A stretch of DNA of 64,000 bases from Paucidesulfovibrio longus DSM 6739 (lineage in GTDB: Bacteria; Desulfobacterota; Desulfovibrionia; Desulfovibrionales; Desulfovibrionaceae). This document shows positions 1 through 64,000 of this stretch, piece after piece. A program made the translations under genes and the position numbers. The stretch is taken from positions 1 through 64,000 of the forward strand of contig NZ_ATVA01000014.1 in assembly GCF_000420485.1 (NCBI RefSeq), written 5' to 3'. The notes under the pieces are model-generated. The model made no database searches. It was not told the DNA's origin and was given only the letters and a program-made list of their open reading frames with translations. Every line of letters starts with the position of its first letter. The first letter of the stretch is position 1.

Positions 1-35
1 GGAGGGGAGAACCCTTTTTAAAGGGTTTCCCCTCC
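1..35 (-). terminator. Hairpin downstream of nrdJ
   Basis: A 16-bp stem with a single bulged base (arms 1-17 and 20-35, loop TT) lies 30 bases past the nrdJ stop. The arms are built from GGAGGGG and AACCCTTT blocks. The window edge cuts off whatever follows, so the expected T-run cannot be checked. It is most likely the 3' end of the nrdJ transcript. Confidence 0.6.
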
Positions 36-65
36 CCCGAATTTCTTCTCTTTTCTATCTGCCCT

Positions 66-2315
66 TTACCCGCATTTGGTGAAGCCGCACTGCTTGCAGA
101 TGTGGCAGCCTTCCTCGAACACGAGTTCGGTGCCGCAGTCGGGGCAGACGGGGTTGGTCAGGGAGCCGTTGCCCGAATCGATGTGCTCGCCGCGCAGGTA
201 GCGGGTTTCGAAGACCCAGGCGATGGCGTCCGGGATGGATTTGCAGAGGAATTTCTTTTGGAACTTGGGGTGTTCGCCGCCGATGTCCTTGAGCTGCTCG
301 ACGATGGCGCGCGGGCCCACGCCGGAGCGCAGCGCCAGGGACACGAGTCTGCCGATGGCTTCGGCCTTGGCGGTGATGGACGCGCCGGACTTGCCGATGG
401 TGGCGAAGACCTCGAAGGGTTTGCCGTCCATCTCGTTGATGGTCAGGTAGAGGGTTCCGAGGCCGGTCTCGACCTTCTGGGTGAACCCGTAGACCACGTC
501 GGGCCGTTCGCGCACGAGTTTGGCGGGCTGTTTTCCGTCCTTCTTTTCCTGGCCTTCGCCGGTGCAGAGCACCTGGGAGGAGCGGCAGCCGTCGCGGTAC
601 ACGGTCACGCCCTTGCAGCCGTACTCGTAGGCTTTCCAGTAGATGTCCCAGATGTCTTCCTGGGTGGCGGCGTTGGGCAGGTTCACGGTCTTGGAGACGG
701 CGTTGTCCGTGTGCTTCTGGAATCCGGCCTGCATCTTCAGGTGCCAGAGCGGCTCGATGTCCATGGCCGTGACGAAGACGCGGCGCAGTTCTTCGGGCAG
801 GAACTCCATGGAGCGGATGGAGCCGAGCTTGGCGACCTCCTGCATCAGCTTGGGGCTGTAGGCGTCGGCCGCGCGCACGGCCTGTTCGAAGAAGGGGTTG
901 GTTTCCACGAGCACATCGCCGTCCATGACGTTGCGCGAGAAGCTGAGGGCGAAGAGCGGCTCCACGCCGGAGGAGCAGCCCGCGATGATGGAGAGGGTGC
1001 CTGTGGGCGCGATGGTCGTGGTGGTGGCGTTGCGGTAGGGTCCGAGGTTGCGCTTGCCGAAGGTGGAGTCCGGGTAGGCCGGGAAGGGGCCGCGTTCTTC
1101 GGCGAGTTTTTTGGAGGCGCTGCGGGCCTCGGCGCGCAGGAATTCCATGACCTTCTCGCCCAGTTCCACGGCCTGGCGCGAGTCGTAGGCCAGGTGGAGC
1201 TGGAAGAGCATGTCGGCCCAGCCCATGACGCCCAGGCCGATCTTGCGGGTGGCCAGGACGCGCTCGGTGATGGCGGGCAGGGGATAGCGCGAGGCGTCGA
1301 TGACGTTGTCCAGGAAGCGCACGGCGAGATGGATGGCGCGCTTGAAGGCGTCCCAGTCCACGAGGTCGGAGCCGCCGTTGGCGGACTCGCCGGGCAGCAC
1401 GAACTTGCCGAGGTTGATGGAGCCGAGGTTGCAGGCCTCGAAGGGCAGCAGGGGCTGTTCGCCGCAGGGGTTGGTGGACTCGATCTCGCCCAGGGCCGGG
1501 GTCGGGTTGTCGCGGTTGATGCGGTCGAGGAAGACGATGCCGGGATCGCCGGATTCCCAGGCCTTGCGCACGAGGATTTCGAAGACTTCGCGGGCGTTGA
1601 GCTTGCCCGTGGTCTTTTTCGTGTGCGGCGCCACGAGGTCGTAGTCATCGCCTTTTTCCACGGCGCGCATGAATTTTTCGGTCAGGGCCACGGAGAGGTT
1701 GAAGTTGTTCAGCTCGCCCTCGCGTTCCTTGGCCTTGATGAAGTGCAGGATGTCCGGATGGTCCACGCGCAGGATGGCCATGTTCGCGCCGCGCCGGGTG
1801 CCGCCCTGTTTGACCTGTTCGGTGGCGGTGTTGAATATCTTCAGGAAGGAGATGGGTCCGGAGGCGATGCCGCCGGTGGAGCCGACGCGGGCGTCCTGGG
1901 GCCGCAGCCGGGAGAAGGAGAAGCCCGTGCCGCCGCCGGATTTGTGGATCATGGCCGCGTTCTTGACCGCGTCGAAAATGCCCTCCATGGAGTCTTCCAC
2001 CGGCAGCACGAAGCAGGCCGCGAGCTGTCCGAGATCGGTTCCGGCGTTCATCAGGGTGGGCGAGTTGGGCAGGAAGGTCCAGGAGGTCATCAGCTCGTAG
2101 AAATCGCGCGCCAGGGCCTCGGGCTTGACCGGCGAGGCGTCGTACTTGGCCTCTTCCGCGGCGATGGCCGAGGCCACCCGCCAGAACAGCTCCTTGGAGC
2201 TTTCATAGGGCTTGCCGTTCTCGTCCTTGCGCTGGTAGCGGCGTTCGAGCACGACTTTGGCGTTGGGATTGATCTCCGGTTCCTGTAACGACTTCGGCAT
2301 GGGAATTTTCGTCAT
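66..2315 (-). CDS. nrdJ: Adenosylcobalamin-dependent (class II) ribonucleoside-diphosphate reductase
   Basis: This 749-residue enzyme reduces ribonucleotides to deoxyribonucleotides using a B12-derived radical, so it works with or without oxygen. The N-terminal part holds the ACFVLP and GGGTGFSFSRLRP motifs. The central NPCGEQPL carries the cysteine expected to form the thiyl radical. APTGTLSIIAGCSSGVEPLF is a further barrel signature. The C-terminus ends in a zinc-ribbon-like tail with CPDC and CKQCGFTKC that may also pass electrons. ATG at 2315 follows a purine-rich AAAGAGA; an in-frame TTG nine codons upstream is less likely. I saw no NrdR box or cobalamin riboswitch upstream. No other reductase class occurs in the window. 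Confidence 0.95.
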   Translation of the reverse strand: MTKIPMPKSLQEPEINPNAKVVLERRYQRKDENGKPYESSKELFWRVASAIAAEEAKYDASPVKPEALARDFYELMTSWTFLPNSPTLMNAGTDLGQLAACFVLPVEDSMEGIFDAVKNAAMIHKSGGGTGFSFSRLRPQDARVGSTGGIASGPISFLKIFNTATEQVKQGGTRRGANMAILRVDHPDILHFIKAKEREGELNNFNLSVALTEKFMRAVEKGDDYDLVAPHTKKTTGKLNAREVFEILVRKAWESGDPGIVFLDRINRDNPTPALGEIESTNPCGEQPLLPFEACNLGSINLGKFVLPGESANGGSDLVDWDAFKRAIHLAVRFLDNVIDASRYPLPAITERVLATRKIGLGVMGWADMLFQLHLAYDSRQAVELGEKVMEFLRAEARSASKKLAEERGPFPAYPDSTFGKRNLGPYRNATTTTIAPTGTLSIIAGCSSGVEPLFALSFSRNVMDGDVLVETNPFFEQAVRAADAYSPKLMQEVAKLGSIRSMEFLPEELRRVFVTAMDIEPLWHLKMQAGFQKHTDNAVSKTVNLPNAATQEDIWDIYWKAYEYGCKGVTVYRDGCRSSQVLCTGEGQEKKDGKQPAKLVRERPDVVYGFTQKVETGLGTLYLTINEMDGKPFEVFATIGKSGASITAKAEAIGRLVSLALRSGVGPRAIVEQLKDIGGEHPKFQKKFLCKSIPDAIAWVFETRYLRGEHIDSGNGSLTNPVCPDCGTELVFEEGCHICKQCGFTKCG

Positions 2316-2384
2316 AATCTCTTTTGTCTCAACTGGTTGCAATTAAAATCAAGAAAATCGGCGAGATGTCGTTCGTAAGAAAGC

Positions 2385-2413
2385 ATAATAGGAAAGATTC
2401 GCGGCGATGACTA
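2385..2413 (-). promoter_or_regulatory. Candidate nrdJ promoter
   Basis: On the minus strand TAGTCA (2413-2408) and TATTAT (2390-2385) are 17 bases apart, about 70 bases before the nrdJ ATG. The -35 match is partial and the -10 is good. This is sequence inspection only. Confidence 0.4.
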
Positions 2414-2492
2414 GTAGGGGATCATGCCAAAGGGCCGATCCGTCCGACCCGGACGGCGCAACCCTTCAAAAAAGCGGGGTTAGTCGATCATT

Positions 2493-2514
2493 ATTTTTTC
2501 TAGATTTTTTCTAG
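2493..2514. repeat. 11-bp perfect tandem repeat in the nrdJ/transporter gap
   Basis: ATTTTTTCTAG occurs twice back to back, followed at 2523-2541 by an AT-rich inverted repeat (TTTTAT and ATAAAA, 7-base loop). This is the most AT-rich stretch of the 403-base gap between divergent nrdJ and the transporter gene at 2719. Such a pair could be a protein-binding site or simple slippage. The rest of the gap (2414-2492, 2542-2718) shows only a short CCGTCC/GGACGG hairpin near 2450. Confidence 0.6.
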
Positions 2515-2718
2515 CTGCTGAATTTTATCAGCAAAATAAAAACGCAATCTGTCCGGTCGTGAACGCGGGACTGGCGGTTTAGCGAAATCCCCGGCCTACG
2601 GCAAGCAGAGATGTCCCTTGCCGAAAGCGGGAGCGCACGTTTCCGACGATGGACGAAACGCGCTGAATTTCCTACCACCAAGACGCGCCTCCACAATTCT
2701 CCAGCGGGGACAACGCTC

Positions 2719-3669
2719 ATGCGCATACTGCTTCTCGGAACCCTGGCCGCGCTGTTCTTCAGCGCCACCTTCGTGCTCAACCGGGCCATGAGCCTTGCGG
2801 GCGGGCCTTGGGTCTGGTCCGCGAGCCTGCGGTATTTCTGGATGCTCGGCCTGCTCGGCGGCGGGCTGCTGCTTTCCGGGCGCGGCCCTCTCCTGGCGGA
2901 CGCCCTGCGGCTCTACGTCCGGCACTGGCGCTTCTGGACCCTGGCGGGCAGCGTGGGGTTCGGCTGCTTCTACGCGCTGATCACGTTCAGCTCGACCCTC
3001 GCTCCGGGCTGGGTCGTGGCCGCCACCTGGCAGACCACCATCCTGGCCACGCCCCTCGTGCTGCTCGCCTTTGGTCGGCGCGTGCCCCTGCGCGCCCTGC
3101 TGCTGACGGGCATCATCTTTGCTGGCATCGTGCTCGTGAACCTGGAGCAGACGGACAACGCTCCGGTTTCCCAGGTGCTGCTCGGCGCCCTGCCCGTGCT
3201 TCTGGCCGCGTTCGCCTATCCTTTCGGAAACCAGCTCGTCTGGGAAGCCCAGAGCGGCGGCTCGCGGCGCATTCCCGCCCTGAACGAAACGCCCGAAGCC
3301 CTGCGGGTCATGGCCGATCCTTTTTGCCGCGTGCTGCTGCTGACCCTCGGCTCCCTGCCGCTCTGGGCCGCGCTCCTCGCCGCCACCTGCCCGCCGCCGC
3401 CCGAACCGGGCCAGCTCCTGAACACTTTTTTGGTGGCGGTATTCTCCGGAGTGCTGGCCACCAGCCTGTTCCTGGCGGCGCGGCACCGCGCCCGCAGCTC
3501 GGCGCAGCTCGCGGCCGTGGATTGCACCCAGTCCATGGAGGTGATTTTCTCCCTGGCAGGGGAAATCACCCTGCTCGGCGCGGGACTGCCCGGCCCTCTC
3601 GGCTGGACCGGAATCAGCCTGACCATGCTGGGACTGGTGCTGTACATTCGCGTGCAGAATATTCGTTGA
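2719..3669 (+). CDS. DMT/EmrE-type integral membrane transporter
   Basis: The 316-residue protein consists almost entirely of hydrophobic helices, about nine or ten, beginning with MRILLLGTLAALFFSATFVL. It resembles the putative multidrug-resistance efflux (EmrE-like) branch of the drug/metabolite transporter superfamily. The substrate cannot be told from sequence. I chose ATG 2719 because GGGGA lies 8 bases upstream and translation then starts directly at the first membrane helix; an in-frame ATG 36 codons earlier would add a charged, unlikely leader. It stands alone, divergent from nrdJ and 161 bases before the DUF362 gene. An alternative description is an EamA-type permease. Confidence 0.75.
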   Translation: MRILLLGTLAALFFSATFVLNRAMSLAGGPWVWSASLRYFWMLGLLGGGLLLSGRGPLLADALRLYVRHWRFWTLAGSVGFGCFYALITFSSTLAPGWVVAATWQTTILATPLVLLAFGRRVPLRALLLTGIIFAGIVLVNLEQTDNAPVSQVLLGALPVLLAAFAYPFGNQLVWEAQSGGSRRIPALNETPEALRVMADPFCRVLLLTLGSLPLWAALLAATCPPPPEPGQLLNTFLVAVFSGVLATSLFLAARHRARSSAQLAAVDCTQSMEVIFSLAGEITLLGAGLPGPLGWTGISLTMLGLVLYIRVQNIR

Positions 3670-3830
3670 ATATAAGATTATTTCCATTATTACAAATAAA
3701 TATATTTTGCATTTCCATTGACGGAAGCAAGGAATACCGCGCTGCTTCCTGCTCCGCCTTTCAAAAACCGCCGAGAGTCCGTAAGCTGGTGGCCAGTCCA
3801 GCACCAAGCCTTTTTCCAAGGAGAAGCGCC

Positions 3831-4949
3831 ATGCCCTCGAACGTGTACTTCTGGAACCTGCGGGCGAGCATGAAATCCCCGTTCGCAAAACGCATCGCTA
3901 AGCTGCTCCGGGCCACGGGCGCGGCCGAGCACGTCAATCCGGGCGATCTGACCGCGGTCAAGCTGCATTTCGGCGAGGAAGGCACCACCACCTTCCTGCG
4001 GCCCATCTGGGTGCGCGCCGTGCTCGACTATATCCGCGCCGCCGGCGGCAGACCCTTTCTGACCGACGCGAGCACGCTCTACGTCGGCCATCGCGGCGAG
4101 GCCGTTTCCCATGCGCTGCTGGCCCAGCGCCACGGATTCGACGGCCTGGCCCTGGGCGCGCCCGTCATCGTGGCGGACGGGCTCAAGGGCCAGCACCAGG
4201 TCGCGGTGCCCGTGCACGGCAAGCGCATCGAAACCGCCTACATCGCGGGCGACATCCACGCCGCGGACTGGTTCGTGAGCCTGAACCACTTCAAGGGACA
4301 CGAACTGGCGGGCTACGGAGGCGCGCTCAAGAACATCGGCATGGGCTGCGCCAGCAAGCAGGGCAAGATGCAGCAGCACCTGACCACCGGCCCGTCCCTG
4401 AACCGCGACGACTGCATCGGCTGCGGCCTCTGCGTCACGGCCTGCGCCGCCGAGGCCCTGGCCCTGGACGGGCCCAAGGGCGAGGGGCGCATCACCATCG
4501 ACCAGGAACGCTGCGTGGGCTGCGGCGGCTGTTTCCTGGCCTGCAAGAGCGGCGGCCTGGTCATCGACTGGCGCACCAACGTGGGCGAATTCCTGGAGCG
4601 GATGATGGACTACGCCAAGGCCGTGCTGGAACCCAAGGGCCGCCCCTGCCTGCACGTCAACTTCGTGGTGGACGTCATTCCCGAATGCGACTGCGCGGGC
4701 TACTCGGACGCGCCGCTCTGCCCGGACATCGGCGTGCTGGCCTCGCTCGACCCGGTGGCCGTGGATCAGGCCTCCCTGGATCTGGTCAACCGGGCTCCGG
4801 CCTCCAGCCCGAGCAAGCTGCCCCTTTCCTACCAGCCCGGCGAGGACAAGTTCCGCGCGGTGCATGGCCACGTGCCCGAAGATTTCGGACTGGGATATGC
4901 CGAAGAAATCGGCCTGGGCAGCCGCGCGTATGAGCTGATCAAGACGTGA
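3831..4949 (+). CDS. DUF362 protein with two [4Fe-4S] ferredoxin motifs
   Basis: The protein has 372 residues. The N-terminal half carries the DUF362 pattern (AVKLHFGEEGTTTFLRP, then NHFKGHELAGYGGALKNIGMG). Two ferredoxin clusters follow, CIGCGLCVTAC near residue 195 and CVGCGGCFLAC near 228, and then a second DUF362 stretch. There is no signal peptide, so it should be cytoplasmic. The Fe-S clusters imply electron transfer, but no reaction is established for this family and none should be assumed. AAGGAG at 3818-3823 precedes the ATG. It is convergent with the HD-GYP gene, 31 bases away. Confidence 0.85.
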   Translation: MPSNVYFWNLRASMKSPFAKRIAKLLRATGAAEHVNPGDLTAVKLHFGEEGTTTFLRPIWVRAVLDYIRAAGGRPFLTDASTLYVGHRGEAVSHALLAQRHGFDGLALGAPVIVADGLKGQHQVAVPVHGKRIETAYIAGDIHAADWFVSLNHFKGHELAGYGGALKNIGMGCASKQGKMQQHLTTGPSLNRDDCIGCGLCVTACAAEALALDGPKGEGRITIDQERCVGCGGCFLACKSGGLVIDWRTNVGEFLERMMDYAKAVLEPKGRPCLHVNFVVDVIPECDCAGYSDAPLCPDIGVLASLDPVAVDQASLDLVNRAPASSPSKLPLSYQPGEDKFRAVHGHVPEDFGLGYAEEIGLGSRAYELIKT

Positions 4950-4980
4950 GCCCGCTGGGGCGCGGGCCGTGCGGGCCGCG

Positions 4981-7761
4981 TCAGCCCATGAGGTTGAACA
5001 CGTCCAGGTTGAGGTCGTGGTGGTTGACGTGCTCGGTGATCCTGACATCCTTGTCCGCGCTGCGGGGCGAGGCGAGGTCCACGTACCGCGTCGGCACGCT
5101 GCGCAGCTTGGCGTCGTAGACGACCTTCACCAGCGGCTTCAGCGGCAGGGCCGGGTCCACGGACAGCACCACGCCGTGTTCCCCGCTGCTCAGCCGCACG
5201 AGGCTGCCCACGGGATAGATGCCCATGAACTTGATGAACCGTTCCACGGTTTCCGCATGGAGCTGCGTTCCGCCCATGCGGTAGATGCGGCTCATGGCCG
5301 CCGAGCCGGGAATGGGTCCGGCGTAGATCCGTCTGCTGGTCTGGGCGTCGAAGACCTCGGTCACGGAAACGATGGGCGTGAGCGGGTGCAGTTGCTCCTG
5401 GGTCAGGCTCTTGGGATAGCCGCTGCCGTCGGCCCGCTCGTGATGCTCGGCCACGATGCGGCCCACCACAGGATCCAGTGACGGGTAGGCCCGGAGCATG
5501 TCCGCGCCTTCTTCGGGATGCGCCCGCACGATCTTGTATTCCCGCTCCGTCAGCTTTCCCGGCTTGTTCAGGATCACCAGGGGAATGCGCGCGTTGCCCA
5601 GGTCGTGCAGCAGCCCGGCCAGCCCCACGAGCCGCATCTCCTCGCGGCTGCGGTCCATGTGGTGGGCCAGGGCGATGGAGAGGACCGAAACGTTGATCGG
5701 ATGGGTCAGGCTGAACTCGCCGAAATGGCGCAGCTTGAGCATGGAAGCCAGGGCCGTGCCGTTGCGTTCCAGGGACTGAATGAAGCGCTCCACCAGGGCC
5801 TCGGCGCGCTCCAGGTCGAGCTTGCCTTCCCGCCGGGCCAGCTCCAGGGCCTTGCGCTCGAACGCGAGCGCCTGGGCATAGAGCTTTTCCGCTTCGGGAA
5901 GTTCCCGCGCCAGGGAACCGATCTGCTCCTGCTGAAGCTGCTCGCGCCGGGCGCGGCGGGCCTTTTCGCGGGCGGCCTCCTCGGCCCTGCGGCGGCGCTC
6001 CTGCTCGGCCAGCTCGGCGGCCCGTTCCTTGAGGGCCTCTGTCCGGCGGCGTTCCTCCTCCTCGGCCTCGCGGCGCTGCCGCTCCTCTTCCCGCGCCCTG
6101 GCCTGGGCCTGCTCCCGGCGACGAAGCTCCATTTCCTCCTCGCGCCGGCGCGCCTCCTCTTCGGCCTTGCGCCGGGCCTCGGCCTCGGCACGCTCCCGCG
6201 CTTCCTGCTCGCTCTTGCGGCGGGCCTGCTCTTCGGCGTCCCGCTGCGCCTGTTCGCGTTCGCGGGCGGCCTGCTCTTCCTTGCGTCTGCGCTCCAGTTC
6301 GGCCTTGCGCGCCTGTTCCTCGGCCGCGCGGAGGCGTTCCTGCTCCTCGCGCCGGCGCGCCTCCTGTTCGGCCTTGCGGCGGGCTTCGGCCTCGGCCTTT
6401 TCCCGCGCTTCCTGCTCGGCGCGTTGGCGGGCCGCTTCCTGCTCGCGCCGGCGCGCCTCCTCCTGGAGCCTGCGCTTGCGGATTTCCCGCTGCCGCGCCT
6501 CCTCTTCGGCCTTGCGCGCCTCCTCTTCGGCCTTGCGTGCCGCCTCTTGCGCTTCCCTTTGCAGGCGCGCCCGTTCCTCGGCTTCCTGGCGGGCGCGTTC
6601 TTCCTCGGCCCGGCGGGCTGCCTGCTCTTGCGCCTGTTTTTTGGAGGCCTCGGCAAGATGGCGTTTCCGGAGAGCTTCCGCCCTTTTTTGCTCTTCCTCG
6701 GCCCGGAGGCGTTCAGAGCGAATGCGTTCGGCCTCGGCACGCCGGGCAGCCTCTTCGGCAAGCTGCCGGGATTTATCCTCGGCGAGTTTTTGTTCCTGGG
6801 CACGCAGGCGTTCAAGCCGCTCGGCTTCCTGGCGGCGAAATTCCTCTTCGGCCCGGCGGACGGCTTCCTGCTGCGCCCGCAGCCGCTCTTCTTCCCGAAT
6901 CCGCTCTTCTTCCCGTATTCGCTTCTCTTCCCGGACCCGCTTCTCTTCGGCGATCCTGCGGCGTTCCCGCTCCTTTCGCGCGGCTTCGGCCTCGGCCTGC
7001 TGCCGGGCCTTTTCCTCGGCCTGCCTGCGTTCCTGCAACGCCCGTTGCCGGGCTTCTTCTTCGGCTCTGCGGCGGGCCTCTTCCTCGGCTTGTTGCCGGG
7101 CTTCTTCCTCGGCCTTAAGACGGGCTTCTTCCTCGGCTCTGAGGCGGGCTTCGCGTTCCGCTGCGGCGCGCGCCGCGCGTTCCGCCTCCGCACGGGCGGT
7201 TTCCTCGGCCAGCTTCCGCTGCTGCGCCTCGCGGCGTTCCCGCTCGGCCTGCTCGGCCTTGCGCTTTTCCTCGGCTTGCTTTTCCTCGGCCCGGAGACGT
7301 TCGATCCGAATGCGTTCGGCTTCGGCGCGCCTGGCCGCCTCTTCGGCCTGCTGCCGGGCATTTTCCTCGGCGCGGCGCTTTTCCTCGGCCTGCCGTTTCT
7401 GCTCGCGCGCACGGGCCATGGCCGCTGCGCGGGCCGCCTCCTCTTCTTCCCGGCGGGCGCGGGCCTCGTCGTCCTTTCGGCGCTCTTCCTCCCGGCTGCG
7501 CTCCTCGGCCTTGCGCCGCTCGGCCTCGCCGCGCGACTGCTCCGCCTGCTCCCGCTTCCAGGCTTCGTAATCGAATTCCGGATCGATCATGACCTCGCTG
7601 ACGCCTTCGGGAATCAGGCGCTTCACGTCCTCCCAGGAATGGATCGGCTGGTTCACGATGGCGAACGGCTCCGCCTCGGTGCCCTTGCCGTACTGCACCA
7701 CGAACATGCCCTGTTTCAGGCTGATCTTCTTGACGATCTTCATCCTGCTGTTCGTGGTCAC
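4981..7761 (-). CDS. HD-GYP domain protein with a ~540-residue coiled coil
   Basis: The protein has 926 residues. Residues 7-65 resemble DUF3391, the usual N-terminal partner of HD-GYP domains. Residues about 70-610 are an uninterrupted Glu/Ala/Arg/Lys-rich coiled coil. An HD-GYP domain (family role: cyclic-di-GMP phosphodiesterase) runs from about 680, with HD at 719-720, HHERADGSGYP at 773-783 and a VFDAQTSRR motif. Two deviations are visible: HDxGK reads HDLGN, and the Asp of the usual ADxFDA motif is Glu (TEVFDA). Activity is therefore uncertain. The GTG start at 7761 has GGGGA upstream; ATG 7743 is the alternative. It is monocistronic or co-transcribed with the HAD gene 48 bases upstream. 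Confidence 0.85.
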   Translation of the reverse strand: MTTNSRMKIVKKISLKQGMFVVQYGKGTEAEPFAIVNQPIHSWEDVKRLIPEGVSEVMIDPEFDYEAWKREQAEQSRGEAERRKAEERSREEERRKDDEARARREEEEAARAAAMARAREQKRQAEEKRRAEENARQQAEEAARRAEAERIRIERLRAEEKQAEEKRKAEQAERERREAQQRKLAEETARAEAERAARAAAEREARLRAEEEARLKAEEEARQQAEEEARRRAEEEARQRALQERRQAEEKARQQAEAEAARKERERRRIAEEKRVREEKRIREEERIREEERLRAQQEAVRRAEEEFRRQEAERLERLRAQEQKLAEDKSRQLAEEAARRAEAERIRSERLRAEEEQKRAEALRKRHLAEASKKQAQEQAARRAEEERARQEAEERARLQREAQEAARKAEEEARKAEEEARQREIRKRRLQEEARRREQEAARQRAEQEAREKAEAEARRKAEQEARRREEQERLRAAEEQARKAELERRRKEEQAAREREQAQRDAEEQARRKSEQEARERAEAEARRKAEEEARRREEEMELRRREQAQARAREEERQRREAEEEERRRTEALKERAAELAEQERRRRAEEAAREKARRARREQLQQEQIGSLARELPEAEKLYAQALAFERKALELARREGKLDLERAEALVERFIQSLERNGTALASMLKLRHFGEFSLTHPINVSVLSIALAHHMDRSREEMRLVGLAGLLHDLGNARIPLVILNKPGKLTEREYKIVRAHPEEGADMLRAYPSLDPVVGRIVAEHHERADGSGYPKSLTQEQLHPLTPIVSVTEVFDAQTSRRIYAGPIPGSAAMSRIYRMGGTQLHAETVERFIKFMGIYPVGSLVRLSSGEHGVVLSVDPALPLKPLVKVVYDAKLRSVPTRYVDLASPRSADKDVRITEHVNHHDLNLDVFNLMG

Positions 7762-7809
7762 GCCGATTCCCCGCTTTCCGATCTTGGTCTTTTCGTCCGG
7801 GCCGCGGCC

Positions 7810-8481
7810 TTAGAGCCGCCCCTCGGCCGCGAGCCGCCGCACCAGAGCCTCGGCATCCGTCTCGATGTAGTCGGGATGGAACGCTTCCAGCGCCTCCCGG
7901 CCCAGGTTCCCGCTGAGCACTCCGGCCGTCCGGCAGCCCGCGGCCCTGCCCGCCGCGATGTCCATGCCGTGGTCCCCGACCATGAGCGCGCTTCCCGGCT
8001 CCACGCCGAGCCGCTCCAGGGCCTGGAGCACGTGCGCCGGGTCCGGCTTGAGCGCGCGGGCGTCCTCGCGCGGCAGGAACACGCCGCATCGCCGGACTAT
8101 CTCCGGAAAGACCGTGCGCACGGCCGCCGTGGAATTGCGCGTGATCACGCCCACGCCCACGCCCCGCGCCGCAAGTTCCGCCAGCAGCGGCTCGGTGAAG
8201 GCAAAGAGCCTGCCCTCGCGGGCCGCGTCCAGCTCCGTGGCGTTGACCACCAGCCGCGCCCGCGAATGAAATTCCAGGCCCATGTCGCGGCCTTCGTTCT
8301 CTTCCACTTCCGCGGCCAGCTCGGCCATCCATTCCAGCACGGGCATCCCGTTGGCTTCGGGCTCCTCGCCCAGAAACGCGGCGGCCAGCGCCCTGACCCG
8401 CCGCTTCATCAGATCGAAATCGATGGTCAGCTCGGCGAGCGTCCCGTCGAAATCAAAAATTATGGCCCGAATCTTTCCCAT
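7810..8481 (-). CDS. HAD-superfamily hydrolase, phosphoglycolate-phosphatase-like
   Basis: The 223-residue protein has the four HAD motifs: DFDGT at residues 10-14 with the nucleophile Asp, VITRNS as motif II, the Lys of ALKPDP as motif III, and GDHGMD as motif IV. The helical cap lies between motifs I and II, as in phosphoglycolate phosphatase and related class I phosphatases. The true substrate is unknown. I chose ATG 8481 because it puts motif I at the usual distance from the N-terminus. In-frame GTG codons at 8487 and 8523 would add 2 or 14 residues of low-complexity Gly/Ser. Confidence 0.8.
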   Translation of the reverse strand: MGKIRAIIFDFDGTLAELTIDFDLMKRRVRALAAAFLGEEPEANGMPVLEWMAELAAEVEENEGRDMGLEFHSRARLVVNATELDAAREGRLFAFTEPLLAELAARGVGVGVITRNSTAAVRTVFPEIVRRCGVFLPREDARALKPDPAHVLQALERLGVEPGSALMVGDHGMDIAAGRAAGCRTAGVLSGNLGREALEAFHPDYIETDAEALVRRLAAEGRL

Positions 8482-8601
8482 GCTCACGCCTGCTCCGGTT
8501 CCGCTTCCGCTTTCCGCGTTCACGCTTGAAGTTCATGCAATTTCGATCCTGCCGCGCGCACTTCTTGCGATTCCTCGCGGCTCGGAGTAAATATCCAATT
8601 C

Positions 8602-9771
8602 ATGGACCGTTCCGACAACAATCCCGGTGGCTTCGACGCACTCGTGGTCGGGGCCGGTCCGGCCGGATCCGCTGCGGCGCGCACCCTGGCCCTCGGAGGC
8701 CTGCGCGTCGCGCTCATGGACCGCGCCCTTTTCCCCAGGCCCAAGCTCTGCGGCGGGCTGCTGACGAAAAAAACCCTACGCGCCCTGGACGCCGCCTTTG
8801 GGCTATGCCGCGAAGCCCTCGTCGAACAGGGCGTCATCTTCGGCCAGTCCGACGCCTTTTCCCTCTACCATCGGGACAGGCTGCTCCATTCCGGCACCGC
8901 GCCTTTTCCCTTCCACTTCGCGAGCAGAAGCGCAATGGACCACCTGCTGCTCCGCAAGGCCGTCGAGGCCGGGGCCGAACTCGTCCAGGCCAGGGCAATC
9001 GACTGTAATCCGCAGCGGGGCACGGTGGCAACCGAAGACGGACGAACCTTCCAGGCGCGCTTCATCATCGGCGCGGACGGAGCCAACAGCCGCGTGCGCC
9101 GCGCGCTTCAGCCCGACAAGAACCGCTGGCGCTGCAACCTCGCGGACAGCATCGAGCTGCGCATCCCCCGCGACGGCCTGGCCTCCCCCCTGCGCGATCT
9201 CCAAAAGCCGCTGCTGCACCTCGGCTTCAACAAGGCCGGGTACGGCTGGGTTTTTCCCAACCCGGAACACCTCGTCATCGGCATGTGCGGGCTGCGGGAG
9301 AAACGCCCCTTGCGCGCCAGCCTCCAGGAATATCTCGACACCCTCCACATCCGCACCGAGCAGCGGCCTCCGATGCAGGGCCATCCCCTGCCCTACGGCA
9401 ATTGGCTCAAAATCAGCGGCAAAGGCCCCCTGCTGCTCGCGGGCGACGCGGCCGGGCTCGTGGAGCCGACCCTGGGCGAAGGCATTTTCTACGCCCTCAT
9501 GAGCGGCAAATACGCGGCGCTCTCCGTGCTCGATCAGGTCCGCAACCTGGGCAGCGCGGACGCGCTCTATCGGCGGCGGCTGGAAAGGAATCTTTTTCCT
9601 GAACTCAAAGCTTCGAATATGCTCAGAAAAATCCTGCTGACCGCCGTGCGCGTCCACGGCTATGCGCCCGTGTCCCTGTTTCTGAAAGCCGGAGGGTCCA
9701 AACTCGCAGAAATGGTCCACGGCGAACGGAGCTACGCCCTGCTGCGCAGGAAACGCTGGGAATGGGACTGA
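8602..9771 (+). CDS. FAD-dependent oxidoreductase, geranylgeranyl reductase family
   Basis: The protein has 389 residues. It opens with the Rossmann FAD motif GAGPAGSAAA (17-26), followed by PKLCGGLL typical of geranylgeranyl-reductase-like flavoproteins, GYGWVFP in the middle (the PxxYxWxFP-like signature), and GDAAGLVEPTLGEGIFYA, which contacts FAD. Family members reduce isoprenoid double bonds in lipids or quinones, and the true substrate here cannot be stated. It is divergent from the HAD gene. Its stop is followed 67 bases later by the two-hairpin repeat element at 9838. Confidence 0.8.
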   Translation: MDRSDNNPGGFDALVVGAGPAGSAAARTLALGGLRVALMDRALFPRPKLCGGLLTKKTLRALDAAFGLCREALVEQGVIFGQSDAFSLYHRDRLLHSGTAPFPFHFASRSAMDHLLLRKAVEAGAELVQARAIDCNPQRGTVATEDGRTFQARFIIGADGANSRVRRALQPDKNRWRCNLADSIELRIPRDGLASPLRDLQKPLLHLGFNKAGYGWVFPNPEHLVIGMCGLREKRPLRASLQEYLDTLHIRTEQRPPMQGHPLPYGNWLKISGKGPLLLAGDAAGLVEPTLGEGIFYALMSGKYAALSVLDQVRNLGSADALYRRRLERNLFPELKASNMLRKILLTAVRVHGYAPVSLFLKAGGSKLAEMVHGERSYALLRRKRWEWD

Positions 9772-9837
9772 AGCATTTTGGGATGAGGCGAGAAAAAGGG
9801 CAGAAAAAAGGCCAAGAGAAAAATGCTTGGAGAAGAT

Positions 9838-9905
9838 GCCTCCGGCGGCCCAGGGGCCCGCGGCCCCTGGGAACCCCTTTTGCCGACCGCGACCAGCGCG
9901 GTCGG
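9838..9905 (+). repeat. Two-hairpin intergenic element, copy 1
   Basis: The element starts with GCCTCCGGCGG. A 10-bp perfect hairpin follows (arms CCCAGGGGCC at 9849-9858 and GGCCCCTGGG at 9862-9871, loop CGC), then AACCCCTTTTGC, then a second 9-bp hairpin (CCGACCGCG 9883-9891 with CGCGGTCGG 9897-9905). A second copy lies at 34231-34313 on the other strand with compensatory changes in the stem. Each copy follows a stop codon in the direction of the gene. It may act as a terminator or RNA-stabilising 3' element. Confidence 0.75.
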
Positions 9906-9971
9906 GCGGGTGCAATAGAGAGCTGGAGAGGTTCGGAAAGCTGGATTCGGGCGCGGACCGGCTATGAGACG

Positions 9972-10002
9972 AAAAAAAGCCGGACGCCCTGGAGCGTCCG
10001 GC
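9972..10002 (-). terminator. Rho-independent terminator of the DUF39 gene
   Basis: The arms GCCGGACGC (9979-9987) and GCGTCCGGC (9994-10002) form a perfect 9-bp stem with a 6-base loop. On the minus strand the stem is followed by seven Ts. It lies about 80 bases past the DUF39 stop. The remainder of the 312-base gap (9906-9971, 10003-10083) shows only a weak TATTTCTC/GAGAAATA inverted repeat near 10037-10061. Confidence 0.85.
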
Positions 10003-10083
10003 TGGAATTTTCCGATACGTTTTGTTTGATCGCGGGTATTTCTCTCTGGAAAGGAGAAATATCACCGCTTGCTTCGCTTCAGG

Positions 10084-11256
10084 CTAGAAGAAGCAGTCGA
10101 TCTCCTCGACCGGCTGGGTCAGGCTGAAGTTCCCGTCCAGAATCCACTTCTTGAGCTCGTCGGCCACTTCCACGGACATGGGATAGGAAGTCAGCGGCAC
10201 GGTGGCCACCTTCTTGCCGTCGAGCACGATCTCCCCGGACTGGAGTTCCTCGAAGGTCACATGTCCGAGCACGCGGGGCACGCCGTTGGGATAATCATAG
10301 CCGTAATCGCGCACGGGCACCTGGATGTCCGCGTTGGACACGCCCGTATGCCAGGCGATCTCCTCGTTGAGGATGGGAATGGGGATGCCCACGCCCACGG
10401 CCAAGGAGCAGCCGTAGCCCACGATGGACACGCCGCGCACATAGCGCGGGTTCATCTTCTTCATGTCGCCCTTGAGCATCAGGGTTCCGGACGGCGTGGT
10501 CGGAATGCCGTACTCGTTGCGGGGCGGCTTGGGGTTGTGCTGCGTTCCGGAGCCGATCACATAGCCCACGCCGCCGCCCAGGAAGATGCGCGTGCCCAGG
10601 CCGATGGTCTTGAACAGCGGATCGTTGAACAGGGGCGAAAGCTCGCCCGCCGTGGCGTAGTTGGCGTTGCGGGACTTGGGCTTCAGCGGGCCCATGTAGG
10701 TGTAGATGGTCCGGCTGGTCAGGTTCACGGCGCAGTTGTAGTTCTGGTAGCAGTTGCGCGGGTTGAGCAGCCAGGCATTGGGCAGGTCCGCCAGGGTCAC
10801 GTCCTTGTCGAGCTTGCGGCGCGGATAGCAGTCCGTTCCGTAGGCGCGGGCCTTGAGATGCACGGCCTTGCCGCGCAGCAGGTCTTCGATGACGTGGCCG
10901 CCGCCGTAGACGAAGCGGCCGGGATAGACCTTGTTCAGGGGATCGTCCTCGGCGGGCTCGGTGGCGCCCATGTAGCCGTCCACCGCGGCCAGGCCGGAAT
11001 AGGCGGGCACGTTGTTCAGCCAGAGCTGGGAAACCTTCATCACGGGCGGTTCCTGCCCGATGTTGAAGAGCATGCCGGAAGAGCACATGGTCGAGAACGT
11101 TCCCGTGGTGACCACGTCCACTTCCTTGGCCGCCTTGACCTTGCCGAGGCGGCGCACTTCCGCGGTCATTTCTTCCGCGTTGAGCACGACCGCCTTGCCT
11201 TTGCGGATGCGGTCGTTGATTTCCTGGATGGTTTTATTGACCTGATGGGTGGCCAC
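10084..11256 (-). CDS. DUF39 homocysteine biosynthesis protein
   Basis: The 390-residue protein matches the DUF39 (COG1900) family. Work in methanogens and Desulfovibrio has tied this family to homocysteine formation from aspartate semialdehyde and sulfide, bypassing the usual acyl-homoserine route (established for the family; the reaction details here are inferred). Visible traits are Cys-containing NPRNCYQNYNC, GGGVGYVIGSGTQHNP, and a C-terminal VPLTSYPMS. The CBS or ferredoxin C-terminal domain of some relatives is absent. GTG start at 11256 is preceded by GGAGG. It diverges from dnaA with 228 bases between them. The ferredoxin-type partner protein known from other species is not adjacent. 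Confidence 0.85.
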   Translation of the reverse strand: MATHQVNKTIQEINDRIRKGKAVVLNAEEMTAEVRRLGKVKAAKEVDVVTTGTFSTMCSSGMLFNIGQEPPVMKVSQLWLNNVPAYSGLAAVDGYMGATEPAEDDPLNKVYPGRFVYGGGHVIEDLLRGKAVHLKARAYGTDCYPRRKLDKDVTLADLPNAWLLNPRNCYQNYNCAVNLTSRTIYTYMGPLKPKSRNANYATAGELSPLFNDPLFKTIGLGTRIFLGGGVGYVIGSGTQHNPKPPRNEYGIPTTPSGTLMLKGDMKKMNPRYVRGVSIVGYGCSLAVGVGIPIPILNEEIAWHTGVSNADIQVPVRDYGYDYPNGVPRVLGHVTFEELQSGEIVLDGKKVATVPLTSYPMSVEVADELKKWILDGNFSLTQPVEEIDCFF

Positions 11257-11387
11257 GGGTACCTCCGTTCATACATATGGCTTGGAAGTCTTTGATAGTG
11301 TCTCAAATCGTTTCCGAAGGCAATTTTTTTCCGGGAACCTGCCTGCGGCCCCTTGTGCGCCCTTGGCTTGGGGGCTTTTTTGAGCTA

Positions 11388-11393
11388 TATAAT
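11388..11393 (+). promoter_or_regulatory. Candidate -10 of the dnaA promoter
   Basis: A perfect TATAAT sits within CTATATAATGATACG, about 90 bases upstream of dnaA. No convincing -35 is present at 17 bases; TTGGCT at 11363 would need a 19-base spacer. I found no cluster of DnaA boxes in this 228-base region. Confidence 0.4.
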
Positions 11394-11484
11394 GATACGT
11401 TCCGACGCAGTCAGAAGCGTTGCTCTTCATTCCAGAATTTCTGCAATTATTTCTACAACCTGAAAAGTCAGCAAAGACCCGGCC

Positions 11485-12795
11485 TTGAACGCAAAGCAAG
11501 CACTTCGAGAACACCTTCTTCAGACCAGTTCGGAACAGGAGCTCCGCCGCTGGTTCGACCCGCTGGACGTGGACATCGTCCCGGCGGAACGTCGCGCCTC
11601 CGTGCTCTTTCCGCACGGCTTCTTCGCGCGCTGGTTCGAGGGCACGATTCAGGACAAGTTCGAAGCGCAGCTGAACTCGTTCCTCGGCGGCGAATACACG
11701 ATCCGCTACAACACCCCCTCCAACGGCGGGGAGAACGGCCGCGCGGTGGAGACAAGCACCAAGGCCGTGGGCTTCCCCTTTGATTCCCAGTTCATCTTCG
11801 ATTCCTTCCTGGTGAACAAGAAAAACTACTTCCCGCTGGCCTCGGCCCGGGAGGTGACCAAGCAGGCGGGCACGCTCTTCAATCCCTTCCTCATCTGCGG
11901 GGAGCACGGTTCGGGCAAGTCCCACCTCCTGCGCGCCATCGCCAACGAGATCAGCAAGAAAGCCGACCCCGCCTCCCTGCTGCTGCTCTCCATGGACGAG
12001 CTGAAGAACCTCTACAGCACCACCTTTTCCGGCGACGTCTTCCGGGCGCGCAACCATATTTTCTCCCACGACTTCCTGTTCATCGACGACTTCCACCAGA
12101 TCCAGAAGTACGACGGCATGCAGCAGGAAATGATCATTATTTTCAACCATTTCTTCGATCGAAAGAAACAGATGGTCTTCTGCTGCCAGGACAAGATATC
12201 CTCCTACGACTATCTTGATCCGGTGCTGCTCTCCCGGCTGGAATGGGGGCTGATGGTCTCGCTCAAGCAGCCGGACCTGGAAGTGCGCATCGACTACATC
12301 CGCGAGCAGGCCAAGCTCAAGAAGCTGCCCCTGTCCAAGGAACAGATCCTGACCCTGGCCCAGCGCTTCAAGGATTTCCGCTACCTTCAGGGCATCCTCA
12401 TCAAGCTGGTGGCCTTCCGCGAGCTGGTCCGCAAGGACATCTCCAAACGGGATTTCGAGCAGATCCTGAACAACACGGAAGAAACCACCACGGAAACGCT
12501 CAAGTCCGAGCACGTCATCTCCCTGGTGGCCGACCATTTCGGGGTCAGCGTCAAGGAGCTGAAAGGCAGCAAGCGCCACGCCCACATCGCCCAGGCCCGC
12601 CAGGTTTCCATGTACCTGTGCAAGACGCTCCTGCCGGTTTCCTACCCGGCGCTGGGCAGGACTTTCGGCGGCAAGGACCACTCCACCGTGCTCTACTCGG
12701 TAAAAAAAATAGAGCAACTTCGGGAAGATGACCCCACAATGAACAGCCTGTTGAAAGAGTTGAAGAAGAAATGTCTGCTTTACGGCAGAGAGTGA
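11485..12795 (+). CDS. dnaA: Chromosomal replication initiator protein DnaA
   Basis: The 436-residue AAA+ ATPase binds DnaA boxes and opens the origin. Domain I is divergent. The Walker A loop is GEHGSGKS (139-146), Walker B is FLFIDD, and the C-terminal DNA-binding helix-turn-helix is intact (ARQVSMYL, then LGRTFGGKDHSTVLYSV). The AAA+ core departs from common DnaA (GKS not GKT; IDDFHQI not IDDIQFL), as I recall for Desulfovibrio proteins. The start is a TTG at 11485: an in-frame stop at 11461 excludes longer forms and no ATG is near. There is no clear Shine-Dalgarno. It leads the dnaA-dnaN-gyrB-gyrA block. Confidence 0.92.
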   Translation: MNAKQALREHLLQTSSEQELRRWFDPLDVDIVPAERRASVLFPHGFFARWFEGTIQDKFEAQLNSFLGGEYTIRYNTPSNGGENGRAVETSTKAVGFPFDSQFIFDSFLVNKKNYFPLASAREVTKQAGTLFNPFLICGEHGSGKSHLLRAIANEISKKADPASLLLLSMDELKNLYSTTFSGDVFRARNHIFSHDFLFIDDFHQIQKYDGMQQEMIIIFNHFFDRKKQMVFCCQDKISSYDYLDPVLLSRLEWGLMVSLKQPDLEVRIDYIREQAKLKKLPLSKEQILTLAQRFKDFRYLQGILIKLVAFRELVRKDISKRDFEQILNNTEETTTETLKSEHVISLVADHFGVSVKELKGSKRHAHIAQARQVSMYLCKTLLPVSYPALGRTFGGKDHSTVLYSVKKIEQLREDDPTMNSLLKELKKKCLLYGRE

Positions 12796-12824
12796 TCCCC
12801 GTGCGGGGGGGTGTCGGTGAAGTT

Positions 12825-12892
12825 CCTTGTCCTCGACAAGGCGTGTAGATATTTTTTCTATAAAATACAGCCTGATAACATGGTTATCTACC
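12825..12892 (+). promoter_or_regulatory. dnaA-dnaN intergenic control region with inverted repeats
   Basis: The 136-base gap holds a 7-bp hairpin (CCTTGTC/GACAAGG, 12825-12841), an AT-rich TATAAAAT at 12859 that may be the dnaN -10, and an inverted repeat GATAAC-ATG-GTTATC (12874-12888). The right half extends to TTATCTACC, two mismatches from the DnaA box TTATCCACA. It is a candidate site for DnaA control of dnaN or a minimal origin element, but unproven. Confidence 0.35.
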
Positions 12893-12931
12893 AAGTGACA
12901 GGCCTTATAAAAGCAACAAGGAGTCTTCTTT

Positions 12932-16506
<3,575 letters not shown>

Positions 16507-16592
16507 CAGCATTACGAAGGGTTCGGTCCGGCTTTTCCGAGGTCACGGCGTGAACCGGAAGCAGCGGCCCCGCCCTTCGCCATGGAGGATAC

Positions 16593-19022
<2,430 letters not shown>

Positions 19023-19826
19023 ATGGCGACCCCCCATCGCGTTGCGCTCATTCTGGCTCTGCTGGCGAGCCTCGGCTGTCTGCTTGCGGGCTGTTCCGTT
19101 CCCGGTTCCAGCGAGCGCTCGGACCTGGAAGAGGTGCGCACTGCGTACATGAACGGCTTCTACATCGAGGCCAAGGAAGGGTACGAACGCTACCTTCAGC
19201 GCTACCCCAAGGGCGAGAACCGGCTCGAAGCCTGGGAGCGGCTTCTGGAAATCGCGCTCAACGTCAAGGGCGACCTGGACCGCTCCATCGTGCTGCTGGA
19301 AGCCATGATCCTGGAGTACGGGGAAAAGTCCAATTCGGCCTGGACCCTGATGTTCCAGCTCGGCGAGCTCTACGACCAGCGCGGCGACCGGACCAAGGCG
19401 CTGGACACCTGGCAGAAATGCCTGGAGCTGAGCGGGGACGACCAGCAGCGCAAGGTGGAAACCCTGCTGCGCATGGCCGGAGTGCACCGGGTGCTGCGCA
19501 ACTACGACCGCGCCCTGACCCTGCTTCAGCAGTGCGAGGAGCTGGCCCCGGACGGGCCGACCCGCGCGCGCTGCCAGTACGAGGAGGCCCAGACCTACAG
19601 CTTCATGCAGAGCTGGGGCCAGGCCAAGGAAGTGCTGGAAGTGATCATGGCGGACGGCGTGGCCGACAAGGACACCCAGGCCCTGGCCGTGTTCCTGCTG
19701 GCCGACGTCTACGAGCAGGAAATGGACTTCGACCGGGCGCGCGAGCTCTTCCATTCCATAGAAGACACCTACCCGAATCCCAAGGTCATCCAGATCCGGC
19801 TGAAGAACATGGGCAAGGGCCATTAG
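19023..19826 (+). CDS. TPR-repeat lipoprotein
   Basis: The protein has 267 residues with a signal peptide and lipobox LLAGC, so Cys24 should be lipidated and the protein anchored in a membrane. The mature part is a chain of tetratricopeptide-like helix pairs (for example MNGFYIEAKEGYERYLQRYP and LRNYDRALTLLQQCEELAP), resembling BamD/YfgC-type scaffold proteins without identifying one. The ATG directly abuts the gyrA stop, suggesting coupling. A strong terminator follows 26 bases after its stop, so it closes the dnaA-gyrA run. Function is unknown. Confidence 0.8.
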   Translation: MATPHRVALILALLASLGCLLAGCSVPGSSERSDLEEVRTAYMNGFYIEAKEGYERYLQRYPKGENRLEAWERLLEIALNVKGDLDRSIVLLEAMILEYGEKSNSAWTLMFQLGELYDQRGDRTKALDTWQKCLELSGDDQQRKVETLLRMAGVHRVLRNYDRALTLLQQCEELAPDGPTRARCQYEEAQTYSFMQSWGQAKEVLEVIMADGVADKDTQALAVFLLADVYEQEMDFDRARELFHSIEDTYPNPKVIQIRLKNMGKGH

Positions 19827-19852
19827 CCGGACAACGCATCAACGGCATTCCA

Positions 19853-19882
19853 GGGAGGATCGGAAACGGTCCTCCCTTTTTT
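19853..19882 (+). terminator. Rho-independent terminator after the gyrA/TPR genes
   Basis: GGGAGGA (19853-19859) pairs with TCCTCCC (19870-19876) across a 10-base loop, followed by six Ts. Confidence 0.88.
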
Positions 19883-19977
19883 CATGCGCGCCTGTTTTCA
19901 TGCGCGGCCCAAAGGAGCGCACGCACGTGCGCGGCGGCCGCGCGCTCTATGGAACCGTGCGGAAACGTGCGGAAACG

Positions 19978-20002
19978 AAAAAGGCCCCCGCGAACGGGGG
20001 CC
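19978..20002 (-). terminator. Rho-independent terminator of glnA
   Basis: GGCCCCCG and CGGGGGCC (19983-20002) form an 8-bp stem with a CGAA loop. On the minus strand it is followed by TTTTT. It lies 32 bases past the glnA stop. Between it and the previous terminator are short direct repeats (TTTTCATGCGCG twice, CGTGCGGAAA twice). Confidence 0.88.
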
Positions 20003-20034
20003 CAGGAATGACGGCGATGAGGGTCGGCGTCGAA

Positions 20035-21378
20035 CTACAGAATGGGCAGGTACTTGTCCAGTTCGTACTCGGTGACCTGAGTGCGGTATTCGTCCCACTC
20101 GGCGACCTTGTTCTCGACCAGGGCGTTGTGCAGGTGGTCGCCCAGGACTTCCTTCATGAACTTGGACTTCTTCAGGTTCATGGCGGCTTCGAACAGGGAG
20201 CCGGGAAGCGCCTTGATCTTGTTGCGCTTCAGCTGGCGGTCGTTCATGTGGAAGATGTCTTCCTCGACCGGGGTGGTCAGGGTGTAGTTTTCTTCGATGC
20301 CCTTCAGACCGGCCGCGATCATGACGGCGAAGGCCAGGTAGGGGTTGGCCGCCGGATCCGGGCAGCGCAGCTCCATGCGGGTGGCCAGTTCCTTGCCGGG
20401 CTTGTACATGGGCACGCGGACAAGGGCGGAACGGTTGCGGCGGGCCCAGGCGATGTAGACCGGGGCTTCGTAGCCGGGGACCAGGCGCTTGTAGGAGTTG
20501 ACCCACTGGTTGGTCACGCAGACGAATTCGGGAGCGTGCTTGAGGATGCCGGCGATGTAGCTCTTGCCCTCGGCGGACAGATGGTACTTGTCGGATCCTT
20601 CGTAGAAGACGTTTTTGCCGTTCTTGAACAGGGACTGGTGCACGTGCATGCCGGAGCCGTTCTCGCCGAAGATGGGCTTGGGCATGAAGGAGGCGTAGCA
20701 GCCGTGCTTGCGGGCGGTTTCCTTGACGACCACGCGGTAGGTCATGGCGATGTCGGCCATGCGCAGGGCCTCGGCGTAGCGCAGGTCGATCTCATGCTGG
20801 GACGGGGCCACCTCGTGGTGGGAGTACTCGACCTGCATGCCCATGGCTTCGAGGGCGAAGATGATCTCGCGGCGGATGTTGTTGCCCAGGTCCAGCGGCG
20901 GAGCGTCGAAGTATCCGCCGTGGTCGAGGATCTCGGTGTCCTGGTCGTCGGCGAAGAGGAAGAACTCCAGCTCGGGACCGACGTAGGAGGTGTAGCCCTT
21001 CTCGGCGGCCTTGGCGAGAACCTTCTTCAGCACGTAGCGGGAATCGGCGGTGAACGGGGTGCCGTCGGGGTTGACCACGTCGCAGAACATGCGGGCGACC
21101 GGACGCTCGGTCGGACGCCAGGAGCAGATCTGGAAGGTGGTCGGATCCGGCATGGCGACCATGTCGGACTCGTCGATGCGGCAGAAGCCCAGGATCGAGG
21201 AGCCGTCAAAGCCCATGCCTTCCTCGAAGGAAGCTTCGATCTCGTTCGGGGTGATCTGGAAAGATTTCAGGGTGCCGAGGATGTCGACGAACCAGTACTG
21301 AATGAAGCTGACGTTGTAATCCTTGACGGCTTTCAGCACGTCGTCGGCGTTTTTGCAATCAAACACGGGGATATTCAT
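20035..21378 (-). CDS. glnA: Glutamine synthetase type I
   Basis: The 447-residue enzyme makes glutamine from glutamate, ammonia and ATP. Signatures include FDGSSILGFCRIDESDM near 57-73, the ATP-site region MPKPIFGENGSGMHVHQS, and NRSALVRVP. The adenylylation loop (NLYDLP) of the enterobacterial GSI-beta form is missing and the length is short, so this is GSI-alpha-like. The Arg at 67 matches the feedback-sensing arginine of the Bacillus enzyme. Control is thus unlikely to be by GlnE adenylylation. ATG 21378 follows GGAGG. It is a single-gene unit with its own terminator. Confidence 0.95.
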   Translation of the reverse strand: MNIPVFDCKNADDVLKAVKDYNVSFIQYWFVDILGTLKSFQITPNEIEASFEEGMGFDGSSILGFCRIDESDMVAMPDPTTFQICSWRPTERPVARMFCDVVNPDGTPFTADSRYVLKKVLAKAAEKGYTSYVGPELEFFLFADDQDTEILDHGGYFDAPPLDLGNNIRREIIFALEAMGMQVEYSHHEVAPSQHEIDLRYAEALRMADIAMTYRVVVKETARKHGCYASFMPKPIFGENGSGMHVHQSLFKNGKNVFYEGSDKYHLSAEGKSYIAGILKHAPEFVCVTNQWVNSYKRLVPGYEAPVYIAWARRNRSALVRVPMYKPGKELATRMELRCPDPAANPYLAFAVMIAAGLKGIEENYTLTTPVEEDIFHMNDRQLKRNKIKALPGSLFEAAMNLKKSKFMKEVLGDHLHNALVENKVAEWDEYRTQVTEYELDKYLPIL

Positions 21379-21440
21379 GTGCCGGACCTCCAAAAAGGGT
21401 TGTTGGGTTTCACGACTTGGATGCGAATGGGTTCCTGATT

Positions 21441-21456
21441 AACAAGTTCGATGCCA
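21441..21456 (-). promoter_or_regulatory. Possible sigma-54 promoter of glnA
   Basis: On the minus strand TGGCATC-GAAC-TTGTT has the exact -24/-12 spacing of sigma-54 promoters (consensus TGGCAC-N5-TTGC), but the -12 GC reads GT. It is about 60 bases before the glnA ATG, a sensible distance. The mismatch in an otherwise invariant base keeps confidence low. Confidence 0.35.
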
Positions 21457-21782
21457 ATACTAATTAGTTGCGAAATTTCAAACTGTTATCTTCATGTTGA
21501 CGCCTTTGGCAGCATCAGATTCCCATAAAAAATTACAATTTTGTGATGGAAAAACAAGCCCGCTTCAAAAATGAAACAATATTGTCAACAAAAGAGCTTG
21601 AAAAAACCGGAAATGGAACCGTAGACCACACATTATTGTCAACTTTGGACCTGTTTTTCGCCTCGTCGGGGTTGAATGAGCCATTTTTTGGGCCTCGCGT
21701 CAAGCGCATTTCGCCCTGCGGAGGCATTTCCTCGTCCTGTCTTGAAATGGCCGAAACCGGAGCCGGAACCCCTTCCACGGGC
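21457..21782. other. AT-rich non-coding stretch upstream of glnA
   Basis: No credible gene lies here; an open frame at 21543-21920 has no ribosome site, no recognisable protein character and runs through a terminator. TATTGTCAAC occurs twice in the same orientation (21580-21589, 21634-21643), 54 bases apart, the first overlapping the palindrome ACAATATTGT. On the minus strand each copy reads TTGACA, a perfect -35, but no matching -10 was found. Confidence 0.5.
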
Positions 21783-21829
21783 AAAAAAGAGTCCGCGAAT
21801 CGACTCCCAGAGCCGATTCGCGGACTTTT
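21783..21829 (-). terminator. Terminator of the MerR-like regulator gene
   Basis: AGTCCGCGAATCG (21790-21802) pairs perfectly with CGATTCGCGGACT (21814-21826) around an 11-base loop. On the minus strand it is followed by a C and six Ts; on the plus strand by four Ts, so it may be bidirectional. It lies 177 bases after the regulator stop, giving a long 3' untranslated region (21830-22002) in which nothing else was recognised. Confidence 0.8.
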
Positions 21830-22002
21830 GCCCCTGCGGCCGAACTGGGCCGCTCCGGATGCTTTTTGGGGGATGATCTCTTCCAATTTCTGCCGAAACA
21901 AGAAATTTACGGTTTCATGAGGCCTGAAACGCGTTCATTCCGGCTTGCATAGAACGAAAGTGTTATTTTCGATTCCCCGCTCGAGCGATTGCTCTGCGAA
22001 GT

Positions 22003-23160
22003 TCAGTTTTCACCGATCATATGAATGAGGTCTTTCATCTCCCGGAAGAACTCCATGAGTTCCTCGCGGTCGGCCACGACTCCGCCCTGGTTCAGGTGCA
22101 GGAGCACGGCGAGGTCCACGCCCCGGTTGGTGGTGTGCTTGGAAAAGCCCAGCTCGCGGCGCTTGGCCGTGGAGGAGCGCAGGGAGAGCGTCCAGGTGTC
22201 GCCCACGCCGCTCCAGGTGGAGAGCACGGGACCGCTTTCGCGCTCCTGGCGCACGAGAAAGCTGGTGAAGTCGCCCAGGGAGAGCCGACCCGGCAGACCG
22301 AGAAAATCGCCGCGTTCGGAACGGATGGCCACGGGCATGGCCAGGAATTCCGCGCCCGGCTGATCCGTTTCCGGCTCTGCGGGGCGGCTTGCGTCGGGCT
22401 GGCCCCCTTTTTCCAGGGCATAGCTGTCCACGCCGTCCCGGCCGCGCACGTTGACGATCTTCTTGGCGCGGACGCGGCGCTCCGGGGTGCCCTGCTCTTC
22501 CTGTGGGGAGGGAGTTTCCCCGTCCTCGCCCGCGGAATCCGCTTCTGCGTCGCCGCGTTCTTGCGCAGCAAGGCCGTCTGTTTCCATGGTCCGATCCTCG
22601 GCGGTGCGATCCTGCGGGGCGCTCGCTTCCCCGCCCGGCAGCTGACCGGAGGAGGCGTCGCCCGACTGCCGATCGGTGCGGAATCCCGCGGCCAGCTCGC
22701 CGAGCAGCACCTGATTCCCGGCTTCGGCTTCCAGCAGGCCGCGCAGGGCCTCCTCCAGCCTGGAAAGGCGCTGCTCCGACCTTGCCTGGGCCGTGGCCAG
22801 CTGGGCCATGCCCTGCATCATCTGCCCGGCGGTCTTGAAGAATTTTTCCAGATATTCCGGAGAGGCTCCGGCCATGGCCGAGACGCTCTGCCCTTCGGGG
22901 GCGGTTTCCCGACGTCCGCCCTCGGAGCGGAACCCGGCCTGCTTGAGGCGCTTCTCGGTTTCGGCCACGGAAAGGCCCTGCTCGAAGCATTCGCGGATTT
23001 TCTTGCAGACCTCCAGCGCCTTGGGCTGGAAGCGGATGGGCTTGCCGTACCCCGCCACGGGAATGTAGCCCGGAAATTTGCGACGATAGCTTTTCACCGT
23101 GGTCACGGACACGCCCAGGGCGTCTCCGAGATCCTTGTGGGTCAGGGTCTTGTCTGGCAT
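22003..23160 (-). CDS. MerR-like helix-turn-helix regulator with coiled coil and unknown C-terminal domain
   Basis: The protein has 385 residues. Residues 1-60 form a MerR-type winged helix (LTHKDLGDALGVSVTTVKSYRRKFPGYIP, then YGKPIRFQPKALEV). A Gln/Glu-rich helical region lies near 100-150, an acidic low-complexity linker at about 160-240, and a C-terminal domain of about 125 residues that I do not recognise (begins near EFLAMPVAIRSERGDFLGLP). It is probably a DNA-binding protein. ATG 23160 has CGGAG upstream. A promoter overlapping a perfect palindrome (23256-23297) suggests autoregulation. Compare the protein at 62533, which has the same HTH-plus-coil plan. Confidence 0.65.
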   Translation of the reverse strand: MPDKTLTHKDLGDALGVSVTTVKSYRRKFPGYIPVAGYGKPIRFQPKALEVCKKIRECFEQGLSVAETEKRLKQAGFRSEGGRRETAPEGQSVSAMAGASPEYLEKFFKTAGQMMQGMAQLATAQARSEQRLSRLEEALRGLLEAEAGNQVLLGELAAGFRTDRQSGDASSGQLPGGEASAPQDRTAEDRTMETDGLAAQERGDAEADSAGEDGETPSPQEEQGTPERRVRAKKIVNVRGRDGVDSYALEKGGQPDASRPAEPETDQPGAEFLAMPVAIRSERGDFLGLPGRLSLGDFTSFLVRQERESGPVLSTWSGVGDTWTLSLRSSTAKRRELGFSKHTTNRGVDLAVLLHLNQGGVVADREELMEFFREMKDLIHMIGEN

Positions 23161-23255
23161 TCGCTTTTATCTCCGTGTCTTCGTCTCGCTGCGGCGCAGC
23201 ATCGCCGGAATCATTTCGTCACCGATCGTCACCCTGTAAATCCTTGCAGGGCAAT

Positions 23256-23297
23256 GATCAGTAACTGATCGATATCGACATGGGACAGGGAAGTCAA
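23256..23297 (-). promoter_or_regulatory. Promoter with overlapping palindromic operator, MerR-like gene
   Basis: On the minus strand TTGACT (23297-23292) and TATCGA (23274-23269) are 17 bases apart. Overlapping the -10 and covering the likely start site is GATCAGT-T-ACTGATC (23270-23256), a perfect 7-bp inverted repeat, joined to a second palindrome TCGATATCGA (23269-23278). This is the layout of a repressor operator. The bound protein is unknown; the gene product itself is the simplest candidate. Confidence 0.6.
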
Positions 23298-23300
23298 GGA

Positions 23301-23340
23301 CCGGGCCGGAAAGCGCGACGTGATCCGCTTTCCGGCCCGG
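23301..23340 (-). terminator. 15-bp perfect hairpin after the M16C peptidase gene
   Basis: CCGGGCCGGAAAGCG (23301-23315) pairs perfectly with CGCTTTCCGGCCCGG (23326-23340). The following T-run is weak on both strands, so it may be a Rho-independent terminator of low efficiency or a 3' stabiliser. It separates the peptidase transcript from the regulator promoter. Confidence 0.6.
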
Positions 23341-23376
23341 AGGGCTTTTCAGGTCCGCAAACCGGCTGGCCCGGGA

Positions 23377-26271
23377 TCAGAGCAGTTTGCTGGAAATGAA
23401 TTCCAGGCCCGATTCCTGAACCGCTTCGGGCGAGCCCACCACAACGGCGCGGCCATGCTCGGCCACCAGCCGCGCGGCCTCGGCGAAATGCCGGAAGTCG
23501 CCGCTGGTGGTGCCCAGGATTTCCCCTCGGACCTGCTGCCGCCAGGCATCGGTGATGCCGGAAAGGTAGCGGATCATGGAGGTGAAGCCCTTGGCGTCCG
23601 GCAGCATGTAGCTGTCCATCTCGCCGATGGCCCCGATGACGCTTTTCTCGATGTCGTCGTGGCTCAGCGCGGCGTCGCGCAGGTAGGCTCCGATGTGGTC
23701 GAAGGCGTCCAGGGTCTTGGTCAGGTTCGGGTCGCGGTAGGAAACGAAGCAGAGCGTGCCCGCCACGAGGTCGAACATGCTGAACGCGCCGTAGGCCCCG
23801 CCCAGCACCCGCACCTTTTCCCAGAGGTAGCCCGCGCGCAGGAACTTGCTCACGGCGTTGGCCGCGCCCGTGAACTGCATGCCCAGATCCCGGAGGTTCG
23901 CGCCCCGGCCCACGTAGTTGACCTGCGCGGGCAGGGTCAGGGCCTCAAGCTTCGGGTAGCTGCACGGGGTGCGCTCCAGCCGGGGGTTCGTCGCATCGGG
24001 CAGCGCGCGGGTCAGGGAGGTGATGCCGGGCATGATGCTCGCGAAATCGTCCTCGCTGGCCGTGACGTTGATGATCAGATTGTTGCGGGAGAAGAGCAGG
24101 CGGCGCATCTCCTCCAGGTCGCGGTGCACGCTTTCGAAGTCGTTCTCCACCCGATCGGCCAGCTCGCGCAGGTAGAAGAGGTTGGTGACTCCGTGCATCA
24201 GCTCGTTGGTCAGCCCGGCCTCGTGCATGCCCGCGCGCAGCCGCGCGGCCACGGCCATGTGCCCGGAGGGTATCAGGCGATGCTCGGCCTGGGCCTTGGC
24301 TTCCAGGACCATCTGACGGAAGCGGTCCTTGTTGTCCAGGCGGCAGAGCATGAGCACTTCGAGCAGGATCTTGAAAAGCTCCTCGCTGCGCTCCACCGTG
24401 GCCTTGCAGCGCAGGAAGAGCTTGGAAACGCAGCCTTCGGCGGTGCCCAGGGCGGGCGCGGCGTAGGTCATGGATTCGATGCCGCCGGTCTTGCGGGCGA
24501 TGCGCTTGGTCAGCGTCACGTAGTCGCTGGTCTCGGTGCCCATTTCCAGCAGGGCCTCGCCGAAGAGCGGGACGTAGGGCAGGAGCCGTTCCGGCAGGCG
24601 GCAGAGGTCGAAGCCGAGGTCGAGATAGAGCAGCCCGGCCGTGTCCAGGTCGTGCAGCAGGGTGCGCGACTCGTCCCGTTCGTAGGACTCGATGGGAATG
24701 ATCTGGTTGCGCCGGGGCAGGTCGTTCAGGGAGAGGCGCGGAATGGCGGCCAGGGCCTCGGGGCTGTCGGGCTTGCTCTGCTCCTCGCGCAGCTGTTCCG
24801 CAATCTCGCGCAGGCGGGCCTGCTCGCCCTCGGTCATGCTGGCGCGCACGGTTTCCAGGCGTTCCTTTTCCCGCTTGCGGACCTTGTCCGAAAGTTCCGG
24901 GTCCGGCAGGAGCTTGAGCGTGGCCCGGTGCGGATTGTCGATGAGATGGGCGCGGATCAGGTTTTCGAACACGGGCTCGCCCGAGGCGATGCGCTCCTTG
25001 AGCCGCAGGAGCGGTGCTTCGAAGGCGATCAGGTCCACGGGGTCGCCGTCGTAGAGCCAGGTGGAGAGCGCCCGGAACATGGCCGACAGCCCGCGCGGGT
25101 AGTTGCCGGTATTGTTCTCGCGCAGGGCGAATTCCTCGCTGTTCATGGCCGCTTCCACGTCGTGGGGGTGCGCGCCCTGCTCCACGATGTCGGTCAGCGT
25201 CCGCAGGATCAGCGGCTCGACCTTGTCCGCGTCTTCGGGGTCCACGCCTTTGAGTCCCACGGAAAAGTACATCTGGCGGATGTCCGCCTCCAGGCCCACC
25301 CCGGCCATGTCCTCGCCCAGCTCCGAGTCGAGCAGCGCCTTGCGCAGCGGCGAGGAGGAAAGCCCGACGAGCACATGCTCCAGGGCGTGCAGCGCCAGGT
25401 TCAGCTCCGGGTCGCGGGTTTCGGGCAGGCAGAAGTTGACCGTGACCATGGCCTTGCCGTCGCCGCCGGGATACGGCTTGACCAGGGTGCGCGGGGCCTC
25501 GAAGGCCGGTTGCAGCCGGACCATGGTTCCGGGCTGCGTGCGCTCGAACTTGTCGAAATATTCGTCCAGAACGGCCAGCCGCTTTTCCGGATCGTCGTCG
25601 CCCCAGAAAAAGGCGAAGGCGTTGGAGGGATGGTAGTGGGCCTTGTGGAAGGCCATGAAGCGCTCGAAGCTGAGTTCCGGGATGACCTCCGGATTGCCGC
25701 CCGAATCCAGGCCGTAGGCCGTGTCCGGGTGGAGCGCGTTCTGGGACTGCTCGTGCAGGATGTTGTCCGGGGAGGAATACGCGCCCTTCATCTCGTTGAA
25801 GACCACGCCCTTGTAGGTCAGGGGCATTCCCGGACCTTCCTGCTCGTAGTGCCAGCCTTCCTGGCGCAGGGTGTTCCGCGTCAGCCTGGGGAAGAAGACC
25901 GCGTCCAGGTAGACGTCCACGAGGTTGTAGAAATCCTGGAGATTGGCGCTGGCCACGGGATAGCAGGTCTTGTCCGGAAAGGTCAGGGCGTTCAGGAAGG
26001 TCTGGAGCGAGCCTTTGAGCAGCTCCACGAAAGGCTCCCGGACCGGATACTTGCGCGAGCCGCAGAGCACGGAGTGCTCCAGGATGTGGGGCAGGCCCGT
26101 GGAGTCCGCCGGGGTGGTCCGAAAGCTGATCCCGAAGACCTTGTTTTCGTCCGAGTTGACCACGGAGAGCACGCGCCCCCCGGTCCGGTCGTGTTCGTAG
26201 AGCAGCGCCCTGGAAGACATTTCCGGAATTTCCCGGTCCGCTACAAGGGTGAATCCGTGCTTTTTGGCCAT
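23377..26271 (-). CDS. M16C zinc metallopeptidase (presequence-protease/insulinase type)
   Basis: The 964-residue protein is a PreP/Cym1-type clamshell peptidase. The inverted zinc site HILEH is at 62-66 with the following SVLCGSRKYP, and the M16C signature continues (PFVELLKGSLQTFLNALTFPDKT). Family members degrade free peptides inside a closed chamber. There is no signal peptide, so a cytoplasmic peptide-degrading role is likely. ATG 26271 is preferred: the frame extends 24 codons further but that part would overlap the peroxiredoxin promoter region. It is divergent from the peroxiredoxin gene. A 15-bp hairpin follows its stop. Confidence 0.9.
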   Translation of the reverse strand: MAKKHGFTLVADREIPEMSSRALLYEHDRTGGRVLSVVNSDENKVFGISFRTTPADSTGLPHILEHSVLCGSRKYPVREPFVELLKGSLQTFLNALTFPDKTCYPVASANLQDFYNLVDVYLDAVFFPRLTRNTLRQEGWHYEQEGPGMPLTYKGVVFNEMKGAYSSPDNILHEQSQNALHPDTAYGLDSGGNPEVIPELSFERFMAFHKAHYHPSNAFAFFWGDDDPEKRLAVLDEYFDKFERTQPGTMVRLQPAFEAPRTLVKPYPGGDGKAMVTVNFCLPETRDPELNLALHALEHVLVGLSSSPLRKALLDSELGEDMAGVGLEADIRQMYFSVGLKGVDPEDADKVEPLILRTLTDIVEQGAHPHDVEAAMNSEEFALRENNTGNYPRGLSAMFRALSTWLYDGDPVDLIAFEAPLLRLKERIASGEPVFENLIRAHLIDNPHRATLKLLPDPELSDKVRKREKERLETVRASMTEGEQARLREIAEQLREEQSKPDSPEALAAIPRLSLNDLPRRNQIIPIESYERDESRTLLHDLDTAGLLYLDLGFDLCRLPERLLPYVPLFGEALLEMGTETSDYVTLTKRIARKTGGIESMTYAAPALGTAEGCVSKLFLRCKATVERSEELFKILLEVLMLCRLDNKDRFRQMVLEAKAQAEHRLIPSGHMAVAARLRAGMHEAGLTNELMHGVTNLFYLRELADRVENDFESVHRDLEEMRRLLFSRNNLIINVTASEDDFASIMPGITSLTRALPDATNPRLERTPCSYPKLEALTLPAQVNYVGRGANLRDLGMQFTGAANAVSKFLRAGYLWEKVRVLGGAYGAFSMFDLVAGTLCFVSYRDPNLTKTLDAFDHIGAYLRDAALSHDDIEKSVIGAIGEMDSYMLPDAKGFTSMIRYLSGITDAWRQQVRGEILGTTSGDFRHFAEAARLVAEHGRAVVVGSPEAVQESGLEFISSKLL

Positions 26272-26358
26272 TATCTCATCCCGCAGGTTATTGATTCCCG
26301 ATTTCCAAGAATAGCAAAGCCGGCGACTTGACGCCACCAGCAACGCGTCCTACCTCTG

Positions 26359-26364
26359 TATAAT
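26359..26364 (+). promoter_or_regulatory. Candidate -10 of the peroxiredoxin promoter
   Basis: A perfect TATAAT lies 57 bases before the peroxiredoxin ATG. No good -35 is found at normal spacing, and I see no PerR-type palindrome. Confidence 0.35.
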
Positions 26365-26420
26365 CAGCTGCGCCCGCTTTGTTAAGAGCGCATATCGCAT
26401 AAATTGAAGGAGATAGAAAT

Positions 26421-27053
26421 ATGAACTGCGAACACGACCACTTCGAGGATCTGCTCGAATGCGCCCGCGTGGGCTCCCAGGTCAAAGATTTCACCGTCGA
26501 GGTCTTTGATCCCGTGGAGGGCGCGTTCGGCGAGGTGACGCTTTCCGATATCCAGAGCCGGGGAAAGTGGACCGTCCTGGTCTTCTACCCGGCGGACTTC
26601 ACCTTTGTCTGCCCCACCGAGCTTGCGGACCTGGCCGAAAAGCACGAGGCTCTGGAGAAGCTCGGCGCCGAGGTGCTCTCCGTGTCCACGGACACCAAGT
26701 TCGTGCACATGGCCTGGAAGACGAGCGAGCGCCTGCTTGAAAAGGTGCGCTTCAAGATGGCCTCGGACCCGGCGGGAGAGCTTTCCCGCTACTTCGACGT
26801 CTGGGATCCGGACTCCGGCCTGGCCCTGCGCGGCACCTTCCTCATCGACCCCGACGGATTGCTCGTCTCCTCCGAGGTCAACTTCTACAACGTGGGCCGC
26901 AACGCCGACGAGCTGCTGCGCAAGCTCGCGGCCAACGTGCACGTGCGCGAGCACCCCGAGCAGGCCTGCCCTGCCCGCTGGACTCCCGGCCAGAAGACCC
27001 TGCTGCCCGGCGAGGAACTCGTGGGCAAGGTCTATGAATCGTTGAACGACTAA
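26421..27053 (+). CDS. 2-Cys peroxiredoxin (AhpC/Prx1 type)
   Basis: The 210-residue thiol peroxidase reduces hydrogen peroxide and organic peroxides. The peroxidatic Cys64 is in DFTFVCPTE, and the resolving Cys sits in the C-terminal ACPARW. An unusual Cys/His-containing N-terminus (MNCEHDHFEDLLECA) precedes the fold. No AhpF-like reductase is adjacent, so thioredoxin or another reductant is inferred. GAAGGAG lies 7 bases before the ATG. A methyltransferase gene follows after 62 bases containing an 11-bp hairpin. Confidence 0.93.
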   Translation: MNCEHDHFEDLLECARVGSQVKDFTVEVFDPVEGAFGEVTLSDIQSRGKWTVLVFYPADFTFVCPTELADLAEKHEALEKLGAEVLSVSTDTKFVHMAWKTSERLLEKVRFKMASDPAGELSRYFDVWDPDSGLALRGTFLIDPDGLLVSSEVNFYNVGRNADELLRKLAANVHVREHPEQACPARWTPGQKTLLPGEELVGKVYESLND

Positions 27054-27061
27054 CTGCGTCC

Positions 27062-27091
27062 GGGCCGCCACGCCTTACCCCGTGGCGGCCC
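27062..27091 (+). terminator. GC-rich hairpin between peroxiredoxin and methyltransferase genes
   Basis: GGGCCGCCACG (27062-27072) pairs perfectly with CGTGGCGGCCC (27081-27091). No T-run follows on either strand, so it is a weak terminator at best. Confidence 0.45.
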
Positions 27092-27115
27092 CCGGCGCAA
27101 GTCCCCGGAGCGTCC

Positions 27116-27829
27116 ATGAGCTGGGATCCGATCCGATACGAGAACTGGTTCTCCACCGATCCCGGCGCGGTGGCGCTCGATTGCGAGCGGCGTCTGCTCG
27201 ACTTCATGGTCGCGGGCTGGCCCAGGCGCGGCACCAAGCTGCTCGAGGTCGGCTGCGGCACGGGCCTGTTCCTCGAATCGCTCTGGCAGAAGGGCTTCGA
27301 CGTGCGCGGGGTGGACCGCTCCCCGGAAATGGTCGAAGCGGCCCGAAACCGCATGGGCAAGCGTGCGGAAGTCGAGGTGGGCAACGGCGAGTGCCTGCCC
27401 TTCCGCGCCGGGGAATTCGATTTCGTGATGCTCTGGACCGTGCTCGAATTCTGCCGCGACCCCGCGGCCCTGCTGCGCGAGGCCTCGCGCGTGGCCGACC
27501 AGGGCGTGCTCGTGGGCTTTCTCAACCGCTGGTCCCTCTACTACCTCTCCCACGGCCGCGACAAGAACACCACCCTTGGGCGCGCGCACTGGTTCAGCTG
27601 GGGCGAGATGCGGCGCATGATCAGCGTCAACGTGGGCCGCAGCGCGGACCACGCCTTTTCCGTGCTGCCCGGGCCCGTGAAGACCTGGAAGAACAAGCAG
27701 CCCTACCGCCTCCTCAACTCGCGCTGCATTCCTCCCTGGTTCGGAGCCTTCACCGCGGCCCGCGTGGACTTCCGCGACCAGACCCCGCTCACCCCCATCG
27801 CCTCCTGGGTTCAGGGCACCCGCGCCTGA
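27116..27829 (+). CDS. Class I SAM-dependent methyltransferase
   Basis: The protein has 237 residues. Motif I, LEVGCGTG, is at 43-50, and the acidic residue after beta-2 (VRGVDRSPEMVE) binds the SAM ribose, as in UbiE/COQ5-like small-molecule methyltransferases. The substrate is unknown. The N-terminal SWDPIRYENWFSTDPGAVALDCE pattern (residues 2-24, WF around 11-12) occurs in a family often called methyltransferase type 11. Start ATG follows GGAGCG. It is convergent with terC, 82 bases away. Confidence 0.8.
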   Translation: MSWDPIRYENWFSTDPGAVALDCERRLLDFMVAGWPRRGTKLLEVGCGTGLFLESLWQKGFDVRGVDRSPEMVEAARNRMGKRAEVEVGNGECLPFRAGEFDFVMLWTVLEFCRDPAALLREASRVADQGVLVGFLNRWSLYYLSHGRDKNTTLGRAHWFSWGEMRRMISVNVGRSADHAFSVLPGPVKTWKNKQPYRLLNSRCIPPWFGAFTAARVDFRDQTPLTPIASWVQGTRA

Positions 27830-27911
27830 GCCCCGCCGCCCCACGGCCCGCAAAGGCCAATGCGAACGGCGGCTTCCGCCTCCACGGTCCGGCTTTCCCG
27901 GCGGCGGCCCG

Positions 27912-28637
27912 CTAGCGGTCCCTGCCGGCCTGCTCCGCGTTGCGCGCCCGCTTCTGGTTGAGCAGCTCCACGCCGAGGCTGAAGCACATGGCGAAGTAGA
28001 TGTAGCCCTTGGGCACGTGCAGGCCCAGCCCTTCCGCCATGAGCGTGAAGCCCACGAGCAGCAGGAAGGCCAGGGCCAGGATCTTGAAGGAGGGCCGTTT
28101 CTCCACGAATTCCGCTATGGGTTTGGCCGCGTAGAGCATGACGATCACCGAGAGGATCACGGCGATCATCATGACGGGCAGATGCTCCACGAGGCCCACG
28201 GCCGTGATTACGGAATCCAGCGAAAAGATGATGTCCAGGAGCACGATCTGGAACAGGGCCGAGGAAAAGGTCGTGGCCCTGGGCGCGCCGCCGCCGGAAG
28301 CGCCTTCCACGGAATGGTGGATTTCATGCGTGGCCTTGACGATCAGGAAGAGCCCGCCCAGGAGCAGGATCAGGTCGCGGCCGGAAACGTCGCGGCCGAG
28401 GGCGGAGAAGAGCGGCATGGTCAGGGACATGACCCAGCTGATGGACGCCAGCAGCCCCAGGCGCATGAGCATGGCCAGGAGCAGGCCGATGCGCCGGGCC
28501 TTGTGCTGCTGCTCCCAGGGCAGCCGGGAAACCACCAGGGTCAGGAAGACGATGTTGTCGATGCCGAGAACCAGCTCCAGCGCGGTGAGCGTGAGCAGGC
28601 CGATCCAGGCGTTGGGGTCGAAAAGCCATTCGAACAT
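27912..28637 (-). CDS. TerC-family membrane protein, probable manganese/metal transporter
   Basis: The 241-residue protein has about seven membrane helices. The two TerC signatures are ELVLGIDNIVFL near residue 25 and IFSLDSVITAVG in the middle, with the conserved acidic residues thought to handle metal ions. TerC proteins such as Alx and MeeF/MeeY export Mn2+ and help metalate secreted enzymes (family knowledge). ATG 28637 follows AAGGG; a longer reading would start inside the leader hairpin. Its leader carries a yybP-ykoY riboswitch, which strongly supports a manganese-related role. Confidence 0.88.
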   Translation of the reverse strand: MFEWLFDPNAWIGLLTLTALELVLGIDNIVFLTLVVSRLPWEQQHKARRIGLLLAMLMRLGLLASISWVMSLTMPLFSALGRDVSGRDLILLLGGLFLIVKATHEIHHSVEGASGGGAPRATTFSSALFQIVLLDIIFSLDSVITAVGLVEHLPVMMIAVILSVIVMLYAAKPIAEFVEKRPSFKILALAFLLLVGFTLMAEGLGLHVPKGYIYFAMCFSLGVELLNQKRARNAEQAGRDR

Positions 28638-28675
28638 GACGCGGCCCTTGTGCGGACGGGGTTCGGAACCATGAA

Positions 28676-28708
28676 GAAACCGCAGACGGTCCATGCGTCT
28701 GCCGTTTC
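28676..28708 (-). promoter_or_regulatory. Expression-platform hairpin of the terC leader
   Basis: The arms GAAACGGCAGACG and CGTCTGCGGTTTC (minus strand, 28708-28696 and 28688-28676) pair 12 of 13 bases around a 7-base loop. The hairpin starts immediately after the last helix of the aptamer. Only a weak T-run follows, so it could be a poor terminator or part of a translational switch. Confidence 0.55.
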
Positions 28709-28810
28709 CCAGGTCTTGCCGAGGCTCTTGGCCCGCGGACGCCAGGGGATGTCCCCGGGCTTGTTGGCGTCCGCTCCCCGGCGCGCGCCGGGGCAGGCTA
28801 CTCCCCTGAG
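28708..28810 (-). ncRNA. yybP-ykoY manganese riboswitch
   Basis: Reading the minus strand, the conserved GGGGAGTAGC is followed by a CCCCGGC/GCCGGGG hairpin, then CGGACGCCA...TGGCGTCCG (perfect 9-bp stem) containing CCAACAAGCC, and finally GGCAAGACC. The closing helix of the family is present: CTCAGG (28810-28805) pairs with CCTGGG (28713-28708). This class senses Mn2+ and commonly controls TerC-family genes, and here it lies 71 bases before terC. The CAACAAGCC segment differs from the common CAACATACT, so a covariance-model score would be useful. Confidence 0.85.
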
Positions 28811-28823
28811 GGTCGTTGCGGGA

Positions 28824-28852
28824 GAAATAGCCTTACGTTCGCGGCGCGTCAA
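28824..28852 (-). promoter_or_regulatory. Promoter of the terC leader
   Basis: On the minus strand TTGACG (28852-28847) and TATTTC (28829-28824) are 17 bases apart. The predicted start, about 28817, falls 7 bases before the first riboswitch helix. The promoter overlaps the last codons of the antiporter gene. Confidence 0.6.
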
Positions 28853-30233
28853 CAGCCTCGGAAGGGAGCCTCGGCTCCGGGTCCGCTGCGCGGGCCTGGG
28901 GATCATCCGGCATGGGATTCTTCGGCTGGGGCCAGCCCGTGGCCACGGCCGCCAGGGAAATGCCCGCGAGCAGCATGCAGTACCAGTTGCCCCCGGCCAC
29001 GGCCACGGGCGAGATGCCCGCGATGGATCCGGCCAGCAGCACCTGGGCCGCATAAGGGGTCAGCCCCTGGAAGACGCAGGAAAAAATGTCCAGCAGGCTG
29101 GCGCTTCGGCGCGGGTCCACCCCGGTGTCCGAGGCGATGCCCCTGGCCAGGTTGCCCGTCAGGATGATGGCCACGGTGTTGTTCGCGGTGCAGATGTCGG
29201 CGAAGGAGACGAGCGCGGCGATGCCGAATTCTCCGGAGCGGCGCTTGTTGCCCCTGCCCGCCTTGCGGGCCAGGCTGTTGACCCGCTCCAGCAGCCAGGC
29301 CAGGCCGCCGTTGAAGCGGATCAGCTCGCCGAGGCCGCCCACGAGCATGGAGAGCACGAGGATCTCGTGCATGGAAGCGAATCCGGAATAGATGTCCCCG
29401 GACAGCTTCAGCAGCGAATAGTCGGGCAGCACGGCCAGCCCCACGCCTCCGGCCAGGAGGATGCCGCAGGCGAGCACCGCGAAGACGTTCACCCCGGCCA
29501 GCGCGAGCGCGAGAATGACCAGATAGGGCGCCACGCGGATGAACTCCCAGCTCCCGGCATGGGCCACGGAGCCGGAAACGCCGACCGCGCCGAGCAGCAG
29601 CAGGGTGGCCAGGGCCGCGGGCGCGACGATCTTGAGGTTCATCTTGAACTTGTCGCTCATGGCGCAGCCCTGGGTGCGCGTCGCCGCGATGGTCGTGTCC
29701 GAGATCATGGAAAGGTTGTCCCCGAACATGGCCCCGCCCACGATGGTGCCCATGAGCAGCCCGCCGGAAATGCCGGTCTGCTGGGCGATGCCCGCGGCGA
29801 TGGGCGCGATGGCCGCCACCGTGCCCATGGAGGTGCCCATGGCCGTGGCCACGAAGGCGGCGATGGCGAACAGGCCGGGCAGGACGAGCCGCACCGGGAT
29901 GTAGGAGAGTCCGAGATTGACCGTGGCGTCCACCCCGCCGATGGACTCGGCCACGGCGGCGAAACCGCCCGCAAGGAGATAGATCATGCACATGGTCACG
30001 ATGCTGATCTCTCCCGCGCCCTTGAGAAAGACGTTGATCTTCGTGTTCAGCCCGCCCCGGCCCTGGATCAGGCCGAGCGCAATGCCGGGAAGAATGGCCA
30101 CGGCGGCCGAGAGCTGGTAGAAGGCCATTTCGACCCCCTGCGCGCTCAGCACGGCTCCCGTGCCCACGAACAGGACCAGGAACAGGAGCAGCGGCGTCAG
30201 CGCGGCGCTGCTCGGACTGCCTTCGTGATTCAT
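28833..30233 (-). CDS. NhaC-type Na+/H+ antiporter family protein
   Basis: The 466-residue membrane protein has about eleven to twelve helices. Features of the Na+/H+ antiporter NhaC family (PF03553) include MGTSMGTVAAIAPIAAGI and GGAMFGDNLSMISDTTIAA in the middle. The C-terminal tail is a Pro/Asp-rich cytoplasmic segment. It should exchange protons for sodium or carboxylated substrates across the inner membrane; the exact ion is not readable. ATG 30233 has GGAG 10 bases upstream. It is followed directly by the promoter of terC, so the two are probably separately transcribed. Confidence 0.83.
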   Translation of the reverse strand: MNHEGSPSSAALTPLLLFLVLFVGTGAVLSAQGVEMAFYQLSAAVAILPGIALGLIQGRGGLNTKINVFLKGAGEISIVTMCMIYLLAGGFAAVAESIGGVDATVNLGLSYIPVRLVLPGLFAIAAFVATAMGTSMGTVAAIAPIAAGIAQQTGISGGLLMGTIVGGAMFGDNLSMISDTTIAATRTQGCAMSDKFKMNLKIVAPAALATLLLLGAVGVSGSVAHAGSWEFIRVAPYLVILALALAGVNVFAVLACGILLAGGVGLAVLPDYSLLKLSGDIYSGFASMHEILVLSMLVGGLGELIRFNGGLAWLLERVNSLARKAGRGNKRRSGEFGIAALVSFADICTANNTVAIILTGNLARGIASDTGVDPRRSASLLDIFSCVFQGLTPYAAQVLLAGSIAGISPVAVAGGNWYCMLLAGISLAAVATGWPQPKNPMPDDPQARAADPEPRLPSEAVDAPRT

Positions 30234-30333
30234 TGCCGATGCTCTCCCATGGCAGCTGAGAATTGTCGTCCGCAAACGGACCGTGCGCGGCGACGCCACG
30301 GCGGAGGTCCGGCGGGATTCGTCCGGATTGCCG

Positions 30334-31689
30334 CTACTTCGCCAGCAGCGCGGCGTAGAAGAATTCGCCCCATTTCGCGTCGGGATCGGTGGTCCATTCC
30401 GTGCGCAGCTCGGCGTCGGGGTGCCCGGCCAGGAACGCGGCGATCTGGCGTTCGTTCTCGTCGGGATTGAGCGTGCAGGTCAAATAGGCGAGCAGTCCGC
30501 CCCGCGGGAGGCGCTTCCAGGCGTTTTCCAGCATGGCGGCCTGGAGTTCCACGAGGTCGTCGAAATCGTCCTCGGAACGTTTCCATTTGATGTCCGGCCT
30601 GCGCGAAAGAGTGCCCAGGCCGGAACAGGGCGCGTCGAGCAGGATGGTGCGCGGCGGCGTGGAAAAGGGCGGCCTTTCCAGGGCCGAGGCCGCCACGGCT
30701 TCCACTTCGGGCTGCTCGGCCTGGAGGGCGCGGATGCGCCCCCGGTGAATGTCCGAGGCCAGGACGCTCTTGCCCAGCTCCAGCAGCAGGCGCGTCTTGC
30801 CGCCGCGTCCGGAGCAGGCGTCCCAGACCGGGTCGGGCCAGGAGCCGGGATCCAGGGCGAGCAGGGCCTCGCGCCCGGCAAAGCTCTGCCGGACCAGGGT
30901 TTCGTCCGGCAGATCGTCCAGGTGCGTTCCGGCGGCAAAGGCCAGCCCCAGGCCGGAGCTGCCGAGCAGACCGGGCCGGGCCGCGAGGGACGCGGCGATT
31001 TCCGCGGCCCTGGGGTGCCTGTGCTGCACGGCGATGCCCAGCGCGGGCGGCAGGGCCTGGGCCTGGAGGTAGCGCAGGCCCGTTTCCGGGCCGTATTCGT
31101 CGAGCCAAAGCTCCACGAGCCAGTCCGGGCAGGCGTATTTCCGGGCCAGGGTGTCGGGGTGCTCTTCCGGCGGGGTCTCCGGACCGAAGAAGCCTTCGGG
31201 CAGGGGCTGTTCCGCCAGGGCGGCCACCTTGCGCAGCACGGCGTTGGCCAGTCCGGCCAGCCCGTCGTTCGCGGCCTCGCGCACGGCGTCCACGCCCCAA
31301 TTGACCGAGGCGCGCGCTGGCACGCGGTCCAGGTGGAGCATCTCGTGGCTGGCGGCGCAGAGGATCAGCAGCACGCCCGGCGGCAGGGATTCGGGCCGGT
31401 CCAAAAAGCGCGACAAGATGTACTCGACGCGCGTTTTGCTGCGCAGCACGCCGTAGAACAGCTCCGTGGCCAGGGCCGCGTCGCGCGGGTCGAGCGGCCG
31501 GGCGGAAAGGGTCGCGTCCAGGGCGGCCTGGGCGTCTGTTTCGCGGACTTGCCGCCGCTCCGGAGCGGCCAGGCCCAGGCAGCGCTCCAGCGCTTCCAGG
31601 GCGGCGGCGCGCGCCGGGGGCACGTTCGATCGTTTCGCTGCGGGGTTATGAGAAGCATCGTGACGCTTGGTGGGCTTATTCGGCTTCAT
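30334..31689 (-). CDS. rsmB: RsmB/NOP-family RNA cytosine-C5 methyltransferase
   Basis: The protein has 451 residues. An N-terminal NusB-like RNA-binding domain (about 60-170) is followed by a SAM-dependent methyltransferase domain. The SAM loop is ACSGRGGKT, the first active-site Cys is in DAPCSGLG, and the catalytic Cys is in YLTCTLNPDENE. In Escherichia coli RsmB methylates C967 of 16S rRNA; with fmt and def as neighbours, that role is likely here. ATG 31689 follows GGAG. It overlaps the end of the DUF116 gene by 14 bases, so the two are coupled. Confidence 0.88.
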   Translation of the reverse strand: MKPNKPTKRHDASHNPAAKRSNVPPARAAALEALERCLGLAAPERRQVRETDAQAALDATLSARPLDPRDAALATELFYGVLRSKTRVEYILSRFLDRPESLPPGVLLILCAASHEMLHLDRVPARASVNWGVDAVREAANDGLAGLANAVLRKVAALAEQPLPEGFFGPETPPEEHPDTLARKYACPDWLVELWLDEYGPETGLRYLQAQALPPALGIAVQHRHPRAAEIAASLAARPGLLGSSGLGLAFAAGTHLDDLPDETLVRQSFAGREALLALDPGSWPDPVWDACSGRGGKTRLLLELGKSVLASDIHRGRIRALQAEQPEVEAVAASALERPPFSTPPRTILLDAPCSGLGTLSRRPDIKWKRSEDDFDDLVELQAAMLENAWKRLPRGGLLAYLTCTLNPDENERQIAAFLAGHPDAELRTEWTTDPDAKWGEFFYAALLAK

Positions 31690-32512
31690 TGTCTGCTCCG
31701 GCGGCTCCGGCTGTGGCGATGGCCTGGCCCCGCTGGGCCTCGCCCGCGCCGTGGTGATATTCGGGCGCGAGAAAGCGCAGCAGCGCCTTTTCCACGAGGT
31801 CCAGGGCCACGAAGGTGTCCAGGCAGGGACCGTTGGGCCGCTCGTTGAGCACGCCGTACACGGGCAGGGGGTAGGTGTCCTGGATGCCGCTGGAAAGGTC
31901 GCGCTCGCAGGCCACGGCGATGATCATGCGGGGCCGCTTCTGGACCACGATGCGCCGGGCGATGGTGCCGCCCGTGGCGATGGCCAGATGCACGCCGTAT
32001 TTGTCGTGCAGCTCCAGCAGGCCCTTGAGCGGGCACTTGCCGCAGCGCTTGCAGTTGTTGATGTCGTAGGTCAGGCGCATGTCGCAGCGGCTGTTTTGCA
32101 GGCAGTGCGGCATGAGCAGCAGGATTTCGCGGGGCTTGAAGTTCCCGGCCTCGGTGAGGACCATCTCGTTGTTCACGTTGATGAACGAGGAGCGGATGCG
32201 CTCCTTGCCCACGCCCACGAGCCTGCCGAGCAGGACCATGAGCGGCAGGAAGAGCTTGATGGTCACGCCGCGCAGCCGCCGGGTGAAAAGAAAGGTGCGC
32301 CCGGTCCAGATGTTCAGGATCAGTCCGAGGGTGGCCCAGGAGATCAGCAGCAGCAACCCGGCCAGCAGCGCCCCCCAGACCCATTTCAGGGAGGGGTGGA
32401 TGTTGTCCAGGCCCACGTAGGGCACGATCCAGAGCAGCGCGAGCAGCCCGCAGACCAGGGCGCAGGAACCGGAGATGAGCCCGATGAAGAGGCGTTTCCT
32501 GGAGGCCGTCAT
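31676..32512 (-). CDS. DUF116 membrane-anchored protein
   Basis: The protein has 278 residues. Two to three N-terminal membrane helices (LFIGLISGSCALVCGLLALL and later WVWGALLAGLLLLISWATLG) precede a soluble DUF116 domain with clustered cysteines: HCLQNSRC and CKRCGKCPLKG, suggesting a metal or Fe-S site. The function of DUF116 is not established. In Desulfovibrio-like genomes it lies between fmt and rsmB, as here. ATG 32512 has GAGGG upstream; a longer in-frame reading adds 25 residues without a better ribosome site. Confidence 0.8.
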   Translation of the reverse strand: MTASRKRLFIGLISGSCALVCGLLALLWIVPYVGLDNIHPSLKWVWGALLAGLLLLISWATLGLILNIWTGRTFLFTRRLRGVTIKLFLPLMVLLGRLVGVGKERIRSSFINVNNEMVLTEAGNFKPREILLLMPHCLQNSRCDMRLTYDINNCKRCGKCPLKGLLELHDKYGVHLAIATGGTIARRIVVQKRPRMIIAVACERDLSSGIQDTYPLPVYGVLNERPNGPCLDTFVALDLVEKALLRFLAPEYHHGAGEAQRGQAIATAGAAGADNEAE

Positions 32513-32641
32513 GCCGTGGCCCTCGCTTGCGCGCAGCGCCGTGGAAGTGCGCTGCCGCCGTGCCGCGACCTCGATTTCAAGCAACACGTTTTGCTATGGC
32601 TATCTTTCTGAAAAAACATCCTCATTCCATGAATGAGAGCA

Positions 32642-33589
32642 TTATTTGCAAATGCTCATGTACCCGCAGCAAAAGGCGGTCGCGTCCAATTCCTTGCGGC
32701 CTTGGGGCTTCACGCCCGGCGTGAGGTAGACCTTGTCCGCGCAGGCCACGGCCAGGAGGCCTTCTTCCTCGCCCAGGATCTCGCCCGGCGCGGCCTCGCC
32801 CTCGGCCAGCTCGCGTCCGACCCGGCCCGGCAGCACGTTCAGCCGCAGCGGCTCGCCCCGGCCCGACCAGAACCAGAACGGACCGGGCCAGGGATACATG
32901 GCCCGGATGTGGTCGTGCACCGCTTGCGCGGGACGGTTCCAGTCCACCTCGCCCTCTTCCTTGGTCAGCTTGGGCGCATAGGTGGATTTGGCGTCGTCCT
33001 GGGGAATCTCGACCAGCGCGCCGCGCCAGAGCCGCTCCAGGGCCTCCACGATCATCTTGCCGCCCTGCTCGGCCAGCTCGTCGTGGATTTCCCCGGCGTG
33101 CTGGTCGTGGCCGATGCGCAGGGCGCGCTGGAGCAGGATCGGACCCGTGTCCAGCCCGGCCTCCATGCGCATGATCGTGGTGCCCGTGATGACCTCGCCC
33201 GCTTCGATGGCCCGCTGGATGGGCGCGGCCCCGCGATATTTGGGCAGCAGCGAGGCGTGCACGTTCAGGGGCATCAGCCTGGGAACGTCCAGCACGGCTT
33301 GCGGCAGGATCAGGCCGTAGGCCGCGACCACAAGCACGTCCGGCCTGAGGGCGCGAAGTTCTTCCACGGCTTCGGGATTCTTGAAATTCTCCGGCTGGAA
33401 AATGGGCGCGCCCAGTTCCAGGGCCAGGGTCTTCACGGGGCTCGGCTGGCAGTGGCGTCCGCGCCCGCAGGGCCGGTCCGGCTGCGTATAGACCCCCACC
33501 AGCTCGCAGCCCGGCCACGCGGCCAGATGCCGAAGCACCTCGGCCGCGAAGTCGGGCGTACCCATGAACACCGCGCGCAGCGGCTGCAA
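32642..33589 (-). CDS. fmt: Methionyl-tRNA formyltransferase
   Basis: The 315-residue enzyme adds a formyl group from 10-formyltetrahydrofolate to Met-tRNAfMet. Signatures are VFMGTPDFAAEVL at the start, LNVHASLLPKYRGAAPIQRAI with the catalytic Asn and His, and AGLDTGPIL with the catalytic Asp. The C-terminal tRNA-binding domain is present. The start is taken as TTG 33589, which places GTPDF at the usual distance and gives the Escherichia coli length. This start lies 5 bases after the def stop. The longer open frame overlapping def is not coding. Confidence 0.93.
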   Translation of the reverse strand: MQPLRAVFMGTPDFAAEVLRHLAAWPGCELVGVYTQPDRPCGRGRHCQPSPVKTLALELGAPIFQPENFKNPEAVEELRALRPDVLVVAAYGLILPQAVLDVPRLMPLNVHASLLPKYRGAAPIQRAIEAGEVITGTTIMRMEAGLDTGPILLQRALRIGHDQHAGEIHDELAEQGGKMIVEALERLWRGALVEIPQDDAKSTYAPKLTKEEGEVDWNRPAQAVHDHIRAMYPWPGPFWFWSGRGEPLRLNVLPGRVGRELAEGEAAPGEILGEEEGLLAVACADKVYLTPGVKPQGRKELDATAFCCGYMSICK

Positions 33590-33594
33590 TCCGG

Positions 33595-34092
33595 CTACTT
33601 CTTCCATTTCTTCACTTTCTTGTCGTACATGGCCCGCTTCAGGCGTCCGGCGCGGTCCACGATGGTCTTGCCGTCCAGGTGGTCGATCTCGTGTTGCAGG
33701 ATGATGGCCAGCAGCTCGTCCGCGTCGATGCAGACGTCCTTGCCCTTGGCGTCGAGGCCCTTCACGCGCACGCGCTCGCTGCGCTTGATCTTGGCCTGGA
33801 ATCCGGGGCAGCTCAGGCACGCTTCCTGGGAATCCACCTCGCCTTCGCGCTCCACGATTTCCGGGTTCACGATCACGCGCAGATCCTTGCGTTCCTTGGG
33901 TCCGGACTGGTCCACGGTGATCAGGCGAATATTGCGGCCCACCTGCGGGGCCGCCAGGCCCACGCCGTCGTCCGCGTACATGGTTTCGACCATGTCTTCG
34001 ATGAGTTGTTTCAGTTCCGGCGTGATCTCTTCCACCCGTTCGCACGGCGTGGAAAGAACATCGTCGGGATAGGTGAGTATCTCAAGCTTCAT
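33595..34092 (-). CDS. def: Peptide deformylase
   Basis: The 165-residue metalloenzyme removes the formyl group from new proteins. All three motifs are there: GVGLAAPQVG, EACLSCPG (usually EGCLS; Ala replaces Gly) with the metal-binding Cys, and HEIDHLDG with the two His ligands and the catalytic Glu. ATG 34092 has GGAGG six bases upstream. It heads the def-fmt-DUF116-rsmB run, behind the promoter at 34110-34138. Confidence 0.95.
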   Translation of the reverse strand: MKLEILTYPDDVLSTPCERVEEITPELKQLIEDMVETMYADDGVGLAAPQVGRNIRLITVDQSGPKERKDLRVIVNPEIVEREGEVDSQEACLSCPGFQAKIKRSERVRVKGLDAKGKDVCIDADELLAIILQHEIDHLDGKTIVDRAGRLKRAMYDKKVKKWKK

Positions 34093-34109
34093 GCGTCCTC
34101 CAGAAGGCA

Positions 34110-34138
34110 AGCATAATCACGCTCGGCCCGTTTGGCAA
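34110..34138 (-). promoter_or_regulatory. Promoter of the def-fmt-DUF116-rsmB operon
   Basis: On the minus strand TTGCCA (34138-34133) and TATGCT (34115-34110) have a 17-base spacer. The start of transcription would leave a leader of about 10-15 bases before def. Confidence 0.6.
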
Positions 34139-34230
34139 AACTTATTGGGCGCGCTGCCCGGCATGATGCCCCGGCCGCTTGTTCGTGCGAAAAGTGTCCC
34201 GCCCGCCCTTCTTCGCCCAGCAAAAGGACC

Positions 34231-34313
34231 GCGCCGGGAACCGATGCGCAAGCATCGGTTCCCGGCGCAAAATGGGGTTCATAGGGGCCGCGGGCCCCTA
34301 TGCCGCCGGAGGC
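34231..34313 (-). repeat. Two-hairpin intergenic element, copy 2 (aspS 3' end)
   Basis: Read on the minus strand it begins with GCCTCCGGCGG at 34313, then a 10-bp hairpin (CATAGGGGCC and GGCCCCTATG, loop CGC), then AACCCCATTTTGC, then a perfect 17-bp hairpin (arms 34231-34247 and 34252-34268, 4-base loop) followed by CCTTTTG. It begins 8 bases after the aspS stop. Compared with copy 1 at 9838, the CC/GG stem pairs are replaced by AT/AT. It probably serves as the aspS terminator. Confidence 0.75.
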
Positions 34314-34321
34314 GATTCCCC

Positions 34322-36154
<1,833 letters not shown>

Positions 36155-36253
36155 GTGTGGTCCTCTATGCTGGGGCCAAAGTTGCCGACGCTTGGTCGGG
36201 GCCGGGGGGCCGTATCCAAAATTCCCATTTCCGCCCGTGGGGCGGACCGTTGA

Positions 36254-37534
36254 TTATCTGCCTTCGGAACAGGACGCCGACCGCGACTCCAGGAGCAGGC
36301 GCAGGCACTCTTCGTGCGCAACGGTGACCTGTTCCTTGTCGCCGACCATGTCCTTGATGGTCACGGTATTGTTAACGAATTCCTCTTCGCCCAGGATCAG
36401 GCAGTGCTTGGCGCTGATCCTGTTGGCGGCGCGCAGGCGGCTCTTCATGCTGCCCGCGCCGTAGCTGACCTCGCCGCCCAGGCCGGAGGCGCGCAGCTTC
36501 TGGGCCAGGAGCAGGGCCGCGTTGGCGGCCTGGGGCGCAGTCACGGCCACGTAGAAGTCGGGCGCGGCCGGGGCTTTATCGCCGAGCAGCAGGGCCAGCC
36601 GCTCCATGCCGCAGGCGAAGCCCGTGGCGGGCACGTCCGGGCCGCCCAGGTTCTTGACCAGGCCGTCGTAGCGGCCGCCTCCGGCCACGGCGGTCTGCGC
36701 GCCGATGTCCCCGGAGGTGATCTCGAAGGTGGTGCGCTGGTAGTAGTCCAGCCCGCGCACGAGCCGGGGATTGAGCACGTAGGTCAGTCCGGCGGCGTCC
36801 AGGACTTCGCGGACCTGGGCGAAATGTTCGGCGCACTCGTCGCAGAGGTGGTCCGTGACGCTGGGCGCGGCCGCGACCAGGGCCTTGCAGCCCGGCACCT
36901 TGCAGTCCAGCACGCGCAGGGGGTTGGTGTCCTTGCGGCGGCGGCAGTCTTCGCACAGCTCGTCCGCGGGCAGGGTGTTGAAGAAGTCCGTGAGGGCCTG
37001 GCGGTAGAGCGGGCGGCAGGCCGGGCAGCCCAGGGAGTTCAGCTCGATGGAGAGCTTTTCCAGGCCGAGGGCGCGCAGAAAGGTGTCGAGCATGAGGATC
37101 AGCTCGGCGTCGGACTGGGCTTCGGGCGCGCCCACGATCTCGGCGTTGATCTGGTGGAACTGGCGCTGGCGGCCCTTCTGGGGACGCTCGTAGCGGAACA
37201 TGGGGCCGAAGGTGTAATACTTGGCGACCATGCCGGGCTGGTAGCCGCCCTGCTCCACAAAGGCGCGCATGACCCCGGCCGTGGCTTCGGGCCGCAGGGT
37301 CAGGGAGCGTCCCTTGCGGTCCGGGAAGGTGAACATCTCCTTGCCGACCACGTCCGTGTCCTCGCCGATGGACTTCTGGAAGAGTTCGGTCTTCTCCAGC
37401 AGGGGCGTGCGCAGCTCGCCGAAGCCGAAGCGCTCGAACACCTCGCGGGCCGTGGCTTCCATGAAGGTGAACACCGCCGCCTCGTTGGGGAAGAGATCCG
37501 CGAATCCCTTGATCTTCTGAATCTTGTTGCTCAT
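36254..37534 (-). CDS. hisS: Histidine--tRNA ligase
   Basis: The 426-residue class II synthetase has motif 2 in RYERPQKGRQRQFHQINAEIVG, the histidine-A signature LVRGLDYYQRTTFEI, and GGGRYDGLVKNLGG, GFACGMERL as motif 3. The C-terminal anticodon-binding domain is complete. A CPACRPLYRQ and CEDCRRRKDTN pair suggests a cysteine-rich insert that could bind zinc. ATG 37534 lies 76 bases from the predicted -10. It is the first gene of hisS-aspS. Confidence 0.96.
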   Translation of the reverse strand: MSNKIQKIKGFADLFPNEAAVFTFMEATAREVFERFGFGELRTPLLEKTELFQKSIGEDTDVVGKEMFTFPDRKGRSLTLRPEATAGVMRAFVEQGGYQPGMVAKYYTFGPMFRYERPQKGRQRQFHQINAEIVGAPEAQSDAELILMLDTFLRALGLEKLSIELNSLGCPACRPLYRQALTDFFNTLPADELCEDCRRRKDTNPLRVLDCKVPGCKALVAAAPSVTDHLCDECAEHFAQVREVLDAAGLTYVLNPRLVRGLDYYQRTTFEITSGDIGAQTAVAGGGRYDGLVKNLGGPDVPATGFACGMERLALLLGDKAPAAPDFYVAVTAPQAANAALLLAQKLRASGLGGEVSYGAGSMKSRLRAANRISAKHCLILGEEEFVNNTVTIKDMVGDKEQVTVAHEECLRLLLESRSASCSEGR

Positions 37535-37609
37535 GCTCGAATACGCTCCGGGCCGCAGGGGGCCATGCGAACGGCCACAGGCCGCATCATTGTTTGCTGG
37601 AAACGATTT

Positions 37610-37638
37610 TCGTTAGTCCATCAGGCCCCGGTTGTCAA
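37610..37638 (-). promoter_or_regulatory. Candidate hisS promoter
   Basis: On the minus strand a perfect TTGACA (37638-37633) is followed after 17 bases by TAACGA (37615-37610), a poor -10. The rest of the 37535-37806 gap holds nothing else that I recognise. Confidence 0.45.
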
Positions 37639-37806
37639 AGCGGCGGGCACCGGGAAATGTTGCCGTTTCTCCGGCGAAAACGGCTCGTCCATATTGCCGG
37701 AGAGGTGCGCGGGCGCGCCGGGACGGTTGCTCGCGCTGCCTGAACGCGGCAATGCCGCTGAAATGGGCCTGTTCCGGCTTTGCCCGCTCCCTCGGCGCTG
37801 TTTTCG

Positions 37807-38000
37807 TATTGGTCAGGCGGATCGGTGGCATGGATCGGGCGCATGGATTGATCGAACGGATTGATCGCGCGGATTGATCGAACGGATCGGTCGCATGGAT
37901 CGGTCGCATGGATTGATCGAGCGGATTGGTCGCGCGGATTGATCGAACGGATTGGCCGAGCTGATTGGCCGAGCTGATTGGCCAGGCGGATCGGGTTCAG
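37807..38000. repeat. 13-bp tandem repeat array (13 full units)
   Basis: From 37820 to 37988 there are exactly 13 units of 13 bp, each beginning GAT, with consensus GATYGRTCGMRYG. Degenerate units flank it (37807-37819 and 37989-38000). Identical units include GATTGATCGAACG three times, GATCGGTCGCATG twice and GATTGGCCGAGCT twice. Units 1-5 (37820-37884) and 6-10 (37885-37949) form a 65-bp higher-order duplication with 61 of 65 bases equal. Most units contain GATC. It lies between hisS and the DUF2721 gene; the open frames through it are by-products of the period. Confidence 0.95.
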
Positions 38001-38145
38001 GTCCGTCCTTTCGGGCTTCTTGGGAACGGCCGGTCCCGCCGTGGGTCTTTCCTCTTTTTCTTGACGCCCGGCCCGGCATGTCCAATGCTCGCTTCGCGCC
38101 CCTGGCGGCGCGCCCTTTTTTCCGACGCAAGCAAGGAGCCGAGAC

Positions 38146-38538
38146 GTGCAGATAACCGTGACCACACCCGCTTTGCTTTTTCCGGCCATTTCCCTGTTCA
38201 TGCTGGCCTTCACCAACCGCTTTCTCTCCCTGGGCAGCCGCATCCGCTCCCTGCACGACCATTTTCTGCGCAGCGAGGAGGAATCCGCGCGCAAGCAGAT
38301 CAGCAACCTGCGCAAGCGCATCTACATGATCCGGCAGATGCAGGGCCTGGGCGTGCTCTCCATGCTCAGCTGCATCCTCTCCATGATCTGCCTCGTGGAG
38401 GACTGGACCCTGGCCGGGGAGGTGCTCTTCGGCCTCAGCCTCGCGCTGCTCATGGCCTCGCTCTGGGTTTCGTTCCTGGAAATACGCATTTCCGTGAACG
38501 CCCTGGACATTCTTCTGGAAGACATGGAAAAGCGCTGA
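38146..38538 (+). CDS. DUF2721 membrane protein
   Basis: The 130-residue protein has an N-terminal membrane helix (TPALLFPAISLFMLAFTNRF), a charged cytoplasmic stretch (LRSEEESARKQISNLRKRIY) and two more helices, matching the DUF2721 family. The function is unknown. GTG start at 38146 has AAGGAG 8 bases upstream. It stands alone between the 13-bp repeat array and the HesB-like gene. Confidence 0.75.
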   Translation: MQITVTTPALLFPAISLFMLAFTNRFLSLGSRIRSLHDHFLRSEEESARKQISNLRKRIYMIRQMQGLGVLSMLSCILSMICLVEDWTLAGEVLFGLSLALLMASLWVSFLEIRISVNALDILLEDMEKR

Positions 38539-38662
38539 GCGGAATCCCGATTGCGGAAATCCGGCGGCGCTGCGGTTCGTTTCCCCTTTTTTTCGTTTTC
38601 TTTTATCCCCGCGCCACGGCGCTGGCAGCGCCGGGTGCCGGACTCTGAAATCCCGCAGGTCA

Positions 38663-38690
38663 TTGACAGCCCCGATTTGATGTATAGATT
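38663..38690 (+). promoter_or_regulatory. Promoter of the HesB-like gene
   Basis: A perfect TTGACA (38663-38668) and TAGATT (38685-38690) are 16 bases apart, 36 bases before the ATG. Confidence 0.5.
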
Positions 38691-38726
38691 GAACCTCAGG
38701 ATTGATTAAAACCCCTAGGAGGAATC

Positions 38727-39062
38727 ATGCTGAATTTGACGGAAGCGGCCCTTTCCGGGCTGAAGAAATACTTTGAAACCAATGATGTGGCTCCGATACG
38801 CGTTTTCGTGGCCCAGAGCTGCTCCGGCGCTTCCCTGGCCCTTGGCCTGGACGAGGTCCGCGACGGCGACAAGAGCTTTGATTTCGACGGCGGCATCAAG
38901 GTCGTCATGGAAGAGGAGCTGCTCAACGACGCCCAGCCCGTGAGCATCGACATGGGCCCCATGGGCTTTTCCGTGGACTCCAGCCTGGAATTCCCCCAGG
39001 GCGGCGGCTGCGGCTGCTCCAGCTGCGGCACCGGCTCCTGCGGCGACGGCGGCTGCCACTAG
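38727..39062 (+). CDS. IscA/HesB-family protein with a Cys-rich tail
   Basis: The 111-residue protein has the HesB fold with the first cysteine motif QSCSGASLALGLDE at about 30-43. The family's C-terminal CxC pair is expanded here into a tail with six cysteines (GCGCSSCGTGSCGDGGC). IscA-type proteins bind iron or an Fe-S cluster and pass it to apo-proteins; which role applies here is inference. TAGGAGG lies just before the ATG. It is followed by a strong terminator, so it is a single-gene unit. Confidence 0.82.
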   Translation: MLNLTEAALSGLKKYFETNDVAPIRVFVAQSCSGASLALGLDEVRDGDKSFDFDGGIKVVMEEELLNDAQPVSIDMGPMGFSVDSSLEFPQGGGCGCSSCGTGSCGDGGCH

Positions 39063-39088
39063 TCCGTCTTCCCCCGGAATCATGAAAA

Positions 39089-39120
39089 GGGCGGCTCCTT
39101 GCGGGGCCGCCCTTTTTTTT
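39089..39120. terminator. Bidirectional terminator between the HesB-like and acyl-CoA synthetase genes
   Basis: GGGCGGCTCC (39089-39098) pairs with GGGGCCGCCC (39103-39112) around TTGC. Eight Ts follow on the plus strand and four Ts on the minus strand. The flanking genes converge here. Confidence 0.9.
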
Positions 39121-39152
39121 CACGTGAAACGGATGCGACTGCGCAACTTGCT

Positions 39153-40814
39153 TTAATCCGAGTATTTTTCCAGGTCGCGGTCGCGGATTTCCTTGCGCTT
39201 GATCTTGCCGGAGATGGTCTTGGGCAGCTCGTCCACGTATTCCACGAAGCGGGGATACTTGTACGGGGCCGTGACCTTTTTGACGTGGTCCTGGATGGAC
39301 TTGGTCAGCTCGTCCGAAGGCTCGTATCCGGGCGCGAGCACCACGGTGGCCTTGACGGACTGGCCGCGCGCCGGGTCGGGCACGCCCGTGACCGCGGCCT
39401 CGATGATCGCGTCGTGGGTGATCAGCGCGCTTTCCACCTCGAACGGGCCGATGCGGTAGCCCGAGGCCTTGATCAGGTCGTCCGTGCGGCCCAGGAACCA
39501 GAAGTACCCGTCCTCGTCCACCCAGGCCTTGTCGCCCGTGTGGTAGAAGCCGTCGAACATCACGGACCCGGTCTTGCCCGGCTCGTCCATGTAGCCGTGG
39601 AACAGGCCGAGCACGCCCTGGGCGTTGTCCTTGTTCTTCAGCCGGATGCAGATTTCGCCTTCCTCGCCCGCCGGGCAGGGTGCGCCGGTTTCGTCCAGGA
39701 GCACGATGTCCCAGCCGGGGGTGGGCTTGCCGATGGAGCCGGGCTTGGGCTCCATGAAGGTCATGGTCGCGATCTGGAGGCAGGTTTCGGTCTGGCCGTA
39801 GCCTTCGTAGATGGGCTTGCCCGTGGCGGCCTTCCAGGCCTCGAAGACCGAGTCGTTGAGCAGCTCGCCCGCGGTGGTGCAGTGGCGCAGGGCCGAGAGA
39901 TCCCACTTGGTCAGGTCTTCGCGGATCAGGAAGCGGTAGACCGTGGGCGGCGCGCAAAAGGTGGTGATCTTGTGTTCGCTGATGATGTCCAGCAGCTCGG
40001 CGGGCACGAACTTGCCCCGGAAGTCCCAGACGAAGACCGTGGCCCCGGCCAGGAACTGCCCGTAGAACTTGCCCCAGACCGACTTGGCCCAGCCCGTTTC
40101 CGAGAGGGTCAGGTGCAGGTCGCCCGGCTCCAGGTCGTGCCAGTAGGCGCCGGTGGTGTAGTGGCCGAGGGGGTAGGAGTGGGGGTGGACCACCATCTTG
40201 GGCATGCCCGTGGTGCCGGAGGTGAAGAAGATGACCATGGGATCGTCGCCGCCGGGCGCGTCCGCCGGGCGGGGGTAGTCGGGCGAGCCTTCGGCCATGA
40301 GCGCCTCGTACCCGGTCCAGCCGTCCGGAACGGCTTTGCCGTCCACCTGCACGAGCAGGCTGAAGGAAGGGCAGTCGGCCTTGGCCGCCTCCACGCGCTC
40401 CGCGATGGTATCTTCGCAGATCACGGCCTTGATGCCCGCGTAGTTCGCGCGCTGGGTGATGTCCTTGGGGGTCAGCAGCGAAGGCGAGGGGATGGGCAGC
40501 GCGCCGATCTTGTGCAGGGCGAGCATGGTTTCCCAATATTCGGCGCGGCGGAAGAGGATGAGCATGACCCGGTCGCCCTTGCCGATGCCCCTGGCCTTGA
40601 GCGCGGCGGCCAGGCGGTTGGAGCGCTGCCTCAGCCAGGCGTAGTCCAGATCCCGGCGCGTGCCGTGGGTGTCCACGTGCACCAGCGCGGGGCGCGTGGG
40701 ATCCTCGGCCGCGATCTTGTCCACGAAATCGAAGGCGAAGTTGTAGCCTTCGGGCACCTCGACCTTGAATTGTTCCTGAAATTCCTCGTAACTGGCGGGC
40801 CTCAGTTTCTGCAT
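39153..40814 (-). CDS. AMP-forming acyl-CoA synthetase (module 1)
   Basis: The 553-residue adenylate-forming enzyme has the phosphate loop FFTSGTTGMPKM, YGQTET, the hinge GRTDDLIKASGYRIGP and the catalytic lysine in KTISGKIKRKEIR. It activates a carboxylic acid with ATP and CoA. The N-terminal part and WAKSVWGKFYGQFLAGA resemble medium-chain (ACSM-like) acyl-CoA synthetases, but the acid is unknown. It is preceded by the XRE-cupin regulator at 40935. It is the last gene of a four-gene minus-strand cluster and has its own terminator. Confidence 0.88.
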   Translation of the reverse strand: MQKLRPASYEEFQEQFKVEVPEGYNFAFDFVDKIAAEDPTRPALVHVDTHGTRRDLDYAWLRQRSNRLAAALKARGIGKGDRVMLILFRRAEYWETMLALHKIGALPIPSPSLLTPKDITQRANYAGIKAVICEDTIAERVEAAKADCPSFSLLVQVDGKAVPDGWTGYEALMAEGSPDYPRPADAPGGDDPMVIFFTSGTTGMPKMVVHPHSYPLGHYTTGAYWHDLEPGDLHLTLSETGWAKSVWGKFYGQFLAGATVFVWDFRGKFVPAELLDIISEHKITTFCAPPTVYRFLIREDLTKWDLSALRHCTTAGELLNDSVFEAWKAATGKPIYEGYGQTETCLQIATMTFMEPKPGSIGKPTPGWDIVLLDETGAPCPAGEEGEICIRLKNKDNAQGVLGLFHGYMDEPGKTGSVMFDGFYHTGDKAWVDEDGYFWFLGRTDDLIKASGYRIGPFEVESALITHDAIIEAAVTGVPDPARGQSVKATVVLAPGYEPSDELTKSIQDHVKKVTAPYKYPRFVEYVDELPKTISGKIKRKEIRDRDLEKYSD

Positions 40815-40934
40815 GGTCTTTCTCTCTCCGTGATTCGTCTTGTTGCGCTGGGTCTTCCGGTGCGTGCGACCGGGAGGCCGGGGATTTCGGTATTCCGGGC
40901 TTGCGCCGGGGCTGACCAGGTCGCCTGGACAGCC

Positions 40935-41486
40935 CTAGAGAATCACGTCGAGAAAGCGGGCGGGCGCGCCGTCCAGGCCGCGCATGCCGTGGGGGGTCTG
41001 GGAGTCGAAATACAGGCTGTCGCCGGGTTCCAGCACCTCCACCTTGTCGCCGAGGCGGATTTCCAGCCGTCCCTCGAGCATGTAGATGAATTCCTGGCCG
41101 GAGTGGCGCGTGTAGCTGATCTCGCTTTCGGACTTGGCCGGAACGCGGATCTCGAAGGGCTCCATCTTGCGGCCCTTGAAGCGGTAGGCGAGGTTCTTGT
41201 AGTCGTAGTCCTTGCGGCGGTCCACGCTCAGGCCCTTGCCCGCGCGCACCACGCTGTGCGAGATCAGGTGCGATTCCGAACCCGCGATGAGCGTGTTCAG
41301 CTCCACGCCCGTGGACTTGGATACCTCCATGAGGTAGCCCACCGGGATTTCGGTTTGGCCAGCTTCGTATCGCCGCACCGCGGCCGCGTCCACGCCGACG
41401 CGCGCCGCGAATTCCTCCACGCTCTCGCCGAGCGCGTCGCGCAGGCCCGCGAGCCTGGGCGCGATTTCCTTGTACGCCTGTTCCAT
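40935..41486 (-). CDS. XRE-family regulator with cupin domain (module 1)
   Basis: The 183-residue protein has an N-terminal XRE helix-turn-helix (ESVEEFAARVGVDAAAVRRYEAGQTEIP, about 21-48) and a C-terminal cupin (SGQEFIYMLEGRLEIRLGD, then LEPGDSLYFDSQTPHGM) that probably binds a small effector. It is likely a ligand-controlled regulator of the adjoining acyl-CoA synthetase. ATG 41486 has GGAGG upstream. It shares architecture with the protein at 43252 but sequence similarity is modest. Confidence 0.83.
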   Translation of the reverse strand: MEQAYKEIAPRLAGLRDALGESVEEFAARVGVDAAAVRRYEAGQTEIPVGYLMEVSKSTGVELNTLIAGSESHLISHSVVRAGKGLSVDRRKDYDYKNLAYRFKGRKMEPFEIRVPAKSESEISYTRHSGQEFIYMLEGRLEIRLGDKVEVLEPGDSLYFDSQTPHGMRGLDGAPARFLDVIL

Positions 41487-41595
41487 CTGTCCTCCTCGCG
41501 CGGGTCGTCCGCGCAGCGCAGCGGGACGGTGCGTCCCATGCGGCCCAAAATGGACGCGCCCGGCAGCCAGCGGGCCGCCGGGCGCTCGCCCTGAT

Positions 41596-43242
41596 CTATT
41601 TCATTGCTTCCGGGAAGAGCTCGGCTCCCATGTCGCGCAGCTTGTATTTCTGGATCTTGCCGCTGGCCGTCATGGGATACTCGTCCACGAAAGCGATGTA
41701 TTTCGGTATCTTGTAGCGCGAGATTTTGCCTCGGCAATAGTCGCGCACGTCTTCGGGGTTCATCTCGACCCCCTGCTTGAGGATGATGAACGCGCCGATC
41801 TCCTCGCCGTACTTGCGGCTGGGCACGCCCGCCACCTGCACGTCCTGGATGCCCTCCATGGTGTAGAGGAATTCCTCGATCTCGCGCGGGTAGACGTTTT
41901 CGCCGCCCCGGATGATCATGTCCTTGAGCCGGCCGGTGATGGCCAGGTAGCCGTCCTCGTCAAAGGTGCCCAGGTCGCCGGAGTGGAGCCAGCCGTCCTT
42001 GTCGATGGCCTTTTCCGTGGCTTCGGGGTTGTTGTAGTAGCCCTTCATCACGAGGTAGCCCCGGCAGCAGACCTCGCCCTGCACGCCCACGCCGCAGTGC
42101 TCGCCCGTTTCCGGGTCGATGACGGCCACCTCCACCTCGGGCATGGGCCGGCCCACCGTCTCGGTCATCTTTTCGATGGGGTCGCCGATGCGGGTCTGGG
42201 TCATCACCGGGCTGGACTCGGTGAGCCCGTAGCAGATGGTGATGTCCTTCATGTTCATGCTTTCCATGACCCGGCGCATGACCGGCACGGGGCAGGGCGA
42301 GCCCGCCATGATGCCGGTGCGCAAGCTGGAGTAGTCGAAGCGCTTGAAGCTGCGGTGTTCCAGCACGGCGATGTACATGGTCGGCACGCCGTAGAGCGCG
42401 GTGCAGCGCTCCGAATCCACGCTGGCCATGACCAGCAGCGGGTCGAAGCCCTCCAGGATGACCATGGTGGCGCCGTGGGTCACGCTGGCGAGCACGCCGA
42501 GCACGCAGCCGAAGCAGTGGAACAGGGGCACGGGCAGGCAGACCCGGTCCTTCTCGGTGAACCGCTGGTTCTCGCCGATCCAGAAGCCGTTGTTGCCGAT
42601 GTTGTAGTGCGTGAGCTGCACGCCCTTGGGAAAGCCCGTGGTCCCGGAGGTGTACTGCATGTTGACCACGTCGTGCGGGTCCAGCTCGTCCTGGCGCGCC
42701 TTGTACTGCTCGTCCGAGACCATCACGGACATGGCTTCCAGCTCGGGCATGGAGTACATGCCGCGATGCTTTTCCTGCCCGAGGAAGAGCACCCGCTTGA
42801 GGTGCGGGTAGCGCTCGCTCTTCAGGCGGCCGCGTTCCATGGTCTTCAGTTCGGGCACCAGCTCGTAGGCCGTGCCCACGTAGTCCACGTCGCGGAAGCC
42901 GTCGATGAGGATCAGGTTTTCGGCGTCGGACTGCTTGAGGAGGTAGTCCAGCTCGTGGTTGCGGTAGTAGGTGTTGACCGTGAGCAGGACCGCGCCGATC
43001 TTGGCCGTGGCGAACTGGAAGGCCACCCAGTAGGGCACGTTGGTGGCCCAGATGGCCACTTTTTCGCCCTTCTTGACGCCCAGGCCCATGAGGCCCTTGG
43101 CCAGGGTGTCCACCTTTTCGGCGAATTCGCGGTAGGTCAGCCGGAAGTCGCGGTCCACATAGACCACGGCCTCGTTGTCGGGCCACTTTGCGACGGTCTC
43201 GTCCAGGATCTGGCCGAGGGTTCGTTCTCTCAGATTGCTCAT
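41596..43242 (-). CDS. AMP-forming fatty acyl-CoA synthetase (module 2)
   Basis: The 548-residue adenylate-forming ligase has [41 protein letters not shown] and the catalytic lysine in [12 protein letters not shown]. The overall sequence is close to the broad fatty acyl-CoA synthetase type (ACSF2-like) of anaerobes that degrade acids. AGGAG is 7 bases before ATG 43242, which lies 9 bases after the stop of the XRE-cupin gene, so the two are co-transcribed. Confidence 0.9.
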
Positions 43243-43251
43243 GCCGCGCTC

Positions 43252-43821
43252 CTATTCCGGGAAGTACAGCACGGCGTAGATTTTCGCGGGCTCGTCTCCG
43301 GCCGCGCCCACGTGGTGGGGCACGATGGAGTTGAAATAGGCCGAGTCCCCCTCTTCGAGCACGGTGGTTTCCTGGCCGTAGCGGATCGCCACCTTGCCGG
43401 AAATGACCACGATGAATTCTTCGCCCTCGTGGGAGGAGAGGCTGGCGTCTTCGGCGGATTCGGGTAGGATTTCAATGTAGAACGGTTCCATGTGGCGGTC
43501 GGACTTGCCCCGGCCCAGGGAGTGGAAGCGCAGGGCGGGCTCGTCCTTGCCCGTGTGGTGCATGGTCAGCTCCTCGCGGCGCTGGCTCTGGCGGACGACG
43601 AGAGGGTCGCGGGAGACCTGGTCGTCCATGAAGGTTCCGAGCCGGACGCCCAGGGCGCGGGCGATCTTCACCAGGGGCTGGAGAGAGGGGTAGAGGTCGT
43701 CGTCCTCGATGGCCTTGATGAACGTGATGTCCAGGCCGGTCCGTTCCGCGAGGTCCGCGGGGCTCAGTTCCGCCTTTTCGCGAAACGTGCGGATGCGAGC
43801 CCCAACTTTACCGTTTTCCAT
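43252..43821 (-). CDS. XRE-family regulator with cupin domain (module 2)
   Basis: The 189-residue protein has an N-terminal XRE helix-turn-helix (LSPADLAERTGLDITFIKAIEDDDLYPS, 19-46) and a C-terminal cupin (HEGEEFIVVISGKVAIRYGQ, LEEGDSAYFNSIVPHHV). It heads the minus-strand cluster of two regulator/ligase pairs. AGGAGG precedes ATG 43821. The 279-base gap to the TPR gene at 44101 should contain its promoter; I could not fix one, although a GGGTACCC palindrome lies near 43928. Confidence 0.85.
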   Translation of the reverse strand: MENGKVGARIRTFREKAELSPADLAERTGLDITFIKAIEDDDLYPSLQPLVKIARALGVRLGTFMDDQVSRDPLVVRQSQRREELTMHHTGKDEPALRFHSLGRGKSDRHMEPFYIEILPESAEDASLSSHEGEEFIVVISGKVAIRYGQETTVLEEGDSAYFNSIVPHHVGAAGDEPAKIYAVLYFPE

Positions 43822-44100
43822 GAAATCCTCCTATGACGTGTTCTTGGTCCGGCCCTCCGCCGAGAGGGGACGGAGCCTTACGTGCGCGACTACCAGAAAG
43901 CAGGCCGATTGTCACATAAAAGAGCAGGGTACCCGGTGGGTTGTCTGTTATCGCTGTTCACGCGCCCCGATTCCTTAATACGATCCGGTTGCGTTGTGCA
44001 ATGCCCGAAGGTAGTATCCCCCGGCAAATCGTATTCGAGACGGTCGGCTGTCCACGGGCGGAACCACGCGCGCGCAACCTCGCGAGACCCGGAGATTTTT

Positions 44101-45066
44101 ATGCCTCAGGAAACCGAAACCGAACAGCTGCGGACGCTCTCTGCGGAGCGGTCCGACCCGGAGCAGGCCCAAGACGGCGAAGCGCAGCTCGTCGTGGACG
44201 ACGGCTTCGCCACGGCTCCCGCGCCCCGCAAGAAAAGCGACCGCGCCATCCGGGGGCTTTTTTCCACCCAGACCGTGGAAAACGTGGGCACGGGCACGAC
44301 CCTGCGCCGGGCCATCAGCAAGACCTACTGGTTCGCCGAGGAAAACGACGCCGGCCAGATCCTGGTCCAGCCCATCAACGCGGCCTTCGTGCCCTCCGGA
44401 CCCAAGGTCGAGGTGCAGCGCGAGAGCTTTCTGCGCGACTACAACCCGGAGCCGGAGTACTACCAGCAAAAGGTCTACCCCAAGCTGCGCGAGCTGGAGG
44501 AAACCATCGACCGCGCGGAAAAGGCCCGCGAGAACGGCCGCGCCTACAGCGCGGAGTTCGAATTCGGCAAGGCCCTGGATATCGACGTGGACAACGTCCG
44601 GGCCAACTTCGGCCTGGGCCTGACCTACATGGACCGGGGCGACACCGCGCGCGCGGACGACATCTTCCAGCGCATCGTGCACCTGGAGGCCGCCTTCAGC
44701 GAGGAGCACAAGCACCTCTTCAACGACTTCGGGATCAATCTGCGCAAGAGCGGACTGCTCGACCAGGCCGTGGAGTATTATTCCAGGGCGCTGGCCATGG
44801 CTCCCGCCGACGAGAACCTGCACTACAACATCGCCCGCGCCTTTTTCGAAAAGGGCGACGCCGCCAAGTGCCTGGAACACCTCGAAACCTGCCTGGGCAT
44901 GAACGCCTGCCACCACGAGGCGCAGGAATTCGCGGAATACGTGCGCAAGCTCGCCCGCCGCATCCAGGAGGAAGGCGAGGCCGGACCGTCCGCCGGGAAG
45001 CGGAATTCCGGAACGTCCCCGTCCGGCCCCAAGGGCAAGATCGTGCTTCTCGAAGGCGAACTCTGA
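44101..45066 (+). CDS. TPR-repeat protein
   Basis: The 321-residue soluble protein has a disordered acidic N-terminus, a conserved-looking segment (IRGLFSTQTVENVGTGTTLRRAISKTYWF, residues 49-77, Trp-Phe end) that I do not recognise, and four or so tetratricopeptide repeats from about 130 to 280 (for example AEFEFGKALDIDVDNVRANF, LDQAVEYYSRALAMAPADEN). It probably scaffolds protein contacts. ATG 44101 follows GGAG; the frame is open further upstream but lacks coding character. No partner can be named. Confidence 0.75.
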   Translation: MPQETETEQLRTLSAERSDPEQAQDGEAQLVVDDGFATAPAPRKKSDRAIRGLFSTQTVENVGTGTTLRRAISKTYWFAEENDAGQILVQPINAAFVPSGPKVEVQRESFLRDYNPEPEYYQQKVYPKLRELEETIDRAEKARENGRAYSAEFEFGKALDIDVDNVRANFGLGLTYMDRGDTARADDIFQRIVHLEAAFSEEHKHLFNDFGINLRKSGLLDQAVEYYSRALAMAPADENLHYNIARAFFEKGDAAKCLEHLETCLGMNACHHEAQEFAEYVRKLARRIQEEGEAGPSAGKRNSGTSPSGPKGKIVLLEGEL

Positions 45067-45235
45067 TATTTTATTTTTCTTCCCGTGCCCGCCGAGACCG
45101 CCCGGCAATGCCGCCCCGGCCCGCAGGCCGCGCCCCTGCGAGGGCCGGGCAGGACGCAAAGCCCCATTTCCCTTTTCCCGCCGCCCCGGCCCCGCCCTTG
45201 CCATGACAGCGGCGGGTGGTTATACGCGAACCGTC

Positions 45236-47644
45236 ATGCCAAAGGATCTCATCATCGTCGAGTCTCCCGCCAAGGTGAAGACCATCAGCAAGTTTCTCGG
45301 GAAGGATTTTCTCGTGGAAGCCTCCGTCGGCCACGTCCGCGACCTGCCCACCAAGGAGCTGGGAGTGGACGAGGAAAACGGATTCGCTCCGCGATACCAG
45401 GTCATCGACGGCAAGGAGGAGGTGGTCAAGCGCCTCCAGAAAGCCGCGAAAAAGGCCGAGCGCGTCTACCTCGCCCCTGACCCGGACCGCGAGGGCGAGG
45501 CCATTGCCTGGCACGTGGCCGAATTGATCCGCAAGCAGAATTCCAACGTCAGCCGCATCCAGTTCAACGAAATCACCTCCCGCGCCGTGAAGGAAGCCCT
45601 GGAGCACCCCAAGGAGCTCGACGGCAACCTCTTCGATTCCCAGCAGGCGCGGCGCATCCTGGATCGGCTCGTGGGCTACAAGATTTCCCCGATCCTCTGG
45701 AAGAACGTCAAGCGCGGCATTTCCGCCGGGCGGGTCCAGTCCGTGGCCCTGAAGATCATCGTGGAGCGCGAAAAGGCCCGCCGGGCCTTTGTCCCCGAAG
45801 AATACTGGCTCTTCAAGGCCGTGTTCGCCGGGGAGAATCCCCCGCCCTTCGCCTCGGAGCTGTGGAAGGTCGGCGGCAAGGCCGTGAAGACCCACCCCGT
45901 AGGCAACGCGGACGAGGCCGGAAAGCTCGCCGCGGAGCTGGAAAAGGCCCCGTTCCTGGTGGAAAGCGTCGAGGAGAAGGAGCGCAAGAAGAAGGCCATG
46001 CCGCCCTTCATCACCTCCACCCTGCAACAGGACGCCAACCGCCGCCTGGGCTTTTCCGCCCGCCGGACCATGACCGTGGCCCAGCGGCTCTACGAGGGCG
46101 TGGAGCTCGGCGACAAGGGCGTGACCGCGCTGATCACCTACATGCGTACCGACTCGGTGCGCATCGCCAAGGACGCGCGCGACCAGGCCAAGGAGCTGAT
46201 CCTCTCGCGCTGGGGCAAGGAATATTACCCCTCCAAGCCCAACGCCTACAAATCCAAGGGCTCGGCCCAGGACGCGCACGAAGCCATCCGCCCGGTCGAT
46301 GCCGCTATCGACCCCGAATCCGTGCGCCCCTTCCTGCCCGACGAGCAATACAAGCTCTACTCGCTGATCTGGCAGCGCTTCATGGCCTCGCAGATGGCCC
46401 CCGCCGTGTTCAAGGACACGGTGGTCACGGTCAAGGCCGCGCGCACGCTCTGGCGCTCCAGGGGCGAGCGGCTGCTCTTTCCGGGCTTTCTCCAGGCCAT
46501 GGGCCGGACCACGGACGAGCAGGCCGTGGAGATGCCCAAGCTGACCGTCGGCGAACAGCTCACGGTCCAGGACATGAGCAAGGAACAGAAGTTCACCCAG
46601 CCGCCCGCCCGCTACTCGGAAGCCTCCCTCGTCAAGGAGCTGGAGGAGAACGGCATCGGACGCCCCTCCACCTACGCGAGCATCATTTCCACCCTGCGCG
46701 ACCGCGACTACGTGCGCATGGAGGACAAGCGCTTCGCCCCCACGGAGCTGGGCTTCATGGTCAGCGACCAGCTTTCCGAACATTTCCGCGAGCTCATGGA
46801 CGTGGAATTCACCGCCAACATGGAAAACCAGCTGGACGACGTGGCCGAGGGCAAGTCCAACTGGACGGAGCTGCTCAACCAGTTCGCGGGCGGGTTTTAC
46901 CCCACGCTGGAAAAGGCCCGCACGGGCATGGCCAAGGCGGTCATGGACACGGGCATCAAGTGCGAGAACTGCGGCAAGCCCATGGTCGTCAAGTTCGGCC
47001 GCACGGGCGAGTTCCTGGGCTGCTCCGGGTATCCGGACTGCAAGACCATCAAGAACTTCACCCGCGACGAGCAGGGCGGCATCCAGGTGGTCGAATCCGG
47101 CCAGGACGAGGACACGGGCGTGACCTGCGAGAAGTGCGGACAGCCCATGGTCGTCAAGAACAGCCGCCGGGGCGAATTTCTCGGCTGCTCCGGATATCCG
47201 GACTGCCGCAACATCCTCAACTTCAAGCGCGACGACGACGGCCGCATCGTGCCCATCGCCCAGGAAGAGCCCGAAGTGGTGGGCAAGTGCCCGGACTGCG
47301 GCCACGACCTCGTGGTCAAGCGGGCGCGCACGGGCAGCCGCTTCATCGCCTGTTCCAACTATCCGAAATGCAAGCATACCGCGCCCTTTTCCACGGGCGT
47401 GCCCTGCCCCAAGGAAGGCTGCGACGGCGAGCTCGTGGAGCGCTCCTCCCGTGGCGGCAAGATCTTCTTCTCCTGCTCCAACTACCCCAAGTGCGATTAC
47501 GCGCTCTGGAATTATCCCGTGCCTGGGCCTTGTCCCGAATGCGGACACCCGGTACTGGTACAGAAGCGCACCAAGGCAAAGGGCGACCACGTGGCCTGTC
47601 CGCAGAAGGGTTGCGGCTATTCGCTCATGGACGACGAGTCCTGA
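45236..47644 (+). CDS. topA: DNA topoisomerase I with five C-terminal zinc ribbons
   Basis: The 802-residue type IA topoisomerase relaxes negative supercoils. The TOPRIM start is LIIVESPAKVKTISKFLG, metal-binding DPDREGEAIAWH follows, and the active-site Tyr302 lies in YMRTDSVR. Five four-cysteine ribbons follow from about residue 580, four ending in GCSGYPDC- or CSNYPKC-type motifs. Escherichia coli TopA has three. I chose ATG 45236 because it places the TOPRIM motif at the N-terminus as usual; ATG 45203 would add 11 residues. Neither has a strong ribosome site. Confidence 0.95.
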   Translation: MPKDLIIVESPAKVKTISKFLGKDFLVEASVGHVRDLPTKELGVDEENGFAPRYQVIDGKEEVVKRLQKAAKKAERVYLAPDPDREGEAIAWHVAELIRKQNSNVSRIQFNEITSRAVKEALEHPKELDGNLFDSQQARRILDRLVGYKISPILWKNVKRGISAGRVQSVALKIIVEREKARRAFVPEEYWLFKAVFAGENPPPFASELWKVGGKAVKTHPVGNADEAGKLAAELEKAPFLVESVEEKERKKKAMPPFITSTLQQDANRRLGFSARRTMTVAQRLYEGVELGDKGVTALITYMRTDSVRIAKDARDQAKELILSRWGKEYYPSKPNAYKSKGSAQDAHEAIRPVDAAIDPESVRPFLPDEQYKLYSLIWQRFMASQMAPAVFKDTVVTVKAARTLWRSRGERLLFPGFLQAMGRTTDEQAVEMPKLTVGEQLTVQDMSKEQKFTQPPARYSEASLVKELEENGIGRPSTYASIISTLRDRDYVRMEDKRFAPTELGFMVSDQLSEHFRELMDVEFTANMENQLDDVAEGKSNWTELLNQFAGGFYPTLEKARTGMAKAVMDTGIKCENCGKPMVVKFGRTGEFLGCSGYPDCKTIKNFTRDEQGGIQVVESGQDEDTGVTCEKCGQPMVVKNSRRGEFLGCSGYPDCRNILNFKRDDDGRIVPIAQEEPEVVGKCPDCGHDLVVKRARTGSRFIACSNYPKCKHTAPFSTGVPCPKEGCDGELVERSSRGGKIFFSCSNYPKCDYALWNYPVPGPCPECGHPVLVQKRTKAKGDHVACPQKGCGYSLMDDES

Positions 47645-47823
47645 TCCCCTTTCTCCGGGACCGGCGGATGGCTGCGGACGGCGCTCCACGGGGATGCGCC
47701 CCCGGCGTGTTTCGCGTCTGGTCTTCTCCGGCCGTTTCCGCTGCGCCCGCACCTTTTTTCGCGCTTTTCCATGGCCGCCGGAGAGGCTGCGCCCGCTGCT
47801 TTTCGGCGGCCTTCGGTAAGGCA

Positions 47824-47852
47824 ATTAAAATGTATTTTCAGAAGGATATAAA
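47824..47852 (+). promoter_or_regulatory. Candidate era promoter
   Basis: An AT-rich island in the 268-base topA-era gap contains TATAAA (47847-47852) with ATTAAA 17 bases upstream (47824-47829). The rest of the gap is GC-rich and shows nothing recognisable. Confidence 0.35.
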
Positions 47853-47912
47853 ATTGAAAACGTATCGATATTCGGCGTCGCCCCGCTGCGGCGCCCGCTC
47901 CGGGAGGACGCG

Positions 47913-48824
47913 ATGACCCAGGAACACAAGTTCGGCATGGTGGCGTTGATCGGGCCGCCCAACGCGGGCAAGTCCACCCTGATGAACGCCTTTCTCGGGC
48001 AGAAGCTGGCCATCGTCACGCCGAAGCCCCAGACCACGCGCAACCGCATCAGCGGCATCCTCTCCCGCGACGACGCCCAGATCGTGTTTCTGGACACGCC
48101 GGGCATCCACCGCCTGCGCGGACGCATGAACCGTTTCCTGCTCGACTCCGCCTGGAGCGCGCTGGGCTCCTGCGACGTGGTCGTGGCCCTGTTCGACGCC
48201 GCGCTCTATTCGGGAAAGCCGCACCTCTTTGAGAAGGAGGTCGAGCCCATGATCGAGCCGCTGCGCGGCTGCCATCTGCCCGTGATCGTGGCCCTGAACA
48301 AGGTGGACCGCGTCAAGGACAAGGCCCAGCTCCTGCCGTTGATGCAGCGCATCAGCGAGACGTTCCCGGAATTCGAGCTGCTGCCCCTTTCCGCCGTAAC
48401 GGGCGAGGGCCGGGACAAGCTGCTGGACAAGCTGCTGGGCATTCTGCCCGAAGGCCCGGCCATGTTCCCGGAAGACCAGATTTCCACGGTGCCCATGCGC
48501 TTTCTGGCCTCGGAGATCATCCGCGAAAAGCTGTTCATGTCCCTGCGCGAGGAGCTGCCGTACTCCACGGCCGTGGAGATCGAGCTTTTCGACGAAACCG
48601 GGGCGACCATCCACATCGCTGCGGCCATCTATGCCTCGCGCAAGAACCACAAGGGCATGATCATCGGCAAGGGCGGCCAGAACCTCAAGCTCATCGGCCA
48701 GCAGGCCCGCGAGGAGCTGGAGGAGATGCTGGAACGCAAGGTCATGCTGGAGCTGTGGGTCAAGGTCAAGGAGGACTGGACCGAGCATCCGGGCTTCCTG
48801 CGCTCCATCGGCCTCGGCGAGTGA
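47913..48824 (+). CDS. era: GTPase Era
   Basis: The 303-residue GTPase assists 16S rRNA maturation and 30S assembly. G1 is GPPNAGKS (14-21), G3 is DTPG, G4 is NKVD and G5 lies in SAVTGEG. The C-terminal KH domain has GMIIGKGGQNLKLIG, which binds the 3' end of 16S rRNA. Length matches the family. GGGAGGA precedes the ATG. The YggS-like gene follows after 69 bases. Confidence 0.95.
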   Translation: MTQEHKFGMVALIGPPNAGKSTLMNAFLGQKLAIVTPKPQTTRNRISGILSRDDAQIVFLDTPGIHRLRGRMNRFLLDSAWSALGSCDVVVALFDAALYSGKPHLFEKEVEPMIEPLRGCHLPVIVALNKVDRVKDKAQLLPLMQRISETFPEFELLPLSAVTGEGRDKLLDKLLGILPEGPAMFPEDQISTVPMRFLASEIIREKLFMSLREELPYSTAVEIELFDETGATIHIAAAIYASRKNHKGMIIGKGGQNLKLIGQQAREELEEMLERKVMLELWVKVKEDWTEHPGFLRSIGLGE

Positions 48825-48893
48825 GGGCGAGACGTTCATAAACCTTTGCCGCGACATGCCGATAGAGTGTATGTTCGCGTGGGACCATGCTCA

Positions 48894-49595
48894 ATGACCA
48901 CTGATCGGGAACGAATTCTGGCGGACAATCTCGCCGCCGTGCGCGAGGACATCGCGGCGGCGGCAAGGGCCGCGGGCCGCGACCCCGCGGACGTGCGGCT
49001 GGTGGCGGTCTCCAAGCACCATCCCGCCGAGGACGTGGCCGCGCTGCACCGCGCGGGCCAGCGCGTCTTCGGCGAGAACTACGTGCAGGAGGCCTGCGCC
49101 AAGCAGGACGCCCTGGCGGACCTCGACCTGGAATGGCATTTCATCGGCGGGCTGCAAAGCAACAAGGCCAAATTCGTGGCCGGACGCTTTGCGGTTGTGC
49201 ACAGCGTTGACTCCATCAAGCTGGCTCGCGTATTGCACAAGAAAGCCGGAGAGTTGAACACGGTACAGCGGGCCATGCTTCAGGTGAATCTCTGTTGTGA
49301 GGACCAGAAGTGCGGAATTCTTGAAGAAGATGTGGACGCACTGCTTGAGGAGGCCCTTGCGCTGGATCACCTGCGCATCGTCGGATTGATGACGATGCCG
49401 TGGTTCTGCGACCAGCCGGAGCGGGTACGCCCTGTTTTTTCCCGGCTTCGCGAACTGCGCGACGGGCTGGAACGGCGATTCGGGGTCCGGCTGCCCGAGC
49501 TTTCCATGGGCATGACCGGCGACTTCGTGCAGGCCGTGCTGGAGGGCGCGACCCTGGTTCGCATCGGCACGCGGATTTTCGGCCCCAGGCTCTGA
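48894..49595 (+). CDS. YggS/PROSC-family PLP homeostasis protein
   Basis: The 233-residue protein is a single-domain alanine-racemase-like barrel. The PLP lysine is Lys41 in [36 protein letters not shown] and [13 protein letters not shown][15 protein letters not shown] are the family signatures. Members bind pyridoxal phosphate without a known reaction and keep its level in balance. ATG 48894 was preferred to an upstream in-frame start at 48846 for length. It precedes motA by 27 bases, so it may be co-transcribed with the flagellar genes. Confidence 0.92.
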
Positions 49596-49622
49596 ACAAA
49601 CGGACTTCAACGGGCGGGAACT

Positions 49623-50384
49623 ATGGATCTGGCAACCGTAATCGGCATCGTCCTTTCCTTCGGTCTGGTCGTATCAGCCATTCTGACCGGGTCCAGCCTG
49701 GTGATCTTCATTTCCGTCCCGTCCTTCCTCATCGTCATCGGCGGGACCATCGGCGCCTGTCTGGTCAACTACCCCACGAACTACATGCTCGGCGTCATCG
49801 GGGTCATGAAGAACACGTTCTTCCACTCCATCCAGGCGCCCGGCGAAGTCATCGCCCAATTCCTCGACTTCTCCAACCGCGCCCGCCGCGAGGGCATCCT
49901 CTCGCTGGAGCCGGTGATCAAGGAAATCGACGACGATTATCTGCGCAAGGGGCTTCAGCTCACCGTGGACGGCCTGGAGCCGCAGACGATCCAGGAAATC
50001 CTCGAAACGGAGATTTCCTACCTCGAACAGCGCCACGACGCGGGCGCGGAGCTGCTCGGCGTCATGGGCGCGCTGGCCCCGGCCATGGGCATGATCGGCA
50101 CGGTCATCGGCCTTGTCCAGATGCTCCAGACCATGTCCGACCCGTCCACCATCGGCCCGGCCATGGCCGTGGCCCTGCTGACAACCCTCTACGGCGCGGT
50201 GCTTTCCAACCTCGTCTTCAACCCCATGGCGGGCAAGCTCAAGGTTCGCCACAAGCAGGAACAGCTGATCCGCGAGATGATCCTGGAGGGCATCCTCTCC
50301 ATCTCCAAGGGCGAAAACCCCCGCATCATCGAGGAAAAGCTCAACAGCTACATTTCCCCCAAGGACCGCAGGCAGGGCGACTAG
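49623..50384 (+). CDS. motA: Flagellar motor stator protein MotA/PomA
   Basis: The 253-residue protein has four membrane helices and the typical C-terminal pair MGALAPAMGMIGTVIGLVQML and GPAMAVALLTTLYGAVLSNLVF. It forms the ion channel of the flagellar stator with MotB-type partners. The length equals that of sodium-type PomA rather than proton-type MotA (about 295), which hints at, but does not prove, sodium coupling. It is the first flagellar gene of an eight-gene run to fliQ. Confidence 0.92.
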   Translation: MDLATVIGIVLSFGLVVSAILTGSSLVIFISVPSFLIVIGGTIGACLVNYPTNYMLGVIGVMKNTFFHSIQAPGEVIAQFLDFSNRARREGILSLEPVIKEIDDDYLRKGLQLTVDGLEPQTIQEILETEISYLEQRHDAGAELLGVMGALAPAMGMIGTVIGLVQMLQTMSDPSTIGPAMAVALLTTLYGAVLSNLVFNPMAGKLKVRHKQEQLIREMILEGILSISKGENPRIIEEKLNSYISPKDRRQGD

Positions 50385-50408
50385 CCCTCTGCACGCCAGG
50401 AAGGGAGC

Positions 50409-51278
50409 ATGGGCAGACGCAAGAGAAAGATCACCTGCGAGGAGATGCCTCCCTGGATGATCACGTTCTCGGACGTGATGACGCTCATGCTGACCTTTTT
50501 CGTGCTCCTGGTCTCCATGTCCAAGATCGACGAGCGCCGCAAGCTCGTGGTGCTCGGTTCCATCGTGGGCGCGTTCGGGCTCGACACCAGCTACGACGTC
50601 ATGACCCTCAAAGACACCAAGCGGACCGTGGATCCCGGCGTCATCGAGAACGAGGAAGACCTGGCCGCGCTCAAGCCCATGCTCTGGGAGGACGTGGAAA
50701 AGGATCTCGACTTCCAGTCCGACCGCTTCGTGCAGATTCTCTCCATCAACGCGGAGCTGCTCTTCGCTCCGGGGCAAACCGCCCTGAGCGCCAAGGGCAC
50801 CGAACTGCTCGACCGCATGCTGCCCGTGCTGCTCGAGCTCAAGTATCCGCTGCTCATCGCCGGACACACCGGAAGCCTGCGCGACGAACTGGGCACGGAC
50901 TATCGCAGCGGCGACGCGGACATCGTGCCCGACCTTTCCTGGCGCATCTCCATCAATCGCGCCCTGGCCGTCTATTCCTACCTGCTGGGCCAGGGCATGA
51001 ATCCGGACATGCTGCGCATGGAGAGCTTCGGCCGCTTCCGCCCGCTCTACAATACCAACGATCCCGAGGAGAGGGCCAGGAACCGCCGGGTCGATCTCGT
51101 GCTGGACAAGCGCAATGCCCCGGACAGCGCAAGCGCCGTGGACCGGACGGTTCAGGAGATGAACCCCAAGGTCCGCAAGGATACCTATGACGTAAACGGC
51201 TTCGAATTCCGGCTCACGGACCCCGAAGCCCCGCCCGCGCCCGAAGGCACCCCCCCCGAGGGAGGGACTGCGCCATGA
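50409..51278 (+). CDS. motB: MotB-like stator subunit 1 (OmpA domain)
   Basis: The protein has 289 residues. A single N-terminal helix holds the essential channel Asp at 22 (ITFSDVMTLMLTFFVLLVSM), and a C-terminal OmpA-type peptidoglycan-binding domain follows (LLIAGHTGS, SINRALAVYSYLL, RARNRRVDLVL). A Pro-rich tail of about 40 residues follows. It should anchor the stator to the cell wall and carry ions together with MotA. The stop overlaps the next MotB start by 4 bases (ATGA). Confidence 0.9.
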   Translation: MGRRKRKITCEEMPPWMITFSDVMTLMLTFFVLLVSMSKIDERRKLVVLGSIVGAFGLDTSYDVMTLKDTKRTVDPGVIENEEDLAALKPMLWEDVEKDLDFQSDRFVQILSINAELLFAPGQTALSAKGTELLDRMLPVLLELKYPLLIAGHTGSLRDELGTDYRSGDADIVPDLSWRISINRALAVYSYLLGQGMNPDMLRMESFGRFRPLYNTNDPEERARNRRVDLVLDKRNAPDSASAVDRTVQEMNPKVRKDTYDVNGFEFRLTDPEAPPAPEGTPPEGGTAP

Positions 51279-52000
51279 AGCGCGAAAAGCGGACCGTTTG
51301 CGCGCCTCTGGCCCTCTGGCTGGTCACGTTCTCGGACCTGGTTACGCTGCTGCTGACCTTTTTCGTGCTCCTGCTGACCATGTCTTCCATGGACCAGAGC
51401 TTCATCACCCGCGTCACGGTCATGCCGCTGGACCTCGGCGTCATGGACTCCAAGGGCGCGGGCCGCATTTCCATCGCGCTCCAGGAGGTGCTGGAGCTCA
51501 TCGACGAGCCGTGGGAAGTGCTGGACAAGGTCGAGCGCATCAAGGATCTGCTCTATCCGGACGAGAACCTGCCGAACGACGTGTCCCGCTCCACGCTGAA
51601 CGAGAATCTCAAGGTGCTGGCGCGCGACGACGGCGTGGCCCTGGTGCTTACGGACAAGCTCCTGTTCCCGCGCGGCGGGTACGAGCTGGACGACACGGCC
51701 CGCGAAATCTTGGACCAGGTCACGCCGCTGCTCGGCTACGCCAACGAGCCCGTGTTCATCTCGGCCCATACCGACGACGCTGAAGCGCCGCGCGAGCAGC
51801 TTTTCGAGCTTTCGGCCAAGCGCGTCGAGTCCGTGCTCGCGTATTTCATCGAATCCGGGCTCAGGAACGAACAGTTCTCCATCGCCGCCTACGGCGACAC
51901 CAAGCCCATGTATCCCAACGATTCCGGCGAACACCGCGCCGCGAACCGCCGCATCGAGATCCTCATCCGCACGAACCGGGCCATAGGAAGCTATTCCTGA
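51275..52000 (+). CDS. MotB-like stator subunit 2 (OmpA domain)
   Basis: The 241-residue protein repeats the MotB plan. The helix with the channel Asp is at 21 (VTFSDLVTLLLTFFVLLLTM), a linker region follows, and the OmpA domain contains VFISAHTDDAE, LSAKRVESVLAYFI and AANRRIEILI. It differs enough from the previous gene not to be a recent duplicate. The two proteins may form a hetero-dimeric plug in one stator or alternative stators. It overlaps motB by 4 bases, so expression is coupled. Confidence 0.88.
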   Translation: MKREKRTVCAPLALWLVTFSDLVTLLLTFFVLLLTMSSMDQSFITRVTVMPLDLGVMDSKGAGRISIALQEVLELIDEPWEVLDKVERIKDLLYPDENLPNDVSRSTLNENLKVLARDDGVALVLTDKLLFPRGGYELDDTAREILDQVTPLLGYANEPVFISAHTDDAEAPREQLFELSAKRVESVLAYFIESGLRNEQFSIAAYGDTKPMYPNDSGEHRAANRRIEILIRTNRAIGSYS

Positions 52001-52075
52001 TAGGCCTGGATAATCCCCGCCGTTCGTTGTAAACTCCCCGCTGACGGATCAACGAAAGAACCTGCGAGGTGTGCC

Positions 52076-52579
52076 TTGGCCGAAGAAGCCGCTCTGGATC
52101 AGCCGAAAAAAAAGAAAGGCCTGCTCAAATGGATCATCATCCTGGTGCTCATCCTGGGCATCGCGGCTGCGGCCTTTTTCTTCAAGGACACGATCATGGA
52201 GATGATCGGCATGGGCGGCAACGCCACGGAGGAGTCCCAGCCCGCTGACCAGTCCAAGGCGCCGGCTCCGGGATTCAAGGGCGAGATGTCCGCGGTCGAG
52301 CCTTTCGTGGCCAACCTCAACGACCCTCTGGGCAAGCGCTACATCAAGCTCGGCCTGGAAGTGGAGCTGATCGACAAGGAAGCCGTGGTCGAGTTCGAGG
52401 CCGCGCAGATCAAGGTCAAGAACATGCTCCTCATCCTGCTCGGCAGCAAGAAGCCGCAGGAGATGCTCGGTCCCAAGAACCAGATCCAGCTCCAGCAGGA
52501 AATCGTGGACCGCATCAATCAGCTCATCGGAGAGGGCAAGGTGCTGCAAGTTTATTTCACCGTCTACATCCTCCAGTAA
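52076..52579 (+). CDS. fliL: Flagellar basal body-associated protein FliL
   Basis: The 167-residue protein has a lysine-rich N-terminus, one membrane helix (LLKWIIILVLILGIAAAAFF), a short Pro/Ala linker and a periplasmic domain with VEPFVANLND, RYIKLGLEVEL and QVYFTVYILQ, the FliL pattern. FliL supports stator function. The start is a TTG at 52076 with GAGGT 6 bases upstream. fliM, often next, is missing. Confidence 0.9.
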   Translation: MAEEAALDQPKKKKGLLKWIIILVLILGIAAAAFFFKDTIMEMIGMGGNATEESQPADQSKAPAPGFKGEMSAVEPFVANLNDPLGKRYIKLGLEVELIDKEAVVEFEAAQIKVKNMLLILLGSKKPQEMLGPKNQIQLQQEIVDRINQLIGEGKVLQVYFTVYILQ

Positions 52580-52688
52580 CCGCGAGCGAGTATGGATGTG
52601 CACGGTCTTTGCATAGTGACGACATGGCCCCTGCCGTCGCGGTCTGGGCGTCAATATTTCGTCACGCGCAAACCACGAGGTTTATGAC

Positions 52689-53225
52689 ATGTGCCCGGAT
52701 GATCAGGATAAGTTGGCCCAGGAATGGGAAGAGGCCCTGCGGGACAGCGGCGACGAGGAGACTTCCCTTGATGCGGGCGGCTCCGACGACCAGAGCCAGG
52801 GCGGGGACGACGCGCTGGCCAACGAATGGGCCGCGGCCCTCGCCGAATCCGAGGAAATCGGGCTGAAGAAGGAAAAGGAGCAGGAATACCTCTCCACCCA
52901 GATGAAGGACGCGGAGTTCCGCGACATGACCGCCCAGGCCAAGGGCCCCAAGCCCGAAGGTTCCCGGCGCGACCTGGACTTCATCCTGGACATTCCGCTG
53001 GAGGTTTCCGCGGAGCTTGGCCGCACCAAGCTGCTCATCAACGAGCTGCTCCAGCTCGGCCAGGGGTCCGTCGTGGAGCTGAACAAGCTCGCGGGCGAAC
53101 CGCTGGAAATCTATGTCAACGGCAAGCTCGTTGCGCGCGGCGAAGCCGTGGTCATCAACGAGAAATTCGGCATCCGGCTGACGGACATCATCAGCCCCAT
53201 CGAACGGGTAAAACAACTTGCCTGA
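52689..53225 (+). CDS. fliN: Flagellar motor switch protein FliN
   Basis: The protein has 178 residues. An acidic, low-complexity N-terminal extension of about 95 residues precedes the conserved SpoA domain (DFILDIPLEVSAELGRTKLL, LNKLAGEPLEIYVNGKLVARG, GIRLTDIISP). FliN forms the lower C-ring and docks the export ATPase complex. The extension is longer than in Escherichia coli FliN (137 residues). GAGGT lies upstream of ATG 52689. It overlaps fliO by 8 bases. Confidence 0.93.
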   Translation: MCPDDQDKLAQEWEEALRDSGDEETSLDAGGSDDQSQGGDDALANEWAAALAESEEIGLKKEKEQEYLSTQMKDAEFRDMTAQAKGPKPEGSRRDLDFILDIPLEVSAELGRTKLLINELLQLGQGSVVELNKLAGEPLEIYVNGKLVARGEAVVINEKFGIRLTDIISPIERVKQLA

Positions 53226-53883
53226 CGCCACATTGCAGGTCATCGCGGCCAATGCCACGCAGGCCGCGGAACAGGCTTCCCAGGCCACTTCGGCCCTGGC
53301 CGAAAGCGCAGCCCTGAACGCCACCAGCCTCGCGCCTCCGGCCTCGGCCGCGTCTTCCGGCGTGGGGCAGGCCCTTGGAGCGACGAGTCACGCGGCCGCA
53401 CCCGCCGCCAATGCGACCGGCTCCCTCCCGGGCATGAGCCCGCCGCTTCTGGACCCCTCTGCGGCGCACACCGGCGCGCTGGGCACGGTGGATCCTTCCA
53501 CGACCGGGTCCATGATCGACGCGAGCCACTCCCTGCTCGGCACCACCCTGGTCACGGCGGCCTATCTCTGCCTGATCCTGGGCGTGATTTTTCTTGCGGT
53601 CTGGCTGCTGCGGCGGTACGGCCCGGCATCCGTCTCCCGGACCAAGGGACCGGACAACCCCCGGCTCATCGGGCGGCTCATGCTCGGACCCAAGCAGAGC
53701 GTCTGCGTCGTGCGCGTGCACGAGCGCAACCTGATACTCGGCGTCACCGAGCAACGCATCAACCTGCTGGCCGAGACAGACACCCCGGCCGGGCGCTGTT
53801 ACGAGGACGAGGACGAAGATGACTTCACCCGTTTCGCGGAAGAGCTGGCCGAGAAGCGCAAAGACGCTGCTGACGGCGCTTAG
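53218..53883 (+). CDS. fliO: Flagellar biosynthesis protein FliO
   Basis: The 221-residue protein begins with a TTG (53218) inside the end of fliN. The first 105 residues are Ala/Ser/Pro-rich and probably disordered outside the membrane. A single helix follows (LVTAAYLCLILGVIFLAVWL), then the short cytoplasmic FliO domain (GRLMLGPKQSVCVVRVHERNL, ILGVTEQRINLL). FliO assists FliP assembly in the export gate. Its last 65 bases overlap fliP in another frame. The exact start is the least certain part. Confidence 0.85.
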   Translation: MPDATLQVIAANATQAAEQASQATSALAESAALNATSLAPPASAASSGVGQALGATSHAAAPAANATGSLPGMSPPLLDPSAAHTGALGTVDPSTTGSMIDASHSLLGTTLVTAAYLCLILGVIFLAVWLLRRYGPASVSRTKGPDNPRLIGRLMLGPKQSVCVVRVHERNLILGVTEQRINLLAETDTPAGRCYEDEDEDDFTRFAEELAEKRKDAADGA

Positions 53884-54607
53884 CCTTCTGACCGCCGGCC
53901 TCTTGCTGGCCTTTCCAGCCGCCGCGCAAACCATACCGACCCTGACCATGGAGCTTGCCGCGGGTCAGGCCGAGCCGGAAAAGGTCTCCGTCCTGCTGGA
54001 GATTCTCTTCCTGCTCACGGTGTTGTCCATGGCTCCGGCCATCGTGCTGACCATGACGTCCTTCACGCGGATCATCATCGTCTTCCACTTCCTGCGCCAG
54101 GCCATGGGCACGCAGCAGATGCCCCCGAACCAGATTCTCGCCAGTCTGGCCATCTTCATGACCGTCGTGATCATGATGCCCGTGGGCAAGGCCATCAACG
54201 ACACCGCGCTCCAGCCGTATCTCAACGAGGAGATCGGCTTTGACGAGGCGCTGGAAAAGGCCCAGATTCCCGCGCGCGAATTTCTCTTCAAGCACACGCG
54301 GGAAAAGGATCTTTCCATTTTCTACTCCATCACGAAGATGGAGCGGCCCCAGAACAAGGACGAGGTGCCCACCATGATGCTGGTGGCCGCCTTCACCATC
54401 AGCGAGCTGAAGACGGGCTTCACCATCGGCTTCTTGATCTACATCCCGTTCCTGATCCTGGACATGGTCGTGGCCTCGATCCTGCTTTCCATGGGCATGA
54501 TGATGCTGCCGCCGGCCATGATTTCACTGCCGTTCAAGATCCTTCTGTTCATTCTCGTGGACGGCTGGAGCCTGCTTGTTGGCTCCCTTGTGAACACCTT
54601 CGGCTGA
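53819..54607 (+). CDS. fliP: Flagellar type III export gate protein FliP
   Basis: The protein has 262 residues with a signal peptide ending near FPAAAQ. FliP motifs are VLTMTSFTRIIIVFHFLRQA, GTQQMPPNQILASLAIFMT, FTISELKTGFTIGFLIYIPF and DMVVASILLSMGMMMLPP. It forms the core ring of the export gate with FliQ and FliR. ATG 53819 overlaps fliO by 65 bases, which is needed to include the signal peptide. Confidence 0.95.
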   Translation: MTSPVSRKSWPRSAKTLLTALSLLTAGLLLAFPAAAQTIPTLTMELAAGQAEPEKVSVLLEILFLLTVLSMAPAIVLTMTSFTRIIIVFHFLRQAMGTQQMPPNQILASLAIFMTVVIMMPVGKAINDTALQPYLNEEIGFDEALEKAQIPAREFLFKHTREKDLSIFYSITKMERPQNKDEVPTMMLVAAFTISELKTGFTIGFLIYIPFLILDMVVASILLSMGMMMLPPAMISLPFKILLFILVDGWSLLVGSLVNTFG

Positions 54608-54638
54608 CGTCGCCCCATAACCAGAGGAGAGCTGCGTC

Positions 54639-54908
54639 ATGACGCCTGAATTCATCGTCGGATTCGCCAGACAGGCCATCGAGGTCACCCTGGTCATTTC
54701 GCTGCCCATGCTCGGCATCGGGATGATCGTGGGCATTCTCGTCAGCGTCATTCAGGCCGCGACGCAGATTCAGGAAATGACCCTGACCATGGTGCCCAAG
54801 ATCGTGGCCATCTTCCTGGCCCTGATCATTTCCTTTCCCTGGATCATGGACAAGATGGTCACGTACACCCGAGACATCTTTCTGAACCTGCCGAACTACA
54901 TCCGCTGA
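54639..54908 (+). CDS. fliQ: Flagellar type III export gate protein FliQ
   Basis: The 89-residue protein has two membrane helices with the conserved AIEVTLVISLPMLGIGMIVG and SVIQAATQIQEMTLTMVPKI. It completes the FliP-FliQ-FliR gate. fliR, flhB and flhA do not follow here, so they must be elsewhere. AGAGGAG precedes the ATG by 8 bases. A terminator is 41 bases downstream. Confidence 0.95.
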   Translation: MTPEFIVGFARQAIEVTLVISLPMLGIGMIVGILVSVIQAATQIQEMTLTMVPKIVAIFLALIISFPWIMDKMVTYTRDIFLNLPNYIR

Positions 54909-54948
54909 ATCGTCGCCCTGATCGCTATCATTTATAGGCAGATATGAA

Positions 54949-54985
54949 ATCGGCACCGGACGATATCCGGTGCCGATCTCTTTTA
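54949..54985. terminator. Terminator between fliQ and rlmB
   Basis: ATCGGCACCGGA (54949-54960) pairs perfectly with TCCGGTGCCGAT (54966-54977) around CGATA, followed by CTCTTTTATTT on the plus strand. It ends the flagellar operon and lies at the converging end of rlmB. Confidence 0.85.
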
Positions 54986-55831
54986 TTTCGAGGCGGCCTG
55001 GAGCGCGAAGAGCGTCATCAGCGCGGACCCGGCCGAAGAGACGTTCAGGGAATCGAACTTCCTGGCAAAGGGGATGTGCAGGGTTCTGCCGCAGGCCTTG
55101 GCCACGCCCGGGCGCACGCCTTTTTCCTCGTTGCCGAGCACCAGCGCGGCGGGCAGATGCAGGCGCACCTTGGGGTCGAAGACGTTTTCAGACGTTTCGG
55201 ATTCTCCTGCGCAATACGTCATCCAGCCGCGCTCCGCGAATTGGTCCACGGCCCGGGCCACGTTGACCACCTTGGCCACGGGCAGCATGTTCAGGGCTCC
55301 GGCGCTGGCCTTGATTGCGCCCGCGCCGATGTACGCGCCCTCGTGCTGCGGCACCACGATGCCCGCGCCGCCCAGGGCGTAGAGCGTGCGCGCCAGCGCG
55401 CCCACGTTGCCCGTGTCCTGGACCCTGTCGAGGATGAGCACCAGGGGCAGAGGGGCGTCCAGGCCGTTGTCCAGCAGGGTTTCCATTTCCGCGTATTCCA
55501 GCCCGGCGACCTGGGCCACGACGCCCTGGTGCGCACCCCGGAAGAGCCTGTCCAGGCTGGCGGAGTCCACGAACTTATAGCGAACCCCCGCCTGCGCGCA
55601 AAGGTCCACGATGGCTCCGATCTTGGCGTCCACCCGTCCCTTGCGCAGGTTGACGTAGTCCACCCGGCCGGGCGCGGTCTTGAGCAGTTCGGCCACGGGC
55701 TTTCTTCCGGCCACGAAGTTTTTGTCGCCCTTGCCGTTCTCCTGTCTGGAATCCTGATTCCGGTTCTGGTCCCGATCCGAACCCGGTTCCCGGTCTTTTT
55801 TCATGCCGCTGCCGGCTTTGGATTCTGGCAT
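54983..55831 (-). CDS. rlmB: TrmH/RlmB-type rRNA 2'-O-methyltransferase
   Basis: The 282-residue SPOUT enzyme has a charged, disordered N-terminus, the substrate-binding domain (FVAGRKPVAELLK) and the knotted methyltransferase domain with LILDRVQDTGNVGALARTL, LPAALVLGNEEKGVR and FDSLNVSSAGSALM. In Escherichia coli RlmB methylates G2251 of 23S rRNA. ATG 55831 with GGAGAA upstream was chosen; in-frame starts at 55888 and 55927 give longer forms. It diverges from the lytic transglycosylase gene. Confidence 0.88.
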   Translation of the reverse strand: MPESKAGSGMKKDREPGSDRDQNRNQDSRQENGKGDKNFVAGRKPVAELLKTAPGRVDYVNLRKGRVDAKIGAIVDLCAQAGVRYKFVDSASLDRLFRGAHQGVVAQVAGLEYAEMETLLDNGLDAPLPLVLILDRVQDTGNVGALARTLYALGGAGIVVPQHEGAYIGAGAIKASAGALNMLPVAKVVNVARAVDQFAERGWMTYCAGESETSENVFDPKVRLHLPAALVLGNEEKGVRPGVAKACGRTLHIPFARKFDSLNVSSAGSALMTLFALQAASK

Positions 55832-55947
55832 TTTTTCTCCATTCAATAATTCCGGTATGTTGGCTGCTTTCCATTTTTCACGATCCATTCTACCCTGCTC
55901 CCGCATCTTGTCCAGGGATGCGCACAACCCTTAGAAAATGTCTAGAT

Positions 55948-55976
55948 TTGTCTTGTCACCAAGCATAAAATATGCT
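55948..55976 (+). promoter_or_regulatory. Promoter of the lytic transglycosylase gene with palindromic -10
   Basis: TTGTCT (55948-55953) and TATGCT (55971-55976) are 17 bases apart. The -10 is the right arm of the perfect inverted repeat AGCATA-AAA-TATGCT (55962-55976). The predicted start is about 30 bases before the TTG start codon. Confidence 0.55.
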
Positions 55977-56013
55977 TCAGAGCTAGGAACGGCAACACTT
56001 CGCGGAGGTCTCC

Positions 56014-57648
56014 TTGTCTTATTTGGCTGCCAGATGCTTTGCCTGGGCCATGTGGATCGTGGTCATCGTCACGGTTCTGGTTTCATGCGCCCAGAAGAAC
56101 CCTTCCCCGGTGGTCGACACCGTCAAGGATCCGTCCTCGCTGATCATGACCGAGGACGCGGAACCCCTTGATCCAGAACTCAGCGCCGAACCCACCGACG
56201 GCGGCGAGCTGACTTCCAGCGAACGTTCCATCTTTTACTCCCGCAACGGCATCTTCTTCGATCTCGATCTTCACAACACGAAGGAAGTCGAGCATTTCTT
56301 CACGTATTTCACGCACCGGGCGCGGGGAACCTTTGAAAAATGGCTCAAGCGCGCCGAGCAGCATCTGCCCATGGTGCGCCAGGTCTTCACCAAATACGGC
56401 ATCCCGCAGGATCTCGTGCTCCTGCCCTTCGCCGAGAGCGGCTACAACGTCAAGGCTTATTCCTGGGCCGGCGCGGGCGGGCTCTGGCAGTTCATGCCCT
56501 ACACGGGCCGCAAGTACGGGCTGCGGGTGGACTGGTGGATCGACGAACGGCGCGACCCGTACCTGGCCACGGACGCGGCTGCCCGCTACCTCAAGGATCT
56601 CTACGACCTCTTCGGCGACTGGCACCTGGCCCTCGCGGCCTACAACGCGGGCGAAGGCAAGATCAAGCGGGCCATCGACGCGCTCGACGTTTCCAATTTC
56701 TTCGAACTGGCCGCCAACAACAATCGCCTGTCCTACAAGGCGCGCCTGCGTCGCGAAACCCTGCAATACGTTCCCAAGTTCATCGCCATTTCCAAGATCT
56801 TCCAGAACCTCGAGGCGCTCGGATTCGAATCCGTGAGCTGGGCCGAGGCTCCCGAACTGGATCACGTCGAGGTTCCCGGCGGCACGGACCTGCTCGCCCT
56901 GGCCAAGGCCGGCGGCATGAGCTGGAGCGATTTCCATGCCCTGAACCCTGCGTACCGCCGCCAGGTCAGCCCGCCCAAGGGCGTGACCACCGCGCACCTT
57001 CCCAGCGACAAGGCTCCGGCCATGATCGCCTACCTCAAGGACGCGCCCACCCGGCCCTACGCGGGATATCAGGCTTACCGCGTCCGCAACGGCGACTCCT
57101 GGTGGGCCATCTCCCGCCGTTTCGGCGTGCCCATCTCCATCCTGAAGAAGGTCAACAACCGCAACTCCAACACGCTGCATCCCGGCCAGATGATCATGGT
57201 TCCCGGAGCGGGATCGGCCGACGCCGTGGCCGCGGCCTCGGACAAGGACACGGACCGCACGAGCAGCCGGACCAAGACCCGCAAGGTCGCGCAGTCGCGC
57301 AGCAACTACGTGATCCAGCCCGGCGACACTCTCTGGGACATCTCCAAGCGCTACAACGTCAGCGTGCGCACGCTCCAGCAGGCCAACGGACTGACCCAGC
57401 GCAGCACCCTCAAGTCGGGCCAGCGTCTCTACATCCCCGACGCCACGGGCAGCACCCAGCGCGCGTCCAAGGGACAGGCCGAGACCATGCACGCCGAACT
57501 GGTGCGCTACAAGGTCCGCCGAGGCGACACGCTTTCCGCCATTGCCCGCAAGTTCGGGGTCAGCATCGACCAGATCCGCTCCTGGAACAAGCTGGGCAGC
57601 AAGAGCACGATCTACGCGAACCAGGTTCTCAAGGTCTACGTGCAGTAA
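56014..57648 (+). CDS. Lytic murein transglycosylase with three LysM domains (MltD-like)
   Basis: The 544-residue lipoprotein has lipobox LVSC with Cys25. The SLT domain (about 115-290) has the catalytic Glu141 in LPFAESGYN, GLWQFMPYTGRKYGL and AAYNAGEGKIK. Three LysM repeats follow, near 354, 430 and 495, which bind peptidoglycan glycan strands. It cuts the glycan backbone to 1,6-anhydro ends, in the periplasm. TTG start at 56014 has GGAGG 7 bases upstream. It is followed by a terminator and convergent with aroE. Confidence 0.93.
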   Translation: MSYLAARCFAWAMWIVVIVTVLVSCAQKNPSPVVDTVKDPSSLIMTEDAEPLDPELSAEPTDGGELTSSERSIFYSRNGIFFDLDLHNTKEVEHFFTYFTHRARGTFEKWLKRAEQHLPMVRQVFTKYGIPQDLVLLPFAESGYNVKAYSWAGAGGLWQFMPYTGRKYGLRVDWWIDERRDPYLATDAAARYLKDLYDLFGDWHLALAAYNAGEGKIKRAIDALDVSNFFELAANNNRLSYKARLRRETLQYVPKFIAISKIFQNLEALGFESVSWAEAPELDHVEVPGGTDLLALAKAGGMSWSDFHALNPAYRRQVSPPKGVTTAHLPSDKAPAMIAYLKDAPTRPYAGYQAYRVRNGDSWWAISRRFGVPISILKKVNNRNSNTLHPGQMIMVPGAGSADAVAAASDKDTDRTSSRTKTRKVAQSRSNYVIQPGDTLWDISKRYNVSVRTLQQANGLTQRSTLKSGQRLYIPDATGSTQRASKGQAETMHAELVRYKVRRGDTLSAIARKFGVSIDQIRSWNKLGSKSTIYANQVLKVYVQ

Positions 57649-57671
57649 CGGACCATTCCACTGCCACAATG

Positions 57672-57704
57672 AAAAAGCCGACGGCCCTCGCCGTCGGCTT
57701 TTTT
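57672..57704. terminator. Bidirectional terminator between transglycosylase and aroE
   Basis: AGCCGACGGC and GCCGTCGGCT form a 10-bp stem around CCTC (57676-57699). It is flanked by five As on the left and six Ts on the right, so it works for both converging genes. Confidence 0.92.
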
Positions 57705-57719
57705 CGTCTCCGGAACGGC

Positions 57720-58529
57720 TCAGCCCTGGTTGAGCCGCGCCAGGAGCACCTCCCTGGCCGCGTCCGCGTCCAGGTCCAGCCCGGTCCAGAGCTTGAACTG
57801 CTTCAGTCCCTGATGCAGGAACATTTCCAGGCCGGAAATCGTGGTGCAGCCGCTTTGCTCGGCCAGGAGCAGGAGCTTCGTCTTCAAGGGATTGTAAACC
57901 AGATCGAAGACCACGGTTTCCGACGGCAGGGAGCGCATGGGCCAGGGATTCTCGTTCTCAAGGGAACCGGACATGCCCAGCGGGGTGGAGTTGACCAGCA
58001 CGTCGGGCGGATTCTTGTACCGCTCCTGCCAATCCACGGCTTCGACGCCGAATTCCAGGGCGAGCTTGTCCGCCTTGTCCCGGTTCCGGTTGGAAACCCC
58101 GACCCAATCCAGGCCCAGTTCGTTCAGCGCCGCCACAGCGGCCCTGGCCGCGCCCCCCGCGCCGAGCACAAGCCCCGTCCGCAGGGTTCGTCCCAGTTCC
58201 TGAAGCGGGATCAGGCAGCCCGTGACGTCCGTGTTCGTGCCCTTGAGCAGCCCGCGATCCCAGAGCAGGGTGTTCACGGCTCCCACGGCCCGCGCCTTGG
58301 TGGAAACCCTGTCCAGCAGCGGCATGACCGCCTGCTTGTGGGGAATGGTCACGCTGACGCCCTGGATGCCCTCTGCGCGCACGCGCGCGATAAAGGCGGG
58401 GAGAGCTTCGTGCGGCGTGTCCCAGGCGTCGTAGCGGGCTTCCAGGCCATGCTGCGCATAGCCCCAATTGTGCAGGACGGGGCTGAGGCTGTGGCCGAGC
58501 GGGTGGCCGATGATTCCGTACTGATCCAT
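57720..58529 (-). CDS. aroE: Shikimate dehydrogenase
   Basis: The 269-residue enzyme reduces 3-dehydroshikimate to shikimate with NADPH in aromatic amino-acid synthesis. It shows YGIIGHPLGHSLSPVLHN (substrate Ser), VSVTIPHKQAV with the catalytic Lys, GAVNTLL, NTDVTG, the NADP loop VLGAGGAARAAVAAL and VFDLVYNP. ATG 58529 has GGGAGAG upstream. It ends 15 bases past a shared terminator and is otherwise alone. Confidence 0.95.
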   Translation of the reverse strand: MDQYGIIGHPLGHSLSPVLHNWGYAQHGLEARYDAWDTPHEALPAFIARVRAEGIQGVSVTIPHKQAVMPLLDRVSTKARAVGAVNTLLWDRGLLKGTNTDVTGCLIPLQELGRTLRTGLVLGAGGAARAAVAALNELGLDWVGVSNRNRDKADKLALEFGVEAVDWQERYKNPPDVLVNSTPLGMSGSLENENPWPMRSLPSETVVFDLVYNPLKTKLLLLAEQSGCTTISGLEMFLHQGLKQFKLWTGLDLDADAAREVLLARLNQG

Positions 58530-58652
58530 TTTCTCTCTCCCTGGTCTGAAATCGCGAAGCTGACTTTGCATACCTGAGTCCCGTACGGGAATCCAGCGCG
58601 CTCAACGCCGCGCGGCGCATCGTAACAATCCGGCACCTGGACGAATCCACGT

Positions 58653-58687
58653 AAAAAGGGCCGGAACGCTTGCACGTCCCGGCCCTT
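58653..58687 (-). terminator. Terminator of the 2-oxoacid oxidoreductase operon
   Basis: AAGGGCCGG (58656-58664) pairs with CCGGCCCTT (58679-58687). On the minus strand the stem is followed by five Ts. It lies about 20 bases past the last gene of the operon. Confidence 0.82.
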
Positions 58688-58706
58688 GTCATTCGGTTGT
58701 TATGCT

Positions 58707-59252
58707 TCAGCTTACGTGGGCCGCGCCCGCCTCGATGGCCTGCGCGTTCATGGGGATCAGCTTGGCGTAGTGCGGGGAGATCACGTTTTCCAGGCTGTCG
58801 ATGGCGGCCTGGACCGAAATCAGGCCCGTGGCCTGGAGGTACGCGCCGATGGCGACCATGTTGGCCATGCGGGTGTTGCCGATCTTGTCCGCGATCTCGT
58901 TGGCCGGGACGAGCACGGTCTTGACGCGCCCTTCTTCGACGAGGTCCGCGTCCACGAGCGAGGAGTTGATGATCTGCACGCCGCCGTCCTGGAGCCGCGA
59001 CTGGAACTTGTCCAGGGAAGGGCGGTTCATGACGATCAGGCTTTTGGGCCGATGGATGATGGGCGAGCCGATGTCCTCGCTGGAGAGGACCACCGTGCAG
59101 TTGGCCGTGCCGCCGCGCATTTCCGGGCCGTAGACCGGGATGTAGGTGACGTTCAGGCCCTGGTTCATGCCCGCATAGGCCAGGAGGTTGCCGATGAGCA
59201 TGACGCCCTGGCCGCCGAATCCGGCGATGATCGCGTCGAGATATTTGGCCAT
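58707..59252 (-). CDS. 2-oxoacid:ferredoxin oxidoreductase gamma subunit
   Basis: The 181-residue subunit has IIAGFGGQGVMLIGNLLAYA near the start and the conserved YGPEMRGGTANCTVVLS. It is one of four separate subunits of an anaerobic oxidoreductase that splits a 2-oxoacid, with CoA, into acyl-CoA, CO2 and reduced ferredoxin. ATG 59252 shares one base with the stop of the beta-subunit gene (TGATG), so the genes are coupled. Confidence 0.9.
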   Translation of the reverse strand: MAKYLDAIIAGFGGQGVMLIGNLLAYAGMNQGLNVTYIPVYGPEMRGGTANCTVVLSSEDIGSPIIHRPKSLIVMNRPSLDKFQSRLQDGGVQIINSSLVDADLVEEGRVKTVLVPANEIADKIGNTRMANMVAIGAYLQATGLISVQAAIDSLENVISPHYAKLIPMNAQAIEAGAAHVS

Positions 59253-60022
59253 CAGCAGGCGCCTCCTTCCTCGGTCACGTCCTTGTACACGCCCAGCGGG
59301 AAGTAGGGGATCATTTCCTCGCCGATGCGTTCGTTGGCCTTCACCGGAGTCATTTTCCAGTTCGTGGGGCAGGCCGAGAGCAGCTCCACGAATCCGAAGC
59401 CGAGGTTGTTCGTCTGGCATTCGAAGGCCTTGCGCAGATACTTCTTGGCCGTGCGGATGTTCTTCACGCTGTCCAGGGAGCCGCGCGCGGCAAAGGCCAC
59501 GCCGCCCAGCTGGGAGATGATCTCGGTCATCTTGATGGGCATGCCTTCCTTGTCGCGGCAGCGTCCGCCGGGGCAGGTGGTGGTCTTCTGGCCCACGAGG
59601 GTGGTCGGGGCCATCTGGCCGCCGGTCATGCCGTAAACCGTGTTGTTCACGAAGACAACGGCGATGCGCTCGCCGCGGTTGGCGGCGTGCATGATCTCGG
59701 CCATGCCGATGGAAGCGAGGTCGCCGTCGCCCTGGTAGGTGAAGACGAAGCAGTCGTTGCGGGCGCGCTTGGCGCCCGTGGCCACGGCGGGCGCGCGTCC
59801 GTGCGGGGCTTCCACGGCGTCCACGTCGAGGTAGTTGTAGAGGAACACGGAGCAGCCGATGGAGCCGATGAGCAGGGCTTTTTCGCGCAGGTTCATCTCG
59901 TCCAGAAGCTCGCCCACGAGCCGATGGGCTACGCCGTGGTGGCAGCCGGGGCAGTAGTGCGTGGCGCGGTCCACCACGGATTCCGGTCTTTCGAAGACCA
60001 GTTTTTCATTCATGTCGGTCAT
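59252..60022 (-). CDS. 2-oxoacid:ferredoxin oxidoreductase beta (TPP-binding) subunit
   Basis: The 256-residue subunit has YCPGCHHG (24-27 cysteines), the thiamine diphosphate motif GDGDLASIGMAEIMHAANRG ending in VFVNNTVYGMTGGQ, and CPTNW near the C-terminus. It carries the catalytic cofactor. ATG 60022 is adjacent to the alpha-subunit stop; a second Met is at residue 4. Substrate specificity cannot be read from this subunit. Confidence 0.92.
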   Translation of the reverse strand: MTDMNEKLVFERPESVVDRATHYCPGCHHGVAHRLVGELLDEMNLREKALLIGSIGCSVFLYNYLDVDAVEAPHGRAPAVATGAKRARNDCFVFTYQGDGDLASIGMAEIMHAANRGERIAVVFVNNTVYGMTGGQMAPTTLVGQKTTTCPGGRCRDKEGMPIKMTEIISQLGGVAFAARGSLDSVKNIRTAKKYLRKAFECQTNNLGFGFVELLSACPTNWKMTPVKANERIGEEMIPYFPLGVYKDVTEEGGAC

Positions 60023-61081
60023 TTATTTCCCCTCCAGGCTCTTGAGGATGGGTTCCTCGAATTCGTCCGGGGTGGGCAGGTTGCCGGGGTAGATGGCGAA
60101 GAAATCCGAATCCGCCACGGTGCGGATGGAAAGCCTGACGTCGTCCACCATCTGGCCGAGGTTGTGCTCGACGGTGAGAAAGCGTTTGCCCGCCTTGGCC
60201 ATTTCCAGCAGCGGCGCCGCCGGGAAAGGATAGAGCGTGATGGGCCGGAACAGTCCGACCTTGTGTCCGGCCTTGCGCAGCTTGCGGACCGCGCTCTTGG
60301 CGATGCGGCCGATGGAGCCGTAGGCGCAGACGATCAGGTCGGCGTCGTCCGTCTCGAAAGCTTCGTACTCGATCTCGCCCTGCATCTTTTCATACTTGGC
60401 CTGGAGGTACTGGTTTTGCCCGGCCAGGGCGCCTTCCTCCAGGAACAGGGACTTGATCAGCCTCTTTTCGCGGCCTCCGGTGCCTTGCAGACGCCATTCC
60501 GCGCCTTCCTCGTCGCCGGGAAGCTCCGGCTGCCAGGGCACGATGGGCTCCTTCATCTGGCCGAGAATGGCGTCGCCCAGGATCATGACCGGGTTGCGGT
60601 ACTTGAAGGCCATGTCAAAGGCCTTGATGGTCAGGTCGTAGGCCTCCTGGCCCGTGGCCGGGGCGTAGACGAGTAGGCGGTAGTCGCCGTGTCCGCCGCC
60701 GCGCGTGGACTGGTAGTAGTCGCCCTGGGCCGGGCCGATGTCGCCGAGTCCCGGGCCGCCGCGGTTCATGTTCACGACCACGGCGGGAATGCCGCTGCCG
60801 GCCATGTAGGAAATGGCCTCCTGCTTCAGCGAGATGCCGGGCGAGGAGGAGGAGGTCATGGAGCGCACGCCCGTGGCGCCCGCGCCGAGCAGCATGTTGG
60901 CCGCGGCCACCTCGGACTCGGCCTGGACGAACTCGCCGCCCGCGTCCACGATGGCCTTGGACATGAATTCGGGAATGTCGTTCTGCGGGGTGATGGGGTA
61001 GCCGAAGAAGCATTTGCAGCCCGCGGCCAGCGCGCCGCGCGCCACTGCCTCGTTCCCCTTGATGAAAATCTTGTCCGCCAT
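60023..61081 (-). CDS. 2-oxoacid:ferredoxin oxidoreductase alpha subunit (VorB-like)
   Basis: The 352-residue subunit has FFGYPITPQNDIPEFMSKAI, then VQAESEVAAANMLLGAGATG, RSMTSSSSPGISLKQEAISY and NRGGPGLGDIGPAQGDYYQS, which match VorB, the alpha subunit of branched-chain 2-oxoacid (isovalerate) ferredoxin oxidoreductase, more than pyruvate enzymes. 2-oxoglutarate is the main alternative substrate. The start at 61081 shares one base with the ferredoxin stop (TGATG). Confidence 0.88.
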   Translation of the reverse strand: MADKIFIKGNEAVARGALAAGCKCFFGYPITPQNDIPEFMSKAIVDAGGEFVQAESEVAAANMLLGAGATGVRSMTSSSSPGISLKQEAISYMAGSGIPAVVVNMNRGGPGLGDIGPAQGDYYQSTRGGGHGDYRLLVYAPATGQEAYDLTIKAFDMAFKYRNPVMILGDAILGQMKEPIVPWQPELPGDEEGAEWRLQGTGGREKRLIKSLFLEEGALAGQNQYLQAKYEKMQGEIEYEAFETDDADLIVCAYGSIGRIAKSAVRKLRKAGHKVGLFRPITLYPFPAAPLLEMAKAGKRFLTVEHNLGQMVDDVRLSIRTVADSDFFAIYPGNLPTPDEFEEPILKSLEGK

Positions 61082-61317
61082 CAGTCCTCCCCCTTCTTGG
61101 CTTTCGGGGTCTTGTACACGCGGATGGCCAGGTCCGGGCAAATCAGCGCGCAGGATGTGCAGCCCGTGCACTTGTCCTTATCTTCGTCCGGCACTTCGGC
61201 GACCTTGTACCCGTTCTGGTTGAACCGCTCGGACTGCACGATGATCTGCACGGGGCAGACCGTGGTGCAGAGCAGGCAACCTTTGCAACGGTCTTCCAAT
61301 ACTTCGATTCGGGACAT
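61081..61317 (-). CDS. 2x[4Fe-4S] ferredoxin subunit of the oxidoreductase
   Basis: The 78-residue protein has two ferredoxin motifs, CKGCLLCTTVCPVQ and CTGCTSCALICPD, for two [4Fe-4S] clusters that carry electrons out of the complex. It is the first subunit of the four-gene operon (delta-alpha-beta-gamma order). ATG 61317 follows GGAGG; a longer in-frame start at 61341 would overlap queA. queA ends 20 bases upstream. Confidence 0.92.
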   Translation of the reverse strand: MSRIEVLEDRCKGCLLCTTVCPVQIIVQSERFNQNGYKVAEVPDEDKDKCTGCTSCALICPDLAIRVYKTPKAKKGED

Positions 61318-61337
61318 CTTGCCCTCCTGTTGCAGCT

Positions 61338-62417
61338 TCAAGAAATGAGCATGGCGTCACCGTACGAAAAGAAGCGAAATCCGTTACGGAGAGCCTCGCT
61401 GTAGGCATCGAGGGTGGTTACTCTTCCAGCTAGGGCTGAAACCATAATAAGAAGAGATGACTCTGGCAAATGGAAATTCGTCAGCAGTTTATCCACCACC
61501 TGGAATTCGTATCCGGGTTTGATGAAGATGTCCGTCATGCCCTTGTAGGGCCCTATTTCGCCCAGGGCGCGGTGCATGCCCTCCAGGCTCCGGGCGCTCG
61601 TGGTCCCCACGGCCACCACGGGACGGCCCTCGGCCTTGGCCAGGCGTACGGCTTCGGCTGTTTCACGTGGAACTTCGATGTATTCCTCGTGCATGACGTG
61701 CTCGCGGATGTCTTCGGCCCGCACCGGGCTGAAGGTGCCGTAGCCCACGTAGAGCGTGACCTCGGCCCAGCGGCAGCCTTTCGCCAGCAGGGCCTCGCGC
61801 ACCTGCGGGGTGAAGTGGAGCCCGGCTGTGGGCGCGGCGACGCTCCCGGCCTTGTCCTCGCGGGCGTAGACCGTCTGGTAGCGGCTCACGTCCTCGTCCC
61901 CGGCCTGGCGGTGGATATAGGGCGGCAGCGGCATGCGACCTTCGGATTCGACGATTTCCTTGATGCTTCCGCGCCAGAAGAGCGCCACACGGCAGCGGCC
62001 GAATTCGGCCCGCTCCAGCACCCGCAGGGAAAGGCGCGGTCCGAGCTGGACGGCTTCGCCCGGTTTCGGAGCCTTGGACGCGCGCAAAAGGCCCCAGGCC
62101 TCGGCGGTTTTCAGTCCCGAAGCGTCCTCGATGAAGTCGAGCAGGGGCAGGGGGGTCAGCAGCAGGAATTCGACCTTGCCCCCGGTGGGCTTCTGGCCGA
62201 AGAGGCGCGCTGGCACCACCTTGGAATTGTTTGCCACGAGCAGGGCGCCCGGCGGCAGCAGCGCGGGAAGGTCCGCGAACATTCCGAGGCTGGTGCGCCC
62301 GGCCGCGCGGTCGAGATGCAGCAGCCTGGAGTCCTGGCGGCGGGCGGCAGGAGTCTGGGCGATGCGGTCTTCCGGCAGTTCGTACGTGTAGCTTTTCAGT
62401 TCGTTGTCTGGGTGCAT
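61338..62417 (-). CDS. queA: S-adenosylmethionine:tRNA ribosyltransferase-isomerase
   Basis: The 359-residue enzyme transfers the ribose of SAM to preQ1-modified tRNA in queuosine synthesis. Signatures are SYTYELPEDRIAQTPAARRQDSRLL near the N-terminus (Tyr8-Leu26), LLVANNSKVVPARL, PTAGLHFT, HEEYIEVP, VVAVGTTSARSLE and NFHLPESSLLIMVSALAG. ATG 62417 lies just after AGAGAGGAA. No preQ1 riboswitch was seen upstream. It is probably co-transcribed with the ferredoxin-oxidoreductase genes. Confidence 0.95.
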   Translation of the reverse strand: MHPDNELKSYTYELPEDRIAQTPAARRQDSRLLHLDRAAGRTSLGMFADLPALLPPGALLVANNSKVVPARLFGQKPTGGKVEFLLLTPLPLLDFIEDASGLKTAEAWGLLRASKAPKPGEAVQLGPRLSLRVLERAEFGRCRVALFWRGSIKEIVESEGRMPLPPYIHRQAGDEDVSRYQTVYAREDKAGSVAAPTAGLHFTPQVREALLAKGCRWAEVTLYVGYGTFSPVRAEDIREHVMHEEYIEVPRETAEAVRLAKAEGRPVVAVGTTSARSLEGMHRALGEIGPYKGMTDIFIKPGYEFQVVDKLLTNFHLPESSLLIMVSALAGRVTTLDAYSEALRNGFRFFSYGDAMLIS

Positions 62418-62532
62418 TGTTCCTCTCTGGCGGCGCGCCATCCTAGTTTGCCGGGCACGACTTTGCAAGCCGCGGCTTTCCGGACAGCTTCTTTACTTGA
62501 TTCCCCTCATAATCCTGATACATACTTGTGGC

Positions 62533-63210
62533 ATGAACTGGTTGTCCGTGGCGGAAGTAGCCAAAATAACCCGGATACCCGCGCCTACGGCGCGGCGCTA
62601 CGCTTCGCTGTTCCGTGATTTCCTGCCCAGCCGCAAGGTCGGAAGGGTCATGAAATATTCCGAGGATGCCGTGCGCATCTTCGAGACCATTTCCAGCCTC
62701 TACCAGGAGGGCCACGTCACCGGCGAGATCGAGGACGCCCTCAAGCAGGAGTATTCCCGCTCCGCGGAACTCGCCCCGGACCAGGCGGACATACCCGCCA
62801 TCGGCATGGGAGGCGATTTTGCGAACTCCTTCAAGGAAGTCATGGACAAGTTCGGGCAATGCCTTCAGATCATCGCGGACCAGAAAACCATGATCGAACG
62901 GCAGCGCGAAGACATTCAAAAACTGAAGACCGCCTTCGTGCTTCTTTCCCGCAGCCAGAAGCGGCTTCGCCAGCTTCCTGCGCCTGCACCTGCCGCCCTG
63001 GACACCAGCGTCCTGGAAGAGCGAACCGCCCTGCTGGCCAAAAAGGATTCCGAGCTGGAAGAAATGGCTTTGAATCTTTCCTTCGATACCTCCGACATCA
63101 AGGCCAAGCTTCAGATACTGGAATCCGAACTGATCCGGCTGCGCAAGGATCGCCGCGAGATGGAAAAGTTTTTCCAGTCCAAGATAGACCGTATGCGGGA
63201 AGAGGACTGA
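62533..63210 (+). CDS. MerR-like helix-turn-helix protein with long coiled coil
   Basis: The protein has 225 residues. Residues 1-60 form a MerR-type winged helix (WLSVAEVAKITRIPAPTARRYASLFRDF, VGRVMKYSEDAVRIF). Two coiled-coil stretches follow (about 110-150 and 160-222, with LEERTALLAKKDSELEEMAL). No effector domain is seen. It resembles the regulator at 22003 in plan but not closely in sequence. ATG 62533 was chosen because the HTH begins there; its ribosome site is poor. It diverges from queA by 115 bases. Partner and targets are unknown. Confidence 0.7.
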   Translation: MNWLSVAEVAKITRIPAPTARRYASLFRDFLPSRKVGRVMKYSEDAVRIFETISSLYQEGHVTGEIEDALKQEYSRSAELAPDQADIPAIGMGGDFANSFKEVMDKFGQCLQIIADQKTMIERQREDIQKLKTAFVLLSRSQKRLRQLPAPAPAALDTSVLEERTALLAKKDSELEEMALNLSFDTSDIKAKLQILESELIRLRKDRREMEKFFQSKIDRMREED

Positions 63211-63311
63211 TTCGGCCCTCTCTCCATTGTTTGCGGTTGTTCGGCCTCTGTTGTAACAGACCATCCATCGGCGCTCGCGCCGAAGAACCCTTTTCGCCCA
63301 GGAGTATCGCC

Positions 63312-63821
63312 ATGCGTAAAGCTCTTCTTCCTTTGCTGCTTTTGCTCATCGTTTTCGCGGCCGGCTGTGCCACCAAGTCCACCGGCACCGAGCCCACGGG
63401 CGAGGACACACAGTCGCAGCCCTTGGCCACGGCCTACCAGGAAACGTATGACAACCCGAATTTCTATTACGATTTCAACGACATTCTCGTGCCGCGCGAG
63501 CTGGAACCCATCGACGACGAGAAGTATGTCTTTGACGATCCCCGTTTTCTCGCGGGATTCCGCATTTTCTCCGGCCGCGTCGTGGCCGAGGACGTGTTCA
63601 ACTTCTTCGTGAACAACATGGCCAAGGACAACTGGCGCAAGAAGTTCTCCCTCAAGGCCGAAAAGTCCGTCCTGGCCTTTGAAAAGGCCAACAAGAGCTG
63701 CACGATCCAGATCGAGGACGGTTTCAAGACCAAGGTCACCATCTTCGCCATCGAGTTCAAGGACGCCGCTGCCGGGTCGTTCTCCGGCTCCGCGCCCATG
63801 GGCCAGGATCTGCCGCAATAG
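63312..63821 (+). CDS. Conserved lipoprotein of unknown function
   Basis: The 169-residue protein has a signal peptide and lipobox FAAGC with Cys19. An acidic, Tyr/Asn-rich mature part (TYDNPNFYYDFNDILVPREL) is followed by a mixed domain (FRIFSGRVVAEDVFNFFVNN, WRKKFSLKAEKSVLAFEKAN). I do not recognise a family; it may be of the DUF4810/DUF799-like size class but that is not supported. AGGAG precedes the ATG by 8 bases. coaBC starts 10 bases after its stop. Confidence 0.75.
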   Translation: MRKALLPLLLLLIVFAAGCATKSTGTEPTGEDTQSQPLATAYQETYDNPNFYYDFNDILVPRELEPIDDEKYVFDDPRFLAGFRIFSGRVVAEDVFNFFVNNMAKDNWRKKFSLKAEKSVLAFEKANKSCTIQIEDGFKTKVTIFAIEFKDAAAGSFSGSAPMGQDLPQ

Positions 63822-63831
63822 GCGCGAACCC

Positions 63832-64000
63832 ATGGACACCGATCTGCTCTTTCGCGGATATCTGGGTAAGCGGGTCCATCTCGGCGTGACCGGAAGCGTG
63901 GCCGCGTACAAGGCGATCGACCTTGTGCGCGGCCTTCTGGACTGCAACGTTTCCGTTTCGGCCACGCTCACGGATGCGGCCGCGAAATTCGTGACTCCGC
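63832..64000 (+). CDS. coaBC: Phosphopantothenoylcysteine decarboxylase/synthetase, 5' part
   Basis: Only the first 56 codons are in the window. The translated start (MDTDLLFRGYLGKRVHLGVT, then GSVAAYKAIDLVRGLL and TLTDAAAKFVTP) is the FMN-binding start of the CoaC domain, which with CoaB makes 4'-phosphopantetheine for coenzyme A. It is cut by the window edge, not broken. It follows the lipoprotein gene by 10 bases. Confidence 0.85.
   Translation, partial: MDTDLLFRGYLGKRVHLGVTGSVAAYKAIDLVRGLLDCNVSVSATLTDAAAKFVTP

Follow-up and report, generated by a model that had tools for sequence, protein, structure and literature searches.

The window analyzed here is the whole 64,000-nt stretch of Paucidesulfovibrio longus DSM 6739 (GCF_000420485.1, contig NZ_ATVA01000014.1), a genome designated G000 below. 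It encodes an HD-GYP protein in which a DUF3391-like domain is separated from the stalk helix and HD-GYP domain by a very long charged stretch, and next to its gene lies that of a HAD-IA phosphatase (Table 1). Residues of the protein are numbered from the ATG. The first-pass annotation had chosen the upstream GTG as the start. This choice is plausible, since GGGGA is found upstream of the GTG and a TNSRM/TNTRM stretch ahead of the ATG is common to this protein and its relative in genome G023.

Table 1. Features of the HD-GYP locus, in window coordinates; residues are numbered from the ATG and site residues are paired with their PmGH equivalents.
Feature	Position	Strand	Remarks
Whole gene	4981..7761	-	926 codons from GTG; 920 from the ATG at 7743
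N-terminal DUF3391-like domain	7552..7761	-	Residues 1-64 from the ATG; PF11871 match of 67-aa fragment
Charged helix, single-alpha-helix pattern, degenerate repeats	5926..7551	-	Residues 65-606; 542 aa
Stalk helix and HD-GYP domain	5224..5925	-	Residues 607-840; Pfam HD_5, AlphaFold, Foldseek
Small C-terminal beta domain	4984..5223	-	Five strands (residues 848-906); FIKFMGIYPVGSLVRL just ahead of and into the domain
Gly675 for PmGH Asp183	5719..5721	-	D in 74/78 relatives
Asn717 for PmGH Lys225	5593..5595	-	HDLGN; K in 76/78 relatives
Glu796 for PmGH Asp305	5356..5358	-	TEVFDA; D in 76/78 relatives
Ala808 for PmGH Lys317	5320..5322	-	K in 64/78 relatives
HAD-IA phosphatase	7810..8523	-	Adjoins the HD-GYP gene in many relatives

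Both ends of the protein are as the first-pass annotation had described them. The HD-GYP end matches Pfam HD_5 with 83.9 bits. The full-length protein has no match to Pfam DUF3391 (PF11871), but its 67-residue N-terminal fragment alone scores 29.1 bits against a cut-off of 27.8, over model positions 8-56, and 20 of 22 aligned members match the model at E<=1. In the coil-less protein L120 the model covers residues 1-99, starting in the N-terminal domain and reaching into the segment that precedes the HD domain; the full-length protein thus probably escapes detection because the coil interrupts the stretch that the model covers. Inspection of the sequence by eye revealed no membrane anchor. Third-position GC (GC3) is 0.88 in the N-terminal domain, 0.77 in the coil and 0.89 in the core, compared with 0.81-0.86 in four neighbor genes. 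A 1003-codon open frame runs antisense to the coil (window 5518-8529, plus strand) and is probably a by-product of E/R/A-rich codons.

The 542 residues of the charged stretch include one Gly and no Pro, and consist of 30% E+D, 31% R+K, 22% A and 6.1% ILVMFYWC. Opposite charges are paired at i,i+4 in 90 and 99 instances, against 50 in shuffled sequences, while like charges are paired in 22, against 99. Charge autocorrelation is negative at lags 3 and 4 (z -9.1 and -12.3) and positive at lags 7 and 8 (6.1 and 6.7). This pattern is beyond chance, and it recurs in the coil of G023 and in a 164-residue part of the coil of a third genome, G001. Hydrophobic residues, by contrast, show neither heptad nor hendecad periodicity and no power at period 3.5 in the coil of the window. 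Half or more of the a/d positions are hydrophobic in 6 of its 515 28-residue segments, the other 509 falling below, and in 0/400 segments of the G023 coil; ILVMFYWC are entirely absent from the 164-residue G001 part. Alanine recurs every four residues.

With 6% hydrophobics, no heptad seam and strong i/i+3 and i/i+4 pairing of opposite charges, the stretch looks, from its sequence, like a single alpha-helix rather than a coiled coil. Single alpha-helices are commonly misidentified as coiled coils, according to PMC5347031. Of the roughly 540-residue continuous coiled coil reported in the first-pass annotation, the long charged stretch nearly free of helix breakers stands, and the coiled coil lacks support from the sequence. 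An AlphaFold monomer of the full length makes 493 of the 542 residues helical at modest confidence (pLDDT 74.8, pTM 0.47). The helix has three low-confidence breaks in this model (residues 190-211, 365-380 and 520-530). They contain neither Pro nor Gly and are therefore taken as low-confidence model artefacts rather than kinks. No solved structure was related to the coil by sequence at 1e-6. In the DNA, the coil consists partly of degenerate duplications with spacings of 207 and 588 bases, including two 114-base copies that lie 588 bases apart and are 81% alike.

Natural single alpha-helices typically span 40 to about 200 residues and have a persistence length of 15 nm, as given in PMC5347031. 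If this is a true single alpha-helix, it lies far beyond the usual range. For 542 residues we compute a contour length of 81.3 nm and an rms end-to-end distance of 44.6 nm, so that a helix of this kind would be semi-flexible, with some 81 nm of contour spanning about 45 nm. The rigid 80 nm rod proposed in the first-pass annotation is rejected as stated, with the caveat that two paired strands would be stiffer than one.

The HD-GYP fold is preserved. The AlphaFold model of the core has a pLDDT of 93, Foldseek matches it to PmGH, PA4781, DvhD and Bd1817, and the first HD-GYP helix (residues 587-639) is a straight continuation of the coil. We mapped the site on PmGH numbering, with no gaps around it. 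The equivalents of H189, H221, D222, H250, H276, H277, G284, Y285, P286, D308 and R314 are all kept; the protein thus has the HD dyad, second His, HH pair, GYP and fold of an HD-GYP member, but Asn replaces the Lys of HDxGK and Gly the Asp of the D183/K225 pair. The first-pass annotation had correctly read HDLGN and the Asp-to-Glu change of ADxFDA, and had missed the loss at Asp183. At the E185 position the protein has Phe, and 75/78 relatives have Tyr; a Y/F subfamily at this position is known (PMC4159591). In that paper, alanine at D183, K225 or H250 abolishes PmGH activity, D305A lowers it strongly with some kept, E185A also retains some, and R314A and K317A change it little.

The other two coil-bearing proteins have altered sites as well. 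That of G001 carries D183G, D305E, R314Q and K317S and keeps HDIGK; that of G023 carries K225R, H250R, R314T and K317R. The site alignment drew on loci L001-L003, L011-L060 and L118-L149, with L061-L117 and L150 upward left out, and kept 79 proteins after removal of duplicates and of alignments covering <=200 residues. A set of 39 columns is conserved in at least 95% of coil-less relatives. There the coil-bearing proteins show 4, 5 and 5 departures, and 74 other proteins at most 4 (median 0); two paralogues from the same genome, L001 and L003, were placed outside this count and show 12 and 13. Both are coil-less, and site loss alone is therefore not unique to the coil-bearing proteins. L003, a DUF3391/HD-GYP protein, has R, Q and GRP for D183, K225 and GYP, and L001, of the same architecture, has E and N for D183 and D305. 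The Lys-to-Asn change is also seen in unrelated bacteria: the Paenibacillus HD-GYP proteins L085, L086 and L089 read HDIGN.

A search with the core found it in frame in 36 of 149 near genomes (E<=1e-60), a two-row profile in 59 of 288 family genomes (E<=1e-70) and, at the scale of the phylum, the core matched 280 of 395 genomes (E<=1e-35). Most hits in the near and family genomes have frames of 340-500 residues. The N-terminal domain, used as query, was found in 35 of 348 order-level genomes, with long frames in G000 (942) and G023 (819) and a frame in G001 that runs into a contig end. The first-pass annotation had proposed a search for the same architecture in relatives; among those examined, a long coil is present only in G000, G001 and G023, and most are coil-less. 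G023, which belongs to another genus, has a coil of 427 residues, and that of G001 is broken by two contig ends, leaving 88 + 164 residues visible. Two members of one genus group, G261 and G256, have longer frames; the one checked, in G261, results from an open frame upstream and has no coil. Outside family f1, none of 8 long frames chosen among the matches listed contained a charged coil.

Coil-less orthologues of many genera adjoin the same HAD phosphatase, and a functional link between the two genes is possible. At this locus the N-terminal domain is followed by a linker in G297 (95 residues) and in G305 (90 residues), and E, K, R, Q, A and D together make up two thirds of these residues. 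The N-terminal motif is missing from G310, G321 and G304, where a charged linker is present, and from G308, G309, G313 and G298, where the linker is missing as well. In G002, of the same genus as P. longus, no HD-GYP gene is found at the locus, and hisI and hisG come immediately after the HAD gene (L160 5880-6420; hisI was read by eye). Linker length at one and the same locus thus takes values of 0, about 90, 427 and 542 residues, and for this reason we reject the coil as a ruler. The first-pass annotation would have given up its reading if coil length varied freely and c-di-GMP was efficiently hydrolyzed; as regards length, the observations go against it.

A single clade (support 98/94) unites the three coil-bearing proteins, and their HD-GYP domain has long branches and diverges fast. 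The N-terminal domain of the window protein, in contrast, is 84% identical to that of G001 and 62% to that of G023. Identities in the N-terminal domain and core of the three coil pairs are 0.85 versus 0.54, 0.58 versus 0.41 and 0.54 versus 0.40, giving ratios of 1.33-1.58, whereas in 595 coil-less pairs the median ratio is 0.72 and the maximum 1.32; N-terminal identity exceeds that of the core in 29/595. This comparison used a fixed N-terminal stretch from 38 proteins, 4 being missed; an earlier version had left out 7 orthologues without the N-terminal motif and shortened some N-termini. Because the N-terminal domains are more alike than the cores in all three coil pairs, the N-terminal domain is the part being kept in this clade. 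The coil arose once in our sample, and its association with site loss therefore rests on one clade.

Several known proteins resemble parts of this one. Bd1817 of Bdellovibrio and VC2497 of Vibrio share its order of domains, DUF3391 and then HD-GYP (the DUF3391 of Bd1817 is stated in PMC12943098), but the available accounts of them describe no interdomain helix of 427-542 residues, and the GYP Tyr, kept here, is absent in Bd1817. Natural inactive DUF3391/HD-GYP members are known (PMC4159591, PMC4212101). The HD-GYP domain of DvhD, from Desulfovibrio vulgaris, is reported to bind c-di-GMP without hydrolyzing it, with stalk helices that move on binding (PMC13090378). Like the window protein, DvhD comes from a sulfate reducer and has a stalk helix leading into its HD-GYP domain; unlike it, DvhD is bound to the membrane, carries Cache and PAS domains and lacks both the HD and the HH metal ligands, which the window protein keeps. 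With HD and HH kept and a base contact lost, a DvhD-type receptor role is, by analogy, putative only.

The coil itself is E/R/K/A-rich with opposite charges at i/i+3 and i/i+4 and no hydrophobic seam, as in myosin-6 and AEEEXXX single alpha-helices. It is richer in Arg than in Lys, and Arg-rich designs aggregated (PMC5347031). The match to TolA (NCBIfam PRK09510.1) is weak, at 17 bits against a cut-off of 213, and the TolA ends were not matched. TolA has a charged helical middle domain, and the signaling helix is reportedly about 40 residues long. Among titles and abstract beginnings of the open-access papers listed, an HD-GYP protein with a long charged helix was not found.

The reading we prefer is that the HD-GYP domain is catalytically dead or crippled and persists as a module for binding or scaffolding, carried by a long helical tether; judged from sequence, we would put its probability at roughly 0.55. 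It would probably represent an enzyme turned into something that binds or holds, within one small clade. The gene is the local version of a DUF3391/HD-GYP gene common in the Desulfovibrio family. Ahead of its stalk helix the linker probably lengthened in this clade, in part through duplicated repeats, into the very long charged stretch that we read as a single alpha-helix, and the HD-GYP domain of these proteins has lost residues that c-di-GMP hydrolysis requires, here both D183 and K225. Such a protein would no longer hydrolyze c-di-GMP well; its conserved N-terminal domain might hold a partner, and the HD-GYP dimer would serve as a binding or scaffold module at variable distance, on a semi-flexible helix continuing its own stalk. 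The loss of D183 and K225, each essential in PmGH (PMC4159591), lends support to a non-enzymatic role, as do the site losses in all three coil proteins, and to this extent the first-pass suggestion of a structural receptor instead of an enzyme gains ground. Its c-di-GMP part is weakened too, because the R314/K317 base contacts are changed partly or wholly in all three.

Against a dead site, HD, HH and GYP are unaltered, as are the equivalents of H189 and D308, and metal may therefore still bind; G001 keeps HDIGK, and Glu for Asp305 is a conservative change. These points favor instead a working or slow phosphodiesterase acting on c-di-GMP, pGpG or cGAMP with a substituted site, the coil being only a spacer. 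PmGH D305A and E185A retain some activity (PMC4159591), and VCA0681 is described as active though without one residue that PmGH needs (PMC4212101). We nevertheless consider an enzyme rather unlikely: two residues essential in PmGH are gone together, the residues lost from this site differ among the three coil-bearing proteins, and VC2497, which has the DUF3391/HD-GYP architecture and bears one such change, was inactive (PMC4212101).

A two-stranded coiled-coil rod of an HD-GYP dimer, as first proposed, is quite improbable for the charged stretch. HD-GYP stalk helices do dimerize (PMC13090378), the alanine spacing recalls an Ala-richer designed helix thought to pair via an Ala seam (PMC5347031), and six segments reach half a/d occupancy; the lack of a hydrophobic period, the 509 segments below half occupancy and the absence of ILVMFYWC from the 164-residue G001 part speak against pairing, as does the G023 coil. 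It is also unlikely that the coil reflects neutral expansion of a low-complexity repeat in a gene that is being lost. The internal duplications, the fast-diverging HD-GYP domain and the absence of the gene from the sister species G002 would fit such a history, but the frame stays open over its 926 codons, GC3 stays high in the N-terminal domain and core, the N-terminal domain is closely conserved with G001 and the same charge pattern is found in three species, one of them in another genus.

A more specific form of the preferred reading, a tethered non-enzymatic module, would make the protein a putative receptor for c-di-GMP or another nucleotide, in which a dead HD-GYP dimer on a single alpha-helix of some 540 residues, acting as a semi-flexible tether, sweeps tens of nanometers around a partner that the newly conserved N-terminal domain would hold. 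An enzyme would then have become a long-reach sensor or cross-linker in one clade; we regard this as speculative and on balance doubtful. The locus itself offers a natural series, from no linker through about 90 to 427 and 542 residues, with and without an intact site. This series makes testable the effect of helix length in HD-GYP signaling and the conversion of an enzyme domain into a binding module.

Elsewhere in the window, the protein encoded at 10084-11256 (minus strand) matches 'methanogenesis marker 16' at 124 bits, with a cut-off of 364, and is 75-77% identical in G025 and G021, next to dnaA. We take it to be, probably, a member of the homocysteine-biosynthesis family.
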